A stretch of DNA of 64,000 nt, taken from Natrinema pellirubrum DSM 15624. Its GTDB lineage: Archaea > Halobacteriota > Halobacteria > Halobacteriales > Natrialbaceae. The notes under the pieces were generated by a model. That model did no database searches, had not been told where the DNA came from, and saw only the letters and a list, made by a program, of their open reading frames with translations. A program made the translations under genes and the position numbers. The stretch lies in contig NC_019962.1 in the NCBI RefSeq assembly GCF_000230735.2, positions 1,736,001 through 1,800,000 of the forward strand, in the 5' to 3' direction. Below, piece by piece: positions 1-64,000 of the stretch. How positions within the stretch are numbered: position 1 is the first letter of the stretch; the number at the start of each line of letters is the position of its first letter.

Positions 1-1
1 T

Positions 2-898
2 TCGGGCAGTGCGTCCCCCGAACTCCTCGATTGTCTCGCCACCGCCGACGCCGCACTGGCGGTCGGGACGGACTTCGACGCGGTCGCGACCCGGACCTGG
101 AGCGTCGAACTGCCCGATGACCTCGTCCACGTGACCCTCGATGCCGACGATCTCGGGAACGGCTACGATCCCACGGTCGGCATCATCGCCGATGCCGGGG
201 TGGCGCTCTCGGAACTCGAGGCCGCGCTCGCGGACCGACCGATCCGTGCCAGCGACGGGACGGAGCGGGCGATGGCGGTCCGGGAAGCGACGAGCGACCG
301 CCTCGACGAACTCCGTGGCTCGTCGCCACCGTTGACGTCAGTGAGCGCACTCGAGAGCGTCCGGGACGCCATTCCACAGGACACGGTCGTCTCCGTCGAC
401 GCCGGTGGGTTTCGCGTCTGGGCGCTCAACGTCTTTGCGGCGGCCGGTCCACGGTCGTACGTCAACCCGGGATCGTGGGCGACGATGGGAACCGGTCTCC
501 CGGCAGGAATCGGCGCACAGCTCGCCAATCCCGACGACGACGTCGTCGTTCTCACCGGCGACGGCGGCCTCATGATGTGCATCCACGAACTCCACACGGC
601 CGTCGCGGAGAACGTTCCGATTACGGTCGTCGTGTTCACCAACGAGGACTACGCGATCATCAGCGATCAGGCGGGACGAGACTACGACCTCTCCGACCGT
701 GAGTACAACTGGAGCGACGCGCCGATTTCGTTCACGTCGCTCGCGGAGAGTATGGGGATGCGCAGTGAGTGTGTCGAAGACCCCGACGAGATACGGTCGA
801 CGGTCGGGTCCGCAGCCGTGGCGGACGAACCGGTCCTCGTTCAGATCCCCACCGATCCGTCGGAGCCACAGGCGAGCGACTGGATGCGTACTGAGTAA
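2..898 (+). CDS. Thiamine-diphosphate enzyme, acetolactate-synthase-like (5' end outside window)
   Basis: The reading frame is open from base 2, so the N-terminal part lies upstream of the window. What remains is the central domain and the C-terminal cofactor-binding domain. The TPP motif is clear: GDGGL followed about 25 residues later by FTNEDY, with the preceding PGSWATMGTGLPAGIGAQ segment typical of the family. Members decarboxylate or carboligate 2-oxo acids (acetolactate synthase, benzoylformate or oxalyl-CoA decarboxylase types); the substrate cannot be told from this half. It faces a catabolic cluster of CoA enzymes at 2-9.4 kb, which fits a 2-oxo-acid or aromatic-acid degradation role better than branched-chain biosynthesis. 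That last point is inference. Confidence 0.85.
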   Translation, partial: SGSASPELLDCLATADAALAVGTDFDAVATRTWSVELPDDLVHVTLDADDLGNGYDPTVGIIADAGVALSELEAALADRPIRASDGTERAMAVREATSDRLDELRGSSPPLTSVSALESVRDAIPQDTVVSVDAGGFRVWALNVFAAAGPRSYVNPGSWATMGTGLPAGIGAQLANPDDDVVVLTGDGGLMMCIHELHTAVAENVPITVVVFTNEDYAIISDQAGRDYDLSDREYNWSDAPISFTSLAESMGMRSECVEDPDEIRSTVGSAAVADEPVLVQIPTDPSEPQASDWMRTE

Positions 899-2009
899 CG
901 ACTCCGACACGAAACCCGAGGGTCGTCGTCTGCTATCGCCACTGAACGTCATTACACACTTGATCGCATGACTGCGTCGCGATCGGTCTGGGAAATCGTT
1001 TCGGTGGCTCCAATCGTAATCGCTTCCCGGTCGACTTCAACACCGCCTCACCTCAGACCGGCCGCCTCGAGCGGTTCGGACGGCGGGTTGGCGGTTCGTC
1101 CCGATACCAGGCAACCTCTCGTTCTCACGGACAGAACACGAATCGGCACGTCGAACTGGCGTTCGAACGAGCGAGCGCTGAGGGCCTACCGGACGGTCGG
1201 TCCCGATCAGCCAGCGGTCTTCACAGCGACCTCGATAGAGCGGTACGTGAGTGGACGTCGGAAGGGGAGGTGCAAGCGCGGGCCGACTATAGATACACAA
1301 CCTATCGTATTCAAATACTATTCTGATAGCGTATAGATTCTCGAGTTATCGGGCACAAACGATGGAACACGATCGACCGCAACGGGAACGACGACGGTCG
1401 CCTCCCGGCAATGGTCCGACTGCGACGGACTCGATGAACCCGTGGATCCGATTGCCGAGTTCTTGCTCGGTTGTGACTAGGCCGTCTCGAAACGGCCTGC
1501 TGACTGTCCTTAAATCCACCAAAGGGAGAATACAGTACTCACTGGTCTCCCTCACCAACCGTTCGAGACACGCCACGTCGAGGAACGGTTTCCCGGTCGA
1601 TGTCACCGATCGACCGATTGCCTTACTCGATCGATATGCGGTCGGTTTCGATGGACACTGCGTAGCGATCGAGGTAGCGATCGAGGGCGTGATAGACAAT
1701 TTCCTGAGGCAAACGTAGACATATATGAATATAGATAGCTATTCGGGGGTGAGGGAACCGATCACCAGGTCGACACGGGGCCCACGGGGGATCGTCGAAG
1801 CGTGACTCCCGACTGCGATATTCTGTTCGAACTCGCGGAACCGGACGACGACCGGTTCGTGGGTCACGTGCTTCGGTCGAACACCTTTCGGTTCGGTCGT
1901 TCTCGATTGGGTTTACAAGTATATCGTTGTAATAGCAAGGCGACCATCCGACCGACTCGAACGAGATGATACCGACGGTCGACGCCGCTGCCAATCGGTG
2001 ACTCGGGGC
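899..2009. other. 1.1 kb without a convincing gene
   Basis: Several frames are open here on both strands, but their translations are rich in Arg, Ser and Pro in the way of GC-driven shadow frames. The most protein-like stretch is a plus-strand frame at 1802-1969 (GTG start, 55 codons) beginning VTPDCDILFELAEPDDDRF, which may be the remnant of a small acidic gene. The stretch around 1330-1340 and 1720-1740 is AT-rich and could hold promoters or a terminator. I see no RNA gene. Confidence 0.4.
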
Positions 2010-2780
2010 TTACCTGATCGAGAGATTGACTTCGATCTCGTTGCCGGCGGTTTCGATCTCGTCGACGAGTTCGTGCCGGTAGTCGTCATCGTCGAGTCGC
2101 TTGGTCGGACCCGCGATCTCGAGGGCACCGTGGGGATGCCCGTCGTCGTCCAGTATCGGTATCGCGATCTCGAGCAGTCCCTTGACGCTCTCCTCGCGAG
2201 CGTACGCGATGCCGTCCGTCCGGATCGTCTCGAGTTCGGTGGCGAGTTCCGTCTCGTCGGTAATCGTTCCCGGGGCCGCTTGGGGCATCCCCCATCGTTG
2301 GACGATCTCGTCGACCCGTTCGGGTAGCAGGTGTGCAAGGATCGCCTTGCCGGTCGCCGTGTTCGTCATCCGTGCCTGGCCGCCCGGCAGGAACTGCTTG
2401 CGGATCGACCGCTCGCCCTCAGCGACGACGATATTCGTGGCGAGACCGTTTTCCTCGACGGCGAAATAGGCCTGTTCGCCCGTCTCAGCAGCCAACGTTT
2501 CGACCGTTGGCGAGACGATCCGGCGCAGTTCGTGTGACTGTTCGATCGTCCGACCGAGGTGGACGAGCCGATAACTGAGACGGTAGGTCCCGTCCTCGTT
2601 GATCAGATAGCCCAGTTGGTTGAGCGTCGTCAAATGTGAATGAACCGTACTCTTGGGTAGCTCGAGCTGTTCAGCGAGCGTCGAGACGCTCTCGGCCGTG
2701 TTTCGTTTGAGTGATTCGATGATTTTGAACGTCGTTCGAACGGATTGGAGCTGATTCGTTTTCGGCCCCTGTTGTGCCAT
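2010..2780 (-). CDS. IclR-family transcriptional regulator
   Basis: 256 aa, normal length for the family. Residues about 10-75 form the winged helix-turn-helix (ESVSTLAEQLELPKSTVHSHL, then a wing ending NEDGTYRLSYRL). Residues about 80-250 form the effector-binding IclR domain, with the typical TATGKAILAHLLPERVDEI and GIAYAREESVKGL segments. It probably senses a metabolite of the adjacent pathway and controls the enoyl-CoA hydratase, carboxylase, ligase and transporter genes. The ATG at 2780 is favoured because a TATA-like box lies about 21-30 bases upstream. A perfect 15-bp palindrome behind that box suggests autoregulation. Confidence 0.93.
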   Translation of the reverse strand: MAQQGPKTNQLQSVRTTFKIIESLKRNTAESVSTLAEQLELPKSTVHSHLTTLNQLGYLINEDGTYRLSYRLVHLGRTIEQSHELRRIVSPTVETLAAETGEQAYFAVEENGLATNIVVAEGERSIRKQFLPGGQARMTNTATGKAILAHLLPERVDEIVQRWGMPQAAPGTITDETELATELETIRTDGIAYAREESVKGLLEIAIPILDDDGHPHGALEIAGPTKRLDDDDYRHELVDEIETAGNEIEVNLSIR

Positions 2781-2800
2781 ACCATAGACCGTTCGGGCCA

Positions 2801-2828
2801 GTTAATAAAGCCATCCGATAATATCGGA
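2801..2828 (-). promoter_or_regulatory. Promoter and palindromic operator of the IclR gene
   Basis: On the minus strand a TATA-like CTTTATTAAC occupies 2801-2810. Immediately upstream of it, 2814-2828 is a perfect palindrome: TCCGATA, a central A, TATCGGA. Haloarchaeal TATA boxes sit about 25 bases before the transcription start, so this gives a leaderless or nearly leaderless message for the start at 2780. The operator position, just behind the box, would suit activation or repression by the IclR protein itself. Binding is inferred. Confidence 0.6.
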
Positions 2829-2921
2829 CGAGGCTCGCTCGAGAGAACCGACCGCGGACTCGCGTCGCCGATCGATCCCAACTGAAGTGGACGTCCCAGC
2901 CGGAGAACGGGCAGGTGATCG

Positions 2922-3713
2922 CTACTGTCCGGTGAACTCCGGCTCGCGACCCTCGAGTTGGGCCTCGAACCCTTCGGTGTAGTCGTCGGTCTCGGTCAAC
3001 GTTTCGCCGAGTTCGCCTTCGCGTTCGAGGCCCTGCTCGAGCGGGGTCTCCAACGCGGCGTTCAACAGCTTTCGAGCGTGTTTCATGCCGAGTGGCGCGT
3101 TTTCGGTCAACGAATCGGCCCACTCGCGAGCCCGGTCGTCGGTCGCCGACCGGTCGGAAACGACCTCGTGGACGAGCCCGCACGCGTTGGCCTCCCGTGG
3201 ATCGATGTACTCGCCGGTGAGGACGAGTTCCTTCGCCTTCGAGAGACCCACCAGTCGCGGGAGCCGCTGTGTCGCCCCACCGGAGGGAAACAGCCCAAGT
3301 TCGACCTCGATAACGCCGTATTTGGCGTCCTCGCTGATGATCCTGAAATCGACCGGCAACACGAGTTCGAACGCCCCCGCAATGGCGGCCCCCTTGATGC
3401 TCGCGACCGACGGGACGCTCATGTCGTCGATGAAGTGGGTGATGTCGTCGCGTCCTATCTCGAAATCGGGCGCGTCGTCCGCACCGCGTCGTTTCATCAT
3501 CTCGAGGTCCATCCCGGCACAGAAGACGTCGCCCTCGCCGAGAAGTACCATGGCCCGAACGTCGTCACGCGCTTCGACCTCCTCGAGTGCCGTTCGGAGA
3601 TCGCGAAGCAGCGCCTGGTTCATCGCGTTGCGTCGCTCCGGTCGGTTGAGTACGACGTCCGCGCGGTGGTCGTCGATATGCAGCAGTACGTTACCGTCTC
3701 CGATCTCTCGCAT
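2922..3713 (-). CDS. Enoyl-CoA hydratase/isomerase family protein
   Basis: 263 aa, the usual size of a crotonase. Recognisable blocks are VVLNRPERRNAMN near residue 17, VFCAGMDLE near residue 65 (oxyanion hole), and IKGAAIAGAFELVLPVDFRI at about 107-126, followed by GLFPSGGATQRLPRLVG. The Glu of ELGLFPSGG sits where hydratases place a catalytic acid. It should hydrate or isomerise an enoyl-CoA. It is in the same orientation as the carboxylase and ligase upstream of it on this strand, but it has its own TATA-like GTTTTATATG at 3738-3747, 25-34 bases before the ATG, so it may be separately transcribed. Confidence 0.92.
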   Translation of the reverse strand: MREIGDGNVLLHIDDHRADVVLNRPERRNAMNQALLRDLRTALEEVEARDDVRAMVLLGEGDVFCAGMDLEMMKRRGADDAPDFEIGRDDITHFIDDMSVPSVASIKGAAIAGAFELVLPVDFRIISEDAKYGVIEVELGLFPSGGATQRLPRLVGLSKAKELVLTGEYIDPREANACGLVHEVVSDRSATDDRAREWADSLTENAPLGMKHARKLLNAALETPLEQGLEREGELGETLTETDDYTEGFEAQLEGREPEFTGQ

Positions 3714-3790
3714 ACACCCGTTCTATCACGAACGTTCATATAAAACTTCAGTCCGATTGCCCGGTCGGCGATACGACGGGTACGGGCCGC

Positions 3791-5362
3791 CTATATCGGG
3801 TTGATCGATCGCTTTTTCGGCGGCCAGTCCCGGTCGCGGCCGTCGTCGGCCCGGTCGAACGCCCGTCGGATTCGGTCACGCGTCTCTTCGGGTTGGACGA
3901 CGCCGTCGACGCCGACGCGTGCGGCCGCGCGGACGGCGTCGGTCCGGTCTTCGAACTTGTCGATCAGTTCTTGCCGACGGCTCTCGGGGTCGTCGGCCGA
4001 CTCGATCTCGTGTCTGTAGGCGATGTCGACTGCGCCTTCGATCCCCATCGCCGCAAGTTCGGCCGTGGGCCACAGCACCGTCAACTCGGAGTCGAGCGAG
4101 CGGCCGCCGCCCATGGCGACGTAGCCGAACCCGTAGCCGCGTCGCAACACGACGTTGGCGATGGGAACCGTCGCTCGAGCCAGTTCGAACGGGAGTTTCG
4201 CGGAGTGGCGTGCGATCCCCTCCCGTTCGGAGTCCGGGCCGGGCAGGATACCGGGCACGTCGGTCAGGGTGACGATCGGCAGTCCGAACGCGTCACAGAC
4301 GGCCGCGAAGTGGGCGGCCTTCTCCGAGGCGGCGGTATCGATCGTCCCCGCTTTGAACCGGGGATTGTTCGCGATGACGCCGATCGGCTCGCCCTCGAGG
4401 CGGGCGAACGCCGTGACGATGTTGCGGCCGTACGTCGGTTTAAGTTCGAACGTCGAGTCCCGATCCACGATGCCCTGAATGATCGCGTCGATATCGTAGC
4501 CCTTTCGCGGACTCGATGGAATGATCTCGCGCAACCGCTCTCGAGCGCTTTCGGTCGGCGGTGTCGGTTCGACGGTCGGTGGCTCACACTCCGCGTTTCG
4601 CGGCAGGTACGAGAGGTACGTCCGGATGGCGTCGAGACACGATTCGTCGTCCTCGCAGGCGAGGTCGGCCATCCCGGTCTCGGTCGTCTGGAACCGCGCG
4701 CTGCCGAGCTCCTCCTTGGTCCCCTCGACGCCGAGGGCGGACTCGACGAGCGAGGGGCCGGCGACGCCCATCGTTCCGGTCCCCTCGACGATGGGGACGA
4801 AATCCGAGAGCGCGGCGAAGTTCGTCGGCGCAGCGAAGGCCGGCCCCATCATCGCGGAAACGACGGGGACCCACCCCGAGAGCGCCGTCTGGAGGTTCGA
4901 GAAGCCGTTGTCGCCGCGAGCGAACGGTGCCGCGTCGAGGCCTTCCTGAATTCGGTGGCCGCCGCCGTCGTGCAGCATGATCAGCGGGATGCCACGCTCG
5001 AGTGCGCGTTCGGTCACGCGCGCGATCTTCCGGCCGCCGGCGTGGCCGATCGAGCCCCCCTTGACGGTAAAGTCCGTCGCGAAGATGGCGACGGGTCGAT
5101 CGTCGATCCGACCGAATCCCGTGACGACGCCGTCGGCCGGTGCGTCCTCGCGCTCCCAGTCGGTCGTCTCCGGCGTTGTCGGCATCGGCGCGGCGAGCCG
5201 TCCGATCTCGTCGAACGATGCCTCGTCCAGCAGGTACTCGATTCGCTCTCGAGCCGTGAGCTTGCCGAGGCCGTGTTGGTACTCGACGGCGTCGTCCCGG
5301 GCGTCGTCCGAGAGCGCGTCTTTCGCGTCGGCGACGGCCTCGAACGGATCGTCGTCGGTCAT
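3791..5362 (-). CDS. Acyl-CoA carboxylase carboxyltransferase subunit
   Basis: 523 aa when started at the ATG at 5360-5362 (MTDDDPFEAVADAKDAL); this overlaps the stop of the upstream ligase as ATGA. The frame stays open further upstream but that part is Arg-rich shadow of the ligase. The protein has the two crotonase-like lobes of the propionyl/acetyl/methylcrotonyl-CoA carboxylase beta family: KLTARERIEYLLDEASFDE, GGSIGHAGGRKIARV and LIMLHDGGGHRIQEG in the first half, and VIANNPRFKAGTID and TDVPGILPGPDSEREGI in the second. It transfers CO2 from carboxybiotin to an acyl-CoA. No biotin carboxylase or biotin carrier gene is visible nearby, so a partner must be encoded elsewhere. Confidence 0.93.
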   Translation of the reverse strand: MTDDDPFEAVADAKDALSDDARDDAVEYQHGLGKLTARERIEYLLDEASFDEIGRLAAPMPTTPETTDWEREDAPADGVVTGFGRIDDRPVAIFATDFTVKGGSIGHAGGRKIARVTERALERGIPLIMLHDGGGHRIQEGLDAAPFARGDNGFSNLQTALSGWVPVVSAMMGPAFAAPTNFAALSDFVPIVEGTGTMGVAGPSLVESALGVEGTKEELGSARFQTTETGMADLACEDDESCLDAIRTYLSYLPRNAECEPPTVEPTPPTESARERLREIIPSSPRKGYDIDAIIQGIVDRDSTFELKPTYGRNIVTAFARLEGEPIGVIANNPRFKAGTIDTAASEKAAHFAAVCDAFGLPIVTLTDVPGILPGPDSEREGIARHSAKLPFELARATVPIANVVLRRGYGFGYVAMGGGRSLDSELTVLWPTAELAAMGIEGAVDIAYRHEIESADDPESRRQELIDKFEDRTDAVRAAARVGVDGVVQPEETRDRIRRAFDRADDGRDRDWPPKKRSINPI

Positions 5363-7035
5363 TCGAGGAGTCGCTCCCTGAGTTCGACCTTTCGCATCTT
5401 GTTCGTCTCTGTCGTCGGGATTTCGTCGACGATAAACGTCTCGTCGGGGTGCATGAACGACGGGATTCGCCCCTCGAGATGCGAACTGATCGTCGCTTCG
5501 GTTATCGACTCGTCGCCGCGGGGTTCGACTGCGAGCCCGATCCGATCCTCGCCGCCTTCGGGTGCCGGAATCGAGAACACGGCGGCCGCTTCGACGGCGT
5601 CGTGAGTCGAGACGGCGTCTTGAATCTGCATCGAAGAGATGTTCTCGCCACGGCGACGGATCACGTCGCCGAGCCGATCGACGAAGTAGAAGTTGCCGTC
5701 TTCGTCGCGATAGGCCGCATCGCCCGTGTGAAACCACAGGTTCGACATCGCCTCGGCCGTCCGCTCGGGTTTCGCGTGATAGCGCTCGAGTAACAGCCCT
5801 GGCTGTTTCGGTCTGATACAGAGTTCACCGACCTCGCCGGTCTCGACCGCACGATCGTGTTCGTCGAGGACGGCGACCTCGGCGATGTCTTCGCGCACGC
5901 GACCCATGTAGCGCTCCTCGTCGACGCGCTCGACGACGGGAAGGTTCATCTCGCGGGCTCGCTCCTCGACGGCGGCGGGTTCGAGGCCGCGGCGGTACGA
6001 CGGCGGCGTTCCGCCCGCGTCGTCCGTGCGAATAACGCCGACGATCGGCGACCCGGTCTCGGTCTGGGCGAAGGCGACGGTCGCGATCTCGAACCCGAAG
6101 CGTTCGGCCAGTCCCTCGTACTCCTCGGGCAGTGGCTGCATGTGGACCTTGTTGAGCGTGTTCTCGTGATCGGAGTCGGTCCGCGGTGCGTTCATCAGCC
6201 ACGGCATCATCACCGAGATGAGCGTCGCCGACGTCGCCTCGTAGGTGTCAATGCGGTCCCAGAACTCCTGTGGAGAGAACCGATCCCAGAGCGCGACCGT
6301 GCCGCCCGCGACCAGTCCGGCGACGACGTCGGCGTAGACACCACCGATGTGATACAGCGGGAGCGAGGTGTGGACGACGTCGTCCTCGTTCAATACCGCC
6401 CGTTTGGGCGCGATGTAGTTCGCGAAGATCCACCGGTGGGGAATAACGACCCCCTTCGGCATCCCCGTCGTCCCGGAGGTGTAGACGATACTCGCAGTGT
6501 CGTGCCAGGCGACGTCGACGTCTGGATCGGTCGCCGGCTGTTCCCGCAACTCGTCGAACGACGTCGCTTCGAGGCTCGTCTCCGGACTCGGGCCGTCCGT
6601 CTCGATCACGACGAGTTCGGGATCGGTCTCGAGGTCGTCGCGGACGGCCTCGAAGCGGTCGAGATATCGGTCCTCGAGAACGAAGACGTCGGGGTCGGTA
6701 TCGTCGAGTTGGTAGGACAGCGTCTCGCCTTCGTACTCGAAGTTGATCGGCGAGTAGACGCCGCCGGCCTTGTTGATCCCGAACATCCCATGCAGGGTCT
6801 CGAGCGGATGAGCGGCCATTAACGAGACGTTCGATCCCCGTTCGACGCCCAGCTCGCGGAGGCCGTTCGCGATCCGGTTCGCGGTCGCGTTGAGTTCGTC
6901 GTACGTGACGTGGGTGTCGTTCGGGCCGTAGATCAACGCCGTTTCGTCCGGGATCCGAGCCGCTCGCGCCCGGAGCATGCTGTCGACCGTGATCTCGTCG
7001 ATGGGTCTATCGTCTAGTGTGCTTGCGATTCCCAT
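5359..7035 (-). CDS. AMP-forming acyl-CoA ligase
   Basis: 558 aa from the ATG at 7033-7035 (MGIASTLDDRPIDEI); a GTG two codons earlier is possible but a TATA box placed 22-31 bases upstream favours the ATG. Family motifs: the phosphate loop YTSGTTGMPKGV near residue 170, the adenylate motif around WFHTGD, the hinge VDRLGDVIRRRGENIS and the C-terminal catalytic Lys in TTETNKMRK. It activates a carboxylic acid to its CoA thioester in two steps through an acyl-adenylate. It overlaps the carboxyltransferase gene by 4 bases, so the two are translated from one message. Chain length of the substrate is unknown; crotonobetaine/long-chain ligase relatives look closest. Confidence 0.93.
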   Translation of the reverse strand: MGIASTLDDRPIDEITVDSMLRARAARIPDETALIYGPNDTHVTYDELNATANRIANGLRELGVERGSNVSLMAAHPLETLHGMFGINKAGGVYSPINFEYEGETLSYQLDDTDPDVFVLEDRYLDRFEAVRDDLETDPELVVIETDGPSPETSLEATSFDELREQPATDPDVDVAWHDTASIVYTSGTTGMPKGVVIPHRWIFANYIAPKRAVLNEDDVVHTSLPLYHIGGVYADVVAGLVAGGTVALWDRFSPQEFWDRIDTYEATSATLISVMMPWLMNAPRTDSDHENTLNKVHMQPLPEEYEGLAERFGFEIATVAFAQTETGSPIVGVIRTDDAGGTPPSYRRGLEPAAVEERAREMNLPVVERVDEERYMGRVREDIAEVAVLDEHDRAVETGEVGELCIRPKQPGLLLERYHAKPERTAEAMSNLWFHTGDAAYRDEDGNFYFVDRLGDVIRRRGENISSMQIQDAVSTHDAVEAAAVFSIPAPEGGEDRIGLAVEPRGDESITEATISSHLEGRIPSFMHPDETFIVDEIPTTETNKMRKVELRERLLE

Positions 7036-7162
7036 ACTCACAAATCGACAACCACCTTTGATAAACGTTCTGGTGGATTACACTGAGTCGCGGCGGTTCG
7101 CCGTCAGTACGCTATGAACTGCCATAATTATTATATGGTGGTGTATTATACCGTGGTATGGG
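7036..7162. promoter_or_regulatory. Divergent promoter region, ligase operon / symporter operon
   Basis: On the minus strand the box TTTATC lies at 7060-7065, serving the ligase/carboxylase operon. On the plus strand TTATATGG at 7131-7138 sits 25-32 bases before the small symporter subunit start at 7163. AT-rich sequence between 7124 and 7150 and a short TACC-GT-GGTA inverted repeat near 7149-7158 could hold an operator. The shared intergenic region suggests co-regulation of uptake and CoA activation. Confidence 0.55.
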
Positions 7163-7432
7163 ATGTCACAACAGTACGATAGCGACCGAGTAGACGATGG
7201 CACGGTCTCGACATCGGGGTTCTTTCGACTCGACCGACTGTCCGCCGGGATGCTTGGCGTCGCGGCGATCCTCATCGCAGTCGCGTATGCACCGCTGCTC
7301 ACGGGCGTCGAACTGATGATCGCCGGGCAGCCGTGGCTCCTCCTGTCTCAGCCGATCGTAATGGTCGTCCTCGGAACCCTGTTCGTTGCGGCGACGTACT
7401 ACGTCGAACGTCGGGGCGGTGAGACGGCATGA
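7163..7432 (+). CDS. Small membrane subunit of a sodium:solute symporter
   Basis: 89 aa with two predicted membrane helices (about 28-50 and 58-80) and a short acidic N-terminus. Its stop overlaps the next start as ATGA. Small two-helix proteins encoded directly before SSS-family transporters are a recognised arrangement (DUF4212/DUF485-like partners, as with ActP and acetate), so I assign it as the accessory subunit of the symporter. A second ATG five bases upstream is out of frame; the start at 7163 fits the TATA spacing. Confidence 0.75.
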   Translation: MSQQYDSDRVDDGTVSTSGFFRLDRLSAGMLGVAAILIAVAYAPLLTGVELMIAGQPWLLLSQPIVMVVLGTLFVAATYYVERRGGETA

Positions 7433-8862
7433 GCCAAGCCAGCGAACTCGCGATCGTTCTGGGATATTTCCTGGTTATCCTCGGCATCGGCTACTACTTC
7501 AAAGATCACCGCTCGGGCGAGGAGTACTGGTCGGCGGGCGGGGAGATCGGCACCGTGATGAACACGCTCGCGATCTTCGCCGCCTTCGCGAGCGGTGGGA
7601 CGTTTCTGGGCTCGATCGGGTTCGCGTACACCTTCGGGTTGCCGTTCGGCTGGACGGCGATTACCGGCTCCGTGGTCGGGTTCATCGTCGCGGCGATTCT
7701 CGTCGCCAAACCGATGCGGCGCGTAGACGCGTACACGATCACCGATGTCTTCGACTTCCTCTATCGGGATCGACGGATCAATCTCCTCGTTCCGATCGTC
7801 GTCATCCTCGCGTTCGTCCTGTATATGGTCGCACAGCTCAAGGCCGCCGGCGTCGTCACGGAGTATCTCCTCGGGATCGGCTATCTGCCGTCGGTCGTCG
7901 TCATCGGCCTGATCTTCATCGGGTACGTCTCGCTCGGCGGGATGTGGGCGATTACGGTCACCGACGTCCTTCAGGGCGTGCTGATATGGGGGCTGATGCT
8001 CATCATGGCGGGTATTGGGTTCGCCTACTACGGGTTCTCGATTACCGCCCCCGGCGCTGCGACGCCGGGCCTGCTCGAGATGGCGCCGGTCCATCCGGCC
8101 TCGTATCTCGGGTTCTTCGTCATCTGGGCGTCGACGGTCGCGATCCTCCCCCACATCGTGATGCGGGTCCTCTCGGCCGACAGCCCGAAATCGGCCAAGA
8201 TCGCCTACAGTTGGGTCGCGATCCTGTACGCCGTCTTCAGCGTCATCGCCTTCTACATCATTCCCTCGGTCGCGCTCAGTATCGACTCGAACCTCGCCGA
8301 TCCCGATCTCGCACTCGTCGTCGTGATGGAATCGTTGCTGCCCGCCGTCGTCGCGGGGCTGGTCGCGGCCGCGATCCTCGCCGCCGTGATGTCGACGACC
8401 GACGCGCTGTTGCTCGCGATGTCGGCGTCGATCGCGAACGACATTTACGGGACGGTCCTCAACCCCGACGCCTCGGACGAACGGGTCGTTCGTCTCGGGA
8501 CCGTCGCGACCGTCGGCGTCGGCCTCGTCTCCATCGCCATCGCCGCGCTCGATCCGCCGAGCGTCCTCGTTGTCCTCTACACCGATGCGACCGGGATGAT
8601 GGCGGCCGCGTTCTTCTTCCCGCTCGTCCTCGGTATCTGGTGGAAGCGGACGACGACGTCCGGCGCGCTCGCCGGGATGGTGACCGGACTCCTGAGCTAC
8701 GTCGGGGCCTGGCTCTTGCTGCCCATGTTCTCGGCGATTCTGCTCGCCTTACCGCTCTCGCTGTGTGTCACCGTCGCCGTGTCGCTGGTCACGGATGCAC
8801 CCTCGGTCGAGAAGGTCGAACGACTCCGCGACGAACTGGGACACGAAGACGCAGGCTGGTAA
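7429..8862 (+). CDS. Sodium:solute symporter (SSS family)
   Basis: 477 aa with about 13 hydrophobic segments, as expected of the SSS/SLC5 fold. Family features include YYFKDHRSGEEYWSAGGEIG near the N-terminus, the SGGTFLGSIGFAYTFG stretch in the first core helices, and AAVMSTTDALLLAMSASIANDIY near residue 330 (the sodium-site region). It should import a small organic acid or similar solute with Na+. Coupling by overlap to the small membrane gene, and divergence from an acyl-CoA ligase operon, point to a carboxylate substrate; that is inference. Confidence 0.92.
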   Translation: MSQASELAIVLGYFLVILGIGYYFKDHRSGEEYWSAGGEIGTVMNTLAIFAAFASGGTFLGSIGFAYTFGLPFGWTAITGSVVGFIVAAILVAKPMRRVDAYTITDVFDFLYRDRRINLLVPIVVILAFVLYMVAQLKAAGVVTEYLLGIGYLPSVVVIGLIFIGYVSLGGMWAITVTDVLQGVLIWGLMLIMAGIGFAYYGFSITAPGAATPGLLEMAPVHPASYLGFFVIWASTVAILPHIVMRVLSADSPKSAKIAYSWVAILYAVFSVIAFYIIPSVALSIDSNLADPDLALVVVMESLLPAVVAGLVAAAILAAVMSTTDALLLAMSASIANDIYGTVLNPDASDERVVRLGTVATVGVGLVSIAIAALDPPSVLVVLYTDATGMMAAAFFFPLVLGIWWKRTTTSGALAGMVTGLLSYVGAWLLLPMFSAILLALPLSLCVTVAVSLVTDAPSVEKVERLRDELGHEDAGW

Positions 8863-8871
8863 CGACGATCA

Positions 8872-9420
8872 ATGAACGCACAGCGCTCACTCGTGCGACG
8901 ATTCGTCGACACGGTTCTCGTCGGGAACCGCTGGCGAACGTTCTGTGGCTGTTCGCAAGCGACGCTCCTCGAGGCGCTTACCGAAGCGCTCGAGGACCAT
9001 GGCCTGCCGTTCGAGATCGATGACCGGTCGCCCTCGGGTACCGACCGATTCCTGTACGGTAGCGATGCCGACGGGGTTCGAGTGACTATTACCGAACCGT
9101 CCGAGACCGAACTCACCGTCGTCCCCGTTACTGCCGACCCGGTCTCGCGCACAGTACTCTCGATGGCCGTCCGCGAGGACGTTCGCGAGCGAACGACCGC
9201 TGGCGTCTGTCTCGTCGATGTCTCGCCGCTGCCGGCCGACGAGGGCGAACTGGCCGCCCTCATGCGGACGGTCATGGATCGCCTCGAGTGTGACCCGTGG
9301 GATCTCGCCGATCATCCGCGGTTCAGGCTCGCGGTCGTACAGCGGTACAAAATCCGAGCGAAGTGGCGGTACTGGTCGCGACTGGACGCGGCTGGCGGTT
9401 CGGTGTCGACCTCGTACTGA
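8872..9420 (+). CDS. Hypothetical protein downstream of the symporter
   Basis: 182 aa, soluble, no membrane segment. I do not recognise a named family. It starts 9 bases after the symporter stop, so it is almost certainly in the same message. The N-terminus holds a basic stretch with FCGCSQATLLEALTEALEDHG, the middle is a beta-rich segment (VRVTITEPSETELTVVPV), and the C-terminus is rich in aromatic and basic residues. Acidic composition and codon use match its neighbours. Confidence 0.8.
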   Translation: MNAQRSLVRRFVDTVLVGNRWRTFCGCSQATLLEALTEALEDHGLPFEIDDRSPSGTDRFLYGSDADGVRVTITEPSETELTVVPVTADPVSRTVLSMAVREDVRERTTAGVCLVDVSPLPADEGELAALMRTVMDRLECDPWDLADHPRFRLAVVQRYKIRAKWRYWSRLDAAGGSVSTSY

Positions 9421-9875
9421 CCGAGACCCCATCGTTGGAATCGCATCAGGCCGGCGTGATTCAAATAGATATGTCGGTTTCGGGCACTAGTCTGTGCTTC
9501 GACATATGCGGCTGACCCTGATGCAGTCCGTCTCGGGTAACTGCCCGATCTCGTACCGCGTTTCGTGGTTTCTCGTTCCTGTGAGACGAACGCAACCGGA
9601 ACGACGGCCAACATTCGCCGTCAAAGCAGCGCTTCTGATCCCGTGAGTGTGAGTTTTCCACGATATGGGGTTTCAAACTTGTTCGAAAGCGGACAGTAGG
9701 ACGCTGGAATTGAGGCTCCCCACATATCTATAAAAAATATTAATGATTTGTTGTAGTCTATAATATTATACAAGTCCACCGAGCATCGGCTGTGACATCG
9801 TCCGGCGAAACACCACGGCAGTCGCCGTGAGGGAACTCGACAGTCGGCGAAACGTGATCGTTCCGACCTCACCTG
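9421..9875. other. Intergenic, no gene seen
   Basis: No frame in this stretch gives a plausible protein. An AT-rich block at about 9720-9775 lies between the symporter operon end and the small regulator that terminates at 9876, and may contain terminators for both converging units. Confidence 0.4.
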
Positions 9876-10232
9876 TCAGCTCCCGTCTGCAACTGCGTCC
9901 ACATCGGCCACGAGTGGGACCTCGACTTCTTCGAGAACGAGTTCGAACGCCTGCCGGCGTTGTCCGCCGGGGGACGGAACCATCGTCGTCTCGAGGACCC
10001 CGATCGCCTCGAGTCGGTTGAGACGCCGATACACGGTCGGACGGGAAGCGCCTGTCTCGTCTGCGATCTCGCGGGCAGGGACGGATCCCGTGCCTACTGC
10101 CGCAAGAATCTCTGTCGTGTATTCTTCAGCCAGTACTGTGAGGAGGGCATCGATATCGATCGAACGCTCTGTTTCGCTCGAGACGGCCCCGAGCGCGGGA
10201 TCGGATCGTGACGCGGATTCGGAATCGGACAT
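9876..10232 (-). CDS. Small winged-helix regulator (ArsR/HTH_20-like)
   Basis: 118 aa. Residues about 25-95 form a winged helix: DALLTVLAEEYTTEILAAVG, PAREIADETGASRPTVYRRL as the helix-turn-helix, and MVPSPGGQRRQAFEL as the wing. It is very similar in plan to the next gene at 10310-10702, suggesting an old tandem duplication. It probably controls a nearby promoter; no ligand domain is present. Confidence 0.85.
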   Translation of the reverse strand: MSDSESASRSDPALGAVSSETERSIDIDALLTVLAEEYTTEILAAVGTGSVPAREIADETGASRPTVYRRLNRLEAIGVLETTMVPSPGGQRRQAFELVLEEVEVPLVADVDAVADGS

Positions 10233-10309
10233 CGGGTACGTCGTTCGTACCAGTTGAACGGTCGTGTAGTGTCTCGCTACTATGCGGCACTCCCGATCGA
10301 GATCACCCT

Positions 10310-10702
10310 CTAGCTATGCAGAGGCGGGTCGATGTTGCGGTCGCGTTCGACGTGATCGCTCGCTTCTATCGCGAGTCCATCGCTGTCGAACTCGAGTCGC
10401 ACTCGATCGACTGCGACGTGATATCGCTGCCGGTGGTGACCGTCCGCCCGGACGCTCATCGCGCTCCGGACGAGTCCCGCGTCCTCGAGGCTGTCCAGTC
10501 GGCGGTATACGGTCGCACGGGAACTGTCCGTGCGCTCTGCCAACTCCGTCGCCGAGAGCGGGTTCCCGTCGAGTTCGTCCAGGAGACGCCGGGCGTGATC
10601 GTCGCTCAGGAGGTCGAGCGCTGTCTCCGTGTCTATCACCGTCTCGTCGTTCTCGGATGGGGTCGGTCGTCTCTCCTTATGGGCGGGATCTGCCTTCGAC
10701 AT
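10310..10702 (-). CDS. Small winged-helix regulator (ArsR/HTH_20-like)
   Basis: 130 aa. Same architecture as its downstream neighbour: an acidic N-terminal tail, then ALDLLSDDHARRLLDELDG, the helix-turn-helix SATELAERTDSSRATVYRRL and a wing with DGHHRQRYHVAV. Such short proteins in haloarchaea often act as local repressors or activators beside signalling genes. The divergent HalX response regulator gene starts 156 bases away, so a regulatory link is possible but not shown. Confidence 0.85.
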   Translation of the reverse strand: MSKADPAHKERRPTPSENDETVIDTETALDLLSDDHARRLLDELDGNPLSATELAERTDSSRATVYRRLDSLEDAGLVRSAMSVRADGHHRQRYHVAVDRVRLEFDSDGLAIEASDHVERDRNIDPPLHS

Positions 10703-10857
10703 CGATAGTCGTTGATTCGACGGGACGGTCCCTGTACGGTGGTGCTACCAGTCGCAACGGTCTCGTCACGCTACTCTAGCTATCCGCAACGACGTCGTCC
10801 GACCGCGGTCCGATCGTACCGGGATATTAGTACGGTGACGGCTTACCGACCTGTAAG

Positions 10858-11442
10858 ATGGGAAACGAGATGCGCGTGACAGCGCCCCGGGTCCTCATGG
10901 TCGACGACGAGAAGAAGGTGGCCGACGCGTACGCCCTCCGCCTCGAAGACGTCGCCGACGTGACCGTCGCGTACGATGGCGAGGAAGCCCTTGCGGTCGT
11001 CGACGAGCAGCCGGTACCCGACGTCGTCCTGCTCGATCGACACATGCCCGGTCTCTCGGGGGACGAGGTTCTCGAGCGACTCCGGGAACGGGATCTCGAA
11101 ACGCGGGTCGTTATGGTGACGGCGATCGATCCCGGACTGGACATCGTCGACATGCCGTTCGACGACTACCTCTCGAAGCCCGTCGAGCGCGACGACCTCC
11201 GGGCGGCCATCGACCAGCAGTGTCAGGTCCTGGCGTACGAACTCCTCGGCGAGTACTTCCGTCTGGAGTCGACGCGAGCGGTCATCGACGCCGAACTCCC
11301 CGCCGACGAGATCGAACGCGACGATCGGCTCGCCGACCTCGAGGCGCGCCGGGCCGCTATCGAGGAGCGCGTTCTCGGTCTCCTTCCCGACGCCGAGGAG
11401 TTGCTGACCGAGTTCTCGGGTATCGACCGCGGCCGGTACTGA
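10858..11442 (+). CDS. HalX-type response regulator
   Basis: 194 aa. Residues about 10-115 are a receiver domain: acidic pocket VDDEKK, phospho-acceptor Asp in DVVLLDRHMPG, Thr/Ser in VMVTAIDPG and Lys in YLSKPV. Residues about 125-190 are the HalX domain, a haloarchaeal helical output of unknown partner. A second in-frame ATG (MRVTAP) four codons in is an alternative start. It ends 7 bases before the convergent Bat-type gene stop. The cognate kinase may be the one at 13091-14212, by proximity only. Confidence 0.92.
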   Translation: MGNEMRVTAPRVLMVDDEKKVADAYALRLEDVADVTVAYDGEEALAVVDEQPVPDVVLLDRHMPGLSGDEVLERLRERDLETRVVMVTAIDPGLDIVDMPFDDYLSKPVERDDLRAAIDQQCQVLAYELLGEYFRLESTRAVIDAELPADEIERDDRLADLEARRAAIEERVLGLLPDAEELLTEFSGIDRGRY

Positions 11443-11448
11443 CTCGAG

Positions 11449-13098
11449 TCACGTCCCGTCGGTCGTACTCGGTTCCACGTCGTCTCTAGCCGCATCCGAA
11501 CCGCCTGCCTCCGTCGGCGAGTCGGCGTCGAAAAAGGCCTCGACGAGTTTCTGCTCTGCCCGCCGGAGGTGATACAGCATCGTCGATCCGGCGATGTCGA
11601 GCGTCTCCGCCACCTCCGCCGAACTGCTCCCACGCGGCGACGTGAAGTAGTCCGACAGGTGGGCAGTCCGAAGCACCGTTCGCTGTCTGTCGGTCAACCG
11701 CTCGTCGAGGGTGTCTCGAAACCCCTCGGTCGGCTCGGGCGCTCGAGTCGTCTCCCGTTTGGCGACCAGTTGCGTTTCCGAAACGACGGCGTCGACGGCC
11801 TCGAGCAACCGTCGGACGTCGCCGTCGGACGGGACTTCGGCGACCAGCCGGGCCGACTCGGCGCCGTACTCGCCGCCCTCGATCGTCGCACCCCACGCCG
11901 CGAGCGCGGTCACCGGTGTTTCGCCGCTGACGGTCGCCTGGAGAAGCGGTTCCGTCTCGTCCCGTATCCGCCGCACGTTGGCGACGGCCTCGCAGTCGGT
12001 CAGCGATTCGTCGACGCCCTCGAGCGGGCCGTCAGCAGTGAGATAACAGACGACCGCGCCGTCGCCGCGCGGGATCGCCCCCGCCAAGGACAGGGCGCGG
12101 TCGGCCTCGCGTGCGGCACCGACGAACGGGACCGTCTCGCCGCGGACTTCGACGGTTACCTCGGTACCCGTGTCGGCGACCAGTAGGTCCTCCTGTTGGC
12201 CGGCATTGATCGCGAACCCCGCGACGCCGCCCAGCGTCTCGAGGGCGACTCGCTCCTGATCGCTGAATCCGTCTTCCCGGTCGGTGTATACCGTTACGAC
12301 GCCGTAGACAGTCCCTTGGTACGCGAGCGGGACCGCCAGACACGACTGGAGGCCGTGACCGAACGCCGCTCGACGGATCCCACGGGGAACGGTATCGTCC
12401 TCGGCGATCGCCTCGTGACGTTGCGTCTTGCCGGACGTGACCGCGGCTTGGCCGGGGACGGTGCGCTCGTCCTCGAGGCTCTCGCCGATCCGCTCGCGCA
12501 GGTCGGCTGCATCGCCAGCCGCGGCGAGTACTCGGAGACGCTCCTCGGAGAACGACCGGTCGCCGACCCAGGCGAACCTGTAGAGGTCGGTGCCGCCCAA
12601 CTGCTCGCAGACCGTCCGAGCGATGTCCGAGCGGTCCGACGTGCCGATTACCTGCTGTAACACGGTCGCGACCAACGAGTTGATCCGCTGGATCCGATCG
12701 AGTCGCTGGTCGATCCGATCGACGGTCTGCTCGGTTTCCTTCTGCGGTGTGCGGTCTCGGACGTAGACGAGCGTTCCCTCGTCGACGTGAACGTCGACCG
12801 CAAGCCACCGGTCGATCAGCGGGTAGTACTCCTCGAAGGAGGCGGGCGTCGGCGATGGGCCGCCGAAGGTCTCCCGCAGCGTCCCGTCGGCCGACTTCGG
12901 GAAGCACTCCCCGATCGCCGTCCCGCGTAGCGCGGACGGGTCGGTCTCCAGGAGCGTCGCAGCGGCGTCGTTGACGTCGACGACGCGTCCGTCCGCCGCC
13001 GTTTCGATGATCCCGATGGGAGCCCGCTGTAGTCGCTCGTCCATCGCGTCCGAACCGCTGCCACCTGCCGCCGTCTCGTCGTCGAATCGGTCAGTCAT
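11449..13098 (-). CDS. Bat-like regulator: PAS, GAF, bacterio-opsin activator and HTH_10 domains
   Basis: 549 aa. A PAS domain occupies about residues 20-130 (APIGIIETAADGRVVDVNDAA), a GAF domain about 140-300 (QSCLAVPLAYQGTVYGVVTVYTD), a bacterio-opsin-activator domain about 310-455, and the HTH_10 DNA-binding domain about 460-525 (LTDRQRTVLRTAHLSDYF, EVAETLDIAGSTMLYHLRRAE). This family senses redox, light or small ligands and activates transcription. It overlaps the upstream histidine kinase gene by 8 bases (ATGACTGA), so kinase and regulator are co-translated. Confidence 0.92.
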   Translation of the reverse strand: MTDRFDDETAAGGSGSDAMDERLQRAPIGIIETAADGRVVDVNDAAATLLETDPSALRGTAIGECFPKSADGTLRETFGGPSPTPASFEEYYPLIDRWLAVDVHVDEGTLVYVRDRTPQKETEQTVDRIDQRLDRIQRINSLVATVLQQVIGTSDRSDIARTVCEQLGGTDLYRFAWVGDRSFSEERLRVLAAAGDAADLRERIGESLEDERTVPGQAAVTSGKTQRHEAIAEDDTVPRGIRRAAFGHGLQSCLAVPLAYQGTVYGVVTVYTDREDGFSDQERVALETLGGVAGFAINAGQQEDLLVADTGTEVTVEVRGETVPFVGAAREADRALSLAGAIPRGDGAVVCYLTADGPLEGVDESLTDCEAVANVRRIRDETEPLLQATVSGETPVTALAAWGATIEGGEYGAESARLVAEVPSDGDVRRLLEAVDAVVSETQLVAKRETTRAPEPTEGFRDTLDERLTDRQRTVLRTAHLSDYFTSPRGSSSAEVAETLDIAGSTMLYHLRRAEQKLVEAFFDADSPTEAGGSDAARDDVEPSTTDGT

Positions 13099-14212
13099 CG
13101 TCCGTGATCGGTCGAAACTCGAACGTCGTACCGCCGCACGATCCCTCGGCGATCGAAACCGTCCAGTCGTGTGCGTGGGCGATCCGCCTGACGATCGTCA
13201 ACCCGAGACCGGTTCCGCCCCCCGCGTCGGTCGACGAGTAGCCGGGTTCGAACACTCGCTCGCGCTTGTCGGCCGGAATTCCGGGCCCGTCATCGGCGAC
13301 GAGAAACCCACGATCGGCGCTTTCGACCCGGACACGGACCGGTTCGTCACGGGCCGATTCGGTCGCGTCCGGACCGTCTGTCGAACTGTGTTCAGTATCC
13401 TGACCAGCGGCCGAGCCAGAGTTCGTCGAGCCATGCTCGACGGCGTTCCGGAACAGGTTCTCGAACAGCCGCTGGAGCCGGTCGGGATCGGCATCGAGCC
13501 GCGGGAGGTCGTCGTCGATTTCGAGCGACGCGGCCTCCGTCTCGACGGTCGCCCAGGCGTCCGATGCAACGGCATCGATCGCGACGTTCTCGGACGCATC
13601 GATCGCGCGGTCCCCACGGGCCAGCGTGAGCGCATCTCGAATGATCCGCTCCATCCGGTCGTGGGCGTCTTCGACCTGATCGAAGTGGTCCGTCTCGCCC
13701 GTCTCTCTCGCCGCCCGGAGGTGTGCCTTCGCGACGTCCAGCGGGTTCCGCAGGTCGTGCGTGATGACGCTTGCGACGCGGTCGAACTCGACGGGATCGG
13801 CGCTCGTCGGTTCCAGTTCGGTCATCAGGACGTACCCGTCAACCTCGTCCCCACCGTCCGCTCCGTCGCTGGTATTGTCGTCGCTCGAGCGGCCGACGCT
13901 CCGAAGCCGGACCGGTCGGCGTTCAGCGTCGCCCGTTCGGACACCGATCTCGATATCGATCGCGTTCCCGGCTGCGAGCTGATCGCAGGCAGCTGCGACC
14001 TCTGATTCGTCGACTGCGCAGTTCCGACGCAGCCATTCGCGGACGTTCGTTCCGATCGACGCCGCGTCGAAGGTCGCATCGAACGTATCGTTCGTCGCTG
14101 CGATTACCGGCGTTCCGGCCGAGACATCGTAACCCATGACCGGCACCGGCACGGCATCGATCGTGATGGCGTCGGACTCGTCCGCCCGACCGTCATCACG
14201 GCGGTCCGTCAT
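13091..14212 (-). CDS. Sensor histidine kinase
   Basis: 373 aa from the ATG at 14210-14212 (MTDRRDDGRADES); the frame is open upstream but the added residues are not protein-like. No membrane helix is present. A PAS-like sensor covers about 15-130. The phospho-acceptor His152 is in VITHDLRNPL. The HATPase domain has the N box ENLFRNAVEHG, the G1 box VADDGPGIP and the G2 box GTGLGLTIVRRI. An Asp/Ser/Thr-rich linker near the ATP domain is typical of halophiles. Translationally coupled to the Bat-like regulator downstream. Confidence 0.92.
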   Translation of the reverse strand: MTDRRDDGRADESDAITIDAVPVPVMGYDVSAGTPVIAATNDTFDATFDAASIGTNVREWLRRNCAVDESEVAAACDQLAAGNAIDIEIGVRTGDAERRPVRLRSVGRSSDDNTSDGADGGDEVDGYVLMTELEPTSADPVEFDRVASVITHDLRNPLDVAKAHLRAARETGETDHFDQVEDAHDRMERIIRDALTLARGDRAIDASENVAIDAVASDAWATVETEAASLEIDDDLPRLDADPDRLQRLFENLFRNAVEHGSTNSGSAAGQDTEHSSTDGPDATESARDEPVRVRVESADRGFLVADDGPGIPADKRERVFEPGYSSTDAGGGTGLGLTIVRRIAHAHDWTVSIAEGSCGGTTFEFRPITDDD

Positions 14213-14496
14213 GGAGATCACCGACGCCCGGCCGCTGGGACGGTGCGCTCGTGGTGACTCGTTCGACGCGTCGCAACGGCCGGTCGAACCGCCGCCCGGC
14301 GTACTGCTGGGGAGATCATACACTCATCGTTGTAACCCTGACCCATAGACGCACACCCTAGTAATAACGAAAACCGATCTGAAACGTCTTTCGACTGTCC
14401 GACATGACGCGGCAACGACCGGGACCCAGCAAACGGTGTTTCTCGGCGTGACACACGGCGGCGGTCGTTTTCTTTCCCGTATCCGAAGCCGCGACT

Positions 14497-15411
14497 ATGG
14501 CAGCGATCACCGCTAACGGGGTATCGAAACGATACGGAACGGTCACGGCACTGGAGCGCGTCTCCCTTTCGGTCGAGGAAGGGGAAATATTCGGGTTCCT
14601 CGGCCCGAACGGTGCCGGCAAGTCGACGTTCATCAACGTCCTGCTGGATTTCGCTCGGCCGACCGACGGCTCGGCCGAGCTGTTCGGTCGCGACTGTCAG
14701 GCCGACGGCGTCTCGGCGCGCGAGCGCGTCGGCGTCCTCCCCGACGGCTACTCGGTGTTCGACCGACTCACCGGCCGCCAACACGTCGCGTACGTCGTCC
14801 GGTCGAAAGACGCCGACGACGACCCCGCCGAGGTCCTCGAGCGCGTCGGGATTTCGGCGGCGGCCGACCGGCCGGCAAGCGACTACTCCAAGGGCATGAA
14901 ACAGCGCCTCGTTCTGGGAATGGCGCTCGTTGGCGAGCCCGATCTCCTGCTCCTCGACGAGCCGACGACGGGGCTGGACCCGAGCGGAGCCGCCGAGATC
15001 CGATCGATCCTCCGCGAGGAACGCGACCGCGGCGCTGCGGTCTTCTTCTCGAGTCACATCCTCGAGCAGGTCGAGGCGATCTGCGACCGCGTCGGCATCT
15101 TGCAGGACGGCGAACTGGTCGCCGTCGATACGATCGACGGACTTCGCCAGTCGATCGGCGGCGGGACCAAGCTCCTGATCGACGTCGGCGAACTGGACGA
15201 CGCGACGACCGAGGCGGTCCGCGGCGTCGACGGCGTCGAGACGGTGACCGTCAGCGACGGGACGACGCTCGAGGTCACGTGTACGAACGACGCGAAGATG
15301 GACGTCGTGGTCGAACTCCAGCGCCGCGGTGCGGACGTGATGAACTTCCGGACCGAAGAGGCCTCCCTGGAGGAGATGTTCCTCGCGTACACGGGGGGCA
15401 GTCGGGAATGA
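14497..15411 (+). CDS. ABC transporter ATP-binding protein
   Basis: 304 aa. Walker A GPNGAGKST at residues 36-44, signature YSKGMKQR near 130, Walker B LLLLDEPTTGLDP near 148-160, and the switch His in SSHILEQ. The C-terminal 80 residues form the extension seen in exporters of the CcmA/NatA type. It energises the two permeases that follow, each joined by a 4-base ATGA overlap. Substrate unknown; DrrA/NatA-like exporters for drugs, lipids or sodium and NosF-type ATPases are the nearest types. Confidence 0.94.
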   Translation: MAAITANGVSKRYGTVTALERVSLSVEEGEIFGFLGPNGAGKSTFINVLLDFARPTDGSAELFGRDCQADGVSARERVGVLPDGYSVFDRLTGRQHVAYVVRSKDADDDPAEVLERVGISAAADRPASDYSKGMKQRLVLGMALVGEPDLLLLDEPTTGLDPSGAAEIRSILREERDRGAAVFFSSHILEQVEAICDRVGILQDGELVAVDTIDGLRQSIGGGTKLLIDVGELDDATTEAVRGVDGVETVTVSDGTTLEVTCTNDAKMDVVVELQRRGADVMNFRTEEASLEEMFLAYTGGSRE

Positions 15412-16217
15412 ACTGGCGGATAATCGCCCGAACGGACGCCGCGCTCGCTTCGGCACCGCGGTCGACGCGACTGGTGCTTGTACTCCCGGCCGTCACGATT
15501 CTCGCGGCCGCGTACCTCTATCCGGTGTTTGGGTCCGACCCGATTACGACTGCCCGCTTTTCCGGGTTCGTCGACGGCTGGCTCGCGACCGTCGTTCCCC
15601 TGACCGGCGTCTTGCTGGGCCACGACGCGGTCGTGAGCGAACGCGAGTCCGGCTCGCTGTTGCTCTCACTGTCGCTGCCGCACGGGCGTGGCGACTTCGT
15701 TCTCGGGAAAGTCCTGAGCCGCGTCGGGCTGGTAAGTGGCGTCATCCTCGCCGCGATGGTCCTCGGTGCCGGACTCGTCGTGTATCCCTTCGGCCGACTC
15801 GAGGTCGTGCAGTTCTGTGGCTTCGTCGCGACGACCGTCGCTTTCGGAGCGATCTGGACCAACCTCGGAATCGCCGCGTCGCTCTCGACCGTGACCAAAC
15901 AGCGCGCGTTCGTGGTCGCGTTCGGGCTATTCCTCCTGTTCGTCCTGGTCTGGGACGCCATCGCCGACGGGCTCCAGTACGGACTCGACAGGGCCGGACT
16001 CGTCGACGGGAGCCTTCCCGACCCCGTCCGGTTCGTCTTCGGCCTCGAGCCCGGGGCTGTCTTCCAGCGGGTCACTGCGGGCTTTTTCGATCCGAGTGCG
16101 AGCGTCGACGGTCCGTGGTATCTCGGCGAGTGGGTCGCACTGGCCGTCTTCGGCCTGTGGCTACTCGGGCCCTTGACGGTGACCTACAGCCGCTTTGCCG
16201 GCAGTGATCTGTCATGA
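15408..16217 (+). CDS. ABC transporter permease (NosY/ABC-2 type)
   Basis: 269 aa when started at the ATG at 15408 (MNWRIIARTDAAL), which overlaps the ATPase stop. Six hydrophobic segments are visible. Between the second and third lies HDAVVSERESGSLLLSLSLP, the cytoplasmic signature of ABC-2 permeases such as NosY. It should pair with the following permease as a heterodimer. Confidence 0.9.
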   Translation: MNWRIIARTDAALASAPRSTRLVLVLPAVTILAAAYLYPVFGSDPITTARFSGFVDGWLATVVPLTGVLLGHDAVVSERESGSLLLSLSLPHGRGDFVLGKVLSRVGLVSGVILAAMVLGAGLVVYPFGRLEVVQFCGFVATTVAFGAIWTNLGIAASLSTVTKQRAFVVAFGLFLLFVLVWDAIADGLQYGLDRAGLVDGSLPDPVRFVFGLEPGAVFQRVTAGFFDPSASVDGPWYLGEWVALAVFGLWLLGPLTVTYSRFAGSDLS

Positions 16218-17026
16218 GTTGGCGGACCGTCGCACGCAAGGATATCCACGACGCCCGCCGCTCCCGAACGCTCTGGCTACTGCTCGGACTGCTATCGATC
16301 CTGTTCGGCGGCTACGCCGTCGCGTACGCTACCGTAGACGATGGGACGTTCGCGGGGTTCGTCACGGGTTCGGTTGGACTCGTCGACGGGGTCCTGCCGA
16401 TACTCGGGCTCTTACTCGGCTATCGGTCGATTTCCGACGACCGGACTGACGGGAGCCTCTTGCTCTCGCTGTCCCTGCCGCAGTCCCGTCGGGAGTTGCT
16501 CGTGGGAACGGCGGTCGGTCGGACGGTCACGTTGCTGGGACCGACACTCTTCGGACTGTCGATCGCTGGGCTGTACGCGGCGCTGCGGTACGGGAAAGCC
16601 GGTGCGATCGCGTATCCGTGGTTCCTGTTCGCCACTGCCCTCTACGGCGCGTCGTTCGTCGCGATCGCCGTCGCACTTTCGGCGTCGACTACGACGGATC
16701 GCCGGATCACCTACGGTGCGGTCGGTGGCTACCTCCTCCTGGTGGTCCTCTGGCGAACCCTTACGTCGATCGCCGTGACGGTGCTTCACCGGTTCGACAC
16801 GAGTCTAGGCCTGCCCGACTGGGCACTGTTCCTCCAGTTAGTCGAACCCGGCGAAGCGTACGCTCGACTCCTCTCGGTGGGATTCGAGGTCGAGCGGGCG
16901 AACCGGTACGTCGGGAACGGGACGCCGGCGTTCGTCGACTGGTGGGCCGCACTGGCGGTACTCGTCGCCTGGATCGCGGTCCCGCTGCTGGTCGGCTCCC
17001 GTCAGTTCGAGCGCGGTGATTTGTGA
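16214..17026 (+). CDS. ABC transporter permease (NosY/ABC-2 type)
   Basis: 270 aa, six membrane segments, same plan as its upstream neighbour, with the signature YRSISDDRTDGSLLLSLSLP at about residues 76-95. Overlaps the previous gene as ATGA. The two permeases begin almost identically (MNWRIIARTD and MSWRTVARKD), which supports a tandem duplication and a heterodimeric channel. Last gene of the three-gene exporter operon. Confidence 0.9.
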   Translation: MSWRTVARKDIHDARRSRTLWLLLGLLSILFGGYAVAYATVDDGTFAGFVTGSVGLVDGVLPILGLLLGYRSISDDRTDGSLLLSLSLPQSRRELLVGTAVGRTVTLLGPTLFGLSIAGLYAALRYGKAGAIAYPWFLFATALYGASFVAIAVALSASTTTDRRITYGAVGGYLLLVVLWRTLTSIAVTVLHRFDTSLGLPDWALFLQLVEPGEAYARLLSVGFEVERANRYVGNGTPAFVDWWAALAVLVAWIAVPLLVGSRQFERGDL

Positions 17027-17145
17027 ACGATCGGCCCGTTTCTCTCCGCTGCCGGCGGTGAGAGCCATCGGACGGCTGCTCTCTCGGTCGGCCGAGACCA
17101 CCGCGTTCATTACATCCCACTGTCAACATTGCGAGAGAGGAATCG

Positions 17146-18807
17146 ATGTCACTCGTCGAGACGTCCGCGGCCGTCGCTCTCGACGTCACAGCGGTCGCGC
17201 TGCTTGGCTGGACGCTCTGGCTCGCCGTCCAGTCACGGGACCGGCCCAGCGCGCCCCCGTTTATCGTCATACTGGCACTCCTGACGGTTCTCGGGGGCCT
17301 CTCGGCACTGGCGGAACTACCGGGGACGTCGGCGGTTCCGGCGCTGGCGATGATCATCGACATCGGCCAGTTCGGCGTCGGGATCGTCGTTCCGGGCGTC
17401 TGGGTCGTGTACGCGCTCAGCTACACCGGTCGGGGAACCGGCCTCACGCGGCGGCGCATCGCCATGTTTCTCGGGATGGCGGTCCCGGTTGTGCTGAGCG
17501 CGATCGTCGTCGCCCTTCGTCCCCCGAAGACCGTTGGCGAACGCCTACTCGTGTCGTTTATCGGAGCGGAGATTATGCTAGTTCTGGGACTGTTCACGTA
17601 CGGTACCTATCTCTTGGTCGGGCACGGGTGGAACCACGCCCGCATCTCGAGGGGACAGGTCGCGATCGTGATCGCCGCGATCGCGGCGCCGTATCTCGCC
17701 GGTGGGATCGGGAGTAGCGACCCCGTCGCGGACGGCGTCACGATCGGCCTCCTCGTCTCCGGTGGGCTGCTCGCAGTCGCAGTGCGGCAGTATCCGGTGA
17801 TGACGGGTTTTCCCAAGGCGGAGTACGTTGCCCGAACGCGCGTCGTCGAGGCGCTCCAGGAGGCGGTCATCGTACTCGACTGGGAGGACCACGTCCTCGA
17901 CGCGAACGCGACGACTGCGGAGTTGTTCGGTCAGTCCCCGCAATCGATGATCGGTGACCCGCTCCGTTCGATCACCACCGGGCTCGAGGGGACCGACCTC
18001 TCTGCGGGTGCGACGGGAACGATCCCGCTCCAGACGACGAAAGGACGCCGACGGTTCCAGTTCAGCGTCTCGGCGGTCGACAACGCCGAAACCGATACCG
18101 ATGACGGGGCCGGTCCGGTTGCGAGAACCGTGATGTTACGTGACGTGACCGACCGCCAGACGCGCGAGCAGCGACTGGCTGTACTCAATCGCGTCCTCCG
18201 GCACAACGTTCGGAACGAACTGGATGTCGTCCTCGCGTACGCCGACCGTATCGACGACGAAGACGTACGGGACGGAATTCGTGACAGTGCGACCGACCTC
18301 GTCGAACTCAGCAGCAAGGCCCGGGCGGCTGAGGACGTGATGACCGCCAGCGCGGGGTCGCCCGAGCCGGTCGATCTCGCTGCTGTCGCACGGGACGTCG
18401 TCGAGGAGTACCGAACTGCTAACCGCCCGTGTGAAATTTCGTTGTCCTGTCCCGGCGAGATACTCGTCTCGTCGCATCGATCCGTCGTCCGGCGCGTGCT
18501 GTCGGAACTCGTCGACAACGCGATCACGCACGCGGACCGCTCCCCCCGGATCGAGATCACGGCTCGAGCGAGTCCCGACGGTACCGCCGAACTCGTCGTC
18601 GCGGACGACGGACCGGGGATTCCGGCTCGAGAGCGGGAAATACTTGGCGACGGAACGGAGACGCAACTCGAACACGGGAGCGGTATCGGGCTCTGGTTCG
18701 TCAACTGGGCCGTTACGCAACTGGGCGGGGACCTCTCTTTCCGCGAGAACGAGCCGACTGGAAGCGTCGTGACCGTCCGTCTCTACGACACCGACTATTC
18801 GTCGTGA
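17146..18807 (+). CDS. Membrane sensor histidine kinase with 7TM domain
   Basis: 553 aa. Seven hydrophobic helices in residues about 5-215 match the histidine-kinase 7TM sensor domain common in haloarchaea. A PAS domain follows (about 225-330, EALQEAVIVLDWEDHVLDANATT). The phospho-acceptor is in LRHNVRNELDVV near residue 350, then a HATPase domain with ELVDNAITHA, VADDGPGIP and GSGIGLWFVNW. It starts about 120 bases after the ABC exporter, so it may report on the same stress, but no response regulator is adjacent. Confidence 0.92.
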   Translation: MSLVETSAAVALDVTAVALLGWTLWLAVQSRDRPSAPPFIVILALLTVLGGLSALAELPGTSAVPALAMIIDIGQFGVGIVVPGVWVVYALSYTGRGTGLTRRRIAMFLGMAVPVVLSAIVVALRPPKTVGERLLVSFIGAEIMLVLGLFTYGTYLLVGHGWNHARISRGQVAIVIAAIAAPYLAGGIGSSDPVADGVTIGLLVSGGLLAVAVRQYPVMTGFPKAEYVARTRVVEALQEAVIVLDWEDHVLDANATTAELFGQSPQSMIGDPLRSITTGLEGTDLSAGATGTIPLQTTKGRRRFQFSVSAVDNAETDTDDGAGPVARTVMLRDVTDRQTREQRLAVLNRVLRHNVRNELDVVLAYADRIDDEDVRDGIRDSATDLVELSSKARAAEDVMTASAGSPEPVDLAAVARDVVEEYRTANRPCEISLSCPGEILVSSHRSVVRRVLSELVDNAITHADRSPRIEITARASPDGTAELVVADDGPGIPAREREILGDGTETQLEHGSGIGLWFVNWAVTQLGGDLSFRENEPTGSVVTVRLYDTDYSS

Positions 18808-18859
18808 ACGGATCGAAAAACGAGTATCGACGGGGAATGATCGAGTGACGTGGCGATTC

Positions 18860-19120
18860 TCACCGGACTGTCGTCTGGTCGCCTCGTTCGGCTTCGGCGT
18901 CACTGATGATCTTGTACACGTGAAGTGGGACGATCACGACGCCCAGCAACAGGTAATTGAGCGTGAGGAAGTTGATCACTGCTAGTTTCGTCCGGCCGAC
19001 GTAGTAGTACGCGACCGGCGAGAGGACGAACGCCAGCAGGATCGCCACGGGCGTGGACTTCTCTGTGAGCGCCTGTGCTTGTCGGCTGTCGTCGTCAGCG
19101 GGGGACCTATTCGTCGCCAT
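18860..19120 (-). CDS. Small membrane protein, unknown
   Basis: 86 aa if started at the ATG at 19118-19120 (MATNRSPADDDSRQ); upstream in-frame codons are less protein-like. Two hydrophobic helices (about 22-40 and 45-65) flank the motif SPVAYYYVGRTKLAVINFLT, typical of short haloarchaeal membrane proteins related in pattern to TM2-type domains. Convergent with the 7TM kinase. Function not known. Confidence 0.75.
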   Translation of the reverse strand: MATNRSPADDDSRQAQALTEKSTPVAILLAFVLSPVAYYYVGRTKLAVINFLTLNYLLLGVVIVPLHVYKIISDAEAERGDQTTVR

Positions 19121-19647
19121 GGCTGTCAGAGGACTCGATCGAGCGGCGCTGATAGAGCGCGTATCCGAGTGCGGTCGTGACCGCAACGATGCTCGCTATC
19201 CTCGTCTTGCTCACCTCCATGTCCGAACGATGGGACGGGAAGCAAATAGGCCCCGAGCCAGTGTCTCAACGCCGGAAACACCGGTGGGTTTTCGAAGTAT
19301 TATATTTATGCAAAATTCATGAGACAGATGAAAATAGCTCACGTCCGTAGTATCGGCTGAAAGTAGGAAGTACTGACGCAACTACGATTTATTCTGTGGT
19401 GACTCTTCCTGCCTTCCAAGGAGCCAGTAAAGCGCCAACCCCAATACAGCTTCGAGTGGCCTGGTTCCAACGAAGTAGGGTAGATGTCGGTTGGTTCCCG
19501 GTTGGTTTCGAGATTCAGACGGGAAAATAGCCGCTCGCTATTCTATCAAATGTCATAACTTACCATATGAATATAGAAAATCCGGTTTAGACTAACACCG
19601 GACAGCGCCGCCGCTCACGATTCAGCAAACCGAAGGAAGGCGTTACG
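19121..19647. other. Intergenic junction between GC-rich backbone and IS-rich region
   Basis: No plausible gene. Base composition drops visibly to AT-rich sequence from about 19290, with a run of TATA-like motifs near 19300-19320 and 19550-19580. This is the point where tightly packed chromosomal genes give way to mobile elements; the left end of the following transposase element must lie here, but I could not identify a reliable terminal repeat. Confidence 0.45.
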
Positions 19648-21573
19648 TTAGTCTGGCGGTGGCTTCGACCCGAGACCGAACATTCCCTCCGCCACAGCGA
19701 GGAACTGACTCGCCGTCACCAACGGCGCGTAGTCGGGATCGTCCTCGACGGACAGCTTCACGAGGAGATCGACGAGCCGCCAGCAGTTGCACAGCGTACA
19801 CGCAAACATGAACCCGAAGAACCGCAGCACCGGGTCTTTACTGCCCGAACGGGGCAGGAAGTGGCCGACCTTCTTGTAGCCGTTTTCGATACCTCACCGG
19901 TCGCCGTAGTTACGAATCATTCGGGCAGCAGCGTGTATCTGCTCTTCCTCCGGGATTGTCTCTCGGTTCCGACCGCCACGTTTGTTCGCCAACGGATGAT
20001 TCGTCTCAAAGACGACGTACTGCTCAGCGCCGTCGATGTCGTCTTCGCTGAGCCCTTTCTCCCCTTCCTCTTCTCGGATGTCGTCCACGAGGGAGTCGAA
20101 CGGCGACTGGTCGGGGAGTTCGTCCCCACCAGCCTCTTGGAAGTCGGAGAGGAGTCCCTGCCGGAGCTCGGACGGGCCGTCGTTGTCACCTTCGTCCTCT
20201 TCGTCGGCGAGCACGTGCGGAACGTAGACTGTCTTCCGAGTCGGCATGCCGGGCCGGTCTTCCTCTTCGATGATGCGCACTGTCTCGCGGTTCTCCCACA
20301 TCTTGCGCATCCGCCGTTTATCGTCCGAGTCGCGGCTCTTCTTGTTGAGGTAGTACGTTGAGTGCTTCTCGCTAGAGTTCTTCGCCGCTTCCGAGTCGAA
20401 CCCAGCGTCCATCATCACGATCTCCGGGTCGTGGAGTAACTCGTTCGCCGTCTCCATCAGTTTATCCACGATCTCGCCCTTCGTTATCCCGCGCTTCACC
20501 GGGACCGCGTCGAGAATCAGCGGGACATCGAGGCCGACGACTTGGACGGTTGCCCATTGAAAGTAGTGTTGTGGGCGTGTGTCGTTGTCGTTCTTGTACC
20601 CGAGTACCCAGTCTTCAGCGTTGCTCCCGTCGGCGTTCCGCACGACCTCGCCTGTCCATGGGTGACCTTTGGTTTGGTCGATCGCCACCTTCACTTTCCC
20701 GACGAGTTCGCCTTTACGGCGGGCTTCTGCGATGAGATCGCGCGTGACCTCTTGGTGCAACTCGCGTATCTCTTCGATGGTGAACTTCTTGAGCTCGCGT
20801 CGGTGTGTGCTGGGGTAATGGATTTGGTCGTGTCCGGACTTCGCCAACATATTCCCGAGCCCAGACTCGGGGAAAACGTCGTCGCCAGCCGTAGCGAGAG
20901 CTGCGTGACCGTCGAAAAACCTCGCTTCCGGTATCTGCCAGTTGTGGTGGCGCTTCAGGTACCAGTGTTTCAGTACCATTGGACGGGCGTACTCCCACAC
21001 GTCCGCAGTCTTTTCGATCGTTAACTCCCGAACGGTAGGGTGGTCTTCGGTCGGCTCCTCGACCTCTTCTTCTGGGAGGAATACGTCCTCTGGTGCCGGG
21101 AAGCCGTTCTCGCGGCAGTACTCGACGAGGCGCTCGGTGATGACCTTGACCGCGCCACGGTGTCGATCTGTGAACGTCTCTTCCCACGTGTCCCGCAGCT
21201 GTGTGTAACTCGGTGGGTCGCCACGGGCACCGGGTTTTGGCTCTTCTTCGAAGAACCCGAGCGTCTGTGGCATGTCGCGCTCCGCTCGGATTCGCTTCGC
21301 AGTCTGCTTGATCGTCCACCCGTTGACTTCACGGAGGATGTGTGCTGACATCCAACACTCAATCGGTGTGTAGTTGTGGTGCCACTCGGCGCGGTCATCG
21401 GGGATCTCGCCTGAGAATCCGAGCATCGCAGCGACAAGTGTGATGTCTGGTTCGGATACGAACGGAAGGCGTCCCTGTAGAGAAATATCGATAGGACCGT
21501 CAATGTAGACGGTTTCGGAGAAATCGATCCTAATTCGGTTTGGGCCGAAGTATTCTGTTTCCGAACCCGACAC
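19648..21573 (-). pseudogene. DDE transposase split by a TGA stop just before the catalytic Glu
   Basis: The main frame encodes 559 aa (stop 19894-19896) with the first two catalytic acids in VKVAIDQTKGHPWTG and VMMDAGFDSEAA. Directly after YGDR the codon TGA replaces what should be Trp (TGG) in the RWGIEN motif of IS4-like enzymes. In the same frame, reading resumes with GIENGYKKVGHFLPRSG and continues to a second stop at 19648. So the catalytic Glu and about 80 C-terminal residues are lost. One substitution restores the whole protein, so the inactivation is recent. IS4-superfamily DDE type; the exact family is uncertain. Confidence 0.85.
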
Positions 21574-21789
21574 GTATCGAAGAAATAGTATTCAAACAAT
21601 ACTTAAAAAGATACCGACTGGTAACTGACTATCGATATCATCGACGAACGCTGTTGCTGAACCCCCAGTACATGAAAGATAATGATCCCTCACGGTCAGT
21701 ACAGGATGTACAATGACCAAAGTAGAATAGCTCTCTACAAACACTCGACACAAACAGACTTATGGGTTATCTCACCTAATCCCAGATAT

Positions 21790-22053
21790 ATGGTTCCCGA
21801 TATTGAAACGGACGGTGGGACGACCGAAATGAGCCGAGATGAGAACATAGAGATGCCCCGAAATGCTGTCAAGAACGGTGTGTTAGATGCTATTGGAACC
21901 GTTGCCCTCCTTGGATTTTCTCTTTTAGCCCTCTTCATTGGTATAAGAGGGTTTTTCATTGATTCCTCAATGGCTATCAGCGGAGGATTCGTTATTGCTT
22001 CTTGCCTGCTGGCCGCAGCAGCATTCAATCTCATTCCACCTTTCCGAGATTAA
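21790..22053 (+). CDS. Small two-helix membrane protein
   Basis: 87 aa from the ATG at 21790 (MVPDIETDGGTTEM); earlier in-frame ATGs at 21682 and 21709 would add a poorly conserved-looking leader, and one at 21829 would shorten it. An acidic N-terminus precedes two hydrophobic helices at about 32-52 and 60-80 (LLGFSLLALFIGIRGFF and FVIASCLLAAAAFNLI). No family recognised. It lies between the broken transposase and a TnpB element, so it may be cargo or original host sequence. Confidence 0.65.
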   Translation: MVPDIETDGGTTEMSRDENIEMPRNAVKNGVLDAIGTVALLGFSLLALFIGIRGFFIDSSMAISGGFVIASCLLAAAAFNLIPPFRD

Positions 22054-22215
22054 CATCGCGTAATTATAACAGGAGATTCTAAGCGGTCAATTCGCACGTG
22101 TAGTGAGCAGATCACCGCTTTTGCTTTCACCGTGTCTCGGGGAAGATCACGTGATCAGCACAGGACAAGCAGTTACCGAAGCGGCTCTCGATCTATCTTT
22201 GAGCAGCGAGAGAAT

Positions 22216-22233
22216 CCCGCCGTTCACGGCGGG
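22216..22233 (+). repeat. Hairpin upstream of the tnpB unit
   Basis: A perfect 7-bp stem with TTCA loop: CCCGCCG-TTCA-CGGCGGG, preceded by GAGAAT and followed by CGTGAAT. It closely resembles the 3'-end hairpin of the TnpB element at 23833-23850 (same stem length, same loop). It is either the left-end palindrome of this element or the left-over right end of an older neighbouring copy; IS605-family ends use such hairpins. Confidence 0.6.
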
Positions 22234-22336
22234 CGTGAATCGCGTCACTCGACTACGCAAACCACGAGCGACAGCACTCTGAATACCCTCTGTCAACACA
22301 AATCTTTAAGGTACAAAGAAACGTACTGAAAAACGG

Positions 22337-22471
22337 ATGCGAGTTGACATCGCCATTGAACGTGGAAGCGACCTCCACGAACGAGTGAAAGAATACTCTC
22401 GTGAGAACGGCCTGCGAATGGACTTCGCATACGCCGAACTCATCGAACAAGGACTCGACGCTGAAGAATGA
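22337..22471 (+). CDS. Ribbon-helix-helix-like small protein coupled to tnpB
   Basis: 44 aa: begins MRVDIAIERGSDLHERVKEY and ends LIEQGLDAEE. The pattern of one beta strand followed by two helices is that of CopG/Arc-type DNA-binding proteins. Its stop overlaps the tnpB start as ATGA, so it is translated with TnpB. Short RHH-like frames directly before IS1341-type tnpB genes are common in haloarchaea; a role in repressing the element's promoter is plausible but unproven. Too short for routine gene calling. Confidence 0.7.
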   Translation: MRVDIAIERGSDLHERVKEYSRENGLRMDFAYAELIEQGLDAEE

Positions 22472-23787
22472 GTGAGGAGTGCAAGACGCTCGAAGCGTAT
22501 CTTGCCCCACCCACTCAGCACAAGCAGCGCAAGCTCCACGACGAACACGACCGATACGAGAAACTACTCCGTCGTAGCTTCAACAACGAGTGCGATACGA
22601 TGACCGCCGTCAACGAGGTCGTCACAGGTGAAGACCTCAACTGGCACTCGAAAAACGCTCTCAAACAATACGTGCCCAACTTGCTTGACGAGGACACGTA
22701 TGATGCGAAGCAACTCGCAGACACTCATCCAATCCGCTACGCCAACACCGCATCCGTCTTCGACCACGATGAAGACCGCCACCACGAAATTTGCTGGGAA
22801 GTCCCGCTACCCGGTCGTGGAACGAACTTCTGGATACCACTCCAGTTGAACCCAGAGCAAGAAGACTGGTGGCACTCTCTGATTAACGACGAAGACGAGA
22901 GTGTATGGGCGGGCGAACTCCGCTTACAACGCGACGGTGATAGATGGGTGTTGCACGTCACCGCGAACTACGAAGTCGAACCAGACCACTCGTATTCGTG
23001 TGAGAGCGACGATATGACACCCGTCGGGTTTGACGTGGGTGAATCCAAACTCTTGGTGGGCTGTGCCCTCCGAGACAACACACCCGTTGACCCATTATTC
23101 GTGGATGGTGGTCGCGTCCGACACCTCCGACAGAAACAATCCAGTGCCGAAGACCGCTTGAAACCCCGATACGCCTCAAAGCTCTTGGACGACCTCGTGT
23201 GGGGTCGGTGGCAAGACGCCATCGAAGACGAAATCGAGAAAGCCTCCGCACGAGCCGTCGAATACGCTGCACAGTTCGAGAACCCGGTTATCGTTTTCGA
23301 ATACCTCGACGGAATCACCGACGAGGACATTGGGAAGTACTGGAATCGACGCCTCGGCAAGTGGCTGTTCTCCCAACTACAGTCACGCATCGAGGACAAG
23401 GCAGCGGAACACGGCATTCCTGTGGAATACGTGTACCCGCATCACACGTCGAAGACGTGCCATGCGTGCCAGCATATCGGGTATCGACCGCATCAGGGCA
23501 CGTTCAAGTGTACGAACGAGGAGTGTTGGGTGTCGGAGTATCAAGCGGATTTGAACGCAGCAGCGAATATAGCCAATCGGCTAAATCCGTGGGGAGAGAG
23601 CCTACCAGTGAAATGGGTGGGCGATGACTCGCCTCGGAGCGGGGGCCAGTGGCAGGCCCACCAAGACACGTTACCGATCGAGGGACTCCCGTCCGAAAGG
23701 CGGGCTTCCGATGACAAGGTTTCGTCTAGCTCACCAACGGTGGGAGCGGGGGCGAAGCCAGAGACCGGTGATGCGAATACGTCTTGA
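22468..23787 (+). CDS. tnpB: TnpB, RNA-guided nuclease of an IS1341/IS605-type element
   Basis: 439 aa and intact. RuvC-I is in PVGFDVGESKLLVG (catalytic Asp), RuvC-II in VIVFEYLDGI (catalytic Glu), a four-Cys zinc finger spans TCHACQHIGY to CTNEECW, and RuvC-III is DLNAAANIANRLN (catalytic Asp). All active-site residues are therefore present. TnpB proteins cut DNA matched by a guide RNA made from the element's right end. There is no tnpA, so this is a TnpB-only element relying on transposase elsewhere. The C-terminal ~65 residues after RuvC-III are low-complexity and probably reflect sequence shared with the guide-RNA region. Confidence 0.95.
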   Translation: MSEECKTLEAYLAPPTQHKQRKLHDEHDRYEKLLRRSFNNECDTMTAVNEVVTGEDLNWHSKNALKQYVPNLLDEDTYDAKQLADTHPIRYANTASVFDHDEDRHHEICWEVPLPGRGTNFWIPLQLNPEQEDWWHSLINDEDESVWAGELRLQRDGDRWVLHVTANYEVEPDHSYSCESDDMTPVGFDVGESKLLVGCALRDNTPVDPLFVDGGRVRHLRQKQSSAEDRLKPRYASKLLDDLVWGRWQDAIEDEIEKASARAVEYAAQFENPVIVFEYLDGITDEDIGKYWNRRLGKWLFSQLQSRIEDKAAEHGIPVEYVYPHHTSKTCHACQHIGYRPHQGTFKCTNEECWVSEYQADLNAAANIANRLNPWGESLPVKWVGDDSPRSGGQWQAHQDTLPIEGLPSERRASDDKVSSSSPTVGAGAKPETGDANTS

Positions 23788-23832
23788 AACCTCAATCCAG
23801 CACTTTGCTGGTATTCCACCTGCGGCGGAAGC

Positions 23833-23863
23833 CCCGGCGTTCACGCCGGGCGAGGATGTCACT
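23833..23863 (+). ncRNA. Right-end hairpin and presumed 3' scaffold of the TnpB guide RNA
   Basis: Stem CCCGGCG-TTCA-CGCCGGG at 23833-23850, followed by CGAGGATGTCAC. The same terminal sequence GAGGATGTC with a preceding TTCA-loop hairpin ends the other tnpB element on the minus strand (41603-41628). By analogy with known omega-RNAs, the RNA would overlap the end of tnpB, run through this hairpin, and take its guide from the flank beyond about 23863. That flank is the 3' end of the TFB-like gene. Boundaries are inferred. Confidence 0.55.
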
Positions 23864-23887
23864 GAACGGCTTAGTATACAAATAGAA

Positions 23888-24712
23888 TCACCAGCCATTA
23901 TGAGAACGGTCAAAGTCCTCGTAGCGGGCACGAATCGTTGATTCACTCACACCAGTGAGGGCCGCGAGTTCTGATACGCTGGTCTCGGTTTGATATTCCT
24001 TCGCGGCAAACAACCATGCTCCAGCGAGAACGCCCATATGGCGTTTGCCCTGTGCCCAGTGCGCAGTCTGTGCGTGGTGCAGCAGGTCGTCAACGAGTGA
24101 GACGGCTTCGGACGGGGCTGCTGGGTATTGTAGTTTGAACAGTTGGCTTCCGATTGCGTCAAGTAGATCGTCGCGTCTGTCTCGGAGTGTGGCTGTCGAT
24201 ACATCAAATTGGTCGGCGATGTCGGCCTGAGAGAGGTCGGTGTCGGCAGCTGAGTTGGCAACGTAGAGTACAGCTGCCGCGTATGTATATGGAGAGACGC
24301 CACTGGTGACTCCGGCTTCGGCACCTAAGTCTGCAATCTGTTGTGCGTGAGCTTGGATGTCGGCAGAGAGAGCTAGATCTTTGCATGCTTCTTTGAGTAT
24401 TACTATTGGATCGTCGTTCGGTATTCCGAGTTCCAGCGCGTCCGAGATCCGTTTCTTTTCGTTAAGAATCTCTGATTCAGCAACATTTGAGGCGTCGGCT
24501 ATCTTAGTCACACGAATCGGAGTCTTTCGCAACCGGCATGCAATGAGGAAGCATGCCGCAGCAGTACGAGTGGGAACTCGGATCTGAAGTTCGCGTGCGG
24601 TGAGTTCTGAAACGAGAAGTTTACCGTACTGCTGGATGTTTTCATCCAGTTGGAGGGTCTGTTGGATCGACGTCAGGTGTCTGAGGACGGCGTCTTGAGA
24701 TTCCGTGGTCAT
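23888..24712 (-). CDS. TFB-like protein with three cyclin-type repeats and no zinc ribbon
   Basis: 274 aa. Transcription factor B normally has an N-terminal zinc ribbon and two cyclin repeats. Here no Cys cluster is present. Three segments each end in the helix-turn-helix-like close of a cyclin repeat: RVTKIADASNVAESEI near residue 80, SQADIADQFDVSTATL near 180, and SVSELAALTGVSESTI near 260. The first two fit a TFB core; the third is extra. Without the ribbon it could not recruit RNA polymerase in the usual way, so it may be an alternative or inhibitory factor. It overlaps the upstream gene by 4 bases (ATGA) and is the last gene of a three-gene operon. Repeat assignment is by eye. Confidence 0.75.
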   Translation of the reverse strand: MTTESQDAVLRHLTSIQQTLQLDENIQQYGKLLVSELTARELQIRVPTRTAAACFLIACRLRKTPIRVTKIADASNVAESEILNEKKRISDALELGIPNDDPIVILKEACKDLALSADIQAHAQQIADLGAEAGVTSGVSPYTYAAAVLYVANSAADTDLSQADIADQFDVSTATLRDRRDDLLDAIGSQLFKLQYPAAPSEAVSLVDDLLHHAQTAHWAQGKRHMGVLAGAWLFAAKEYQTETSVSELAALTGVSESTIRARYEDFDRSHNGW

Positions 24713-25140
24713 ATGCTGAACCCAATCAATTTTCTATGAGTGCTGAAACGTATCGAGGAGCGTTCGAAGTCGATACTAAGTGAACCGTATCGGTAGCGAC
24801 CGACGATTGCTTCTAGTGCTTCGATGTCAAGTTCATCGAGTGCGTGATCATCTGTGCGGATTGATTGCTGGTGAACGTGTAGTACTTCCTCAGTTGTCTT
24901 CATCACCTCCGCTTCTGAGGTACACTCGCCAACAGTTACTGGTTGTTCTTCACCAACATTCGTGATGGCTGGAATAATATAGATAACATTATACTCAACG
25001 CTTCTCTGTCCTACGAGTCGTACATACAGATCGGTAGTCCCAGGGCTCTCAAACTGAAAATCGAACATCGTCTCCTCGCATTGTCCAGTCGCCGCCTGAG
25101 TATGACAGTACCCTGGAAAGTTAATTGAGTGTGTTATCAT
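24709..25140 (-). CDS. Unknown protein between isoprenoid-synthase-like and TFB-like genes
   Basis: 143 aa from the ATG at 25138-25140, or about 119 aa from a later ATG (MFDFQFESPGTTD). I do not recognise a family. A beta-rich middle (LYVRLVGQRSVEYNVIYIIP) is followed by an acidic helical part (LDELDIEALEAIVGRYRYG). If the first start is used the N-terminus carries two Cys residues 11 apart. It overlaps the upstream gene by 20 bases and the TFB-like gene by 4, so all three are made together. Confidence 0.7.
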   Translation of the reverse strand: MITHSINFPGYCHTQAATGQCEETMFDFQFESPGTTDLYVRLVGQRSVEYNVIYIIPAITNVGEEQPVTVGECTSEAEVMKTTEEVLHVHQQSIRTDDHALDELDIEALEAIVGRYRYGSLSIDFERSSIRFSTHRKLIGFSI

Positions 25141-25807
25141 TAGTGTCTGAAGTCTGCTGCTCCAGTCTTAGTGTCGTAGCTTCGGCGAACGCTCGAAGGT
25201 TCGTTACGTCTACAGTTTTTGACAGGGTATCGAGAGCCTTGTCAACGTCATCTCGCCTCCGTTCTGCATGTAGACGGAATTGTGACTCGTCGAACGTGGG
25301 CGAGGCAACCATCGCTTTGTTTGAATCTCTTTCGATGATAGCGCGGAACTGGCGGGCTGTACCGAGGTTCCGTCCGAGTCGCTCACAGTGGGGACGAACT
25401 GCGTCGTCGAAATCAGCCAGCGTCGCTCCAAGGGCAGCAGCACCTGCACCGAGACTTCCCGCTGTTTCATCGAGAAACACCGCTTCCTCACAATCTGTTG
25501 ATCCGGCCGACGTGTAGGTGCGCGCAAACGCTTCCGTGATCGTTTCAATCACCGTTGTCAGTACCCCAAAACAGCCATCCGACTGGGGACCAGATATTGA
25601 TCCGAGTGACGAGAACGAGGCCGTATACAGATAATATCCTGTCAATAGCGCTGCTGTCGGATCCAACGTGAGCGAGTGCGTATCTTTGTCGGTAAGTGTG
25701 GTAAACAACCGGCTTCGAAGACGAACGTACTCTCGGAGTAATTCGATTGATACGGCGGCAGGAAGGACCTCCTCGTGATTCTGGTGATCAGACAGTGAAT
25801 TGTACAT
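25121..25807 (-). CDS. Isoprenoid-synthase-fold protein (polyprenyl-synthetase-like, divergent)
   Basis: 228 aa from the ATG at 25805-25807 (MYNSLSDHQNHEE); a TTG seven codons earlier is possible. All-helical. The segments DPTAALLTGYYLYTASFSSLG and DETAGSLGAGAAALGATLADF, followed by ERLGRNLGTARQF, follow the pattern of trans-prenyl synthases, but neither Asp-rich motif (DDxxD) is present where expected. It therefore resembles divergent relatives such as ComQ-type prenyltransferases more than a housekeeping enzyme, and may be catalytically changed or inactive. An AT-rich box (AATATCAAAATT) about 45 bases upstream is the likely promoter. Fold assignment is from pattern only. Confidence 0.6.
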   Translation of the reverse strand: MYNSLSDHQNHEEVLPAAVSIELLREYVRLRSRLFTTLTDKDTHSLTLDPTAALLTGYYLYTASFSSLGSISGPQSDGCFGVLTTVIETITEAFARTYTSAGSTDCEEAVFLDETAGSLGAGAAALGATLADFDDAVRPHCERLGRNLGTARQFRAIIERDSNKAMVASPTFDESQFRLHAERRRDDVDKALDTLSKTVDVTNLRAFAEATTLRLEQQTSDTNDNTLN

Positions 25808-26034
25808 GACCTGCTCTGTTGAACGCAAGACGGCGGCAGTATTGAAATTTTGATATTCAGGTAGATGGCGTTAGAACTCCTGTACTGATGGTTTTGAGAT
25901 CTGGATGATGTGGGAGGAGTCCAGTTCGTTGATTCTGCAACCATCAGAATTAGGTCACTTTGTGAGAACCCGTACGTGGATGACGGCGATGTCTCTGGCG
26001 GATACGTCCAGAGAAAGAGAGCAGGCGGCGAGCC

Positions 26035-26850
26035 CTAACTCGCCGCCTGCGATAGGTTATGCACGATACACTTGCGCGTGAGCTCTCGGAACTGGCCGTG
26101 CCAGCTCCGAGAGCGTAACTTCTCACCGTCATCCTTCAGTAGTGAGAACGCAGTCTCACTCAGTGTCCGCTGATGGTACAGATCTTCGTCCATCCGAGCG
26201 TTATGCGCTTTCTTCAGCGCATTGTGCTCCTTGTGCTTGATTAGCGGTCGTGTCGCGCCAGCGCGACACTCCTCTCTGAGATCTGACCACGAATAGTTCG
26301 CATCTGCAAGGAACTCTTGCAGGTCTTCGGCGTTGCGCCGATAGACCTGCAAGCCGATGTGTCCGTCCCACTTGCGCTTCGTCGTGAAATGAACGTCTTT
26401 GATCGCCAGTGACTCTGTATCGACCAAAACCGTCGTCTTCAGCTTATGAAACGAGAAGCCAGCACGATTCCGGTAATGATAGCTGGTCTGATCTCGCTGG
26501 AAGCCACTGGCGTCGATTGCTGCTGTTCCCGACCAGCCAGCCTGCTCCGCACTGCGGCGGAGCAGGCTGCGGAGCTCACGCATGTCGACCTGTTGCTCCC
26601 ATCGACAGAGCGTGGTGTGATCCGGCGATTTGTCGATGTTGAGCTCTTCACGGATGGCTCTGGAGTCATTGAACCATGCTTCAGTCTCTCGGAAATCTTT
26701 GTCGAGTTCCGCATGCAAGAGGATAAACGCGATCTGAGCCCACTCGGCGAACCCGCTGGCGCCGTCCGGCGCAGCGGGTTCGTCAGGGTTATCCACGTGC
26801 TGTTTGGCAAGATTCTTACACTGCCGTATGATCGGTCGTTTCGACCTCAT
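26035..26850 (-). CDS. IS5-family transposase
   Basis: 271 aa from the ATG at 26848-26850 (MRSKRPIIRQCKNLAKQ). It looks complete. Catalytic acids of the DDE domain are in TAAIDASGFQRD, LADANYSWSDL and LSETAFSLLKDD; the Arg-rich segment KLRSRSWHGQFRELTRK near the C-terminus is typical. No stop or frameshift is visible, making it one of the few whole transposases in the window. I could not delimit the terminal inverted repeats with confidence. The right end lies beside a 57-codon frame that may have been cut by the insertion. Confidence 0.85.
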   Translation of the reverse strand: MRSKRPIIRQCKNLAKQHVDNPDEPAAPDGASGFAEWAQIAFILLHAELDKDFRETEAWFNDSRAIREELNIDKSPDHTTLCRWEQQVDMRELRSLLRRSAEQAGWSGTAAIDASGFQRDQTSYHYRNRAGFSFHKLKTTVLVDTESLAIKDVHFTTKRKWDGHIGLQVYRRNAEDLQEFLADANYSWSDLREECRAGATRPLIKHKEHNALKKAHNARMDEDLYHQRTLSETAFSLLKDDGEKLRSRSWHGQFRELTRKCIVHNLSQAAS

Positions 26851-26919
26851 ATCGCCAGACGGCGTCCAATTCCCCACAAGTCTCACGGAATTCAGCCGAG
26901 AACAAGGCTGAAACTGGTG

Positions 26920-27093
26920 CTATTCGACGCTGCAACAGAGCAACATGACCACTACCAGCTGTCCGTACCATCTGTCGGGAGATTCGTGCAGTATATCGCG
27001 GACGAGCGGTAGACTGTTCTCGTCCGCGTTACTGAGCGCCTGTCTCAGATGACGCTCGATCTGTGAGGGGTGGACAGGGGTCGAGTCAGCCAT
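26920..27093 (-). CDS. Small protein, possibly 3'-truncated by the IS5 element
   Basis: 57 codons, starting MADSTPVHPSQIERHLRQAL and continuing SNADENSLPLVRDILHESPD. The start lies 6 bases after the MATE transporter stop on the same strand, so it is probably the last gene of that operon. The first 40 residues look like a real acidic helical haloarchaeal protein; the end (LVVVMLLCCSVE) does not, and reads into the IS5 flank. I take it as a gene whose natural C-terminus was replaced by the insertion. Confidence 0.55.
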   Translation of the reverse strand: MADSTPVHPSQIERHLRQALSNADENSLPLVRDILHESPDRWYGQLVVVMLLCCSVE

Positions 27094-27098
27094 TGGTA

Positions 27099-28583
27099 TC
27101 AGTCATCACCTGCTACTGTCTCAACACTCGTTTCGTCGAGATCAACGTTGGGTTCGGTCAGGTCGCTCCCGCGCCACGTACCACCTTGATACCACACGTA
27201 TGCAATGATCGCTCCGGCGACGTTCGAAACCGCAAACGATAGCCAGACACCCGTTTCTCCGAGCGGACCTGCGGTGATCCACGCGACAGGGAAGCGAATA
27301 ACACCAAGCGTCAATACGGAGATTGCCGCCGCAGTGAGCGTTTTCCCAGCACCGCGGAAACTACCTGTATACGCCCGCATAATACCCATAAACCCGAACG
27401 TCAGCGCGACGTACCGAATGAATTCCGCACCGATATCAACAACTTGGGCGGCGTTCGCCTGATTCGCACCGACGAATATCGAGACGATGGGTTCAGGGAA
27501 CAGGAAGGCGGCGATCCCTGTGACCGTGAGAAGCCCGAAGAGAACCTTTGCCGCCAGCCCCGCCGCCTGTGCGGCTCGGTCCGGTTTGTCGGCTCCGATG
27601 TTCTGGCCAGTCATCGTTTCGACACCACGGGCGACGGCAAGGGCGGGGAGGAAGGCAACCGAGAAGACACGCGTGCCGATACCGTACGCGGCAACAACTG
27701 TATCCGGGAATATCGCAACGATAACCAACAGCAGGTTCATCGAGAGCGCCCGGCCAGTGCCCTCAATCGATGCCGGCAGACCGATACGAACGAGGCGGCG
27801 GAGATACGAGAGGTCCGGGACCATATCGCGGAGGTGGATCTGAACGCCACGTTCGCCACGGAACATGATCAATAGGCCGACAACCAGTGCGAGCGCACGC
27901 GAGAACACGGTAGCGATGGCTGCGCCTTGAATTCCGAGTTCGGGGAATGCCACCGTACCAATGAGCGGCTCGTTCTCGACGACAGTCCAGCCGAAGATGA
28001 GGAACGGATCGAGAATGATGTTGAGTACGACCGACCCAAACATGACGAGCATTGGGGTGATTGTATCCCCGTATCCGCGCATGAGCGAGACGAAGACGGC
28101 GAACCCGAACATGAACACGAGACCGAGTGAGATGACCTCCATATAACTCGTCGCCAGTGGTAACACGTCCTGCGACGCGCCCATCAGACCAAGAAAATTG
28201 TCGACACCGACGTAGCCGATGCTGCCGAGGATGATTGAGGCAATAACGGCGAACGTTACTGTCTGCGAGGCAGCGTATTCGGCCTTGCGCTCTTCGCCAG
28301 CACCGGTGAATTGTGCGACAAGGACGCTGCCGGCGACGGAAATCCCCATCCCAAGTGAGATGAGCAGAAACACCATCGGAAAGGCAAAGCTAATTGCGGC
28401 GAGTGCGTCAGTGTTGTACTGACCCAGCCAGAACGTGTCCGCGAGATTGTACGCGGTCTGGAAGAGGTTTGTGACGACGATTGGCATCGAGAGGAAGAAC
28501 AGTGGTTTCCCGATGCTGCCTGATGTCAGGTCGAACTCTTCGGGTCCCTTAAAGAGGGATTGGATGCGGCTGCAAACGCTCAT
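27099..28583 (-). CDS. MATE-family efflux transporter
   Basis: 494 aa with 12 membrane helices arranged in two six-helix halves, as in MATE/NorM exporters. Recognisable segments: PIVVTNLFQTAYNLADTFWLG in the first helix region and VAQFTGAGEERKAE, then GLPASIEGTGRALSM opening the second half. It should expel cationic drugs or toxic compounds in exchange for Na+ or H+. Its start overlaps the TetR-family gene stop by one base, so the pump is co-expressed with its presumed repressor. Confidence 0.94.
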   Translation of the reverse strand: MSVCSRIQSLFKGPEEFDLTSGSIGKPLFFLSMPIVVTNLFQTAYNLADTFWLGQYNTDALAAISFAFPMVFLLISLGMGISVAGSVLVAQFTGAGEERKAEYAASQTVTFAVIASIILGSIGYVGVDNFLGLMGASQDVLPLATSYMEVISLGLVFMFGFAVFVSLMRGYGDTITPMLVMFGSVVLNIILDPFLIFGWTVVENEPLIGTVAFPELGIQGAAIATVFSRALALVVGLLIMFRGERGVQIHLRDMVPDLSYLRRLVRIGLPASIEGTGRALSMNLLLVIVAIFPDTVVAAYGIGTRVFSVAFLPALAVARGVETMTGQNIGADKPDRAAQAAGLAAKVLFGLLTVTGIAAFLFPEPIVSIFVGANQANAAQVVDIGAEFIRYVALTFGFMGIMRAYTGSFRGAGKTLTAAAISVLTLGVIRFPVAWITAGPLGETGVWLSFAVSNVAGAIIAYVWYQGGTWRGSDLTEPNVDLDETSVETVAGDD

Positions 28584-29182
28584 TACTGTGCGACCTCCGG
28601 TTGTTTGTCGGCGAGCAGTTGTTGCTCGATGTATATCGTCATCATATTGTAGAGTTGATCAGAGGAGTGGTCGATAGCGACGTGGCGAGTGTGCGCACCA
28701 ATAATGGTCGTTGCGAGGTATTCCGCATCGTCGGCTGGCGTGATGGAGTCGTCGAACTCGCCGGTGTCTACGCCGGCTGCGAGTATCGCTCGCAGTTGTT
28801 CGAATAGAAACTCATCGAAGTCGGTGATGCGCTTCTGTAAAGTCGAATTGTATGGGGCCTGTGCTGTTAGTTCGAGCATCGCGGTTCTGAACGGCCTCAG
28901 CGACGAGTCAGCGTCGCTAGTGAGTAATTCTTGGAGGAGACCCTCAAGTTGTTCATACGGTGTGTCACCGTTGTGAGTGCCCACGCGGTCGGTGAACCGT
29001 TCGTACAGTTCATCGAGGAAAGAGATGAATAATTCGTCTTTGGAGCCGTAGTAGTAGTGGATTGATCCCTTGCTCTTGTCTGTTTCAGCAGCTATATCCT
29101 GGAGTGTGAGATTCGCATAGCCATACTCACAGAGGGCATGATACGTCGCATCCAAGATCTCGGTGGCTGGATCGTCCGCCAT
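28583..29182 (-). CDS. TetR-family regulator of the MATE operon
   Basis: 199 aa. Residues about 5-55 are the TetR helix-turn-helix (TEILDATYHALCEYGYANLTLQDIA, then TDKSKGSIHYYYGSKDELF); the rest is the helical ligand-binding domain. TetR proteins usually repress a neighbouring efflux gene until a drug binds. A palindrome ACTAAC-CA-GTTAGT starts 19 bases before the ATG, positioned to give autorepression of the whole TetR-MATE operon. Confidence 0.92.
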   Translation of the reverse strand: MADDPATEILDATYHALCEYGYANLTLQDIAAETDKSKGSIHYYYGSKDELFISFLDELYERFTDRVGTHNGDTPYEQLEGLLQELLTSDADSSLRPFRTAMLELTAQAPYNSTLQKRITDFDEFLFEQLRAILAAGVDTGEFDDSITPADDAEYLATTIIGAHTRHVAIDHSSDQLYNMMTIYIEQQLLADKQPEVAQ

Positions 29183-29200
29183 TTGCTTGATATTCTATTT

Positions 29201-29214
29201 ACTAACCAGTTAGT
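29201..29214 (-). promoter_or_regulatory. Likely TetR operator
   Basis: ACTAAC and GTTAGT are exact reverse complements separated by CA, and the flanks TTT/AAA extend the symmetry imperfectly. It lies 19-32 bases upstream of the TetR start, inside the region where the promoter must be. Similar CTAAC/GTTAG inverted repeats occur near 34014-34025 and 43745. Confidence 0.6.
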
Positions 29215-29357
29215 CAAAAGGGTTTGGATGTGTTGGTGAAACGAGGGTAACCGCTATTTCGACCTGTATACGCCGATACAAACGGAATTATGAATTGATG
29301 ATCTAGTGGTTTACTCAAAATAGTTATCCTCCTCTGGACTAATATTGGATCAATGGA

Positions 29358-30366
29358 GGGTGTCATAGAACGAGTAGCACACCAAAGAGCAGGGTGAACG
29401 CTGAGGTGGATGAGTTCAGCGACCCTGCAAGATGATCCTTCGGTAGACTCGTTCTTCAATGTCGTGGAGACCGAGACGATAGCGCTGTTCGAGTACCTCT
29501 CCTTCGATTTTCTTGAAGAGTTCGACGTGTTCGCCCCGGCGGAGACAGAGCGAACACGAGACCACGAACCACCAGAGTTGATACGTGGCTTTCTTCACTG
29601 CTACTACAAGGACATCTACGGCATTCGTCCCGTTGAACGAGAGCTTCGGAACACGGTTGTCTGGCTGAGCTGTGGGTTCGATCGACCGGCGTCGAGAGAT
29701 GCGGTCGATCGCTTTCTCACCGACCTCGAACAGGTTGTTGACGAAGTCTTCGACCGACTTGACCTACTGCATCGATTCAACCGATGTGAGGGCGATGCCT
29801 GCCGATCAAGACGCCTACAAGTGCTACGATCCAACCGAGGACGAATACTACCATGGCTACGGCTGCACGATCGTCTCGACCGGGCAAAAGATCCCGATTG
29901 CAGCCGGGTTCACTGAGAGCAAACAAGTACCGGAAGAGACGGCGATGCGCGTCACACGTGACGCGCTCGCCGTTGAGAAACCAATCTGGATGGTCGGTGA
30001 CAGCGCTTACGACACGTTCGACTGGCACGACCACCTGCTGGCCACAGGGGTCGTGCCAGTCGCACCGTACAACGCGCGAAACACCGACGACCCGAAAGAT
30101 ATCGAGTACAGGGTCGAAGACCGCATCGAACAACACAGCGAGGACGTACAGCTGAAACAGTCCACGTTGGATGAGACATACAACCGCCGTACTAGAGTCG
30201 AACGAACTAACGAACCAGTGAAGGTCTGCGGCCTCGGGCATGTGTTCGCCCGAGGCCGCGTCCACGCACGAGCGCAAGTGTACCTTGCCTGTGCCTTCGC
30301 CTCGTCGTCGCTATCACCAACGACGAACGCGGAGACAATCCGGGAAGCACGATTATCACGGTGTGA
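29358..30366 (+). pseudogene. Decayed IS transposase with deletion and two frameshifts
   Basis: An IS end-like GGGTGTCATAGAA at 29358 precedes a frame starting at 29410 (ATG). The N-terminal part reads through VERELRNTVVWLSCGFDRPASRD up to about 29785. The frame then changes, apparently with loss of some 15 codons, to YCIDSTDVRAMPADQDAYK and on through MVGDSAYDTFDWHDHLLA. A one-base deletion near 30285 shifts the last part, whose correct end (VVAITNDERGDNPGSTIITV) stops at 30364-30366. DDE transposase of the IS4/IS5 group; catalytic Asp in IDSTD and GDSAYD. Confidence 0.8.
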
Positions 30367-30399
30367 GAAACCTTCTATCGACTGAATCTGTAACCCTCC

Positions 30400-30417
30400 A
30401 AGGATATCAACAGAGCC
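30400..30417 (+). repeat. Orphan right end of the CTCTGTTGAAA element
   Basis: AAGGATATCAACAGAGCC differs at one position from the last 18 bases of the 125-bp MITE found at 55150-55274. No matching left end occurs within a few hundred bases, so this is a leftover from an older insertion or deletion just downstream of the glutamate dehydrogenase stop. Confidence 0.5.
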
Positions 30418-30455
30418 AATTCAGACAATTCCGAGGTGATTGGTCAGGACGAGTA

Positions 30456-31751
30456 CTACGGCCAGAGTCCACGAGTCGATTTTGCTTTCCCGATGCGCTC
30501 GAGTGCAACCACGTATGCGGCTTCACGCCATGTTACGTCCTTGGTCTCGTAAGTGGTGTAGACATCTTCCCACGAGGAGAGCATTTGACTTTCAAGTTCA
30601 TTATGGACGCGTTCAAGTGACCATTCACGACGGTTAATATCCTGGAGCCACTCAAAATAGGAGACGGTAACGCCACCGGCGTTTGCAAGAATATCGGGGA
30701 GAACCGGGATATCGTGTTCTTCAAAGATCTCATCGGCACCGGTCGTAGTCGGCCCATTAGCCCCCTCCACGATGATGTCTGCCTGAACGTCATCTGCGTT
30801 GTCTTTTGTAAGGACACCACCAATAGCAGCCGGAATGAGTACGTCGACATCGAGCTTGAAGATCTCATCGGCACTGAGCAGCGTGGGTGCATCGTGGGTC
30901 GTCACGGCGTTGGGTTCCTCACTATAAGAGGGGACGGCATGGGTATCGAGACCGCTGGGATCGTAAATTGCGCCTTTTATGTCGGAAACGCTAACAATGT
31001 CAGCACCCCAGTCGTCGAGCGTCCTGGCTGCGTTGGCTCCAACGGAGCCGTATCCCTGAATCGCGATAGTTGTTTCTTCGAGATCGCGATTCTGATAGTT
31101 GATAAACTCGCGCGTAATAATCGCTACGGACCGCCCGGGCGCCTCCTTGCGACCCTTGCTTCCGCCAACAACGGGTGGCTTTCCGGTAACAACACCGGGA
31201 ATAGTTTCCCCTTGTTGCATACTGTAAGCGTCCATCATCCAGGCCATCGTCTGCGAGTTTGTCCCCATGTCCGGTGCAGCGATATCCTTCGTCGGTCCAA
31301 TAACGTCGCGCAACTCTTCAGTAAATCGACGAGTTAGCCGTTCCATTTCACCCTCTGAAAGATCATCCGGATCGACGACGATACCTCCCTTTGCACCCCC
31401 GAACGGTAAGTCCATGACGGCACACTTCCAAGTCATCCACATAGCGAGCCCTTGTGACTCCTTGGATGAGACATCGGGATGGTAACGGATCCCGCCCTTA
31501 TAGGGGCCTCGAACGTCATCGTGCTGGGCGCGGTAGCCAGTATATGTCTCGACCGTGCCGTCATCGCGCTCGAGTGGGACGGTAACTTGAACAACCCGAG
31601 TCGACTCTTTGAGCCGTTCTATCACTCCTTTGTCAACGTTTACATACTTGGACGCGTTCTCAACTTGGTGAAGCGCTGTCGCTAATGCCGAGTTGTCTGG
31701 ATCGTCTGATTCCCTCTCTCCTTCGCTATTAGTTTGCGTTTCCAAACTCAT
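30456..31751 (-). CDS. gdhB: Glutamate dehydrogenase
   Basis: 431 aa from the ATG at 31749-31751; a TTG two codons earlier is less likely. The substrate Lys lies in [14 protein letters not shown], the catalytic Lys in [17 protein letters not shown], and the Rossmann motif [11 protein letters not shown] near residue 225 binds the nicotinamide cofactor; the end [14 protein letters not shown] and [15 protein letters not shown] is typical of hexameric GDH. It interconverts glutamate with 2-oxoglutarate and ammonium. A strong TATA run (ATATATATAC) lies about 36-46 bases upstream. Cofactor preference is not decided; the symbol follows haloarchaeal naming and is tentative. Confidence 0.95.
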
Positions 31752-32045
31752 TTCCAACTCACAGATCTATCTCAATTCCACAGGAGTATATATATTATCA
31801 TTATCTCCTTAACCAGATTGGCTCATTCAAGCCTGATCAAGGATTCTCCTTTGGTCTACGTTCGCGGTGCCTGCAAGCGACTGCGTACGGAAGCTCGGAG
31901 TGCCTGGGGACGGGTACGAAATTCCGATCATCATCCAGGACCGCAGTTTCGACGGGGATGGCTCGTACTATTTATCATACACTAATTGTACTTCCGAAAG
32001 GATTCACCCGCTGGGCTTAAGGCATATAAAAACGAATAACTCACT

Positions 32046-32579
32046 ATGCAGTCCATCGAACTCACTCCGAGCCAGAAGAAGGTTCTCCGCGCACTAACAA
32101 ACCTCTACAAAGAGTCTGAGGGTGCCATCAAGGGCGAAGACATCGCCGAACAAGTTGACCGGAACCCAGGGACAATCCGCAACCAGATGCAGAGCCTCAA
32201 AGCACTCCAACTGGTAGAGGGCGTTCCCGGTCCGAAAGGCGGCTACAAACCGACCGCTTCGGCCTACGAAACACTCGATATCCAGCAGTTGGACGACCCA
32301 GTCTCTGTCGCCCTCAAGCACGAGGGGGATCTCGTCGAAGACGTTATTGTCGATGGAATTAACCTCTCGAGCATCCATCATCCAGAACTCTGTCGTGCGG
32401 AGATTCACCTGCAGGGAACGATTAATGACGTCGATGAGGACGATCCAATCACCGTCGGACCAACCCCTCTCTCGAAGCTCGTCATTGGTGGACGCGTCGA
32501 CGGTAAGGACGATACGAATAACATCCTCATCCTCAGGATCGAAGACATGATTGCTCCAGCCGAAAAACCCGACCACTGA
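32046..32579 (+). CDS. Winged-helix regulator (HTH protein related to CBS-HTH type)
   Basis: 177 aa. Residues 1-75 are a winged helix (ELTPSQKKVLRALTNLY, GEDIAEQVDRNPGTIRNQMQ) with the wing VEGVPGPKGGYKPT, as in the archaeal HTH-CBS regulators. The rest is a beta-rich domain (CRAEIHLQGTINDVDEDD, KDDTNNILILRIEDM) with no CBS repeat. A TATA box ATATAAAAAC near 32022-32032 implies a leaderless message. It may regulate itself or the divergent glutamate dehydrogenase. Confidence 0.85.
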   Translation: MQSIELTPSQKKVLRALTNLYKESEGAIKGEDIAEQVDRNPGTIRNQMQSLKALQLVEGVPGPKGGYKPTASAYETLDIQQLDDPVSVALKHEGDLVEDVIVDGINLSSIHHPELCRAEIHLQGTINDVDEDDPITVGPTPLSKLVIGGRVDGKDDTNNILILRIEDMIAPAEKPDH

Positions 32580-32707
32580 CACCGTATCTTACGAGAGCAG
32601 TTTCGCTAACGTTCTCTGTATAGGATAGCCAAGAAAGGTGACACTTACCAAACTTAATAGTCTGATTTGGGAAAACTATTATATAATTTCAGCCAATACA
32701 GACAGAT

Positions 32708-33508
32708 ATGACTCAGAAGACAGCGAAAACTACGGAACGGTCTTTAGATGTGATTGACACGGTTCAGAAATTAGGCGGCGCGACACTCGATGAATTAACC
32801 AATGAATTAGAGATTTCGAGAAGTACGATCCACCTCCATCTCCAAACCCTTCTCAAAGAAGGATATCTCACGAAGGAGGGTGCAGTATATCATATCGGGC
32901 TACGGTTCCTTAACCATGGCGAGTATGCCCGCTCACGCAAGAAGGCGTACACGCTGGCGAAGCAGACTGTAACAGAACTTTCCGACCAAATCGACGAAGA
33001 GGTCGAATTCGTTGTCGAGAATGATAATCGCGGCATTCTCGTCCATGAATCCTTTCATCCGGACAGTCACTTTCCATCTAAGGAACGACATATTTCTACT
33101 GCACCTAGCCCCGCCGGGATCTACTACTATCTTCACAGCGTTGCAACCGGCAAAGCGATCCTTGCTGAATTATCTGACGAACGCGTCAAAGCAGTATTAG
33201 ACGACTGGGGACTCCCCAGACAGACAGAACACACCATCACAGACCGGGACGCCCTCTTACAGGAACTTGAGGGGATTCGCAAACGAGGCGTTGCATTCGC
33301 CGATGAAGAGTACGTCGACAGTCTCAGAGAAGTTGGGCGGCGCGTGACAGGTCCCGATGGGAGCGTTCTCGGTGCGATCGCTATCATTGGACCGAAGTAT
33401 CGATTCACGGATGAGCGATACACTACTGAACTGCCAGAGTTACTGACGGAATGCGTTGATGACCTTGAGACCGAAATCAGAGATTCATACTTGGATGATT
33501 ATCGTTAA
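32708..33508 (+). CDS. IclR-family transcriptional regulator
   Basis: 266 aa. N-terminal winged helix (GATLDELTNELEISRSTIHLHL) and C-terminal effector domain (VATGKAILAELSDERVKAVLDD, GVAFADEEYVDSLREVGRRV). TATA-like TTATATAATTT at about 32680-32690 lies 18-28 bases before the ATG. The last 32 codons are nearly duplicated at 38777-38878, where only this tail of a second IclR gene survives. Target genes are unknown; the acetyl-CoA synthetase-like gene 3 kb downstream is one possibility. Confidence 0.93.
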   Translation: MTQKTAKTTERSLDVIDTVQKLGGATLDELTNELEISRSTIHLHLQTLLKEGYLTKEGAVYHIGLRFLNHGEYARSRKKAYTLAKQTVTELSDQIDEEVEFVVENDNRGILVHESFHPDSHFPSKERHISTAPSPAGIYYYLHSVATGKAILAELSDERVKAVLDDWGLPRQTEHTITDRDALLQELEGIRKRGVAFADEEYVDSLREVGRRVTGPDGSVLGAIAIIGPKYRFTDERYTTELPELLTECVDDLETEIRDSYLDDYR

Positions 33509-33731
33509 ATAATCAAACCGCTTACGAGTTCGATGAATGATCCGAGTATACTGTACCATTATATATCCTATTTTCGGAGCGAGATGACTGACATACATTA
33601 CATTCGTATGTGTGTAATATACTGAATACAATTGCGAAATTTCATAATACATCGTCAATATCATTCAGTATATTCGGATTTTATATACTATAGGGCGTGA
33701 ATGTTGCGTTCTATACCTAGCGAACAGACCG

Positions 33732-33960
33732 TTACGATCCGCCCTTGATGATTTCAGCTACCGCTCCGATCATTGTCCACTCTGGTTCGTCTACGTCCTT
33801 TTGTCCGACCAAAATCAATTCGTTATCTGTACTCGTGATGAATCGACAGTCCGCATTATTGTCCTCACGGGTCCCCTCCCCCGCCTGAAATCCCTGCTGA
33901 AAGAACTTAGCTCCGGTAATATGGAATCTGCCCGTCGTTCCCTCGATGAGGATAATATAA
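33732..33960 (-). pseudogene. N-terminally truncated copy of the 93-aa gene at 39359-39640
   Basis: The minus strand reads EGTTGRFHITGAKFFQQGF and onwards to a stop at 33732-33734, aligning without gaps to the intact gene at 39359-39640 (EGTTAVFHITGAEFFQQEF). The first 20 codons are missing: an in-frame TAA lies upstream and no start codon intervenes. With the IclR gene on its left it forms one half of a duplicated block. Confidence 0.75.
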
Positions 33961-34262
33961 CTCTCTATATAAATGAATTCTTATATTTAAGCGCTTCTTG
34001 AACCGTTTCTTTAACTAACAGTTAGGTCTACTATCAGTATAGTACTGAGTTGAGGGGTTTGTAACAATTTACGCGAACAGGTGTATTACACCAGTACGAT
34101 TGTAATGGGATCGGAGTAGAACCGAATGCGAAGCGGGAGTGATCCTATTATACTGTACTAATAAACAAATCAATAGTAGGGTTTCGATACAGCGTCTATA
34201 CCTCTATTCTGTAGGTGACCGATACTTTGATTACGACCCATTGCGATCAGTCTGATTCATAC
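33961..34262. other. AT-rich spacer
   Basis: No gene. Contains an inverted repeat ACTAAC-A-GTTAG at 34014-34025, like the TetR operator at 29201-29214, and AATCCTATTATACTGTA-type sequence near 34140-34160 also present at 38905-38925 in the duplicated block. Confidence 0.4.
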
Positions 34263-34967
34263 GCCTCTGTTGAAATCCACAGTGAGTTACATGTTCGTTC
34301 TGTAATTCCATGAGATGAAGACCCTCCCGAAATCGCGGATTCTCCGTTTTACTGAAAAGGCGATCCACCTAGCACGCCGAGTCGTCTCTCGGGACTCATT
34401 GAAGTTCTCAAAACACCGCTATACGCTCCCGCAGCCGTTGTCCTTCTGTGTCTCAAAGTTCGGAAGAACACGACCTACCGTGGACTGATTGACATAGCGT
34501 GTCATAGAATACGTCTCATACCCTCAACTTGGCGATTATACAGCTTCCAATTCGCGTGTAATCCTATGAATTTCGTCAGTCATGGGTTTTGCTCAAGGGC
34601 GAAACCGTGAACAACGCCTCCTGAGAACTATTCTATGACACGCTCTGACGAGTTAATCGGGATTCCACGTATTCGTTGAGTTCTTGGATTACCTAAGCTT
34701 CCTGCGACATCAACACTCTGTAAGGCGTTCAATCGGCTTGATATGGCTGTCTGGCGTGTCATATTGACTCCCACAGGACGTTACGTCCGACAAGTGGAGT
34801 TGATCCGTCAGGGTTCAACCGAAGTCACGCATCAAAACACTACACAACGAACTGAACTTACGATTCAGCAGTTCAAAGTGACGCTGTTGGTCGATGTGAA
34901 GGTGAACGAGATCATCAACCTACATGTGATAACAACACAAAAACACGGCAGCCAGATCGTCCCATAG
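34263..34967 (+). pseudogene. Decayed IS5-like transposase, interrupted by a 149-bp MITE
   Basis: A terminal sequence GCCTCTGTTGAAATCC at 34263 is followed by an ATG at 34315. The frame begins MKTLPKSRILRFTEKAIHLA and continues SLKFSKHRYTLPQP, matching the start of the minus-strand transposase at 48890-49372, then shifts frame. At CTGATTGAC it is broken by the element at 34496-34644, after which GAGTTAATCGGGATTCCACG continues the same protein. The remainder (ELTIQQFKVTLLVDVKVNEI) ends at a TAG at 34965-34967. Non-functional. Confidence 0.75.
34496..34644. mobile_element. 149-bp MITE with 16-bp perfect terminal repeats
   Basis: Terminal inverted repeats AGCGTGTCATAGAATA (34496-34511) and TATTCTATGACACGCT (34629-34644) are exact complements. 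The interior has no coding capacity. It sits inside a transposase pseudogene, splitting the Asp-Glu-Leu codons of the host frame, so the insertion site is unambiguous to within a few bases; a short TGAC repeat flanks it. The ends resemble the IS end at 29358 and orphan copies at 45823 and 57392. Confidence 0.8.
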
Positions 34968-35122
34968 ACGAACGAGTGTCAATGTAAATAATGTTCTACG
35001 AAGGCAGTTCGACTAGCGAACCCCTCAAGAATGTCCGGAAAATCAAGTCGAAGGAATCGTGATCGAATTAGAGAACGGGCCAGACCAAATGATTTATCTC
35101 GATCTAATGGGTGATACTGTAT

Positions 35123-35257
35123 ATGGAGCTTGACGAAATGCTTAACGGTGAGCATCTCACAGGCCGGCAATCTGCAATGATATTCTTCGGATGGTTATCA
35201 CTGGTGTTAGTAGCTGGAATTACTCTTCTATTGATCACGAGTGGAACCATTGGGTGA
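35123..35257 (+). CDS. 44-aa single-helix membrane protein
   Basis: Starts MELDEMLNGEHLTGRQSAM and continues into one strong membrane helix (IFFGWLSLVLVAGITLLLI) before stopping after TSGTIG. A well-formed acidic head plus a clean helix argues for a real small gene; the TATA-like GATTTATC at about 35089-35096 is 27-34 bases upstream. No family recognised. Confidence 0.5.
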   Translation: MELDEMLNGEHLTGRQSAMIFFGWLSLVLVAGITLLLITSGTIG

Positions 35258-35574
35258 AATACCTCGAGGTCAAGCCCCGAGGCACTCGGCCTGCTTCACC
35301 GGTAGATGTGAGACTGTATCTGGGCCGAAAGCGACTCGTCCATTGCCGTGTAGTCGATCGCTCGCTAAATGGATTCTGCGCGACGGCTCCTAGCTTCACG
35401 CTGGGTGGATTAGTCACTACGCCCACGTCGGCGGAAAATAGTTACTCTGTTCGACGGCGATCTCCTCGTGGTTGTTCCGGTGACGAGTAAAAATAGCATT
35501 CGTAGCTGCAGCATCCGCAGATCGTTCCGGTATCGTATTCGGCAACGAAGGGATCTCGGCAGGTTCGCCAAATA
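35258..35574. other. Spacer without supported gene
   Basis: Open frames on both strands (for example 35191-35490 plus) give unlikely proteins and partly overlap the 44-aa gene out of frame. I see no repeats or RNA features. Confidence 0.3.
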
Positions 35575-36134
35575 TTAGCCCTGAACTCGGTGCAGGTGGC
35601 CTGCCCGAGATTTGCAGGACTCTGTGGTGCGCGGTCTTTCGGACGGTGACGTGGTTGACGTCGCGACCGCTGTCGTCCCAGCCGCCGGCAATCCAGAACT
35701 CACCGAACTGTACGCTACGATGTAGTCCGTTCCAATCGATTCCGAGATGTCGGCTGGTGACTCGTCCGTGAGCGTCGGACAGGTCAGCTGTCGAATGGCG
35801 TCGAGTTGCTTGGGCGGACTCCTATCGAGGATATGGACGCGTTGCCCTCTCCAAACAGTTGGGTCAAAGAATTCGTTCGCCAGGTGGTCGGCGTACACCT
35901 GCGAATATCCGAGGATCACATCATCTGGGAGCGCGTCTATCACGACATGAGATTTCGGGACGATGATGAGTCCGGCTTTTGGTAGCGACCCTTGTTCTCG
36001 CGAGCAGCGGCGACGTGGTCGTTGACGTCGGCGGATTCGTAGATGTCGCCGATGATACCAACCTGTGGCTCGCACTCGAAAAAGCGATCGACGAACCAGT
36101 CCAGATTAGGGGTCCGGAAGACATTGTCCGACAT
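35575..36134 (-). pseudogene. Frameshifted haloarchaeal unknown (DUF6610-like)
   Basis: Three frames on the minus strand join into one protein: MSDNVFRTPNLDWFVDRFFE to about 35985, then AGLIIVPKSHVVIDALPDDV and on through RGQRVHILDRSPPKQLDAI to about 35740, then GIDWNGLHRSVQFGEFWIAG. The joined product resembles a haloarchaeal family that I recall as DUF6610, whose members carry IPKC/VPK...LPDDVVLGY and VHILGGSPPKQ motifs. At least two frameshifts make it non-functional. Family name is from memory and should be treated as tentative. Confidence 0.5.
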
Positions 36135-36462
36135 CCCAACAGAGAACGTGAGGTCCCGACACTGGTCTATCTGATACCCTCAGTTTCACGAAATCCAGGA
36201 AGAAACCCGAGTCTGAACGCCTCAAGCGGGAACGGGAGTCGATGAAGGAAGACTACGAACACTACCTGACGAGAAGCGGCAATTTCGCCGGCAGAGGTAC
36301 TGTTGTGGCTCTTGAAAATAGACATAAGTACGACCTCATTAGCTCGGCACCCGAACCCTTCCAGAGGTGACTGACAAACATCTGTCTCGATTTTCAAATC
36401 ACAACATCGTCAATGATAATAAGCAGAATCTACAGGAGGATGGGCGTCGAAGAGACGAATCT

Positions 36463-38430
36463 ATGATCGAAGAAAGACTGGCGTATCCATCCCTTGAGAA
36501 CCGAACGGTTCGTCGCCGGACTCCGCAAGCGTTCGGTCGCGACGGAACTACGACGGAACCAGCCAATGGAAACTGCTCCGATCGCGAGTGGCCGGCGTGC
36601 TGGGACGCTGCCGCATCGTTGCTCAAGTGGAGCGAGCCCTATGACCGCATCGTCGACGAGGAAAATGCACCGTTCTACCGATGGTTCGTTGGTGGGCGCT
36701 TGAACGCCGCGGAAAACTGTATTGATCGTCATCTCGAGGAGCGGAAGAATCAGGTCGCACTGCGGTGGGAAGGGAAACGCGGCGAGCGTCGAACCTATAC
36801 GTACTACGACCTCTATCATGAGGTGTCAGCTGTCGCAGCCGCGCTCCGCGAGTTCGGTGTCGAAGAAGACGATGTCGTCACGATCTACCTGCCGAAACTC
36901 CCCGAGTTACCGATCACGATGCTCGCCTGTGCTCGTATCGGCGCGCTCCATAACGTCGTCTTCGGGGGGTTCGCCCCCAATGCGCTCGCTGAACGGATAC
37001 AACGTGTTGACTCACGCGCGCTCGTCACATGCGACGGTAGCTTTCGTGAGGAGACCGTGATCGATCAGAAACGGAAAGCCGATACAGCGTTGGCATCGAT
37101 TGAGGAATCTCTCCCCACTATCATCGTCGATCGACTCGGTGCAAGTCACGGCATACACCTCGGCGAGGACCAGTACGATTACGATGACCTCGTCGAGACG
37201 TACGCCGATGCAAACGTGCCTCCAGTGCCGCGGGAGGCGACTGACCCCCTCTTTCACATCCACACGTCAGGAACGACTGGCGAGCCGCAGCGGATGACTC
37301 ACGCAACCGGGGGCTACCTCACAGGTGTTGCTTGGACGGCCCAGACCGTATTCGAACTCACGCCGGGGACCACGATCTGGTGTACGGCCGATGTTGGGTG
37401 GATTACCGGTCACTCTTACGTCGTCTACGGGCCACTGCTCTCGGGTGCAACGGTCGTCCTCGCGGAGGGAAGTCTCCGCTATCCAGATCGCCACCGTCCG
37501 TGGGAGGTGATCGAACAGAACGGTGTGGAAATCTTCTATACGACGCCAGGAGTAATCCGGACGTTCATAAAGTGGGGCGAGTCGTTTCCCACGGCTCACG
37601 ACCTTTCGTCGCTGCAACTGCTCGGTACCGTTGGCGAACCGATTGGCCCGGATACTTGGGAGTGGTACTACACCCACGTCGGCGGAGAACGATGTCCGAT
37701 CGTCAATACGTGGTGGCAGACCGAAACCGGGTGCATCCTCATCTCGGTCCGTCCTGGAATCGACGAGTTAAAGCCAGGTTCGGTTGGCCCACCGCTATCC
37801 GGAATTGACATTCAGATCGTCGACGAAGACGGCCGTGAACTCCCGCCGGGCGAACCCGGCTATCTGACGATCAACCGACCCTGGCCGTCGATGCTCGCTC
37901 CGCTCGAGGGAGACCAGTACTGGGTTCTCGCAGAATACTGGCAGGCGTTTTCGGACCCACGGGCGGATTCCTGGCGGTACTTCACTGGCGACCGTGCCAT
38001 CGTCGACGACGACGGGTACGTGACGATCATCGGTCGCGACGACGACGTTATTACAATCGGAAACCGTCGCATCGGAACGGCCGAACTCGAGGCTGCAATA
38101 ACGACCGTTGGCGGTGTTACTGAAGCCGCTGCCATCGCTGAGCGTACCGCCGGCGAGACCGGGACCTGCGTCTTCGCGACGCTTGCACAGGGACAGCAGA
38201 ATCGGACCACCATCCGGGACGCGGTTGCGGATGCGGTCGCTGAACACGTCGGTGAGTTTGCACGGCCAAAAAGTATCATATTCACACCTGAGTTACCTGA
38301 AACCTACTCCGGGAAAACGATGTACCAACTCCTCGAGCGCATCGTCAACGATCGACCGCCCACGGACAGTGACACTCTCAGAAATCCGGAAATCGTCGGT
38401 GAGCTCACAACGATCTGGAATCAGAAGTGA
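36463..38430 (+). CDS. Acetyl-CoA synthetase-like AMP-forming ligase
   Basis: 655 aa from the ATG at 36463 (MIEERLAYPSLENRT); the frame is open to a GTG at 36367 but the added residues are unlike the family. Motifs: the WPACWDAAASLLKW and FYRWFVGGRLNAAENCIDRH segments of acetyl-CoA synthetases, the phosphate loop HTSGTTGEPQRMTH (usual form SGTTGKPKGV, so EPQRM is a divergent version), VNTWWQTETG, YFTGDRA and the C-terminal catalytic Lys in ETYSGKTMYQLL. It converts acetate or a similar short acid to its CoA ester. The changed loop and unusual N-terminus suggest an accessory rather than the main acetate-activating paralogue. Confidence 0.88.
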   Translation: MIEERLAYPSLENRTVRRRTPQAFGRDGTTTEPANGNCSDREWPACWDAAASLLKWSEPYDRIVDEENAPFYRWFVGGRLNAAENCIDRHLEERKNQVALRWEGKRGERRTYTYYDLYHEVSAVAAALREFGVEEDDVVTIYLPKLPELPITMLACARIGALHNVVFGGFAPNALAERIQRVDSRALVTCDGSFREETVIDQKRKADTALASIEESLPTIIVDRLGASHGIHLGEDQYDYDDLVETYADANVPPVPREATDPLFHIHTSGTTGEPQRMTHATGGYLTGVAWTAQTVFELTPGTTIWCTADVGWITGHSYVVYGPLLSGATVVLAEGSLRYPDRHRPWEVIEQNGVEIFYTTPGVIRTFIKWGESFPTAHDLSSLQLLGTVGEPIGPDTWEWYYTHVGGERCPIVNTWWQTETGCILISVRPGIDELKPGSVGPPLSGIDIQIVDEDGRELPPGEPGYLTINRPWPSMLAPLEGDQYWVLAEYWQAFSDPRADSWRYFTGDRAIVDDDGYVTIIGRDDDVITIGNRRIGTAELEAAITTVGGVTEAAAIAERTAGETGTCVFATLAQGQQNRTTIRDAVADAVAEHVGEFARPKSIIFTPELPETYSGKTMYQLLERIVNDRPPTDSDTLRNPEIVGELTTIWNQK

Positions 38431-38776
38431 GCAGGACGAGAGTGCCCCGGTTCCGCCATCTCGTTCGCTGATGACGGGTATCTTCGCAACCCCGGATCTG
38501 TGCTGGCTGGTTCGGTGCCGTAGACGACGGTGGGAGACACTCTTATCACTCCTTCGTCTATTCGTGGTCGACGCCTTGCGGCCAATTCAGTACGAGTGTC
38601 AGCATCGTCCGCGCGCGGGTGAACCTCGAGTGGGCGCATCATATCATGAGATTCGTACTTGATCATATGGCAATGTCACATATACGTGCCTGTCTGATCG
38701 TTGAATATCCTGCGTACTCTCCGAAGTAGACGACTTCGGCTGGGTTCACAGTAACTACGTTATGCCACCCGTGTTC
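38431..38776. other. Spacer, possible remnant
   Basis: A minus-strand frame at 38421-38666 (MIKYESHDMMRPLEVHPRAD) is open but not recognisable. No RNA gene or repeat seen. The region precedes the truncated IclR tail and probably contains rearranged sequence. Confidence 0.3.
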
Positions 38777-38878
38777 ATGGACGAACGGTACACTACTGAG
38801 TTGCCGGAGATACTGACGAAATACGTTAACGACCTCGAGACCGAAATCAGAGATTCGTACTTGGACGATTATCGCTAA
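38777..38878 (+). pseudogene. Last 32 codons of a duplicated IclR gene
   Basis: Reads DERYTTELPEILTKYVNDLE and ends DSYLDDYR, with only a few changes from the C-terminus of the IclR gene at 32708-33508. The rest of the gene is missing. Sequence similarity continues downstream into the spacer and the small minus-strand gene, showing that a block containing IclR end plus the 93-aa gene was duplicated. Confidence 0.85.
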
Positions 38879-38977
38879 GTTATCAGATCTGTAACAAGTA
38901 TCGCCGGATAATCCTATTATACTGTATTCTTATATGTAATACCTATTTGGGAACGAGATTGCGAAGTCTCATTACAC

Positions 38978-39101
38978 GGTCTCTGTTGAAACCCTCTTGC
39001 TGTCTTGCGATTTGCTCAGGAGCTAGTTTCGCATCGTATCCGCGGAACCGGTGGGAAGAGTGGCTCTTCTGAATATCAACGCTAAAGGATTTCAACAGAG
39101 C
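38978..39101 (+). mobile_element. MITE copy 1 (124 bp) with 8-bp target duplication
   Basis: Starts GGTCTCTGTTGAAA and ends TTTCAACAGAGC. The flanks are CATTACAC on both sides (38970-38977 and 39102-39109). The interior is nearly identical to the copies at 43297, 49439 and 55150. It lies in the spacer of the duplicated IclR block; the paralogous spacer near 33595 lacks it, giving an empty-site comparison. Confidence 0.92.
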
Positions 39102-39358
39102 CATTACACGCGTATGAATGTAATCTATCGCGTGCAACTGCAAAACTACACGGCGCGTCATCATCATTATTCGGAAGAACAGGACTATTATATACTATCG
39201 AACGTGAGCAGTGCGTTCTAAGAGAATCGCCGACCATCGTCAACAGTGCTGACAGCAGCTAGGTCTGGGGGAGGGACCGACTAGAATGGGTATCTCACTA
39301 CACATTGGATAAACAACGCGTAACAAACGGAGCTACACGATACTTAGCGAACAAGCGG

Positions 39359-39640
39359 TTACGATCTGCCCCTGTTGACTTCAGCTACCGTTCCAACTAT
39401 CGTCCACCCCGACTCGTCTACGCCCTTTCGTCCGACCAGAATTGATTCGTTATCCGTACTTGTGATGAAGCGGTAGTCCGCATCATCGTCCTCGCGAACA
39501 CCCTCTGCCTGAAATTCCTGCTGAAAGAATTCGGCCCCAGTAATATGAAATACGGCCGTCGTTCCTTCGTTGAGCGTAAGCTCGACGGGTTCGGGACTAA
39601 TATGGTGTATTCGCTTCGCAATCCGGTTGAGATCTGCCAT
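39359..39640 (-). CDS. Hypothetical 93-aa haloarchaeal protein
   Basis: Begins MADLNRIAKRIHHISPEPVE; acidic and beta-rich, with a central FQAEGVREDDDADYRFITST and an end GWTIVGTVAEV. I recognise the pattern as a small haloarchaeal family but cannot assign a function. A decayed paralogue lies at 33732-33960. TATA-like TATAAG sequence at 39662-39670 lies about 25 bases upstream. Confidence 0.75.
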   Translation of the reverse strand: MADLNRIAKRIHHISPEPVELTLNEGTTAVFHITGAEFFQQEFQAEGVREDDDADYRFITSTDNESILVGRKGVDESGWTIVGTVAEVNRGRS

Positions 39641-39686
39641 ATCTTCCTACTAGTTGTTGCAGCTTATAAGTCGTGCTGATCTCGCG

Positions 39687-41021
39687 TTAGATAACTTTGG
39701 TGATCTCGTCGAGTGCGTCCGTATCTACGAACAGAATGACGTGATCCTCCGGTCTGATTACGGTCGTTCCTCGAGGCGTCACGAGTTCACCAGTTCGAGC
39801 GATCGCTCCAATAATAACTCCATCCGGAAGACTCGCCGTAGAATCCCTGATTTCACGACCTGCGAGAATACTTTCTTCTGTAACTACGATTTCGATCACT
39901 TCCGCACTATCGTGGTCAAGCAGTACGATCTTTTCAGTAGGGACAAGTCGAGTGAATCGAATGATCTCTTCGGCGGTTTCTTCGCGCGGATTCACGGTCA
40001 CATTGGCGCCGACGGTCTCGAATAATTCGGTGTACTCAATGTTCTCGACGATAGCGACGGTTTCGCTGACCCCGAGCTGACGGGCTACTAACGATACGAG
40101 TAAGTTCCGTTCGTCGTCCGGCAATGCAGTGATGACGAGATCAGCATCTTCGATGCGTTCGCGTTCCAGAAATCCGATGTCTGCGGGGTCTCCTTCAAGT
40201 ACTGTCGTACGTGAGAGTGCTTCGGCCGCGTTTCGGGCGCGATCAGGATCCTGTTCGATTACTCGGGGGTGATAGCCGTGCTCTTCGAACAGTCGGGCTA
40301 TTTGTAAGCCAATCTCGCTCGCACCGGCGATAACGACCTCGTCAGTCGGACTTCGCGATGACACCGAAATACGATTTGCAACGTTCGTAACGCCGCTTGC
40401 GCTTCCGATAACCACGATTCGATCGGTGGACTGTATTACTGTTTCACCAGTTGGAAGTACTAACTCGTCGTCGCGAAAGATCGCCGCAACCGTTACCGAT
40501 TTATCCAGATCAATCTCGCGCACGGTTTGATTGACAAACGGACTCTCTGGGTCGGTTTCGAATGTAGCCATTCGGACGAGACCGTTCGCGAACGTATCAA
40601 CCTCTTGTGCAGCAGGGAGTCCAGAAATTCGAAACACTGCTTCGGACGTCAACGAGTCCGTACAGATCATGAAGTCGACACCGAACGCACCCGGATGATT
40701 GTTCCACGTTTCGAAGAGCGTTCGGTGTCTCACTCGGGCAACCGTGAACGCATTAGTGATCATCGTTACGGTCGCACAGATAACGGTATTGACGTCGTCA
40801 TCGTCGGTACACGCGATTACGAGATCCGCTCGGTTGATTTTGGCCTCTCGTAGTATTTCAATATCTCGACCGTCTCCGTGAATAGCGAGTACATCATGCG
40901 CGTACGTGAGTTCCTCGGCGACCTGCTCATCACAATCAATAACAACTACCTCGTGAAGGTCTGCGAGCGTTGCAGCGATCGTTCGTCCGACTTCACCAGC
41001 TCCGATGATTGTTATATGCAT
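39687..41021 (-). CDS. trkA: TrkA-type K+ uptake regulator with two RCK domains
   Basis: 444 aa from the ATG at 41019-41021 (MHITIIGAGEVGRTIA); further upstream codons are not conserved-looking. Two Rossmann-type TrkA_N domains: GAGEVGRTIAATLADL at residues 7-22 and AGASEIGLQIARLFEEHGY near 235, each followed by a TrkA_C domain (about 140-215 and 365-440). It binds nucleotides at the cytoplasmic face of a TrkH/KtrB channel and gates K+ entry, important in salt-in halophiles. No channel gene is next to it. Confidence 0.94.
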   Translation of the reverse strand: MHITIIGAGEVGRTIAATLADLHEVVVIDCDEQVAEELTYAHDVLAIHGDGRDIEILREAKINRADLVIACTDDDDVNTVICATVTMITNAFTVARVRHRTLFETWNNHPGAFGVDFMICTDSLTSEAVFRISGLPAAQEVDTFANGLVRMATFETDPESPFVNQTVREIDLDKSVTVAAIFRDDELVLPTGETVIQSTDRIVVIGSASGVTNVANRISVSSRSPTDEVVIAGASEIGLQIARLFEEHGYHPRVIEQDPDRARNAAEALSRTTVLEGDPADIGFLERERIEDADLVITALPDDERNLLVSLVARQLGVSETVAIVENIEYTELFETVGANVTVNPREETAEEIIRFTRLVPTEKIVLLDHDSAEVIEIVVTEESILAGREIRDSTASLPDGVIIGAIARTGELVTPRGTTVIRPEDHVILFVDTDALDEITKVI

Positions 41022-41214
41022 CGAACTCTCACTCAAAGGATAATCGAGGGCTGGCCTGAAAGTGGTATCAGTAACCGTCATTGGTTTCTGTGGACCATCC
41101 GATAGACCGATCGGTCAGCGCTGTAGTTGCCTTGTCCCGGATGTGTTCATAGATAGAGCCCATTGACCATTATGAGTTTCGTTCATAGGTATTCAGTCCT
41201 CGGCCGGTCCCAAA

Positions 41215-41475
41215 TCACGGAGGGACAACGACAGGATTGATCACTATCAGTTCATTAGCCTGTTGCACGCTTTCAAAATCGTTATGAAGGTACCACTGCT
41301 TCTCGGTGTCGTGGACGTCAACCCTCACGCTTCCGCTAGAGGAAATACTCACACTCTCAACTTCGATCTTGCTCCAATGATGGGTGTACGTTCCGAACAC
41401 CTGGCGGGCGTCTGGATCAACATCGTCCTCATCTGGTTTGACCTGCACCTGAGCGAACTCCTCGTTGTTCCCCAC
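41215..41475 (-). CDS. Hypothetical acidic protein
   Basis: 86 aa from a GTG start (GNNEEFAQVQVKPDEDDVD). Beta-rich middle (KIEVESVSISSSGSVRVDV) and end (ANELIVINPVVVPP). TATAAG lies just 5' of the start, too close for a leaderless start at that codon, so the start is uncertain. No family recognised. Confidence 0.55.
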   Translation of the reverse strand: MGNNEEFAQVQVKPDEDDVDPDARQVFGTYTHHWSKIEVESVSISSSGSVRVDVHDTEKQWYLHNDFESVQQANELIVINPVVVPP

Positions 41476-41600
41476 TTATAATCCTCGTACTCGAATACCA
41501 TGCCGTTCGGGTCTTCTTTCTTGCGTGAAACCCTAGAACTGGTGTCAAGGCGAGGGTCCGTCGGGATGTACCAGTTTCGGTTGGCGAACGAGATAGTATT

Positions 41601-41628
41601 GACATCCTCCTCCGCCTGAAGGCGGAGG
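41601..41628 (-). repeat. Right-end hairpin of the second TnpB element
   Basis: On the minus strand: stem CCTCCGCC-TTCA-GGCGGAGG followed by GATGTC (plus-strand positions 41601-41628). Same loop and same trailing sequence as the right end of the intact TnpB element near 23850. It would form the 3' part of that element's guide RNA. Confidence 0.6.
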
Positions 41629-41650
41629 AATCCCGACCGCGGTTGGGATA

Positions 41651-42966
41651 TTAGTGTTTGCAGTCCACCACCTCTGTCTGCGGTTGGAATCCGCAGGAGA
41701 GGCTATGAAGGTAGACTTCGGGCTGTGCCAACCAGCCGGTACTCCTATCTCCACCCAAACTGGGTGCAGACTCGGAGTTACTTTCGTCGTTGATGTTGAG
41801 ACGGATGTTCTCAGCCCCGTTCACGTCAGCGTTGAACGCCGCGTCACACGCCTCGCACACGTACAAGCCGCGTTGAACACGCTGACTATCGTCTTCCCTA
41901 CCGCAAATCCAACACGTCTTACTCGTGTCCCGTTCAGACACTTCTACGACTTCGATACCCTCGACCTTCGCCTTGTACGTGAGAATCTTGGTGAAGCGAT
42001 CGAATGCCACCCGTGTAGGTCGAGGTTGCCGTGCTTACCCCAGTTTTTCGACTCGCCGTGTTCGTCCTCTCGAACCCCCTCCAAGTCCCCGACGTTGATG
42101 CGGCAAACGCCGTTCTCCACGCATCGTTGGATGATGTGTTTGGCGAGACTGTGGAAGAAGTGAGTACGGCGTTCTGACCACTTGTGGTGCAAGCGGGCGG
42201 CCCGTTCACCACCGCTGTCGTCACAGTTAGCGATTTCTTTCAGGAAGTAGTACCCGTCTTGCTTTAGGCGGTTGCCGGGGTACAGGTCGGCTTCGTTTGT
42301 GCTGTATGCGACAGCGGCGAAGTTGCTGATACCAAGGTCAATGCCTGCTGTCTCCTCGCCGGGAGCGTTGGGTGTCTCGATTTCGTCTTTGCAGACGAGG
42401 TGGAGTTCCCACCGCTCGTTCTGCTGGTCGTAGACGGCGCGGACTTGTTGCAGGTTCTCGACCGTGACTCCAGGTCGTGTCTCGTACTCGACAAGGATGT
42501 ATTCCCATGCTCGAGGGTGTTCCTTGTGGTTCGCCCCTTTCGAGAGTCGAACTCGGTTATTCTTGGTGTCGTGACGGATGCCGTTCTGTTTCCACGTGAC
42601 CGTGCTGCGTGGGTGTTCTTCGTGGACGCGACGGCCTTGCGAGTCGTAGTAGTTTTCTTTGCGGTAGCCGGGCGGATTGTCCCTGTCATCGTCACTGGAG
42701 TACCACGAGTGGAAGGCTTCAGCGAGTTCCTCCAGAACCCGCTGACTGGACTGACTGTGCAGTCCCTTGTACTTGTCGTGACCTTTCAACTCGTCTTTCA
42801 ATTCCTTATGGTCCGGAATTTTGCCCGTCTCCTCCCAGACTTCTCGGGAGTGGTAGTTGGCGACGTTCCAGAGTTTGCTGACACTCCAGCCATGCCGGTC
42901 GAGCGAGTCCGCTACCTGTGAGTGGTTGCGGATTTTCGCTCGGTGGGTGCGGTGGACTTCCAGCAT
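41651..42966 (-). pseudogene. tnpB: TnpB with a one-base deletion before the zinc finger
   Basis: The first frame (from ATG 42964-42966) encodes RuvC-I (AGIDLGISNFAAV) and RuvC-II (INVGDLEGVRED). At about 42015 the reading GGG TGG GCA has lost one base, so the frame leaves the protein after LDLHGW. The correct continuation, AFDRFTKILTYKAKVEGIEV, runs in the second frame through the zinc finger (CWICGRED, CEACDAAF) and RuvC-III (FNADVNGAENIRLN) to a stop at 41651. No separate RHH gene precedes it. The nuclease is therefore split and presumably inactive. Confidence 0.88.
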
Positions 42967-43086
42967 TCGTGGAACGCCTCTATAATCACTTATACTCGCT
43001 CAAATTGTAAAAGTTTGGATTAAGAACAATAGAATATCCAGCCCTGTCGGGGACTGTGGAATGAGTCACGGAGTGACGGCGCGTAT

Positions 43087-43106
43087 CCACGGCCTTCAGG
43101 CCGTGG
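43087..43106. repeat. Hairpin near the 5' end of the broken TnpB element
   Basis: Perfect 8-bp stem CCACGGCC-TTCA-GGCCGTGG, about 120 bases upstream of the tnpB start. It probably marks the left end of the IS605-type element. Its TTCA loop is on the opposite strand to the right-end hairpin of the same element, so the two ends are not simple copies. Confidence 0.5.
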
Positions 43107-43296
43107 TATTGCGCCTGTTCAGCGTATAATATCATTCGGCATTTGCCCTCCTATACTCCAGATTGGCGGGTCATGCTCGAAGAAGAAATAGACATCCAAC
43201 GAATTTGGACTGTCGGTGGCGCTTCCAAGGGTAGTCGCCTCATCGGAAGCTGGGCAAAGTAGATTGGGACCGTACAGATAGAACTTTACGTCCATC

Positions 43297-43421
43297 GACT
43301 CTGTTGAAATCCTCTTGTCGTCTTGCGATTTGTTCAGAAGCTAGTTTCGCATCGGATCCGCGGAACTCGGTGGGAAGAGTGGCTCTTCTGAATGTCAACG
43401 ATAAATCATTTCAACAGAGTC
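43297..43421 (+). mobile_element. MITE copy 2 (125 bp) with 8-bp target duplication
   Basis: Terminal repeats GACTCTGTTGAAA and TTTCAACAGAGTC, flanked by CGTCCATC at 43289-43296 and 43422-43429. Inserted within the 3' part of the Tat-signal protein gene, whose new stop codon lies inside the right terminal repeat. Confidence 0.93.
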
Positions 43422-43725
43422 CGTCCATCCTATATTTACGGTGTATCTCGATACCGATGTTCGAGTCCTCCTCTTTCTTTTTGGGAAGCGTAGCGGAGAA
43501 CACCATCCCTGTGGCACTGACATCAGAGTCACTAATCACCTGTTGGAACGCCTCAAAACCGCTCTCGTCGGGTTGTCGTTTTGCCTTCGTTAATACTTGC
43601 TCGTACTCCTCCTGCGTCAGTCGTTCGTCGCTTTGACTCGCGCCTGAAACCTTCGGCAACAGCGCACCTGCAACGAGACTGCCTGATGCCGTTTCCAGGA
43701 CCTTTCTTCTGGATTGTTCTACCAT
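43411..43725 (-). pseudogene. Tat-exported protein, C-terminus removed by MITE insertion
   Basis: 104 codons. The N-terminus SRRKVLETASGSLVAGALLP is a twin-arginine-type signal peptide with hydrophobic core and ends SGAS, a likely cleavage region. The mature part is a helical acidic domain (RLTQEEYEQVLTKAKRQPDE). The last codons, GLC-stop, come from the MITE terminal repeat (TGTTGA), so the native C-terminus has been cut off. The remaining protein could still be exported but is probably incomplete. Original function unknown. Confidence 0.7.
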
Positions 43726-43922
43726 AACTTATTTCAAAATACTAACTAATTAGTAATAAGTGCTTTTCATATAAGACTATATAACTTTAAAATAATCTCC
43801 GGAGTCTCACAAATCAGTCATTATCGTCTGAAATAGGCACTTTAACTAGACAAAGGAGTCCAAGAGATATCACTACGAGCTAGAATAGTCTCTTTAACTA
43901 GATTAGGAGCCGGATCGATGGT

Positions 43923-45514
43923 ATGTACATACAACGATCCGACACCAGTAAGAACGCCGCCGCTTCGCATAAGGCCACCGTTCGTCAGTTCCTTCGAGCC
44001 CACGATGAGGTCGCCTCCAAAGACAAGTTCCGCGTCGGCACCGACGTGCCGGCGTGGTATATCGACCAAATCGCCTCGACAAACACCTTCTACACCTCCC
44101 TGAACCACAACGGTCAGTACGTCGCTAGCAAACACGTTGTTGGCCATCGTGCCACCCATGACGGCTTCTGGCGACTCGAGGTGGATGACGGCGTCGCTGT
44201 CTTCCACCGCAAGGAAACCACCAAAGCCACGCTCAAGCATCTCGCGTTCCAGTGACCTTCTGGGATCACTGCCCCCGAAGCAAACGACCTCCTCGATCGA
44301 CGCTGCTACCGAGCGCTCCGGAACCTCGCGACCAACAGGAGATCCACGCTGTCGAACACTGGAACATGACGGTCTACGTCCACAGCTGGCCGTCCCTGCG
44401 GGACGCCCAGCTGAGCCAACGCGAAACTGATCAGCCAACCGACGTCAGTCCAGATGATACCGACGAAGAGGACTACCTCTACCGCGACGAACTTCTCGCG
44501 ACGTTTCTCTCGGTTGCTGTCTCAAAGATTCAGTCGATCCCGCCCGAACGAGCCGCCGCTCTGGTCCTCCGGCAGTTCGAGGGCGACTCCTTCGACGCCC
44601 TCGAACGCCGTCTCCGACGGAATCACTCCTTCCGGGAAGCTCTCGACTACGAGCCAGAGGACGTCCCGGACGGGACGTCGCTCTGGCGTGCCTTTGACGA
44701 CCTTCACCCCGATGAACTCCGTGACTGCCTCCAATCGATGTATGGCGACTTACTCGCTGATCACGATCACGCCGGTGAGTTCGTCGTGATCGACAGCACG
44801 CACATCGCCGCCTGGGCAAACACATGAGAAAAAATCGACGATGGTGAGGTCGAGGGAGCGAGTTGGGGCAAACACGAGGGGAAGTTCTACGGGTACAAGG
44901 TGTACATCGTCGTGGATGTAGCCGCAGAGCTGCCGGTCACCCTCACGATGGAGGTCGGCAGCAGGAACGACTGTGCGGCGTTCGAACCGCTCATCGAGGA
45001 GTTCGATAAGCGGTACGACACCGACAATATCCAGGCAGCACTGGCTGATGCGGGCTTCGACAGCCAAGGCAATCGAGAGTTCACCCAGGAGAAACTCGAC
45101 TGTCCGCTGCTGACGGCGATCAATCCACGACGCTCAGCGCCACTGAAGGCGATCCGCGACGAGATCAAGGAGTTGTTCAAGAACCACGGTGACGAGATTG
45201 ACAGTCCGTACGACGCACTCGAACGGTTACCACAAGAGCAACTCTCAGAGTACGGCATCGAGGTCGGCAGCGTCGAAGAGACCTACATCTTCCAGGCGAT
45301 CAAGGAACGAATGCATCGACACCTGCGGGCAGGTGTCGAGCGAGTATTCTCTCGGCTGAAGTCCTTTACCGGCCTCGATCGCGTCCGCGCACGCAAGGAG
45401 AACAACGTGGAAACTCACGTCGTGCTTTCGGCAGTCGCTCTGGTCGCAACGTCACTCACCACAAAACGACAGGGGAGACCAGGACTGGTACGTTCTCCCA
45501 GTCGCCTCATCTGA
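43923..45514 (+). pseudogene. DDE transposase with two TGA stops and one frameshift
   Basis: The N-terminal domain (SKNAAASHKATVRQFLRAHD, then WYIDQIASTNTFYTSLNHNG) is followed by a TGA at 44253-44255, after which the same frame goes on with SGITAPEANDLLDRRCYRAL. A frameshift near 44340 leads to MTVYVHSWPSLRDAQLSQRE. The DDE part begins VVIDSTHIAAWANT, is cut by TGA at 44825-44827, and resumes EKIDDGEVEGASWGKHEGKF to the normal end. Both TGA codons are one change from CGA (Arg). The catalytic acids remain readable in IDSTH and DAGFDSQGN. A common haloarchaeal IS type, family name not assigned. Confidence 0.82.
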
Positions 45515-45981
45515 CGGCCCCAGACCGGAGTCGAAGCACGCGCCGCCTGAGAGGCATCGCTCTCAGGCGGCTCTATTCGTGATCGGAAACTAACTCAAAC
45601 ACCCGATTCAGCGAGCGTTTCTGAGACTTCTCTCACCGAATTGATTATCACTCGGCAGATTCGCACTGGATCAGTCTCACGCTGCCATGTCTGACGAATT
45701 GATCTTGAACGTGCAACAGGCTAACATACTATTTCGTAATATCCAGTCGACAAGCAAATGTTACGCCACTCCATATGGTGGACGTTTGAAATACTAGAGT
45801 ACCGAGCACTGTCTAGATGACAGCGTGTCATAGAACAGTTTGCATACACTCCCCGTGACCTATCCGACGAACGGTAAGACAGGAGATAGATTTACCGAGC
45901 GCCACTAACCATAATGGTTTATGATTTCCTACTTTCATTCACGATTCAATTATAAGCCAGGGGCGTCAAATTGAGTTCCTA
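45515..45981. other. Spacer with orphan IS end
   Basis: No gene. GCGTGTCATAGAAC at 45823-45836 matches the terminal repeats of the 149-bp MITE at 34496 over 13 bases, but no partner end is nearby. A TATA-like ATTATAAG at about 45949-45956 serves the HalOD1 gene that follows. Confidence 0.45.
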
Positions 45982-46200
45982 ATGGGGAATCCAACTACGA
46001 GTACACGACCTAGTCCAGCCATTGAAATTGTAAATAGAGTGGCCGAAATGGAGGAACAGGATCCCCTAGACTTGCCACCACTATATGATAGCGTTGATCC
46101 TGATGCACTGGATCGCCTTGCTGAATCAAGTTATATTCAGCTCAACTATATTGGATATGATATAATTGTAAATCGCGGTACAATCACCATCAGCCAGTAA
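45982..46200 (+). CDS. HalOD1 output domain protein
   Basis: 72 aa. The segment DLPPLYDSVDPDALDRLAES followed by a beta hairpin (YIQLNYIGYDIIVNRGTITI) is the HalOD1 signature, a small haloarchaeal output domain found alone or attached to signalling proteins. It stands alone here, 25-30 bases behind a TATA box. Likely role in signal output; partner unknown. Confidence 0.8.
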   Translation: MGNPTTSTRPSPAIEIVNRVAEMEEQDPLDLPPLYDSVDPDALDRLAESSYIQLNYIGYDIIVNRGTITISQ

Positions 46201-46449
46201 TCATACACATGTAACAGTATGTTCATAAAAGTGAAAAGTGAAAAATTATCCCATGGACTGATTCCAACGAAGTAACGAATTGTCTCTTTGAATACTATAA
46301 TAATTATGGATACTAAATTTAAGTAATAATAATTGCCTTATATAATTGTCTAAGGTCGAGTTCACCCGGGTAGAAGAAGATTGATTCGAATTAGGCAGGA
46401 GATTCGAAGTACCATAGATTATTGATCCGTCCGGGCTACGATACAGGCA

Positions 46450-46661
46450 TGGGCGACGAGCCCGATGGCGACGATGAGAAGCAGGAGAAGGTGAGTTTCA
46501 GCATTACGCTGCCGAAAAACGATACAGATCAGTTGCTCGCGGATAGTCCCGCTGCCCTGGACTACCAAGGTGAAGCGGGCAATCGCGACGCAACGGCAAA
46601 TCGACGACGCTGTCAGAGTCACCATCGAACGCGAACCAAAGGGGTGAGCGCGAGCCCGTGA
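46450..46661 (+). pseudogene. Ribbon-helix-helix-like fragment
   Basis: Begins MGDEPDGDDEKQEKVSFSIT and continues LPKNDTDQLLAD, an acidic tail plus beta strand like RHH antitoxin-type regulators. The remainder changes to unlikely sequence (NRRRCQSHHRTRTKG), suggesting a frameshift or fusion. No toxin gene is next to it. Confidence 0.35.
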
Positions 46662-46805
46662 CCCTGGCTGGGACGAGCTTCGATAGTAGCTACGCTATGA
46701 AATATCAAAAGGATTCGGACGACAGATTACGGAAGTGCGAGGAGAAAGCCCCGCCCTTTACAGTAGACGCCGAAGCTAATTTGTGCCGTTGCTGGTAGGG
46801 TGGCT

Positions 46806-47916
46806 ATGGTCGAAACAGGTGAAGCAAAACAAGTCTGTCGCGCCGCTTCCACTCTGGTTTATCCAGCGCTCAGTTTCGACATCAAACCCTGTGGGAGCTA
46901 CACGAGAGAGGACTTCCAAAAAGTCCTCTCTCGTATCGCCTTCGAGCAAGAATTCGCTAACACCGGTGGGAAAACATGCCAACTCGATCACGGCGAGCCG
47001 TCGGCGTGACGTCGACGGCTCGCAATCAGCTTGCAAAATCATTACTCTACTATCTCAGAAAGCTGCACGCGGACGCCATCGACGAGCAGTTCGATGGCGT
47101 CCGCGACGATCTTTTCGATATTCTCCGGAAGCAACGGCTCTTGCCTGACTGTGTCGATGTTGCGATTGATCTTCACGAATGGCGGTTTTACGGCTCAGCC
47201 GATGCTGACACGTCCTGATCACCTATCCTGATCAAGGAACGAATCGGACGTACTGTTTTGCGACGCTGTGTATCGTTGCACCAGGAACGCGATTCACGCT
47301 TGCTGTCCTTCCGATGGAGGCGAACGACTTTCGCGCCAAGCGCGAAGCCGTTCGCATCCTCATCGAAACAGCACGAGAGTACGTCTCAATCAGACAGGTC
47401 TATCTCGACAGAGGGTTCTACCAAGTTCACGTCGTCGCAGAACTCGAACGTCTTGAGGTAGACTATCTCGTTCGTGTACGCCCGAGCAAGGGGATGAAAG
47501 ACCGTCTCAGCGCCGGCGCTGAGACGGTCGTCGATGAGTATCTGATGCAACGCAAGCGCAAACCAACTGCTACAGTCGCAGTAACGGTGTTTGCAGTACC
47601 CCACCGATCAAGCGAAGACGAGTACGTCTGGTTTGTGACGAATCTCGCCATTGAGGCTAGCTCAGCAAGAGCGTACGCGACGGCGTTCCGCCGCCGCTGG
47701 GGGATTGAAACGTCGTATCGCCAGATCGGCGACTTCCTTCCGAGAACGTCGTCGCCGACGTTCTCGGTGCGGCTGTTCTACTTTCTGTTCGCGGTGACGC
47801 TCTACAACCTTTGGATTCTCGCAAATATATTGATCTCAGACGGCCCAGTTCCGACGAAACCACCGCTCTCGACGAAGATTTTCCGTACATTCGTGCTGTC
47901 CACTGACTACGGGTAA
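46806..47916 (+). pseudogene. DDE transposase broken by two frameshifts
   Basis: Three frames join: FDIKPCGSYTREDFQKVLSR to about 47000; LYYLRKLHADAIDEQFDGVR and DVAIDLHEWRFYGSAD to about 47205; and RTYCFATLCIVAPGTRFTLA onward to 47916, including VYLDRGFYQVHVVAELE and RRRWGIETSYRQIGDF. Catalytic acids can be seen in DLHEW, LDRGF and the Glu of WGIETSYR. At least two frameshifts, near 47005 and 47215, inactivate it. IS4-superfamily type (ISH3-like by memory, uncertain). Confidence 0.8.
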
Positions 47917-48259
47917 AGATCTGCTCGGGACGACCGAGCAGATCGGTCAAAACGCGTTTTGATGAGTGACATCGCTCAGGAACACCGCTGCCAGCAGCGT
48001 TCCTTCCTCTTTCTCTATCAATCATTGTCTCCAATTCTTGTCCAGCCTTTCACCGAACGAGCAAATCGACTAGTCTTGATCCAATTGTCGATCTGATTCG
48101 GCAACTACTGTTTAGAGCGGGGAGGATCTCAATTCAGCCCGCCGCTATGGGACAGTTGCAAGAATATTAGGTATTCGAGGCTTTGTTGAAATCCTCTTCT
48201 TTATAGAAATGTTCACGTGAATCTACTGCACACTACACATGCAAACTTAGAAAAACGAA
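47917..48259. other. Spacer with MITE left-end remnant
   Basis: No gene. GGCTTTGTTGAAATCCTCTT at 48179-48198 matches the first 20 bases of the 125-bp MITE with one difference, but the rest of that element is absent. Confidence 0.45.
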
Positions 48260-48559
48260 ATGGCAAAGACTATCCAAGTATTCTCCCAGAGACGACATAT
48301 GATTGATCGGCAAGAGCGAAACGTACGGCGAGATGGAATCCTATTTCTGCTCGGGGTCGCGGGGATAGTTCTCGTTGAAGTTGTAGTACCATCTGATGGG
48401 GTCAGAAGTGTATGGGGGGCGATTCACGGCTTTCTGCTGGGTTGCTCACTTGGGATTATGATTTCTGGTATTTTTCGCGTTAGGAGTAAACAAGCCCTGT
48501 ACTCAACGCTCGCATTGGGAGTCGGCCTTATGCTTGGTTCTGTTATCGACATATTTTGA
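48260..48559 (+). CDS. Small membrane protein, unknown
   Basis: 99 aa: a basic N-terminal region (SQRRHMIDRQERNVRRD), then three hydrophobic helices (about 27-43, 50-70, 78-97) with glycine-rich faces (GFLLGCSLGIMISGIF, LALGVGLMLGSVI). No family recognised. It sits alone among IS remnants and uses ordinary codons. Confidence 0.65.
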   Translation: MAKTIQVFSQRRHMIDRQERNVRRDGILFLLGVAGIVLVEVVVPSDGVRSVWGAIHGFLLGCSLGIMISGIFRVRSKQALYSTLALGVGLMLGSVIDIF

Positions 48560-48631
48560 GACGTGACTTTAGAAACCAGCGAGTAGTGGTTCTCCTCTAT
48601 CCACCAATGGGTGCCTCACCTGTACTAGTCG

Positions 48632-48785
48632 TTAGATTGCTTGGTCAAGATTGTGGACGATACACGCAAGAGCGAGTTCACGGAACTGCTTCCAACAGCG
48701 TCGTGAACGGACAAACGCGCCGTATTTCTGCTTGAGCGTTGAGTTGACTGCCGTGTTGAATAGCGCCCTCTGAGCGGAGAACGGG
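48632..48785 (-). pseudogene. C-terminal fragment of an IS5-like transposase
   Basis: Minus-strand reading RALFNTAVNSTLKQKYGAFV, then RSRRCWKQFRELALACIVHN, ending LDQAI at a TAA (48632-48634). The end matches the plan of IS5-type C-termini such as that at 26035 (FRELTRKCIVHNLSQA). The rest of the gene is missing. Confidence 0.7.
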
Positions 48786-48889
48786 CCATCCCGATTTTGT
48801 AAGGACTATGGAGACCAGCTCACAAGGCCACGTAGATCGAGAGTTGCTACAGAAGCACCGCTATTCAACAGAGCAGAGTTGACTGTCTC

Positions 48890-49372
48890 TGATTGACTCC
48901 GTTGGCCGTAGATTGGGGATTGCGTTCACTTTGGAATCGACCAGCAGCGTTACCTTGAGTTGCTGAATCGTGAGTTTGGCTCGTTTCGTGTAGTGTTTGG
49001 GGCGTGACTGCGGTCGAATCCCGACGCATCAATCCCCGCAACGCCGTTGGTCGGGAGCAGTGAAACAGAAAGATTGAGCAACACTCGCCAGACAGCCATA
49101 TCGAGTCTATCGAACGCTTTGCACAGTGTTGATGGGGCTGGCAGTTCAGTGAGATTGATCGCGTTCCGAATACGGGGCATTTCAATGAATTCATCGAGGA
49201 GTGTACGATAGATCGTGTTCTTCCGAACCTTGAGACAGAGGAAAACGATGTGCTGATGGAGCGTATAGCGTTGTTTCGAGAACTTCGAAGAGTAGCGAGC
49301 TACAGCACGTTGCGTTAACTGAAATGCTTCCTCGACAAATCGGAGCAACCGAGACCTTGGGATGGTCTGCAT
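48890..49372 (-). pseudogene. IS5-like transposase, frameshifted and truncated
   Basis: From ATG 49370-49372: MQTIPRSRLLRFVEEAFQLT, then SSKFSKQRYTLHQHIVFLCL and VAGIDASGFDRSHAPN, with the first catalytic Asp in GIDASGF. A frameshift there moves the protein to KRAKLTIQQLKVTLLVDSKV, which soon ends. It is homologous to the pseudogene at 34263-34967. The fragment at 48632-48785 may be the separated 3' end of the same copy. Non-functional. Confidence 0.78.
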
Positions 49373-49438
49373 CTACTCAACCTACCGACTGAACCTGTAA
49401 CTCGCTAATTATTTCACAAGATCCAAATATGATATTTT

Positions 49439-49563
49439 GGATCTGTTGAAATACTTTCGCGTTGACGTTCAGAAGAGCCACTCTTCCCACCGAGTTTCGC
49501 GGATCCGATGCGAAACTAGCGTCTGAGCAAATCGCAAGACGACAAGAGGGTTTCAACAGATCC
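49439..49563 (-). mobile_element. MITE copy 3 (125 bp) with near-perfect 8-bp target duplication
   Basis: Opposite orientation to the other copies. Ends GGATCTGTTGAAA and TTTCAACAGATCC, with flanks GATATTTT and GATATTTC (7 of 8 match). Located 36 bases beyond the deoxyhypusine synthase stop. Confidence 0.9.
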
Positions 49564-49599
49564 GATATTTCCTGCTAAGAGACAGATAGTTCTGGATCG

Positions 49600-50574
49600 T
49601 TAATCGCTGAAAGCGCCCGCCACGAGCAGTGGGAAGACGAGCGTTGCTTCTGCCTCAACCTGCGTGTAATTTGTCTGCTCATCGTCTTTGATCTTCCCCC
49701 ACGAGACTGCCTCGTTCGGGGGCGCTCCAGAGAGTGACCCATCGCCTTCCATACCGGTCGAAATATAGACGACATAATCCGCTCCACCACGGAACAGATT
49801 CGTCATAATCGCGTGGTGTTTCGGTACGCCCCCTCCGACTGCAATCAGACCTGTCGTATCGGCTAGCATCCCATCCTCGATGAGCGAGTCGTAGTCGTCA
49901 AGAATCTCGATGCCAACCTCCGAGTCGTACCCTTGTCGGTAGTAATAGAGAAAGTTCCCCACTTCAGCGTCTGTCAACGCTGGACAGTACACAGGAACAT
50001 CGTTGTCAGCCGCTTGCTTCAAAACCGAATCTGGATCGTCAAGTGTCTCCCCTAACTCGCGGGCGAACGCTGTCGGTGTCCGAACCTTTTCTTCAGCGAA
50101 GAACTCATCGAAGAAGTCGTACAAGTACTTCTCTAACCAGACGTAGCGGTCAGAGGGAACGAAGAGATTTCCAAGACGGTTGATTCCCTGTTCCCGGAGC
50201 GCGGCTTCGTCCGCGTCCCACGCCCCCATTTTGAACGGCTTCGCCGTCTTGATGACGTCCTCTGCCAGCGATCCCGCAGTCGTTATAAGCACGTCGACGT
50301 ACCCTTCGCGAACGAGGTGGGCGACGACTTCACGCAATCCCGATGAGATGATATTCGACGTACACGTGAGATAGATCGTGGCATCGGCGTCTTGCATTTG
50401 CTCGGCGATGTCGATGGCCTCTGCGAGTTGCGTTGCCTGAAAGCCCGTCGTCGCGTAGGATTCCAGCATCTCCTGAAAATCGAATTCGCCACGGAAATCG
50501 TAGCCCTGCACGTCTGCCGTCGCCAACTCTTCGTCACTTCCAGGAACAACGTGATCGTGAGAATTGTCGTCCAT
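49600..50574 (-). CDS. dys: Deoxyhypusine synthase
   Basis: 324 aa from the ATG at 50572-50574 (MDDNSHDHVVPGSDEE); an in-frame ATG at 50605-50607 would add 11 residues. NAD-binding segments LTCTSNIISSGLREVV and LITTAGSLAEDVIK, the His-containing GGGVPKHHAIMTNLF, and the active-site block NEAVSWGKIKDD with the lysine that carries the aminobutyl intermediate are all present. It starts the modification of aIF5A to deoxyhypusine; in haloarchaea the route is reported to use agmatine. The gene is divergent from hemD. Such a core gene amid IS debris may be the chromosomal copy, or a second one. Confidence 0.94.
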   Translation of the reverse strand: MDDNSHDHVVPGSDEELATADVQGYDFRGEFDFQEMLESYATTGFQATQLAEAIDIAEQMQDADATIYLTCTSNIISSGLREVVAHLVREGYVDVLITTAGSLAEDVIKTAKPFKMGAWDADEAALREQGINRLGNLFVPSDRYVWLEKYLYDFFDEFFAEEKVRTPTAFARELGETLDDPDSVLKQAADNDVPVYCPALTDAEVGNFLYYYRQGYDSEVGIEILDDYDSLIEDGMLADTTGLIAVGGGVPKHHAIMTNLFRGGADYVVYISTGMEGDGSLSGAPPNEAVSWGKIKDDEQTNYTQVEAEATLVFPLLVAGAFSD

Positions 50575-50665
50575 ACCGGTACTTTGCAAGATATGGGTTT
50601 TAATCATTCGAGTTTGGTCGACGATTCTCGACACACACAAGTTCAGTATCGGCTAACAGTCAGGT

Positions 50666-51403
50666 ATGTCCCAGCCGACAGTGGCTGTCCTTCGACCAGA
50701 CGATGACCGTATCGTCGAAGCGGTCGAGTATCTCCAGTCACTCGATGTTTCCCCGATTCCGGATCCAATGCTGACAATCGAACCGACCGGTCAGGTCCCA
50801 CAGCACGCGGACTACTGTGTCTTTACGAGCGAGACCGGCGTCAACCTAGTTGCGACAGCAGGATGGAAACAACGGGAAACCACCGTTTGTGCCGTTGGAG
50901 ATCAGACTGAGACCGCGTTACGCAATCGGGGCTATTCGGTCGATGTCGTTCCACCAACGTTCACGTCCACAGGACTCGTCGACGAGTTAGCCGCCGAGGT
51001 TGAGGGTCAAACTGTCGAACTCGCCCGAAGTGTACACGGTAGCGACGTACTGGTTGAAGGACTGGAAGCAGCGGGTGCAGTCGTCAGAGAAACGCATCTG
51101 TATCGCTTGGAACGACCGGAGACAGCCGGAAAGTCAGTTTCACTGGCGATAAACGGTGAGTTGAATGGCATACTGTTCACATCGCCGAAGACAGTCGAGT
51201 ACTTCGTACAGATCGCGACTGAACGTGACGCTGTCACTGCACTACAACGAGGACTGGAGGAGACAATTGTTGGCGCGATAGGACCCCCGACAGAACATGC
51301 TGTCGATAAGCATGGGGTCGCTGTCGATATCGTGCCGGACACAGTCGGTTTTAGACGACTTGCCGAGGTCACCGTACGTCGAATTAGAGGTATCCAACAG
51401 TAA
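50666..51403 (+). CDS. hemD: Uroporphyrinogen-III synthase
   Basis: 245 aa. HemD proteins are poorly conserved, but the two-lobed layout is visible: AVLRPDDDRIVEAVEYLQSL, YCVFTSETGVNLVAT, VCAVGDQTETALRNRGYSVD in order, then LNGILFTSPKTVEYFVQIA and IVGAIGPPTEHAVDKHGVAV. It closes hydroxymethylbilane into uroporphyrinogen III for heme and cobamide synthesis. No other tetrapyrrole gene is nearby. An IS630 element has inserted 4 bases after its stop codon, sparing the gene. Confidence 0.88.
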   Translation: MSQPTVAVLRPDDDRIVEAVEYLQSLDVSPIPDPMLTIEPTGQVPQHADYCVFTSETGVNLVATAGWKQRETTVCAVGDQTETALRNRGYSVDVVPPTFTSTGLVDELAAEVEGQTVELARSVHGSDVLVEGLEAAGAVVRETHLYRLERPETAGKSVSLAINGELNGILFTSPKTVEYFVQIATERDAVTALQRGLEETIVGAIGPPTEHAVDKHGVAVDIVPDTVGFRRLAEVTVRRIRGIQQ

Positions 51404-51407
51404 ACTA

Positions 51408-52449
51408 TAGTAACCGCTAGAATTTTCCGCCCGTAGATTGTTGCTGTAGACAATGGACCATCTCGACGAGATCTCCGTCGAAGAACTCCAAGACGCCCTT
51501 GCCAGGGTTGAGGGAGCTAAGCCGACACAACGGTTGTTAGCGGCGATTGCGTACAAGAACGGCGTGACTCAGACCGAACTTGCAGAATGGCACGACACTG
51601 GTCGAAGAACAATCTACAGTTGGCTCATGCGACTCGATACGGACGAACCGCTTGAGCAAGCCGTTTCTGATGCTCATCGATCCGGGAGAAAACGAAAGCT
51701 CTCAGAAAGACAGCAAGAAGAGTTCGAACAAACCGTTCACGAACCTCCCGAGAAAGTCGGGATCGACGCGCCGGCGCTCGTCCAGCAGTACCTCGACGAA
51801 ACCTACGGCATCGAGTACTCCTATCCGAGTTGCCGGCGGTTGCTCAAAGAAGCGGGATTGAGCTATCAAAAACCACGCCGTACAGCCGCCGAATCCGAGG
51901 CTGAGGAACAAGAAGCGTTCCGCGAAGAACTCAAAAAAAGCGACGGGAAATGGACGCCACAGTAGTCTGTATCGATCAAACCAAGAAATCCGTCCAAGTG
52001 AGCCGCGTGCCGCGTGGTTTCCGCGCGGCACGCGACCGTCTGTTGAACTGTCCGGACAACGCGACTGGACGTGTCTCTTAGGCGCGATCACCGAGAACGG
52101 TGATCGCTTTTTCGCTCGGTTTGAAGAGTACGATACCGCCGATCACGCAAGGCATTTCATTCTCGCATTATGTAAAGAGTTCAAAGATGACTTGATTATT
52201 GTGTTGGATGGAGCGCCGTATTTTCGGGCGTCGACCGTCACGGACCTAGCGTCCCGTGACGACCTCGCCTTCGTGACATTGCCGGCGTACTCGCCAGAGT
52301 TCAATCCCGTCGAGGAGTGCTGGAGACAGCTCCAAGCGGCACTCAGCAATCGTTTCTTTGATTCACTCAACGACCTCACAACAGCGATCGATACAGCTAT
52401 TGATCAGGTCTCTGTGCCAAACGTGAGCAATTACTTCTAACGTCTACTA
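51408..52449 (+). mobile_element. IS630-family insertion sequence
   Basis: Imperfect terminal repeats: left TAGTAACCGCTAGAA starting at 51408, right TTCTAACGTCTACTA ending at 52449; on one strand TAGTAACCGCTAGAA and TAGTAGACGTTAGAA. Both ends are next to TA dinucleotides (51406-51407 and 52450-52451), the target used by IS630. It encodes the transposase pseudogene described separately. Confidence 0.8.
51453..52440 (+). pseudogene. IS630 transposase with A7 slippery site and an extra frameshift
   Basis: First frame 51453-51965 encodes the helix-turn-helix part (NGVTQTELAEWHDTGRRTIY, LSERQQEEFEQTV). It ends shortly after a run of seven A at 51933-51939. A -1 slip there joins LKKKRREMDATVVCIDQTKK, the start of the DDE part; this is the layout expected of programmed -1 frameshifting in IS630. 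However the second frame is itself broken near 51998: a one-base deletion diverts it to a stop at 52078-52080, while the true continuation EPRAAWFPRGTRPSVELSGQ runs to 52440, with LIIVLDGAPYFRAS and YSPEFNPVEECWRQL holding the last catalytic acids. So the copy is dead. Confidence 0.82.
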
Positions 52450-52599
52450 TAGCTCAGCTATTTTACGACGGATCTCGGCTATCTGATCCCGAAGTTCGGA
52501 TTCTCGAGCTATCGACTGTCCCTGAGCTTTGGCAGAAGTGAGTGCGTGTTGCAGGTCCAACAGTTCGTCCTCGAGACCCTCGAAACGCTCTGAGAACAT
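52447..52599 (-). CDS. 50-aa coiled-coil protein, stop supplied by IS630 end
   Basis: Reads MFSERFEGLEDELLDLQHAL, then TSAKAQGQSIARESELRDQI and AEIRRKIAEL. Leu/Ile heptads run through nearly the whole length, so it should form a coiled coil. The TAG stop at 52447-52449 lies in the last bases of the IS630 element, so the native protein probably continued further. It is divergent from the 222-aa gene and may be part of that cassette. Confidence 0.55.
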   Translation of the reverse strand: MFSERFEGLEDELLDLQHALTSAKAQGQSIARESELRDQIAEIRRKIAEL

Positions 52600-52684
52600 C
52601 ACTATCGGCCGTAGATTTCAACATATTGATATTAGTACCTAATCTGACAACTGTTATCAACACCGATTGTGATGGCTAGTCCAC

Positions 52685-53353
52685 ATGAGTGAAACCGAAC
52701 GACCGGAAGACGTCGAGTATACCCCACTCTCCGAGGAGGAGTTCAAGGAGAACCTCGCACAGCTGTTCGAGGCGATGAACGCGCTCGCGCCGACGCGGAA
52801 CTACGTGAGCCAGATGGTCCAGTTACTGCCCCAGGAGCGCCGCCAGATGCGCCACGCCTATCCCGATCTCTTCGAGCAGATGGAGACCCAACAGTTCCTC
52901 AACAATGGTTTCGGTCTCCAAATCGACGAGGAAGAGGTATCCACGAGCTATCAGGGCACAGCAGATCAAATCGAAAGCATCGTCGGCGACGTTATGGAGT
53001 TCTTCGGCGATGACAACCGTCGGCAAGCACTCGAGGAGTACCTCGACGAGGAGATCCCCAACCCTCGAAAGGAGTGGCTCGATCACAGGATCAAGATGGC
53101 TGTCAGCGAACCGAACTACGGTGAGGAGATCAGAACCGTCTTCGATACGATGCTCAAATACGGTGATCAGCAGAACGGGTATCGACTTGAGATCGATCGC
53201 GTCGAGGAACTCTCCGAGATCGAGCACGGTCGTCTGCTGGAAATCAAGCGGTTTCTAGTTTCGGAACTCGAGATCTTCGAGGATCGAAACGAGCAGTTCC
53301 AATTCGCTGATGCGGTCATGAACTATCCGGCCGTCATCGATCAGAATCTCTGA
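52685..53353 (+). CDS. Acidic 222-aa protein, first gene of the nuclease cassette
   Basis: Strongly acidic and mostly helical: VEYTPLSEEEFKENLAQLFE at the start and a repeated pattern of long amphipathic helices with QMVQLLPQERRQMRHAYPDL. No catalytic motif or family recognised. Its stop lies 5 bases before the start of the 571-aa gene with the PD-(D/E)XK-like domain, so both are made together. It could be a structural partner or a regulator of that protein. Confidence 0.78.
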   Translation: MSETERPEDVEYTPLSEEEFKENLAQLFEAMNALAPTRNYVSQMVQLLPQERRQMRHAYPDLFEQMETQQFLNNGFGLQIDEEEVSTSYQGTADQIESIVGDVMEFFGDDNRRQALEEYLDEEIPNPRKEWLDHRIKMAVSEPNYGEEIRTVFDTMLKYGDQQNGYRLEIDRVEELSEIEHGRLLEIKRFLVSELEIFEDRNEQFQFADAVMNYPAVIDQNL

Positions 53354-53358
53354 CCGGA

Positions 53359-55074
53359 ATGACTAACGATACACCCCGAACACGGCCGACGGAAGACGCG
53401 GAACCTGTATCTGATCACCGGGAGGTGCGAACGGAGCCGGTCCCAGAATCGTCGGTCTCCGTCTCGAGGAAACGGATCCGTCGGAAACTCCTGTCTGAGT
53501 CTCCGGGGACCGCTCGAGCCGTCCCGTTCGAGCTATCGCCCGACCGCGTTTCGTCTCGAGAAATCACGCCGGTCTCGATTCGCGCCCTCGAGCGAGACGG
53601 CTGGCAACTCGAACCAGCTGCAATCGAGTCTCGTCCCTATTTCGAGGTGACCGAACTCGACCTACCACGGATGCGGATCTGGGAAAACGCGAAATTGGAG
53701 CCGATCGCAGTCGACTACTGCTCGATAGAACAACCAGAGATCGGACTCCCAGCACGGCCACTACTCTCCGTTACAGAGATCGAGGACAACGATCCGGTGA
53801 GCGAATTGGATTCTCGGAGTTCAACGCAAACGACGAGCGAGGAATCGACTTCGGGAGCGTCGACGTCCACTGACGCGAGCGATTCCAACCTCTCACAGGC
53901 GACCACGTCTGCAACCGATACGGAACAGGAGGGCATTACACCGGACCAGCTCCACGAATTGGACGAGTTCCTTTTCGATATCGATGGCGGAGCGCTCGAT
54001 TCGTACGATCCGCTGTGTATCGTCGCGGCCAAGACGCCGGACGAGGAGTACAAGCAAACTCTCGAGACGCTCTGCCGAGAGCAGTTCCGTCAACTCAACG
54101 GTGGCAAGCCCCTCGCCTCGTTGCTAGCGGACAGCGAGGGTGAGGCACTCGAGAATACTCGCGTACAGAACCGAATCGTCTCGTACGACGATGCCTCGAG
54201 CGAGGAGTACTTCGATTTCGTTTCCGAAATCAACGGCGACGAAATTCGAACGTCACTTCGGGAAGGGGAATTCGATCTCTCGAAACTCACCTCTCGTATA
54301 GACGAATTCTTCTCGGAAACACTCGGATATCTCTTGCTCTTCGCCAATGAACAGTACGCGCCCGCTCTCCACGATTATCTCCGGTCGACCGATGACGTGA
54401 GGGAAACGACCCAGATACTGTCGGTACGGCCGCGACCGCTTCCGGAAGACGTGAAGCGGGAATTAGTGCGGTTAGCATGGGGTAACGTCTCCCTCGAGTC
54501 CGACTCCCAGAAGCTAGATCGACTCTTCCATAGCGGTGAAGACGAATTCAGGAAGGCGATTCAACCGTCCGGTGCGCTCGAGGAGATCACCGCTCGCGAT
54601 GAGGGAGAAGAATCCCGTCTCCATTATTGGATCAAGTGCTTCACTGTCGAAGCACTCCTGAAACGGGATGGGGTCGCCGTTCAAGAGGAGTCCAGAATCG
54701 ATCTCAAAGAACGAATCCCGACTGAAACCGAACTTCGAGGCGGTGGAAACCCTAGACCGGATATCTACCACGAGCCCTCTAGAGAGGTCTATGAAGTCGA
54801 GACGCTCTACGAGACTGACCACAAGAAGATAACGAGGACGATCGATAAGTACGAAGGAGTCAACGTGAAACGGGTCAATGTCGTCCTCCCTAATTTGACC
54901 TGTTTACGCAATCTCGGCGCTGTTCGCCGTAAGACCCAGGAAGAGCCGGGAGAGATGTTCCACAACGAGGTCCGATTCTGGACACTTGATGCTGTTGAGC
55001 AAGAGCTTCTCGCGCTTGAGGATGTTGTATCTAGATTAGCTGATCTGTACAATAGAAGCGAGAAACTCTGGTAA
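53359..55074 (+). CDS. 571-aa protein with C-terminal PD-(D/E)XK-like nuclease domain
   Basis: The first half is acidic with a Ser/Thr-rich spacer (about residues 145-190) and helical segments (EQEGITPDQLHELDEFLFDI). The C-terminal 170 residues carry a nuclease-like order: a conserved-looking Glu in QEESRIDLKERIP, then PDIY at 467-470, YEVETLY at 478-484, and Lys residues in HKKITRTIDKYEG. Spacing D-(about 11)-ExE...K suits the PD-(D/E)XK fold. The protein might cut DNA or RNA as part of a defence, restriction or mobile-element function. Domain assignment is by pattern; catalytic activity is not shown. Confidence 0.7.
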   Translation: MTNDTPRTRPTEDAEPVSDHREVRTEPVPESSVSVSRKRIRRKLLSESPGTARAVPFELSPDRVSSREITPVSIRALERDGWQLEPAAIESRPYFEVTELDLPRMRIWENAKLEPIAVDYCSIEQPEIGLPARPLLSVTEIEDNDPVSELDSRSSTQTTSEESTSGASTSTDASDSNLSQATTSATDTEQEGITPDQLHELDEFLFDIDGGALDSYDPLCIVAAKTPDEEYKQTLETLCREQFRQLNGGKPLASLLADSEGEALENTRVQNRIVSYDDASSEEYFDFVSEINGDEIRTSLREGEFDLSKLTSRIDEFFSETLGYLLLFANEQYAPALHDYLRSTDDVRETTQILSVRPRPLPEDVKRELVRLAWGNVSLESDSQKLDRLFHSGEDEFRKAIQPSGALEEITARDEGEESRLHYWIKCFTVEALLKRDGVAVQEESRIDLKERIPTETELRGGGNPRPDIYHEPSREVYEVETLYETDHKKITRTIDKYEGVNVKRVNVVLPNLTCLRNLGAVRRKTQEEPGEMFHNEVRFWTLDAVEQELLALEDVVSRLADLYNRSEKLW

Positions 55075-55149
55075 TTTGCAGCGCGCTATAGCGGGTGAGA
55101 GCTTCGATATCCGCTGGTTCTATCTACTTCATATTCTTTACGGACTAAC

Positions 55150-55274
55150 GGCTCTGTTGAAACCCTCTTGTCGTCTTGCGATTTGCTCAGAAGCTAGTTT
55201 CGCATCGGATCTGCGGAACTCGGTGGGAAGAGTGGCTCTTCTGAATGTCAACGCGAAAGGATTTCAACAGAGCC
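55150..55274 (+). mobile_element. MITE copy 4 (125 bp) with perfect 8-bp target duplication
   Basis: Ends GGCTCTGTTGAAA and TTTCAACAGAGCC are perfect 13-bp inverted repeats, with GGACTAAC at 55142-55149 and 55275-55282. Inserted about 75 bases after the nuclease-cassette stop. Internal sequence includes TTGCGATTTGCTCAGAAGC and GGTGGGAAGAGTGGCTCTTC, shared by all copies. Confidence 0.95.
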
Positions 55275-55328
55275 GGACTAACCGATGGTGCGGTAGCAAC
55301 GATGAAATGAAACGAGGGAATAACGCTG

Positions 55329-55931
55329 TCACGCAACAGCACGCAGATGGGCTCGAATAGCTTTGTAGAGGTCTTCGTAACTTCTGAAATCGTCGATCGT
55401 AACGTGCCATCGTTCAGAGACGGCCTTGATCATCGCACTCTCGACGTTTTCCTCTCCATAGAACGCTACGTCCGTCAGCAATTCCGGTTGATCGAGATGT
55501 TCGCATACGGACCCGATTTCGATCCCAACGCCGAGATTGTCACCCATTGCAGGAGCGATGAAGACAGTCGCCGTTGCCGCTTTCGTATACTCGATGCTTT
55601 GTGTCGCTGCGTCCATCTCATCCAACGGGATCTGCGGATCAGTAGCGAGGAACGCGTTCACTCCGTTCTGCTCTCGCAGATCTCGCTTTAGTGAGATCAG
55701 TAGTGCTAACGCCTCGTCTTGATCTAACGTTAGTTCACCACGCTGTAGCCGACGGGTGATCTCGTTGAGTGTTGGGCGGCTCGTCGCGACATCAGTTTCC
55801 TCCGGCGTTGGAGATTCGTATGGTGGATATGATTTGTACGGCCCCATCAAATATACGAGAAAATCGGACTTGCTGGCATCGTGTTGGATATATTCGCTCT
55901 CGTCTAGAGCCTCGAAGAGTCGCTCTCGCAT
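55329..55931 (-). CDS. Nucleoside deoxyribosyltransferase-like protein (DUF7509-like)
   Basis: 200 aa. The segment FLVYLMGPYKSYPPYE near the N-terminus, TVFIAPAMGDNLGVGIEIGS near residue 135 and the spacing between them match the nucleoside 2-deoxyribosyltransferase fold, in which GxGIEIG holds the catalytic Glu. Related haloarchaeal proteins are, as I recall, labelled DUF7509. Such folds act on nucleotides and turn up both in salvage and in conflict systems. It lies between MITE 4 and a divergent winged-helix gene. TATA-like GTTTAAG near 55957 serves it. Confidence 0.6.
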   Translation of the reverse strand: MRERLFEALDESEYIQHDASKSDFLVYLMGPYKSYPPYESPTPEETDVATSRPTLNEITRRLQRGELTLDQDEALALLISLKRDLREQNGVNAFLATDPQIPLDEMDAATQSIEYTKAATATVFIAPAMGDNLGVGIEIGSVCEHLDQPELLTDVAFYGEENVESAMIKAVSERWHVTIDDFRSYEDLYKAIRAHLRAVA

Positions 55932-56044
55932 TCTTGTTTTTTCTACTATTTCTCGAGACTTAAACCCGGTCGGATCGATCTACTTCCACTGGGGTAAGAA
56001 TATTTAACCCAGTGTAGGTGGTAGACCGGAATACGTGACCAATA

Positions 56045-56497
56045 ATGGCTGACCGATTCTCAATTCGATCCGATGGAGGTGCGCTTCAGACGCGGGATAA
56101 CGATCACGAAGGAGGTGATGAGAGACCTGAGCTAGATATCGATTTGCCAGAGGACAGTCTGTTTACGCTAGAAGAGTACTTGGAAATGTACAGTGTTGCA
56201 GCCTCTGAACCCGCGTTTAAGATCTTGACTGCATTAAGCGAGGAAGACCGCCTCAGCGAAAGTGAACTCTCCAAAATGCTTGATAGAGAGGGGAATGAGC
56301 TACATTATTACCTCCGGAAGCTCAAGCGTTCTGCACTCGTTCGGAACCGCCGAGACCCGAATACGGGGACTGAAGAGCCGTATTCCTACTATACGCTTAC
56401 TGACCTTAGCGAGATTGTTCTGGAATATGGTCTCAAGGAAGGTATAGAGAAATTGGCAAAAGAAGAAGCAGATATCAGCGATACATATAGTGGATAG
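56045..56497 (+). CDS. Winged-helix DNA-binding protein
   Basis: 150 aa. After a 45-residue acidic N-terminal tail comes a winged helix (EPAFKILTALSEEDRLSESE, then LSKMLDREGNELHYYLRKLK) with wing PNTGTEEPYSYYTLT. Similar to ArsR/HTH_20 regulators. It is divergent from the deoxyribosyltransferase-like gene, 113 bases apart, so it may control both. AATATTTAACC at about 56006-56016 is the likely TATA box. Confidence 0.82.
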   Translation: MADRFSIRSDGGALQTRDNDHEGGDERPELDIDLPEDSLFTLEEYLEMYSVAASEPAFKILTALSEEDRLSESELSKMLDREGNELHYYLRKLKRSALVRNRRDPNTGTEEPYSYYTLTDLSEIVLEYGLKEGIEKLAKEEADISDTYSG

Positions 56498-56600
56498 TTC
56501 TGAGAGGCTGATCAGTGAGGTATATCTAACACGGCCTCTCTAACCGATATTTCCAAGACGAAAAGGAATTTCGAAGAATTGAGTTTTGACCTTAGTGGGC

Positions 56601-57341
56601 ACCGTCTAGTTAGCGCAGTTTGAGGAACGAGCAGGTCGTAGAGTTAGTTTGGATCAATGCTCGCAGACCTGCTCAGCGAGAGCTACGCGGCGGAATTTGA
56701 TGAATGTTGGGAGCGTGAGCGGACGGCGACGCCCGTCAGGGCGTTCGCCGTCCAGCTCCACGCGACTGGTTGTTCGCTCCGAGAGACACAAGCGATTCTT
56801 CGCTCACTCGGCGTTGAACGCTCTCATCAAGCAATCTGGCACTGGGTGCATCGGCTAGCTGACAGCGTGCCAGACCCGCCGACGGCGAAGCCGTCGCGGG
56901 TCGCGGTAGATGAAACCGCTGTCAGGATTAACGGCGACCGATCTTGGATGTACGCTGCAATAGACCTCGACACGAAACTCATTCTCGATGTCGCGCTCTT
57001 TGGGCGGCGAGGTACCGATCCAGCTGCTGCGTTTCTGCATGGACTCAGCGAGAAACACGATCTCTCCGACGCTGAGTTTCTCGTCGGTGGTGCTGGCTAT
57101 CTGACTGCCCTCTCTCGATTGGGATTGAGCGGTCACCTCGACTATGTCGATCGAAACCACATCGAAAAGTGGTTTCACACGCTCAAAATGCGGATCGACC
57201 GCTTCCATACTTCGTGGGTGGGCAGTCGGGCGACCGTCAGAGAATGGCTTGAACAATTTGTACACTACTACAACACACAGCGACCGCACCAGTCACTCAA
57301 CGGACAGATGCCAGCGGAGGTGCTAAACTAGACAGTGTCGT
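56601..57341 (+). mobile_element. IS6-family insertion sequence
   Basis: Terminal inverted repeats around GGCACCGTCTAGTTAGC on the left (56598-56614) and CTAAACTAGACAGTGTC on the right (57323-57339, whose complement is GACACTGTCTAGTTTAG). About 740 bp, the normal size for IS6. Contains one transposase gene, intact in frame. Confidence 0.78.
56657..57331 (+). CDS. IS6-family transposase lacking the second catalytic Asp
   Basis: 224 aa, full length: a helix-turn-helix (GCSLRETQAILRSLGVERSH) then a DDE domain. First Asp is Asp85 in RVAVDETAVRI; Glu170 is in VDRNHIEKWFHTLKMRIDRF. The second Asp of IS6 enzymes is expected in FLVDGAGYLT-type sequence; here it reads EFLVGGAGYLTALS with Gly144 (codon GGT at 57086-57088, one base from GAT). 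The protein is otherwise uninterrupted, so this copy probably cannot transpose by itself. Confidence 0.88.
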   Translation: MLADLLSESYAAEFDECWERERTATPVRAFAVQLHATGCSLRETQAILRSLGVERSHQAIWHWVHRLADSVPDPPTAKPSRVAVDETAVRINGDRSWMYAAIDLDTKLILDVALFGRRGTDPAAAFLHGLSEKHDLSDAEFLVGGAGYLTALSRLGLSGHLDYVDRNHIEKWFHTLKMRIDRFHTSWVGSRATVREWLEQFVHYYNTQRPHQSLNGQMPAEVLN

Positions 57342-57568
57342 GTGGACCCAAATGTAAAATTATTGGGGAAGAACGCACTTGTTGCCCCAACAGGGTGTCA
57401 TAGAACTGTTCACAAGCTGGTTTATTTCAGGACTATCGAGGATGAATAGTCTGTTCACTAAACGTGCGAATTGAACGTATCTCAGCCATCACTCAGTTAA
57501 TCAAAACAACAGGATTTTGTAAAATACTCAAGAGTTAATTCGTGTTCGGATTCATAGTCTAATAGCCT

Positions 57569-57787
57569 ATGGATGAAAACAAATCCACTGAACATGAGCC
57601 ACGCAACGAGCCTCCGTCCGCGGATGAAGAGGTGGCAACACTCCGCCTTCAACTGCGCCACTACTCCCTTTCAGAACTAGAGGAGGAGGGATTAGTGAAG
57701 TGGGATAGGGATGAGTACATTGTGAAGAAGGGGCCACAGTTCGATGAAAAGAAATCAGAGTGGGGATCTGAGTGGGGTGTTGACTAG
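57569..57787 (+). CDS. Small acidic protein
   Basis: 72 aa: MDENKSTEHEPRNEPPSADE followed by VATLRLQLRHYSLSELEEEG and LVKWDRDEYIVKKGP. The second part resembles the last helix and wing of a winged-helix domain (L..LEE.GLV.WD...), so it could be a shortened DNA-binding protein. Ordinary haloarchaeal composition. No operon partner. Confidence 0.6.
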   Translation: MDENKSTEHEPRNEPPSADEEVATLRLQLRHYSLSELEEEGLVKWDRDEYIVKKGPQFDEKKSEWGSEWGVD

Positions 57788-58116
57788 GTATATTTGTCCC
57801 ATCATTGTCCTGTACTGAGCGATCACCACCTTCGCAAACCGAGCCGAATCTCGTTCGACATTCGCGCCCTGTATCTTGCACGGCAGCGCGAACAGATATT
57901 GGAATTGGTAGAATGTTCAGCGGTAAGTACGAACATCTACTTATCGATTCAGCGATCCAGTTTGAGGTATAACTCTGAAAGGGGAAATCGCGTTCACAAC
58001 TACTGTTACAAGAGAAAACGCCGAGGCCTACAATGCGCGCAACGGGTGATAGATTTTGTCTGATGCACGCATCATATATCGTAGAAGCCGGGAAGGCGGT
58101 AACCCGCGTGTAACGT
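57788..58116. other. Spacer at the edge of the integrative region
   Basis: No gene recognised. Open frames give unlikely proteins. This stretch is where an attachment site for the integrase at 58347 might be, but I found neither a tRNA gene nor a direct repeat. Confidence 0.3.
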
Positions 58117-58284
58117 ATGGTTGAACTCCAACAGCAGACGGAACCGGAAAATCCTGACGATCGATTAAAATTAGGGTTTCAGGGCTACTGGCTGCCGATT
58201 CCATTGGCTCATAATCAATCAGATTCTGGATGGGCCCTGCAGGCTCCGGTTCGACTATCGAACGAATCGTCCTTTGAGGTGTGA
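58117..58284 (+). CDS. Possible 55-aa protein before the integrase
   Basis: Reads MVELQQQTEPENPDDRLKLG, FQGYWLPIPLAHNQSDSGWA and LQAPVRLSNESSFEV. Acidic start and no rare-looking runs; ends 62 bases before the integrase start on the same strand. I recognise no family. It could be a small excision-type factor or a chance frame. Confidence 0.35.
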   Translation: MVELQQQTEPENPDDRLKLGFQGYWLPIPLAHNQSDSGWALQAPVRLSNESSFEV

Positions 58285-58346
58285 GGCGTCCGAATTCGAG
58301 GGGCTGAAAACAGTGGTTCCAGCGGGGGTTCGCGTGGAAACAACCA

Positions 58347-59357
58347 ATGAATCTCGAACCCATCGAACCCGACCGCTCACTCGAACTGTACATCGCTGAC
58401 CGCGAAAACAGCGTCACCCAAGCAACCATCTACTCCCATCGTTCACGACTGGGTCACTTCATCCGGTGGTGCGACGACGAAGGGATCACAAATCTGAACG
58501 AGCTGTCTGGACGCCAGCTTCACGAGTTCAGAATCTGGCGGCGAATGGAGGGTGACCTCTCACCAGCGACTGAAAAGACCCAGATGGATACACTGCGAGT
58601 GTTCATCAAGTGGCTGGAGTCGATTGACGGCGTCGAACAGGATCTGCACACGAAGGTTCTGTCACCGAATCTGACCGGCGACGACAACATCCGCGATGAG
58701 ATGCTGGGTTCCGAACGGGCAGACCGGATACTGAACTACTTGGAGAAGTACGAATACGCGTCGCGGCCACACATCGTTCTCACGCTGATGTGGCATACGA
58801 TGATGCGGGTGGGTGAAATCCATGCACTGGACTGTGCTGATTACGACCCTGCCAAGCAGTCGTTGGAGGTGGTCCACCGTCCCGGCACGGGAACGACGCT
58901 GAAGAATCAGGGGAAAGGGGAACGTTTCGTCGCCCTTTCAGATCACGTCTGTGAGCTGCTGGATGATTGGTTGGAGCATACTCGACCGTCGGTGACTGAC
59001 GAGCACGGTCGGGAACCGTTAATTGCGACATCCCAGGGGCGTGCTCATACGACAACGCTACGCGGTGACTGCTATCGGTTCACGAGGCCCTGTGTCGTGA
59101 CTGGGGAGTGTCCTCATGGTCGTGAGATCGAACAGTGTGAAGCAACAGCGTACGATGGAGCTTCTGGATGCCCGTCTGTGGAGAGCCCCCACGCACTACG
59201 CAGGGGAGGTATCACTCACGCGCTTCAGGAAGGATGGCCGATGAAGGCGGTCGGGGATCGTGCGAACGTCTCAGAAACAGTACTCTCGATGCACTATGAT
59301 TCGCGTTCAGAGGTAGAGAAAATGGAACAACGGAGGGACTACTTGGACGATTTCTAA
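58347..59357 (+). CDS. Tyrosine recombinase/integrase
   Basis: 336 aa. SAM-like N-terminal domain (ADRENSVTQATIYSHRSRLG) about residues 12-95, catalytic domain from about 115. Catalytic residues: Arg in MWHTMMRVGEIHALD, His-x-x-Arg in SPHALRRGGITHALQ, and the Tyr nucleophile in SMHYDSRSEVEK. Typical of haloarchaeal XerC/D-like or provirus integrases. It lies at one side of a small-gene cluster with a second integrase at 62416-63534, consistent with an integrated element. Confidence 0.93.
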   Translation: MNLEPIEPDRSLELYIADRENSVTQATIYSHRSRLGHFIRWCDDEGITNLNELSGRQLHEFRIWRRMEGDLSPATEKTQMDTLRVFIKWLESIDGVEQDLHTKVLSPNLTGDDNIRDEMLGSERADRILNYLEKYEYASRPHIVLTLMWHTMMRVGEIHALDCADYDPAKQSLEVVHRPGTGTTLKNQGKGERFVALSDHVCELLDDWLEHTRPSVTDEHGREPLIATSQGRAHTTTLRGDCYRFTRPCVVTGECPHGREIEQCEATAYDGASGCPSVESPHALRRGGITHALQEGWPMKAVGDRANVSETVLSMHYDSRSEVEKMEQRRDYLDDF

Positions 59358-59440
59358 GAGACAGATATAGTATCAATAGGACGACTGAATGGGAGCGAGC
59401 TTTCCACAGGCTTATTCTGGTTGACTTAAACCAAGACATT

Positions 59441-60037
59441 ATGGCGAGTGTCCAGAAGGCTGCACAGGAACTTATTGAAATGGAGGCGCTTTGTATGAAC
59501 CTCCGATCCCGTCGTAGTGAATGCATTGGGAAAATCAAGAGTGTTAAAACTACTGATGATACTTCTTATTTCCTTGCCGATTCCGAAGTAAAGTACCTCC
59601 GGATTTTCGAAGCCCAGTGGGAAGTCTATAATTATATCAATACTCTACACGCACTCTGGGGTTTTGTGGTGCAATGTGACCCCTATATCAATGGAAACCA
59701 GTATTCTCTCATGAATACTGCGCCCGAACTGCTTGCCCTACGGAATTGTATGCAGCATGCTGGCCCAGTTGGTGTGAACTACATCCCCAACAAAAATGAA
59801 TTAGCAGTTCCGGTTCAGCGGTTGAAACAACGAGGGAATTGGGGTGGTAAGCACGCAGCGTTTAGTGATTACTTCCCAAACTACCAGAAAGGAGACATTC
59901 TTCTGTTGAGAGACTCAATTGAGAGGAGTGATTCATTTTATAAATCGATTTCTAATGAACTAGAAAGCAAACACATCCAAAGTCACGGTCGGCAAGCTAT
60001 CAAACAGGCTGCAAGCCAAATCTCTCTGTACAGCTAA
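59441..60037 (+). CDS. HEPN-type putative RNase
   Basis: 198 aa, all helical. The motif LALRNCMQHAGPVG places Arg101 and His106 in the R-x4-H arrangement of HEPN ribonucleases, preceded by a long helical bundle (DSEVKYLRIFEAQWEVYNYI). HEPN proteins act as toxins or RNA-cleaving effectors in defence, and related RN-x3-H proteins appear on mobile elements. It starts 83 bases after the integrase stop, with its own AT-rich upstream sequence (TTAAACC near 59425). No obvious MNT partner lies beside it. Assignment rests on motif and helical pattern. Confidence 0.6.
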   Translation: MASVQKAAQELIEMEALCMNLRSRRSECIGKIKSVKTTDDTSYFLADSEVKYLRIFEAQWEVYNYINTLHALWGFVVQCDPYINGNQYSLMNTAPELLALRNCMQHAGPVGVNYIPNKNELAVPVQRLKQRGNWGGKHAAFSDYFPNYQKGDILLLRDSIERSDSFYKSISNELESKHIQSHGRQAIKQAASQISLYS

Positions 60038-60054
60038 AACAAAGAACGCAGTTA

Positions 60055-60207
60055 CTATTCTTCAGGGGGATCCGGCATACTGACCCCCTCAACTCCTTCC
60101 ATAGTTTCGTCATAGAACTCCAACTCAATGGTCAAATCATCCGTTTCCGGATTAACCACTGTTGCGAGGGATTTAGTCGGAGTCCCATTCGGGTTCGCAG
60201 TTGCCAT
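60055..60207 (-). CDS. 50-aa acidic protein
   Basis: MATANPNGTPTKSLATVVNP followed by ETDDLTIELEFYDETMEGVE and GVSMPDPPEE. Very acidic, beta-type, no Cys. Convergent with the HEPN-like gene, 17 bases apart. Typical of tiny provirus or plasmid proteins; function unknown. Too short to be called by length alone, but composition and clean start support it. Confidence 0.6.
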   Translation of the reverse strand: MATANPNGTPTKSLATVVNPETDDLTIELEFYDETMEGVEGVSMPDPPEE

Positions 60208-60470
60208 ACATACACTACTGTTGGGGCAGTGCATAAAACTTTCCGAAGGCAGTATACTCGGGTGTGACTTCGTGATATGGGTCCTTGTTTGATGAGCCGC
60301 TTATCAACGTCTATCTCAAGTGTGATGCAGCTAAGCGTTTGTCGTAGCCTTTCATCGCAGCAATGACCATCCAGTCGCCTAAATAAACGTGATGACTTCC
60401 GTAGCAGGGATATTGATACTATGTCGGTATAAGACCTCTATCAGGAAGGTCAACAGAGCCTCAAACAATC
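60208..60470. other. Short spacer
   Basis: No gene seen. GGTCAACAGAGCC at about 60448-60460 resembles the right end of the 125-bp MITE, but the match is short. Confidence 0.3.
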
Positions 60471-60649
60471 TTATTTCAACTCTGACTTCAATTCAGCTTC
60501 TAACTCTTCAATTTCCGCATCAAGAGTACCGTCTTTTTTTCCGGACTGGTCTCTCCCGTACAAGAGGCGTCGGCGGGCGGGTCGCCGAACATTCGGTGGA
60601 GCTGGTTAAGCGCAGCGTGGTGCCGACGGAGGTACTCGGGGAGGGTCAT
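60471..60649 (-). pseudogene. Small coiled-coil gene with an A7 frameshift
   Basis: The frame from ATG 60647-60649 reads MTLPEYLRRHHAALNQLHRM and on to SPEKK. There it meets seven A (minus strand; T7 at 60534-60540 on the plus strand) and, unshifted, ends with unlikely LLMRKLKS. Slipped back one base it reads DGTLDAEIEELEAELKSELK to a stop at 60471-60473, a good acidic coiled coil. Either the gene uses -1 frameshifting or it has lost one A. Confidence 0.5.
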
Positions 60650-60731
60650 ACGTCTTTGTAGGGCTGTGGGCGTAATAATTGGAGGGGTGTCGTAGCGTTT
60701 CTTCGACTTGCTGAATACAGGATATAGATGT

Positions 60732-60914
60732 GTGAACACTAGTCAGAACCCGTCGATTGTGGAGTGGACGCAGGCGAATCTGATGACGCAGGTTGTCCCT
60801 CTTGTCTTGACGTTCACGTCAACAGTCCTCATTTCCCTGCTGGTACACTACCTGTTCACGCTTGGAGTCTTGTTCGGGTGGCTGTACCTGATGGGAGAAG
60901 CAGACTCGCTGTAG
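60732..60914 (+). CDS. 60-aa membrane protein
   Basis: Starts at a GTG (NTSQNPSIVEWTQANLMTQV) and has two adjoining hydrophobic helices, VPLVLTFTSTVLISLLVHYL and FTLGVLFGWLYLMG, before an acidic end EADSL. A TTG further upstream is in frame but adds no recognisable residues. Small membrane proteins of this kind are frequent in haloarchaeal viruses and plasmids. Confidence 0.5.
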   Translation: MNTSQNPSIVEWTQANLMTQVVPLVLTFTSTVLISLLVHYLFTLGVLFGWLYLMGEADSL

Positions 60915-61055
60915 CTCGTATCCATCGACGACGTCCCAGATGAACGTGTTACCCGCCTATTCGCTGTCCCAATCTTGGCCGTTGAAACTTTGGTAAGTCC
61001 GATCGGACGATTCGCTCTGTGTATTCACTAAGTGTTTTAGGTTGTCTAGATAGAA

Positions 61056-62264
61056 CTACGATCCGTTCAAGACATCCGAAATGAGTTGATATACGCCCTC
61101 ATTGACTTGTTCTGGATTGATAATGAATTCGTAAATCCAGTTCGTGGAGCAATTATGCTTAATCCGTGCTTCATAGAGTAGTTCTCCATACGGTGTGAAT
61201 TGCCACAACGACTTCTCGCCTTGATTCTCTCGAAGGGCCGGACGGTTCACCCAGTTTGAATCGTCATTCGAAAGTCTTCGAAGGGCAGTCGTCATGTTGT
61301 TCTGACCCTTCGTCTCTGTTTGCTCGAACTCCTGAATTTGTGCTTCACCCTTTCGACCCACCAATTGGAATGCTTGGTCGGGGTCAACCCCTCGCCATTC
61401 ACGGTTCTGAATGCGGATCGCGTCCTCCCTCAGGTCTTTGGCTAGGCGATCTACAGCCGGGAGTGATGTCTGGTCGGCGAATTTGCTTATGATGGTCTCG
61501 AAGGTGGTTCGACGCATCTCAGCTTCAGACGGCATTTCGTCAGGTGGAGTTGGGTGTTCGGTTTGAGATGGATCCGCTTGCCATGACTTCTTGGTGGTTT
61601 CAAACCGACCACTTGGCCCACTCTTAGTGTATTCCTCCAGTATCGCGTCCACAACCGGGGGTGCCGGCGCAAATTCGTGTTCTCGTAGGATCTCTCGGAT
61701 TTCGTCTCGTTCTTCCTGAAATCCGTCGTCTTCGTGGGCCTGTGTGCCTGCGGAGACTAGTCGCCACTCGTAGTAATCTTCTAACTGGTCGAATAGGTCT
61801 ACGAGGCGGCCAGCTTCGCGTTCCCATTCCTCACTCGGTTCGCCGATTAGTCCAACGATGGTCCCCCATACGAGGTTGGCGGGGACTGGCTCTTCATGGA
61901 TCATCCGTATCAGAGTTCCGAGTTCGAACCCGAGATCTGTCTCATCACCGGGAATTTGATGCGTTGTTCGAGCGACGGGGGAATCTCGCACGTCCCGTGA
62001 TCTGTTATTGATGGTGGAGAGATCCTCCCAGACTTGGACGTCTTCCCCGCTGAGGTTTCCACGATAGTATAGCAGGGATACGTCGTCAATCAGTTGCTGG
62101 ATGCGGTCCGAGAGTTTCGCCGCTTTTGTAGCGACACGGCGTTCCATCTCCGCGTACGTGTACGTGCCTGAATCACCGGTCATCAGGAATTCTCGCTCCT
62201 TTTGACTCAGTACACGCTGTTCATCGGCGTCTGTCTCACTAAGGTCCCAGAGGTGCTCGACCAT
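61056..62264 (-). CDS. Unknown 402-aa protein of the integrative region
   Basis: Helical and acidic throughout. N-terminal half holds MERRVATKAAKLSDRIQQLI and a region with paired tryptophans (EPSEEWEREAGRLVDLFDQL); the C-terminal 100 residues include MTTALRRLSNDDSNWVNRPA and LWQFTPYGELLYEARI, which looks like a winged-helix domain (ALRRLSN ... LWQFTPYGELL). So it may bind DNA. Divergent from the second integrase gene. Family not recognised. Confidence 0.75.
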   Translation of the reverse strand: MVEHLWDLSETDADEQRVLSQKEREFLMTGDSGTYTYAEMERRVATKAAKLSDRIQQLIDDVSLLYYRGNLSGEDVQVWEDLSTINNRSRDVRDSPVARTTHQIPGDETDLGFELGTLIRMIHEEPVPANLVWGTIVGLIGEPSEEWEREAGRLVDLFDQLEDYYEWRLVSAGTQAHEDDGFQEERDEIREILREHEFAPAPPVVDAILEEYTKSGPSGRFETTKKSWQADPSQTEHPTPPDEMPSEAEMRRTTFETIISKFADQTSLPAVDRLAKDLREDAIRIQNREWRGVDPDQAFQLVGRKGEAQIQEFEQTETKGQNNMTTALRRLSNDDSNWVNRPALRENQGEKSLWQFTPYGELLYEARIKHNCSTNWIYEFIINPEQVNEGVYQLISDVLNGS

Positions 62265-62415
62265 ACTGTTGGCTTATAAAAGAGAGGTCTCAAAGCGGTT
62301 TTGGTACTCACCCAAAGGGACTTTTCAAGATTTTCGTCGCTTGCATGCGACGTAGCACAACTCGTGAGCGACAGTACAGCGCGAAAAACAAGCACTTCTC
62401 TGGAGGTGGGTGCTG

Positions 62416-63534
62416 ATGTCGGCCGATTCCGAGCTCTCGAACGAGCTTCAGCGGGTGCTCCAAGAATTTGGTCCCAACCTGAAGCCGCTTTCGCCCAACG
62501 AAGCGGTGCAGAAGTTCCTGGCGAACGAGAAGTCGGAATTGGCCCCAAATACGCTTGATGAGTACGAACGGGAACTGACCCGATTTGTGGATTTCTGTGA
62601 TGAGAACGATGTCGAAGATACCACCGAATTCGATGGCCGTGTCATTCATGACTTCAAGATCTGGCGGCGCGATAAGGCACATGACGGTGAAGGATCCTTG
62701 TCGAACAAGACGATGCGAGATGAGATGTACCTCTTCCGGAAGTTCCTGCGATTCCTGGAGTCGATTGACGCGGTAACTCCCCGTCTGTATGCGAAGATCG
62801 AGATCCCGACGCTCGATCCAGGTGAAGGAGAACGAGATATCGAGTTCGCTTCCGACGAACTCAACTCGATTCTCACACATCTTGAAAAATACGAGTACGC
62901 AACCCGTGAACACGCTGTTTGGGTACTCTTCGCTGCAACAGGGAGGCGTCCCAGTGGACTTCGCGCACTTGACCTCAAGGACGTCCACTTAGATGAGGAT
63001 GAGGCATACATCGAGTTCCACCACCGCGTGGATGGAGAGGCCGAAACACGGCTCAAAAACAAGAAAAGTAGCGAGAACACGGTTCATTTGGCTGAATCTG
63101 CTGCCTTAGTCCTTCAGGACTACATCGATACTAACCGAGTCGATGTTACTGAGAACAGCCGTTCTCCCCTCCTTACCACAACTCACGGTCGATTGTCGGA
63201 CTCCTCCATTCGGAAGTACGTCTACAAGTGGAGTCGGCCCTGTGTGATTGGGAATGGATGCCCGGAAGGTCGAACCAAGGAAGAGTGTGAGGCAATAGAG
63301 TCCAGCGACTGTGCAGTGAAGTGCCCGTTCAGCAAGCCTCCTGTAGCTCTCCGACATGGCTACATCTCCAACTTACGAAGACAGGGGGTTTCGCTACACA
63401 CGATCAGCGACCGGTGCGACGTGTCCGAGGAAACTATTGAGAAACACTACAGCGAGCTCACTGATAAGGAGAAACGAGAACTGCGGCGTGAGGAATTAGA
63501 AACCCACGCAAGAAACGACGACGGATACCTTTGA
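62416..63534 (+). CDS. Tyrosine recombinase/integrase
   Basis: 372 aa from the ATG at 62416; a GTG two codons upstream is possible. N-terminal SAM-like domain (APNTLDEYERELTRFVDFCD), then a catalytic domain with Arg in FAATGRRPSGLRALDLKDV, the box II segment VALRHGYISNLRRQG (His then Arg) and Tyr in IEKHYSELTDKEKRE. Four Cys (GNGCPEGRTKEECEA, CAVKCPF) form a likely zinc-binding insert also seen in the integrase at 58347 (TGECPHGREIEQCEA, GCPS). The two proteins are clearly related in plan. Confidence 0.93.
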   Translation: MSADSELSNELQRVLQEFGPNLKPLSPNEAVQKFLANEKSELAPNTLDEYERELTRFVDFCDENDVEDTTEFDGRVIHDFKIWRRDKAHDGEGSLSNKTMRDEMYLFRKFLRFLESIDAVTPRLYAKIEIPTLDPGEGERDIEFASDELNSILTHLEKYEYATREHAVWVLFAATGRRPSGLRALDLKDVHLDEDEAYIEFHHRVDGEAETRLKNKKSSENTVHLAESAALVLQDYIDTNRVDVTENSRSPLLTTTHGRLSDSSIRKYVYKWSRPCVIGNGCPEGRTKEECEAIESSDCAVKCPFSKPPVALRHGYISNLRRQGVSLHTISDRCDVSEETIEKHYSELTDKEKRELRREELETHARNDDGYL

Positions 63535-63636
63535 GCAACTAGATCTAATTGGATCCTCCCATCTCTCAGATTATTTGCCTCAGAGCAATTTATAGTGACA
63601 AGATATATTCAGGGGGTAACAGTAGTACAAGGCATC

Positions 63637-64000
63637 GTGATCACAGAGTCACCTTTCAACGCTAACTTGGCGATACTGGAGCCAGGTGAGCAAAATCATC
63701 AAGCAGCTCTGAACGGACTTGAAAGCCTACCATTCTCAGAGAGTCGATCATACGGATTCAACATCTCAAACTCCGGTGAAATGGCTATTGCCGGGCACTT
63801 CGTTGAGAAGACCCCTGTTAAGACAGAGACCTTTGACGCGTCCACACAGCAGGTTGTAGACAGAGAAATTAATCAGACACTCTTGATACCTTTCCAGCTT
63901 GATTTTGATATCGGTCTCCTCTCTATTTTTTCCGACCAGAGCGATACAAACAAATTGATTTCTAGGATCGGTGAGGCAAGCGATTTTAGCTTCTCAATAA
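63637..64000 (+). CDS. Unknown protein, cut by the window end
   Basis: The frame opens at a GTG (63637-63639) and stays open for 121 codons to the last base: ITESPFNANLAILEPGEQNH, then QAALNGLESLPFSESRSYGF and IPFQLDFDIGLLSIFSDQSD. No stop is met. AT-rich boxes at about 63585-63610 could be its promoter. A beta-rich, mildly acidic protein with no recognised motif; its position after the integrase suggests element cargo. Confidence 0.55.
   Translation, partial: MITESPFNANLAILEPGEQNHQAALNGLESLPFSESRSYGFNISNSGEMAIAGHFVEKTPVKTETFDASTQQVVDREINQTLLIPFQLDFDIGLLSIFSDQSDTNKLISRIGEASDFSFSI

Follow-up and report, generated by a model that had tools for sequence, protein, structure and literature searches.

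The window analysed here, 64,000 nt of Natrinema pellirubrum DSM 15624 (NC_019962.1), carries a minus-strand unit of five genes in the order TetR-MATE-ISO-ORF143-TFB-like. A TetR-family repressor (199 aa, 28583..29182; Pfam TetR_N, 7.5e-12) is followed by a MATE-family efflux transporter (494 aa, 27099..28583; Pfam MatE, 2e-60, two stretches), a prenyl-synthase relative termed ISO that is split by an insertion, an unknown protein termed ORF143 (24709..25140; over 121 aa, 52–60% identical to its counterparts in three relatives), and a protein resembling the archaeal transcription factor TFB (274 aa, 23888..24712; Pfam TFIIB, 5e-31, three stretches). A putative palindromic operator, TTGACTAACTGGTTAGTAA (29199..29217, minus strand), starts 35 nt upstream of the TetR start and overlaps the presumed operon promoter. 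An earlier sequence-only reading had described the 3′ part of this arrangement, three minus-strand ORFs with overlaps of 20 and 4 bases, as one functional unit; ORFs and overlaps are present as it described them, and a neighbourhood search found the trio adjacent in other genomes from more than one family, but the unit is longer and includes TetR and MATE. All five genes occur in the same order and direction in Halopenitus malekzadehii (L086, L103) and in genomes G158 (L101) and G224 (L102), and dN/dS values indicate purifying selection on each of them. G224 has two ISO copies, one on C133 (L102) within the full operon and the other on C190. Public records carry the annotations ‘transcription initiation factor IIB family protein’ and ‘polyprenyl synthetase’, and our literature searches found no published description of the TetR-MATE-ISO-ORF143-TFB-like operon. 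Downstream of the TFB-like gene, a 439-aa plus-strand ORF (22468-23787) has, by eye only, the look of an IS200/IS605-type TnpB.

In the window, ISO is broken; TetR and MATE are still whole. An IS5-family insertion sequence of 1131 bp (25812..26942; transposase at 26035-26886, minus strand) separates a 5′ fragment of ~50 codons (26943..27093, minus strand; tblastn, 72% over residues 1–50 of the Halopenitus ISO), whose codons 1–50 adjoin MATE at 27093-26943, from a 3′ fragment (25121..25811, minus strand). An 8-bp target-site duplication, ACATGACC, could be read from the flanks (left copy 25804..25811, right copy 26943..26950). The trio’s first gene, previously taken to be whole, is this 3′ fragment: the ATG at 25807 that had served as its start falls inside the duplication, and full-length relatives have ~50 more N-terminal residues. 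As the element has a 100% identical counterpart elsewhere in the genome, where 11 near-identical copies are found, the clean insertion is probably recent; the operons of Halopenitus and of two further genera of another family are free of it.

The window copy of the operon may be decaying, given the broken ISO and a 1-base deletion near codon 122 of ORF143 that shifts the frame and alters the C-terminus. Window-specific codon changes, though small in number, hint at relaxed selection in this lineage, with a non-synonymous to synonymous ratio of 18:14 in ORF143 (0:6 on the Halopenitus side) and of 23:10 in the 3′ part of ISO (15:13 on the Halopenitus side). In the relatives, ORF143 is under purifying selection, with dN/dS (NG86) at 0.16–0.22 among distinct relatives and 0.22–0.31 against the window copy. 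The protein measures 133–143 aa, and an early Trp of the relatives is absent from the window copy. Searches of Pfam and NCBIfam returned no family at significance for it, and the profile scans gave no support to a likeness to HalOD1 that had been considered by eye for its C-terminus. Halopenitus and G224 have exactly the 20-base ISO/ORF143 overlap, which has been lost in G158, where ISO (L101:8697-9530) meets an in-frame stop ~12 codons before its expected end. The 4-base ORF143/TFB-like overlap is peculiar to the window genome with its deletion-altered ORF143 end, the three relatives having gaps of ~8–21 bases.

At the 5′ end of the operon, TetR is 82% identical to its Halopenitus homologue in the same operon (dN/dS 0.14) and MATE 92% identical (dN/dS 0.07). 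MATE scores above the cut-off of TIGR00797; its nearest NCBIfam model, MATE_SolL, gives 312 bits, under that model’s 780-bit cut-off. The palindrome TTGACTAACYRGTTAGTAA was found 35–40 nt upstream of TetR in 14 of the 16 TetR genes compared, matching at 14–19 of 19 bases, and scored at least 17 in 12 of these 14, the weakest match belonging to a TetR at 41% identity. In the two comparisons without the palindrome a different TetR was probably matched. Shuffled upstream regions reached a score of 14 in only 2 of 3,200 trials, and the operator is conserved with or without a TFB-like gene in the operon. The usual reading of such a site would be autoregulation of TetR through the palindrome. Exact operator matches in the genome are the window copy and one at C1:1698392. 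The latter belongs to a second TetR-MATE pair (C1:1698392-1700507, L183; 73% and 89% identical to the window pair) downstream of which no ISO was found. An operator-like match at window position 43739 (3 mismatches) was set aside as chance, with no TetR, MATE or ISO beside it.

For ISO, a polyprenyl-synthetase pattern without either DDxxD motif had been noted in what is now seen to be a fragment, together with a supposed isoprenoid-synthase fold; pattern, missing motifs and fold all stand. Pfam PF00348 (polyprenyl synthase) matches the window fragment weakly (E 0.0096), and the ISO family profile finds the archaeal GGPP synthase 1wy0 in the PDB (E 2.6e-9). We modelled ISO from N. hispanicum, where the gene is intact (mean pLDDT 63, pTM 0.66). 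Foldseek aligned this model with prenyl synthases at probability 1.00 and TM 0.5–0.6, its matches including non-catalytic small subunits, plant ones among them, and VIA-align gave this modest model Z scores of ~18–20 (rmsd 3.3–5.2 over 191–235 residues) against prenyl synthases. The predicted isoprenoid-synthase helical fold holds, with the model confident only to ~residue 198 and pLDDT under 50 past that point. DDxxD was absent from the FARM and SARM positions in 34 of 34 ISO sequences examined (seven of the proteins have DDxxD strings elsewhere, at residues 20–35 or near the C-terminus), and judging from these missing motifs catalysis has probably been lost. Open frames of 776–797 aa around some ISO genes were considered as MATE-ISO fusions and rejected, as different frames or an intervening stop separate the two genes at all 23 loci with MATE upstream. 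The genome’s second ISO (C1:2867220-2868023, L081) is 37–38% identical; no match to this MATE lies within the 20 kb around it, and operator-like palindromes with 2–3 mismatches occur ~160 nt and 1.4–5 kb away.

The TFB-like protein lacks a zinc ribbon; its two complete cyclin repeats are followed by a third of four helices. This bears out what had been read from the sequence, both in the three TFIIB-repeat stretches reported by Pfam and in the AlphaFold2 model (mean pLDDT 88), whose helices are grouped five, five and four and which contains more than two cyclin units, two of them complete. Taken alone, the third unit matches Pfam TFIIB at E 1.1e-8 from profile position 32 on, the first part of the repeat being missing. 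In hhalign comparisons it aligned weakly with repeat 1, and with repeat 2 at probability 90 over the helix-turn-helix (HTH) only, so the claim of a third repeat rests on the Pfam match and the model. We compared 31 TFB-type loci, 29 outside the TFB-like family and two members of it: in all 29 other haloarchaeal TFBs the zinc-ribbon pattern is present and repeat 2 is followed by no more than 14 residues; the two members have no ribbon and continue for ~97 residues past repeat 2. The zinc ribbon is the part of TFB that docks and recruits RNA polymerase. Identity to the genome’s other TFBs is ~30%, and dN/dS is ~0.2. Within the family alignment, Arg177 (repeat 2) is invariant and Arg261 (repeat 3) nearly so; in our alignment both fall at the position of human TFIIB Arg286, a residue with a role at the BRE. 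A PADLOC match to mad1 was dismissed, as it spans only 21 residues of the HTH.

The TetR-MATE-ISO module is spread across the haloarchaeal class: ISO was present in 47 of 381 sampled genomes and 23 of 85 genera, and MATE (62–92% identical) lies directly upstream of ISO at 23 of 30 ISO loci. The TFB-like family is smaller, with 15 loci in 13 genomes. An alignment-based search of genome contigs recovered seven TFB-like loci, a single-protein search of genome contigs no relative, and among the viral contigs and phages searched none was found. Eight of the 15 loci lie within ~2.5 kb of an ISO gene and the remaining seven are not beside one; against the occurrence of ISO in 47 of 381 genomes, this association is not due to chance. 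The arrangement varies between genomes. Natrinema hispanicum has TetR-MATE-ISO-TFB with a trace of ORF143, ISO and TFB being on the same strand; in N. zhouii and Natrinema sp. SYSU A 869 the TFB-like gene is near ISO in opposite orientation; and in Natrinema versiforme and Natrialba, where no ISO accompanies it, it follows a remnant of ORF143 with a broken frame. With a cut-off of 1e-40, no TFB-like gene was seen in most of the 47 genomes that carry ISO, and on the ISO tree the link must have been gained or lost at least four times, so the TFB link is dispensable. On the same tree, two clades of ISO that are distant from each other have TFB next to ISO.

Our preferred reading, to which we give a probability of roughly 45%, is that of a TetR-autoregulated export operon that includes an accessory protein of prenyl-synthase fold without catalytic activity and, in a minority of genomes, a ribbon-less regulator derived from TFB. 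An inducing compound would release TetR from its operator, and MATE would export that compound. ISO retains the hydrophobic bundle of helices typical of trans-prenyl synthases without their metal and diphosphate sites, and for want of these sites it probably makes no prenyl chains; it might instead bind a lipophilic or isoprenoid ligand, or form a pair with a catalytic synthase in the manner of small subunits. The TFB-like protein has kept the HTHs for DNA reading in repeats 2 and 3 and lacks the ribbon. With the HTHs kept and the RNA-polymerase-docking part missing, it is most likely a regulator and not a basal initiation factor, and would sit on a DNA site or on complexes of TBP with a promoter, as a competitor or local repressor. 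In the window itself, transcription of ORF143 and the TFB-like gene would need a new promoter or read-through of the insertion. We consider it unlikely, though worth stating, that the family forms a class of TFB-derived regulators (ribbon lost, third cyclin repeat gained) that control the export operon at whose end they are encoded, while the dead prenyl-synthase fold serves the MATE pump as a carrier or as a sensor of lipid ligands.

The strongest rival, doubtful in our view but to be taken seriously, holds that ORF143 and the TFB-like gene are a passenger cassette that landed behind TetR-MATE-ISO and is functionally unconnected with it. Much of the distribution speaks for this: most ISO operons are without the pair, seven TFB-like loci lie elsewhere, ORF143 remnants persist in N. 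versiforme, Natrialba and N. hispanicum, the link changes at least four times on the ISO tree, and insertion sequences surround the window copy. A mere passenger would, however, sit poorly with the exactness of the 20-nt ISO/ORF143 overlap in Halopenitus and G224, with dN/dS values of ~0.2 for both genes, with the two distant ISO clades in which TFB lies beside ISO, and with the shared strand of ISO and TFB in N. hispanicum.

Improbable, yet still ahead of any signalling role, is the view that the TFB-like protein serves as an initiation factor, alternative or trans-acting, and would aid RNA polymerase at special promoters, as Sulfolobus TFB3 does with TFB1. The use of TFB paralogues for differential regulation in haloarchaea (PMC4230888) and the joint activation by TFB3 with the TFB1-TBP-DNA complex (PMC5817253) provide precedents, but domain loss has run in opposite directions, TFB3 being without the DNA-binding part and the TFB-like protein without the polymerase-recruiting ribbon. 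The missing ribbon also weakens the alternative-basal-factor idea raised by the sequence-only reading. Its other suggestion was a ComQ-type signalling role. Spelled out for the whole operon, this would be quorum sensing through a peptide that is prenylated by ISO, leaves the cell through MATE and elicits a response from the TFB-like protein, which we regard as very improbable: a prenyl-synthase fold, an overlapping small downstream gene and an exporter do share one operon, but the first Asp-rich motif on which ComQ activity depends (PMC5331326) is missing from the 34 ISO sequences, ORF143 with its 133–143 aa and, in the window copy, no early Trp is no short pheromone precursor (ComX has 53–58 aa; PMC5331326), the neighbours of ISO are TetR and a MATE exporter with no kinase/regulator pair, and a census of ComQXPA systems found none outside Firmicutes (PMC4008528).

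The TetR-MATE-ISO module offers a defined genetic setting, beside an exporter, for a prenyl-synthase fold that is probably dead in catalysis. Should the TFB-like protein turn out to bind complexes of TBP and promoter but not to recruit RNA polymerase, it would represent a basal factor turned into a dedicated local regulator in archaea.

Several known systems share parts of this arrangement. HexA of Micrococcus is reportedly the non-catalytic small subunit of a heteromeric prenyl synthase. ISO resembles such subunits, among them also mint GPPS-SSU, which has a prenyl-synthase fold at low identity and no DDxxD (PMC7839719), in precisely these three respects; unlike them, it has no adjoining catalytic partner gene, its neighbours being the MATE exporter and TetR. 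Bacillus ComQ, too, is related to prenyl synthases and has a small overlapping gene behind it, but keeps the first Asp-rich motif that ISO lacks, and no ComX, ComP or ComA is found at the window locus.

With the TFB core of P. woesei (1d3u/1ais), the TFB-like protein has in common two cyclin repeats with HTHs (Foldseek E 1e-7; profile E 6e-21; VIA-align Z 16–17, rmsd ~11.5–11.8 over 190–194 residues), whereas it is without the zinc ribbon of P. woesei TFB and has ~75 extra residues that form the third, four-helix repeat. Sulfolobus TFB3 is, in the same way, a shortened TFB paralogue beside a full TFB (PMC5817253), yet it retains the contact to RNA polymerase and has given up the DNA-binding part, the reverse of what is seen here. 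As a whole, the window operon resembles in layout TetR-MATE multidrug efflux operons, in which an autoregulated repressor gene stands beside that of a MATE pump, autoregulation being predicted here from the operator sequence; it differs from them in having ISO as a third gene, to which some genomes add ORF143 and the TFB-like gene.
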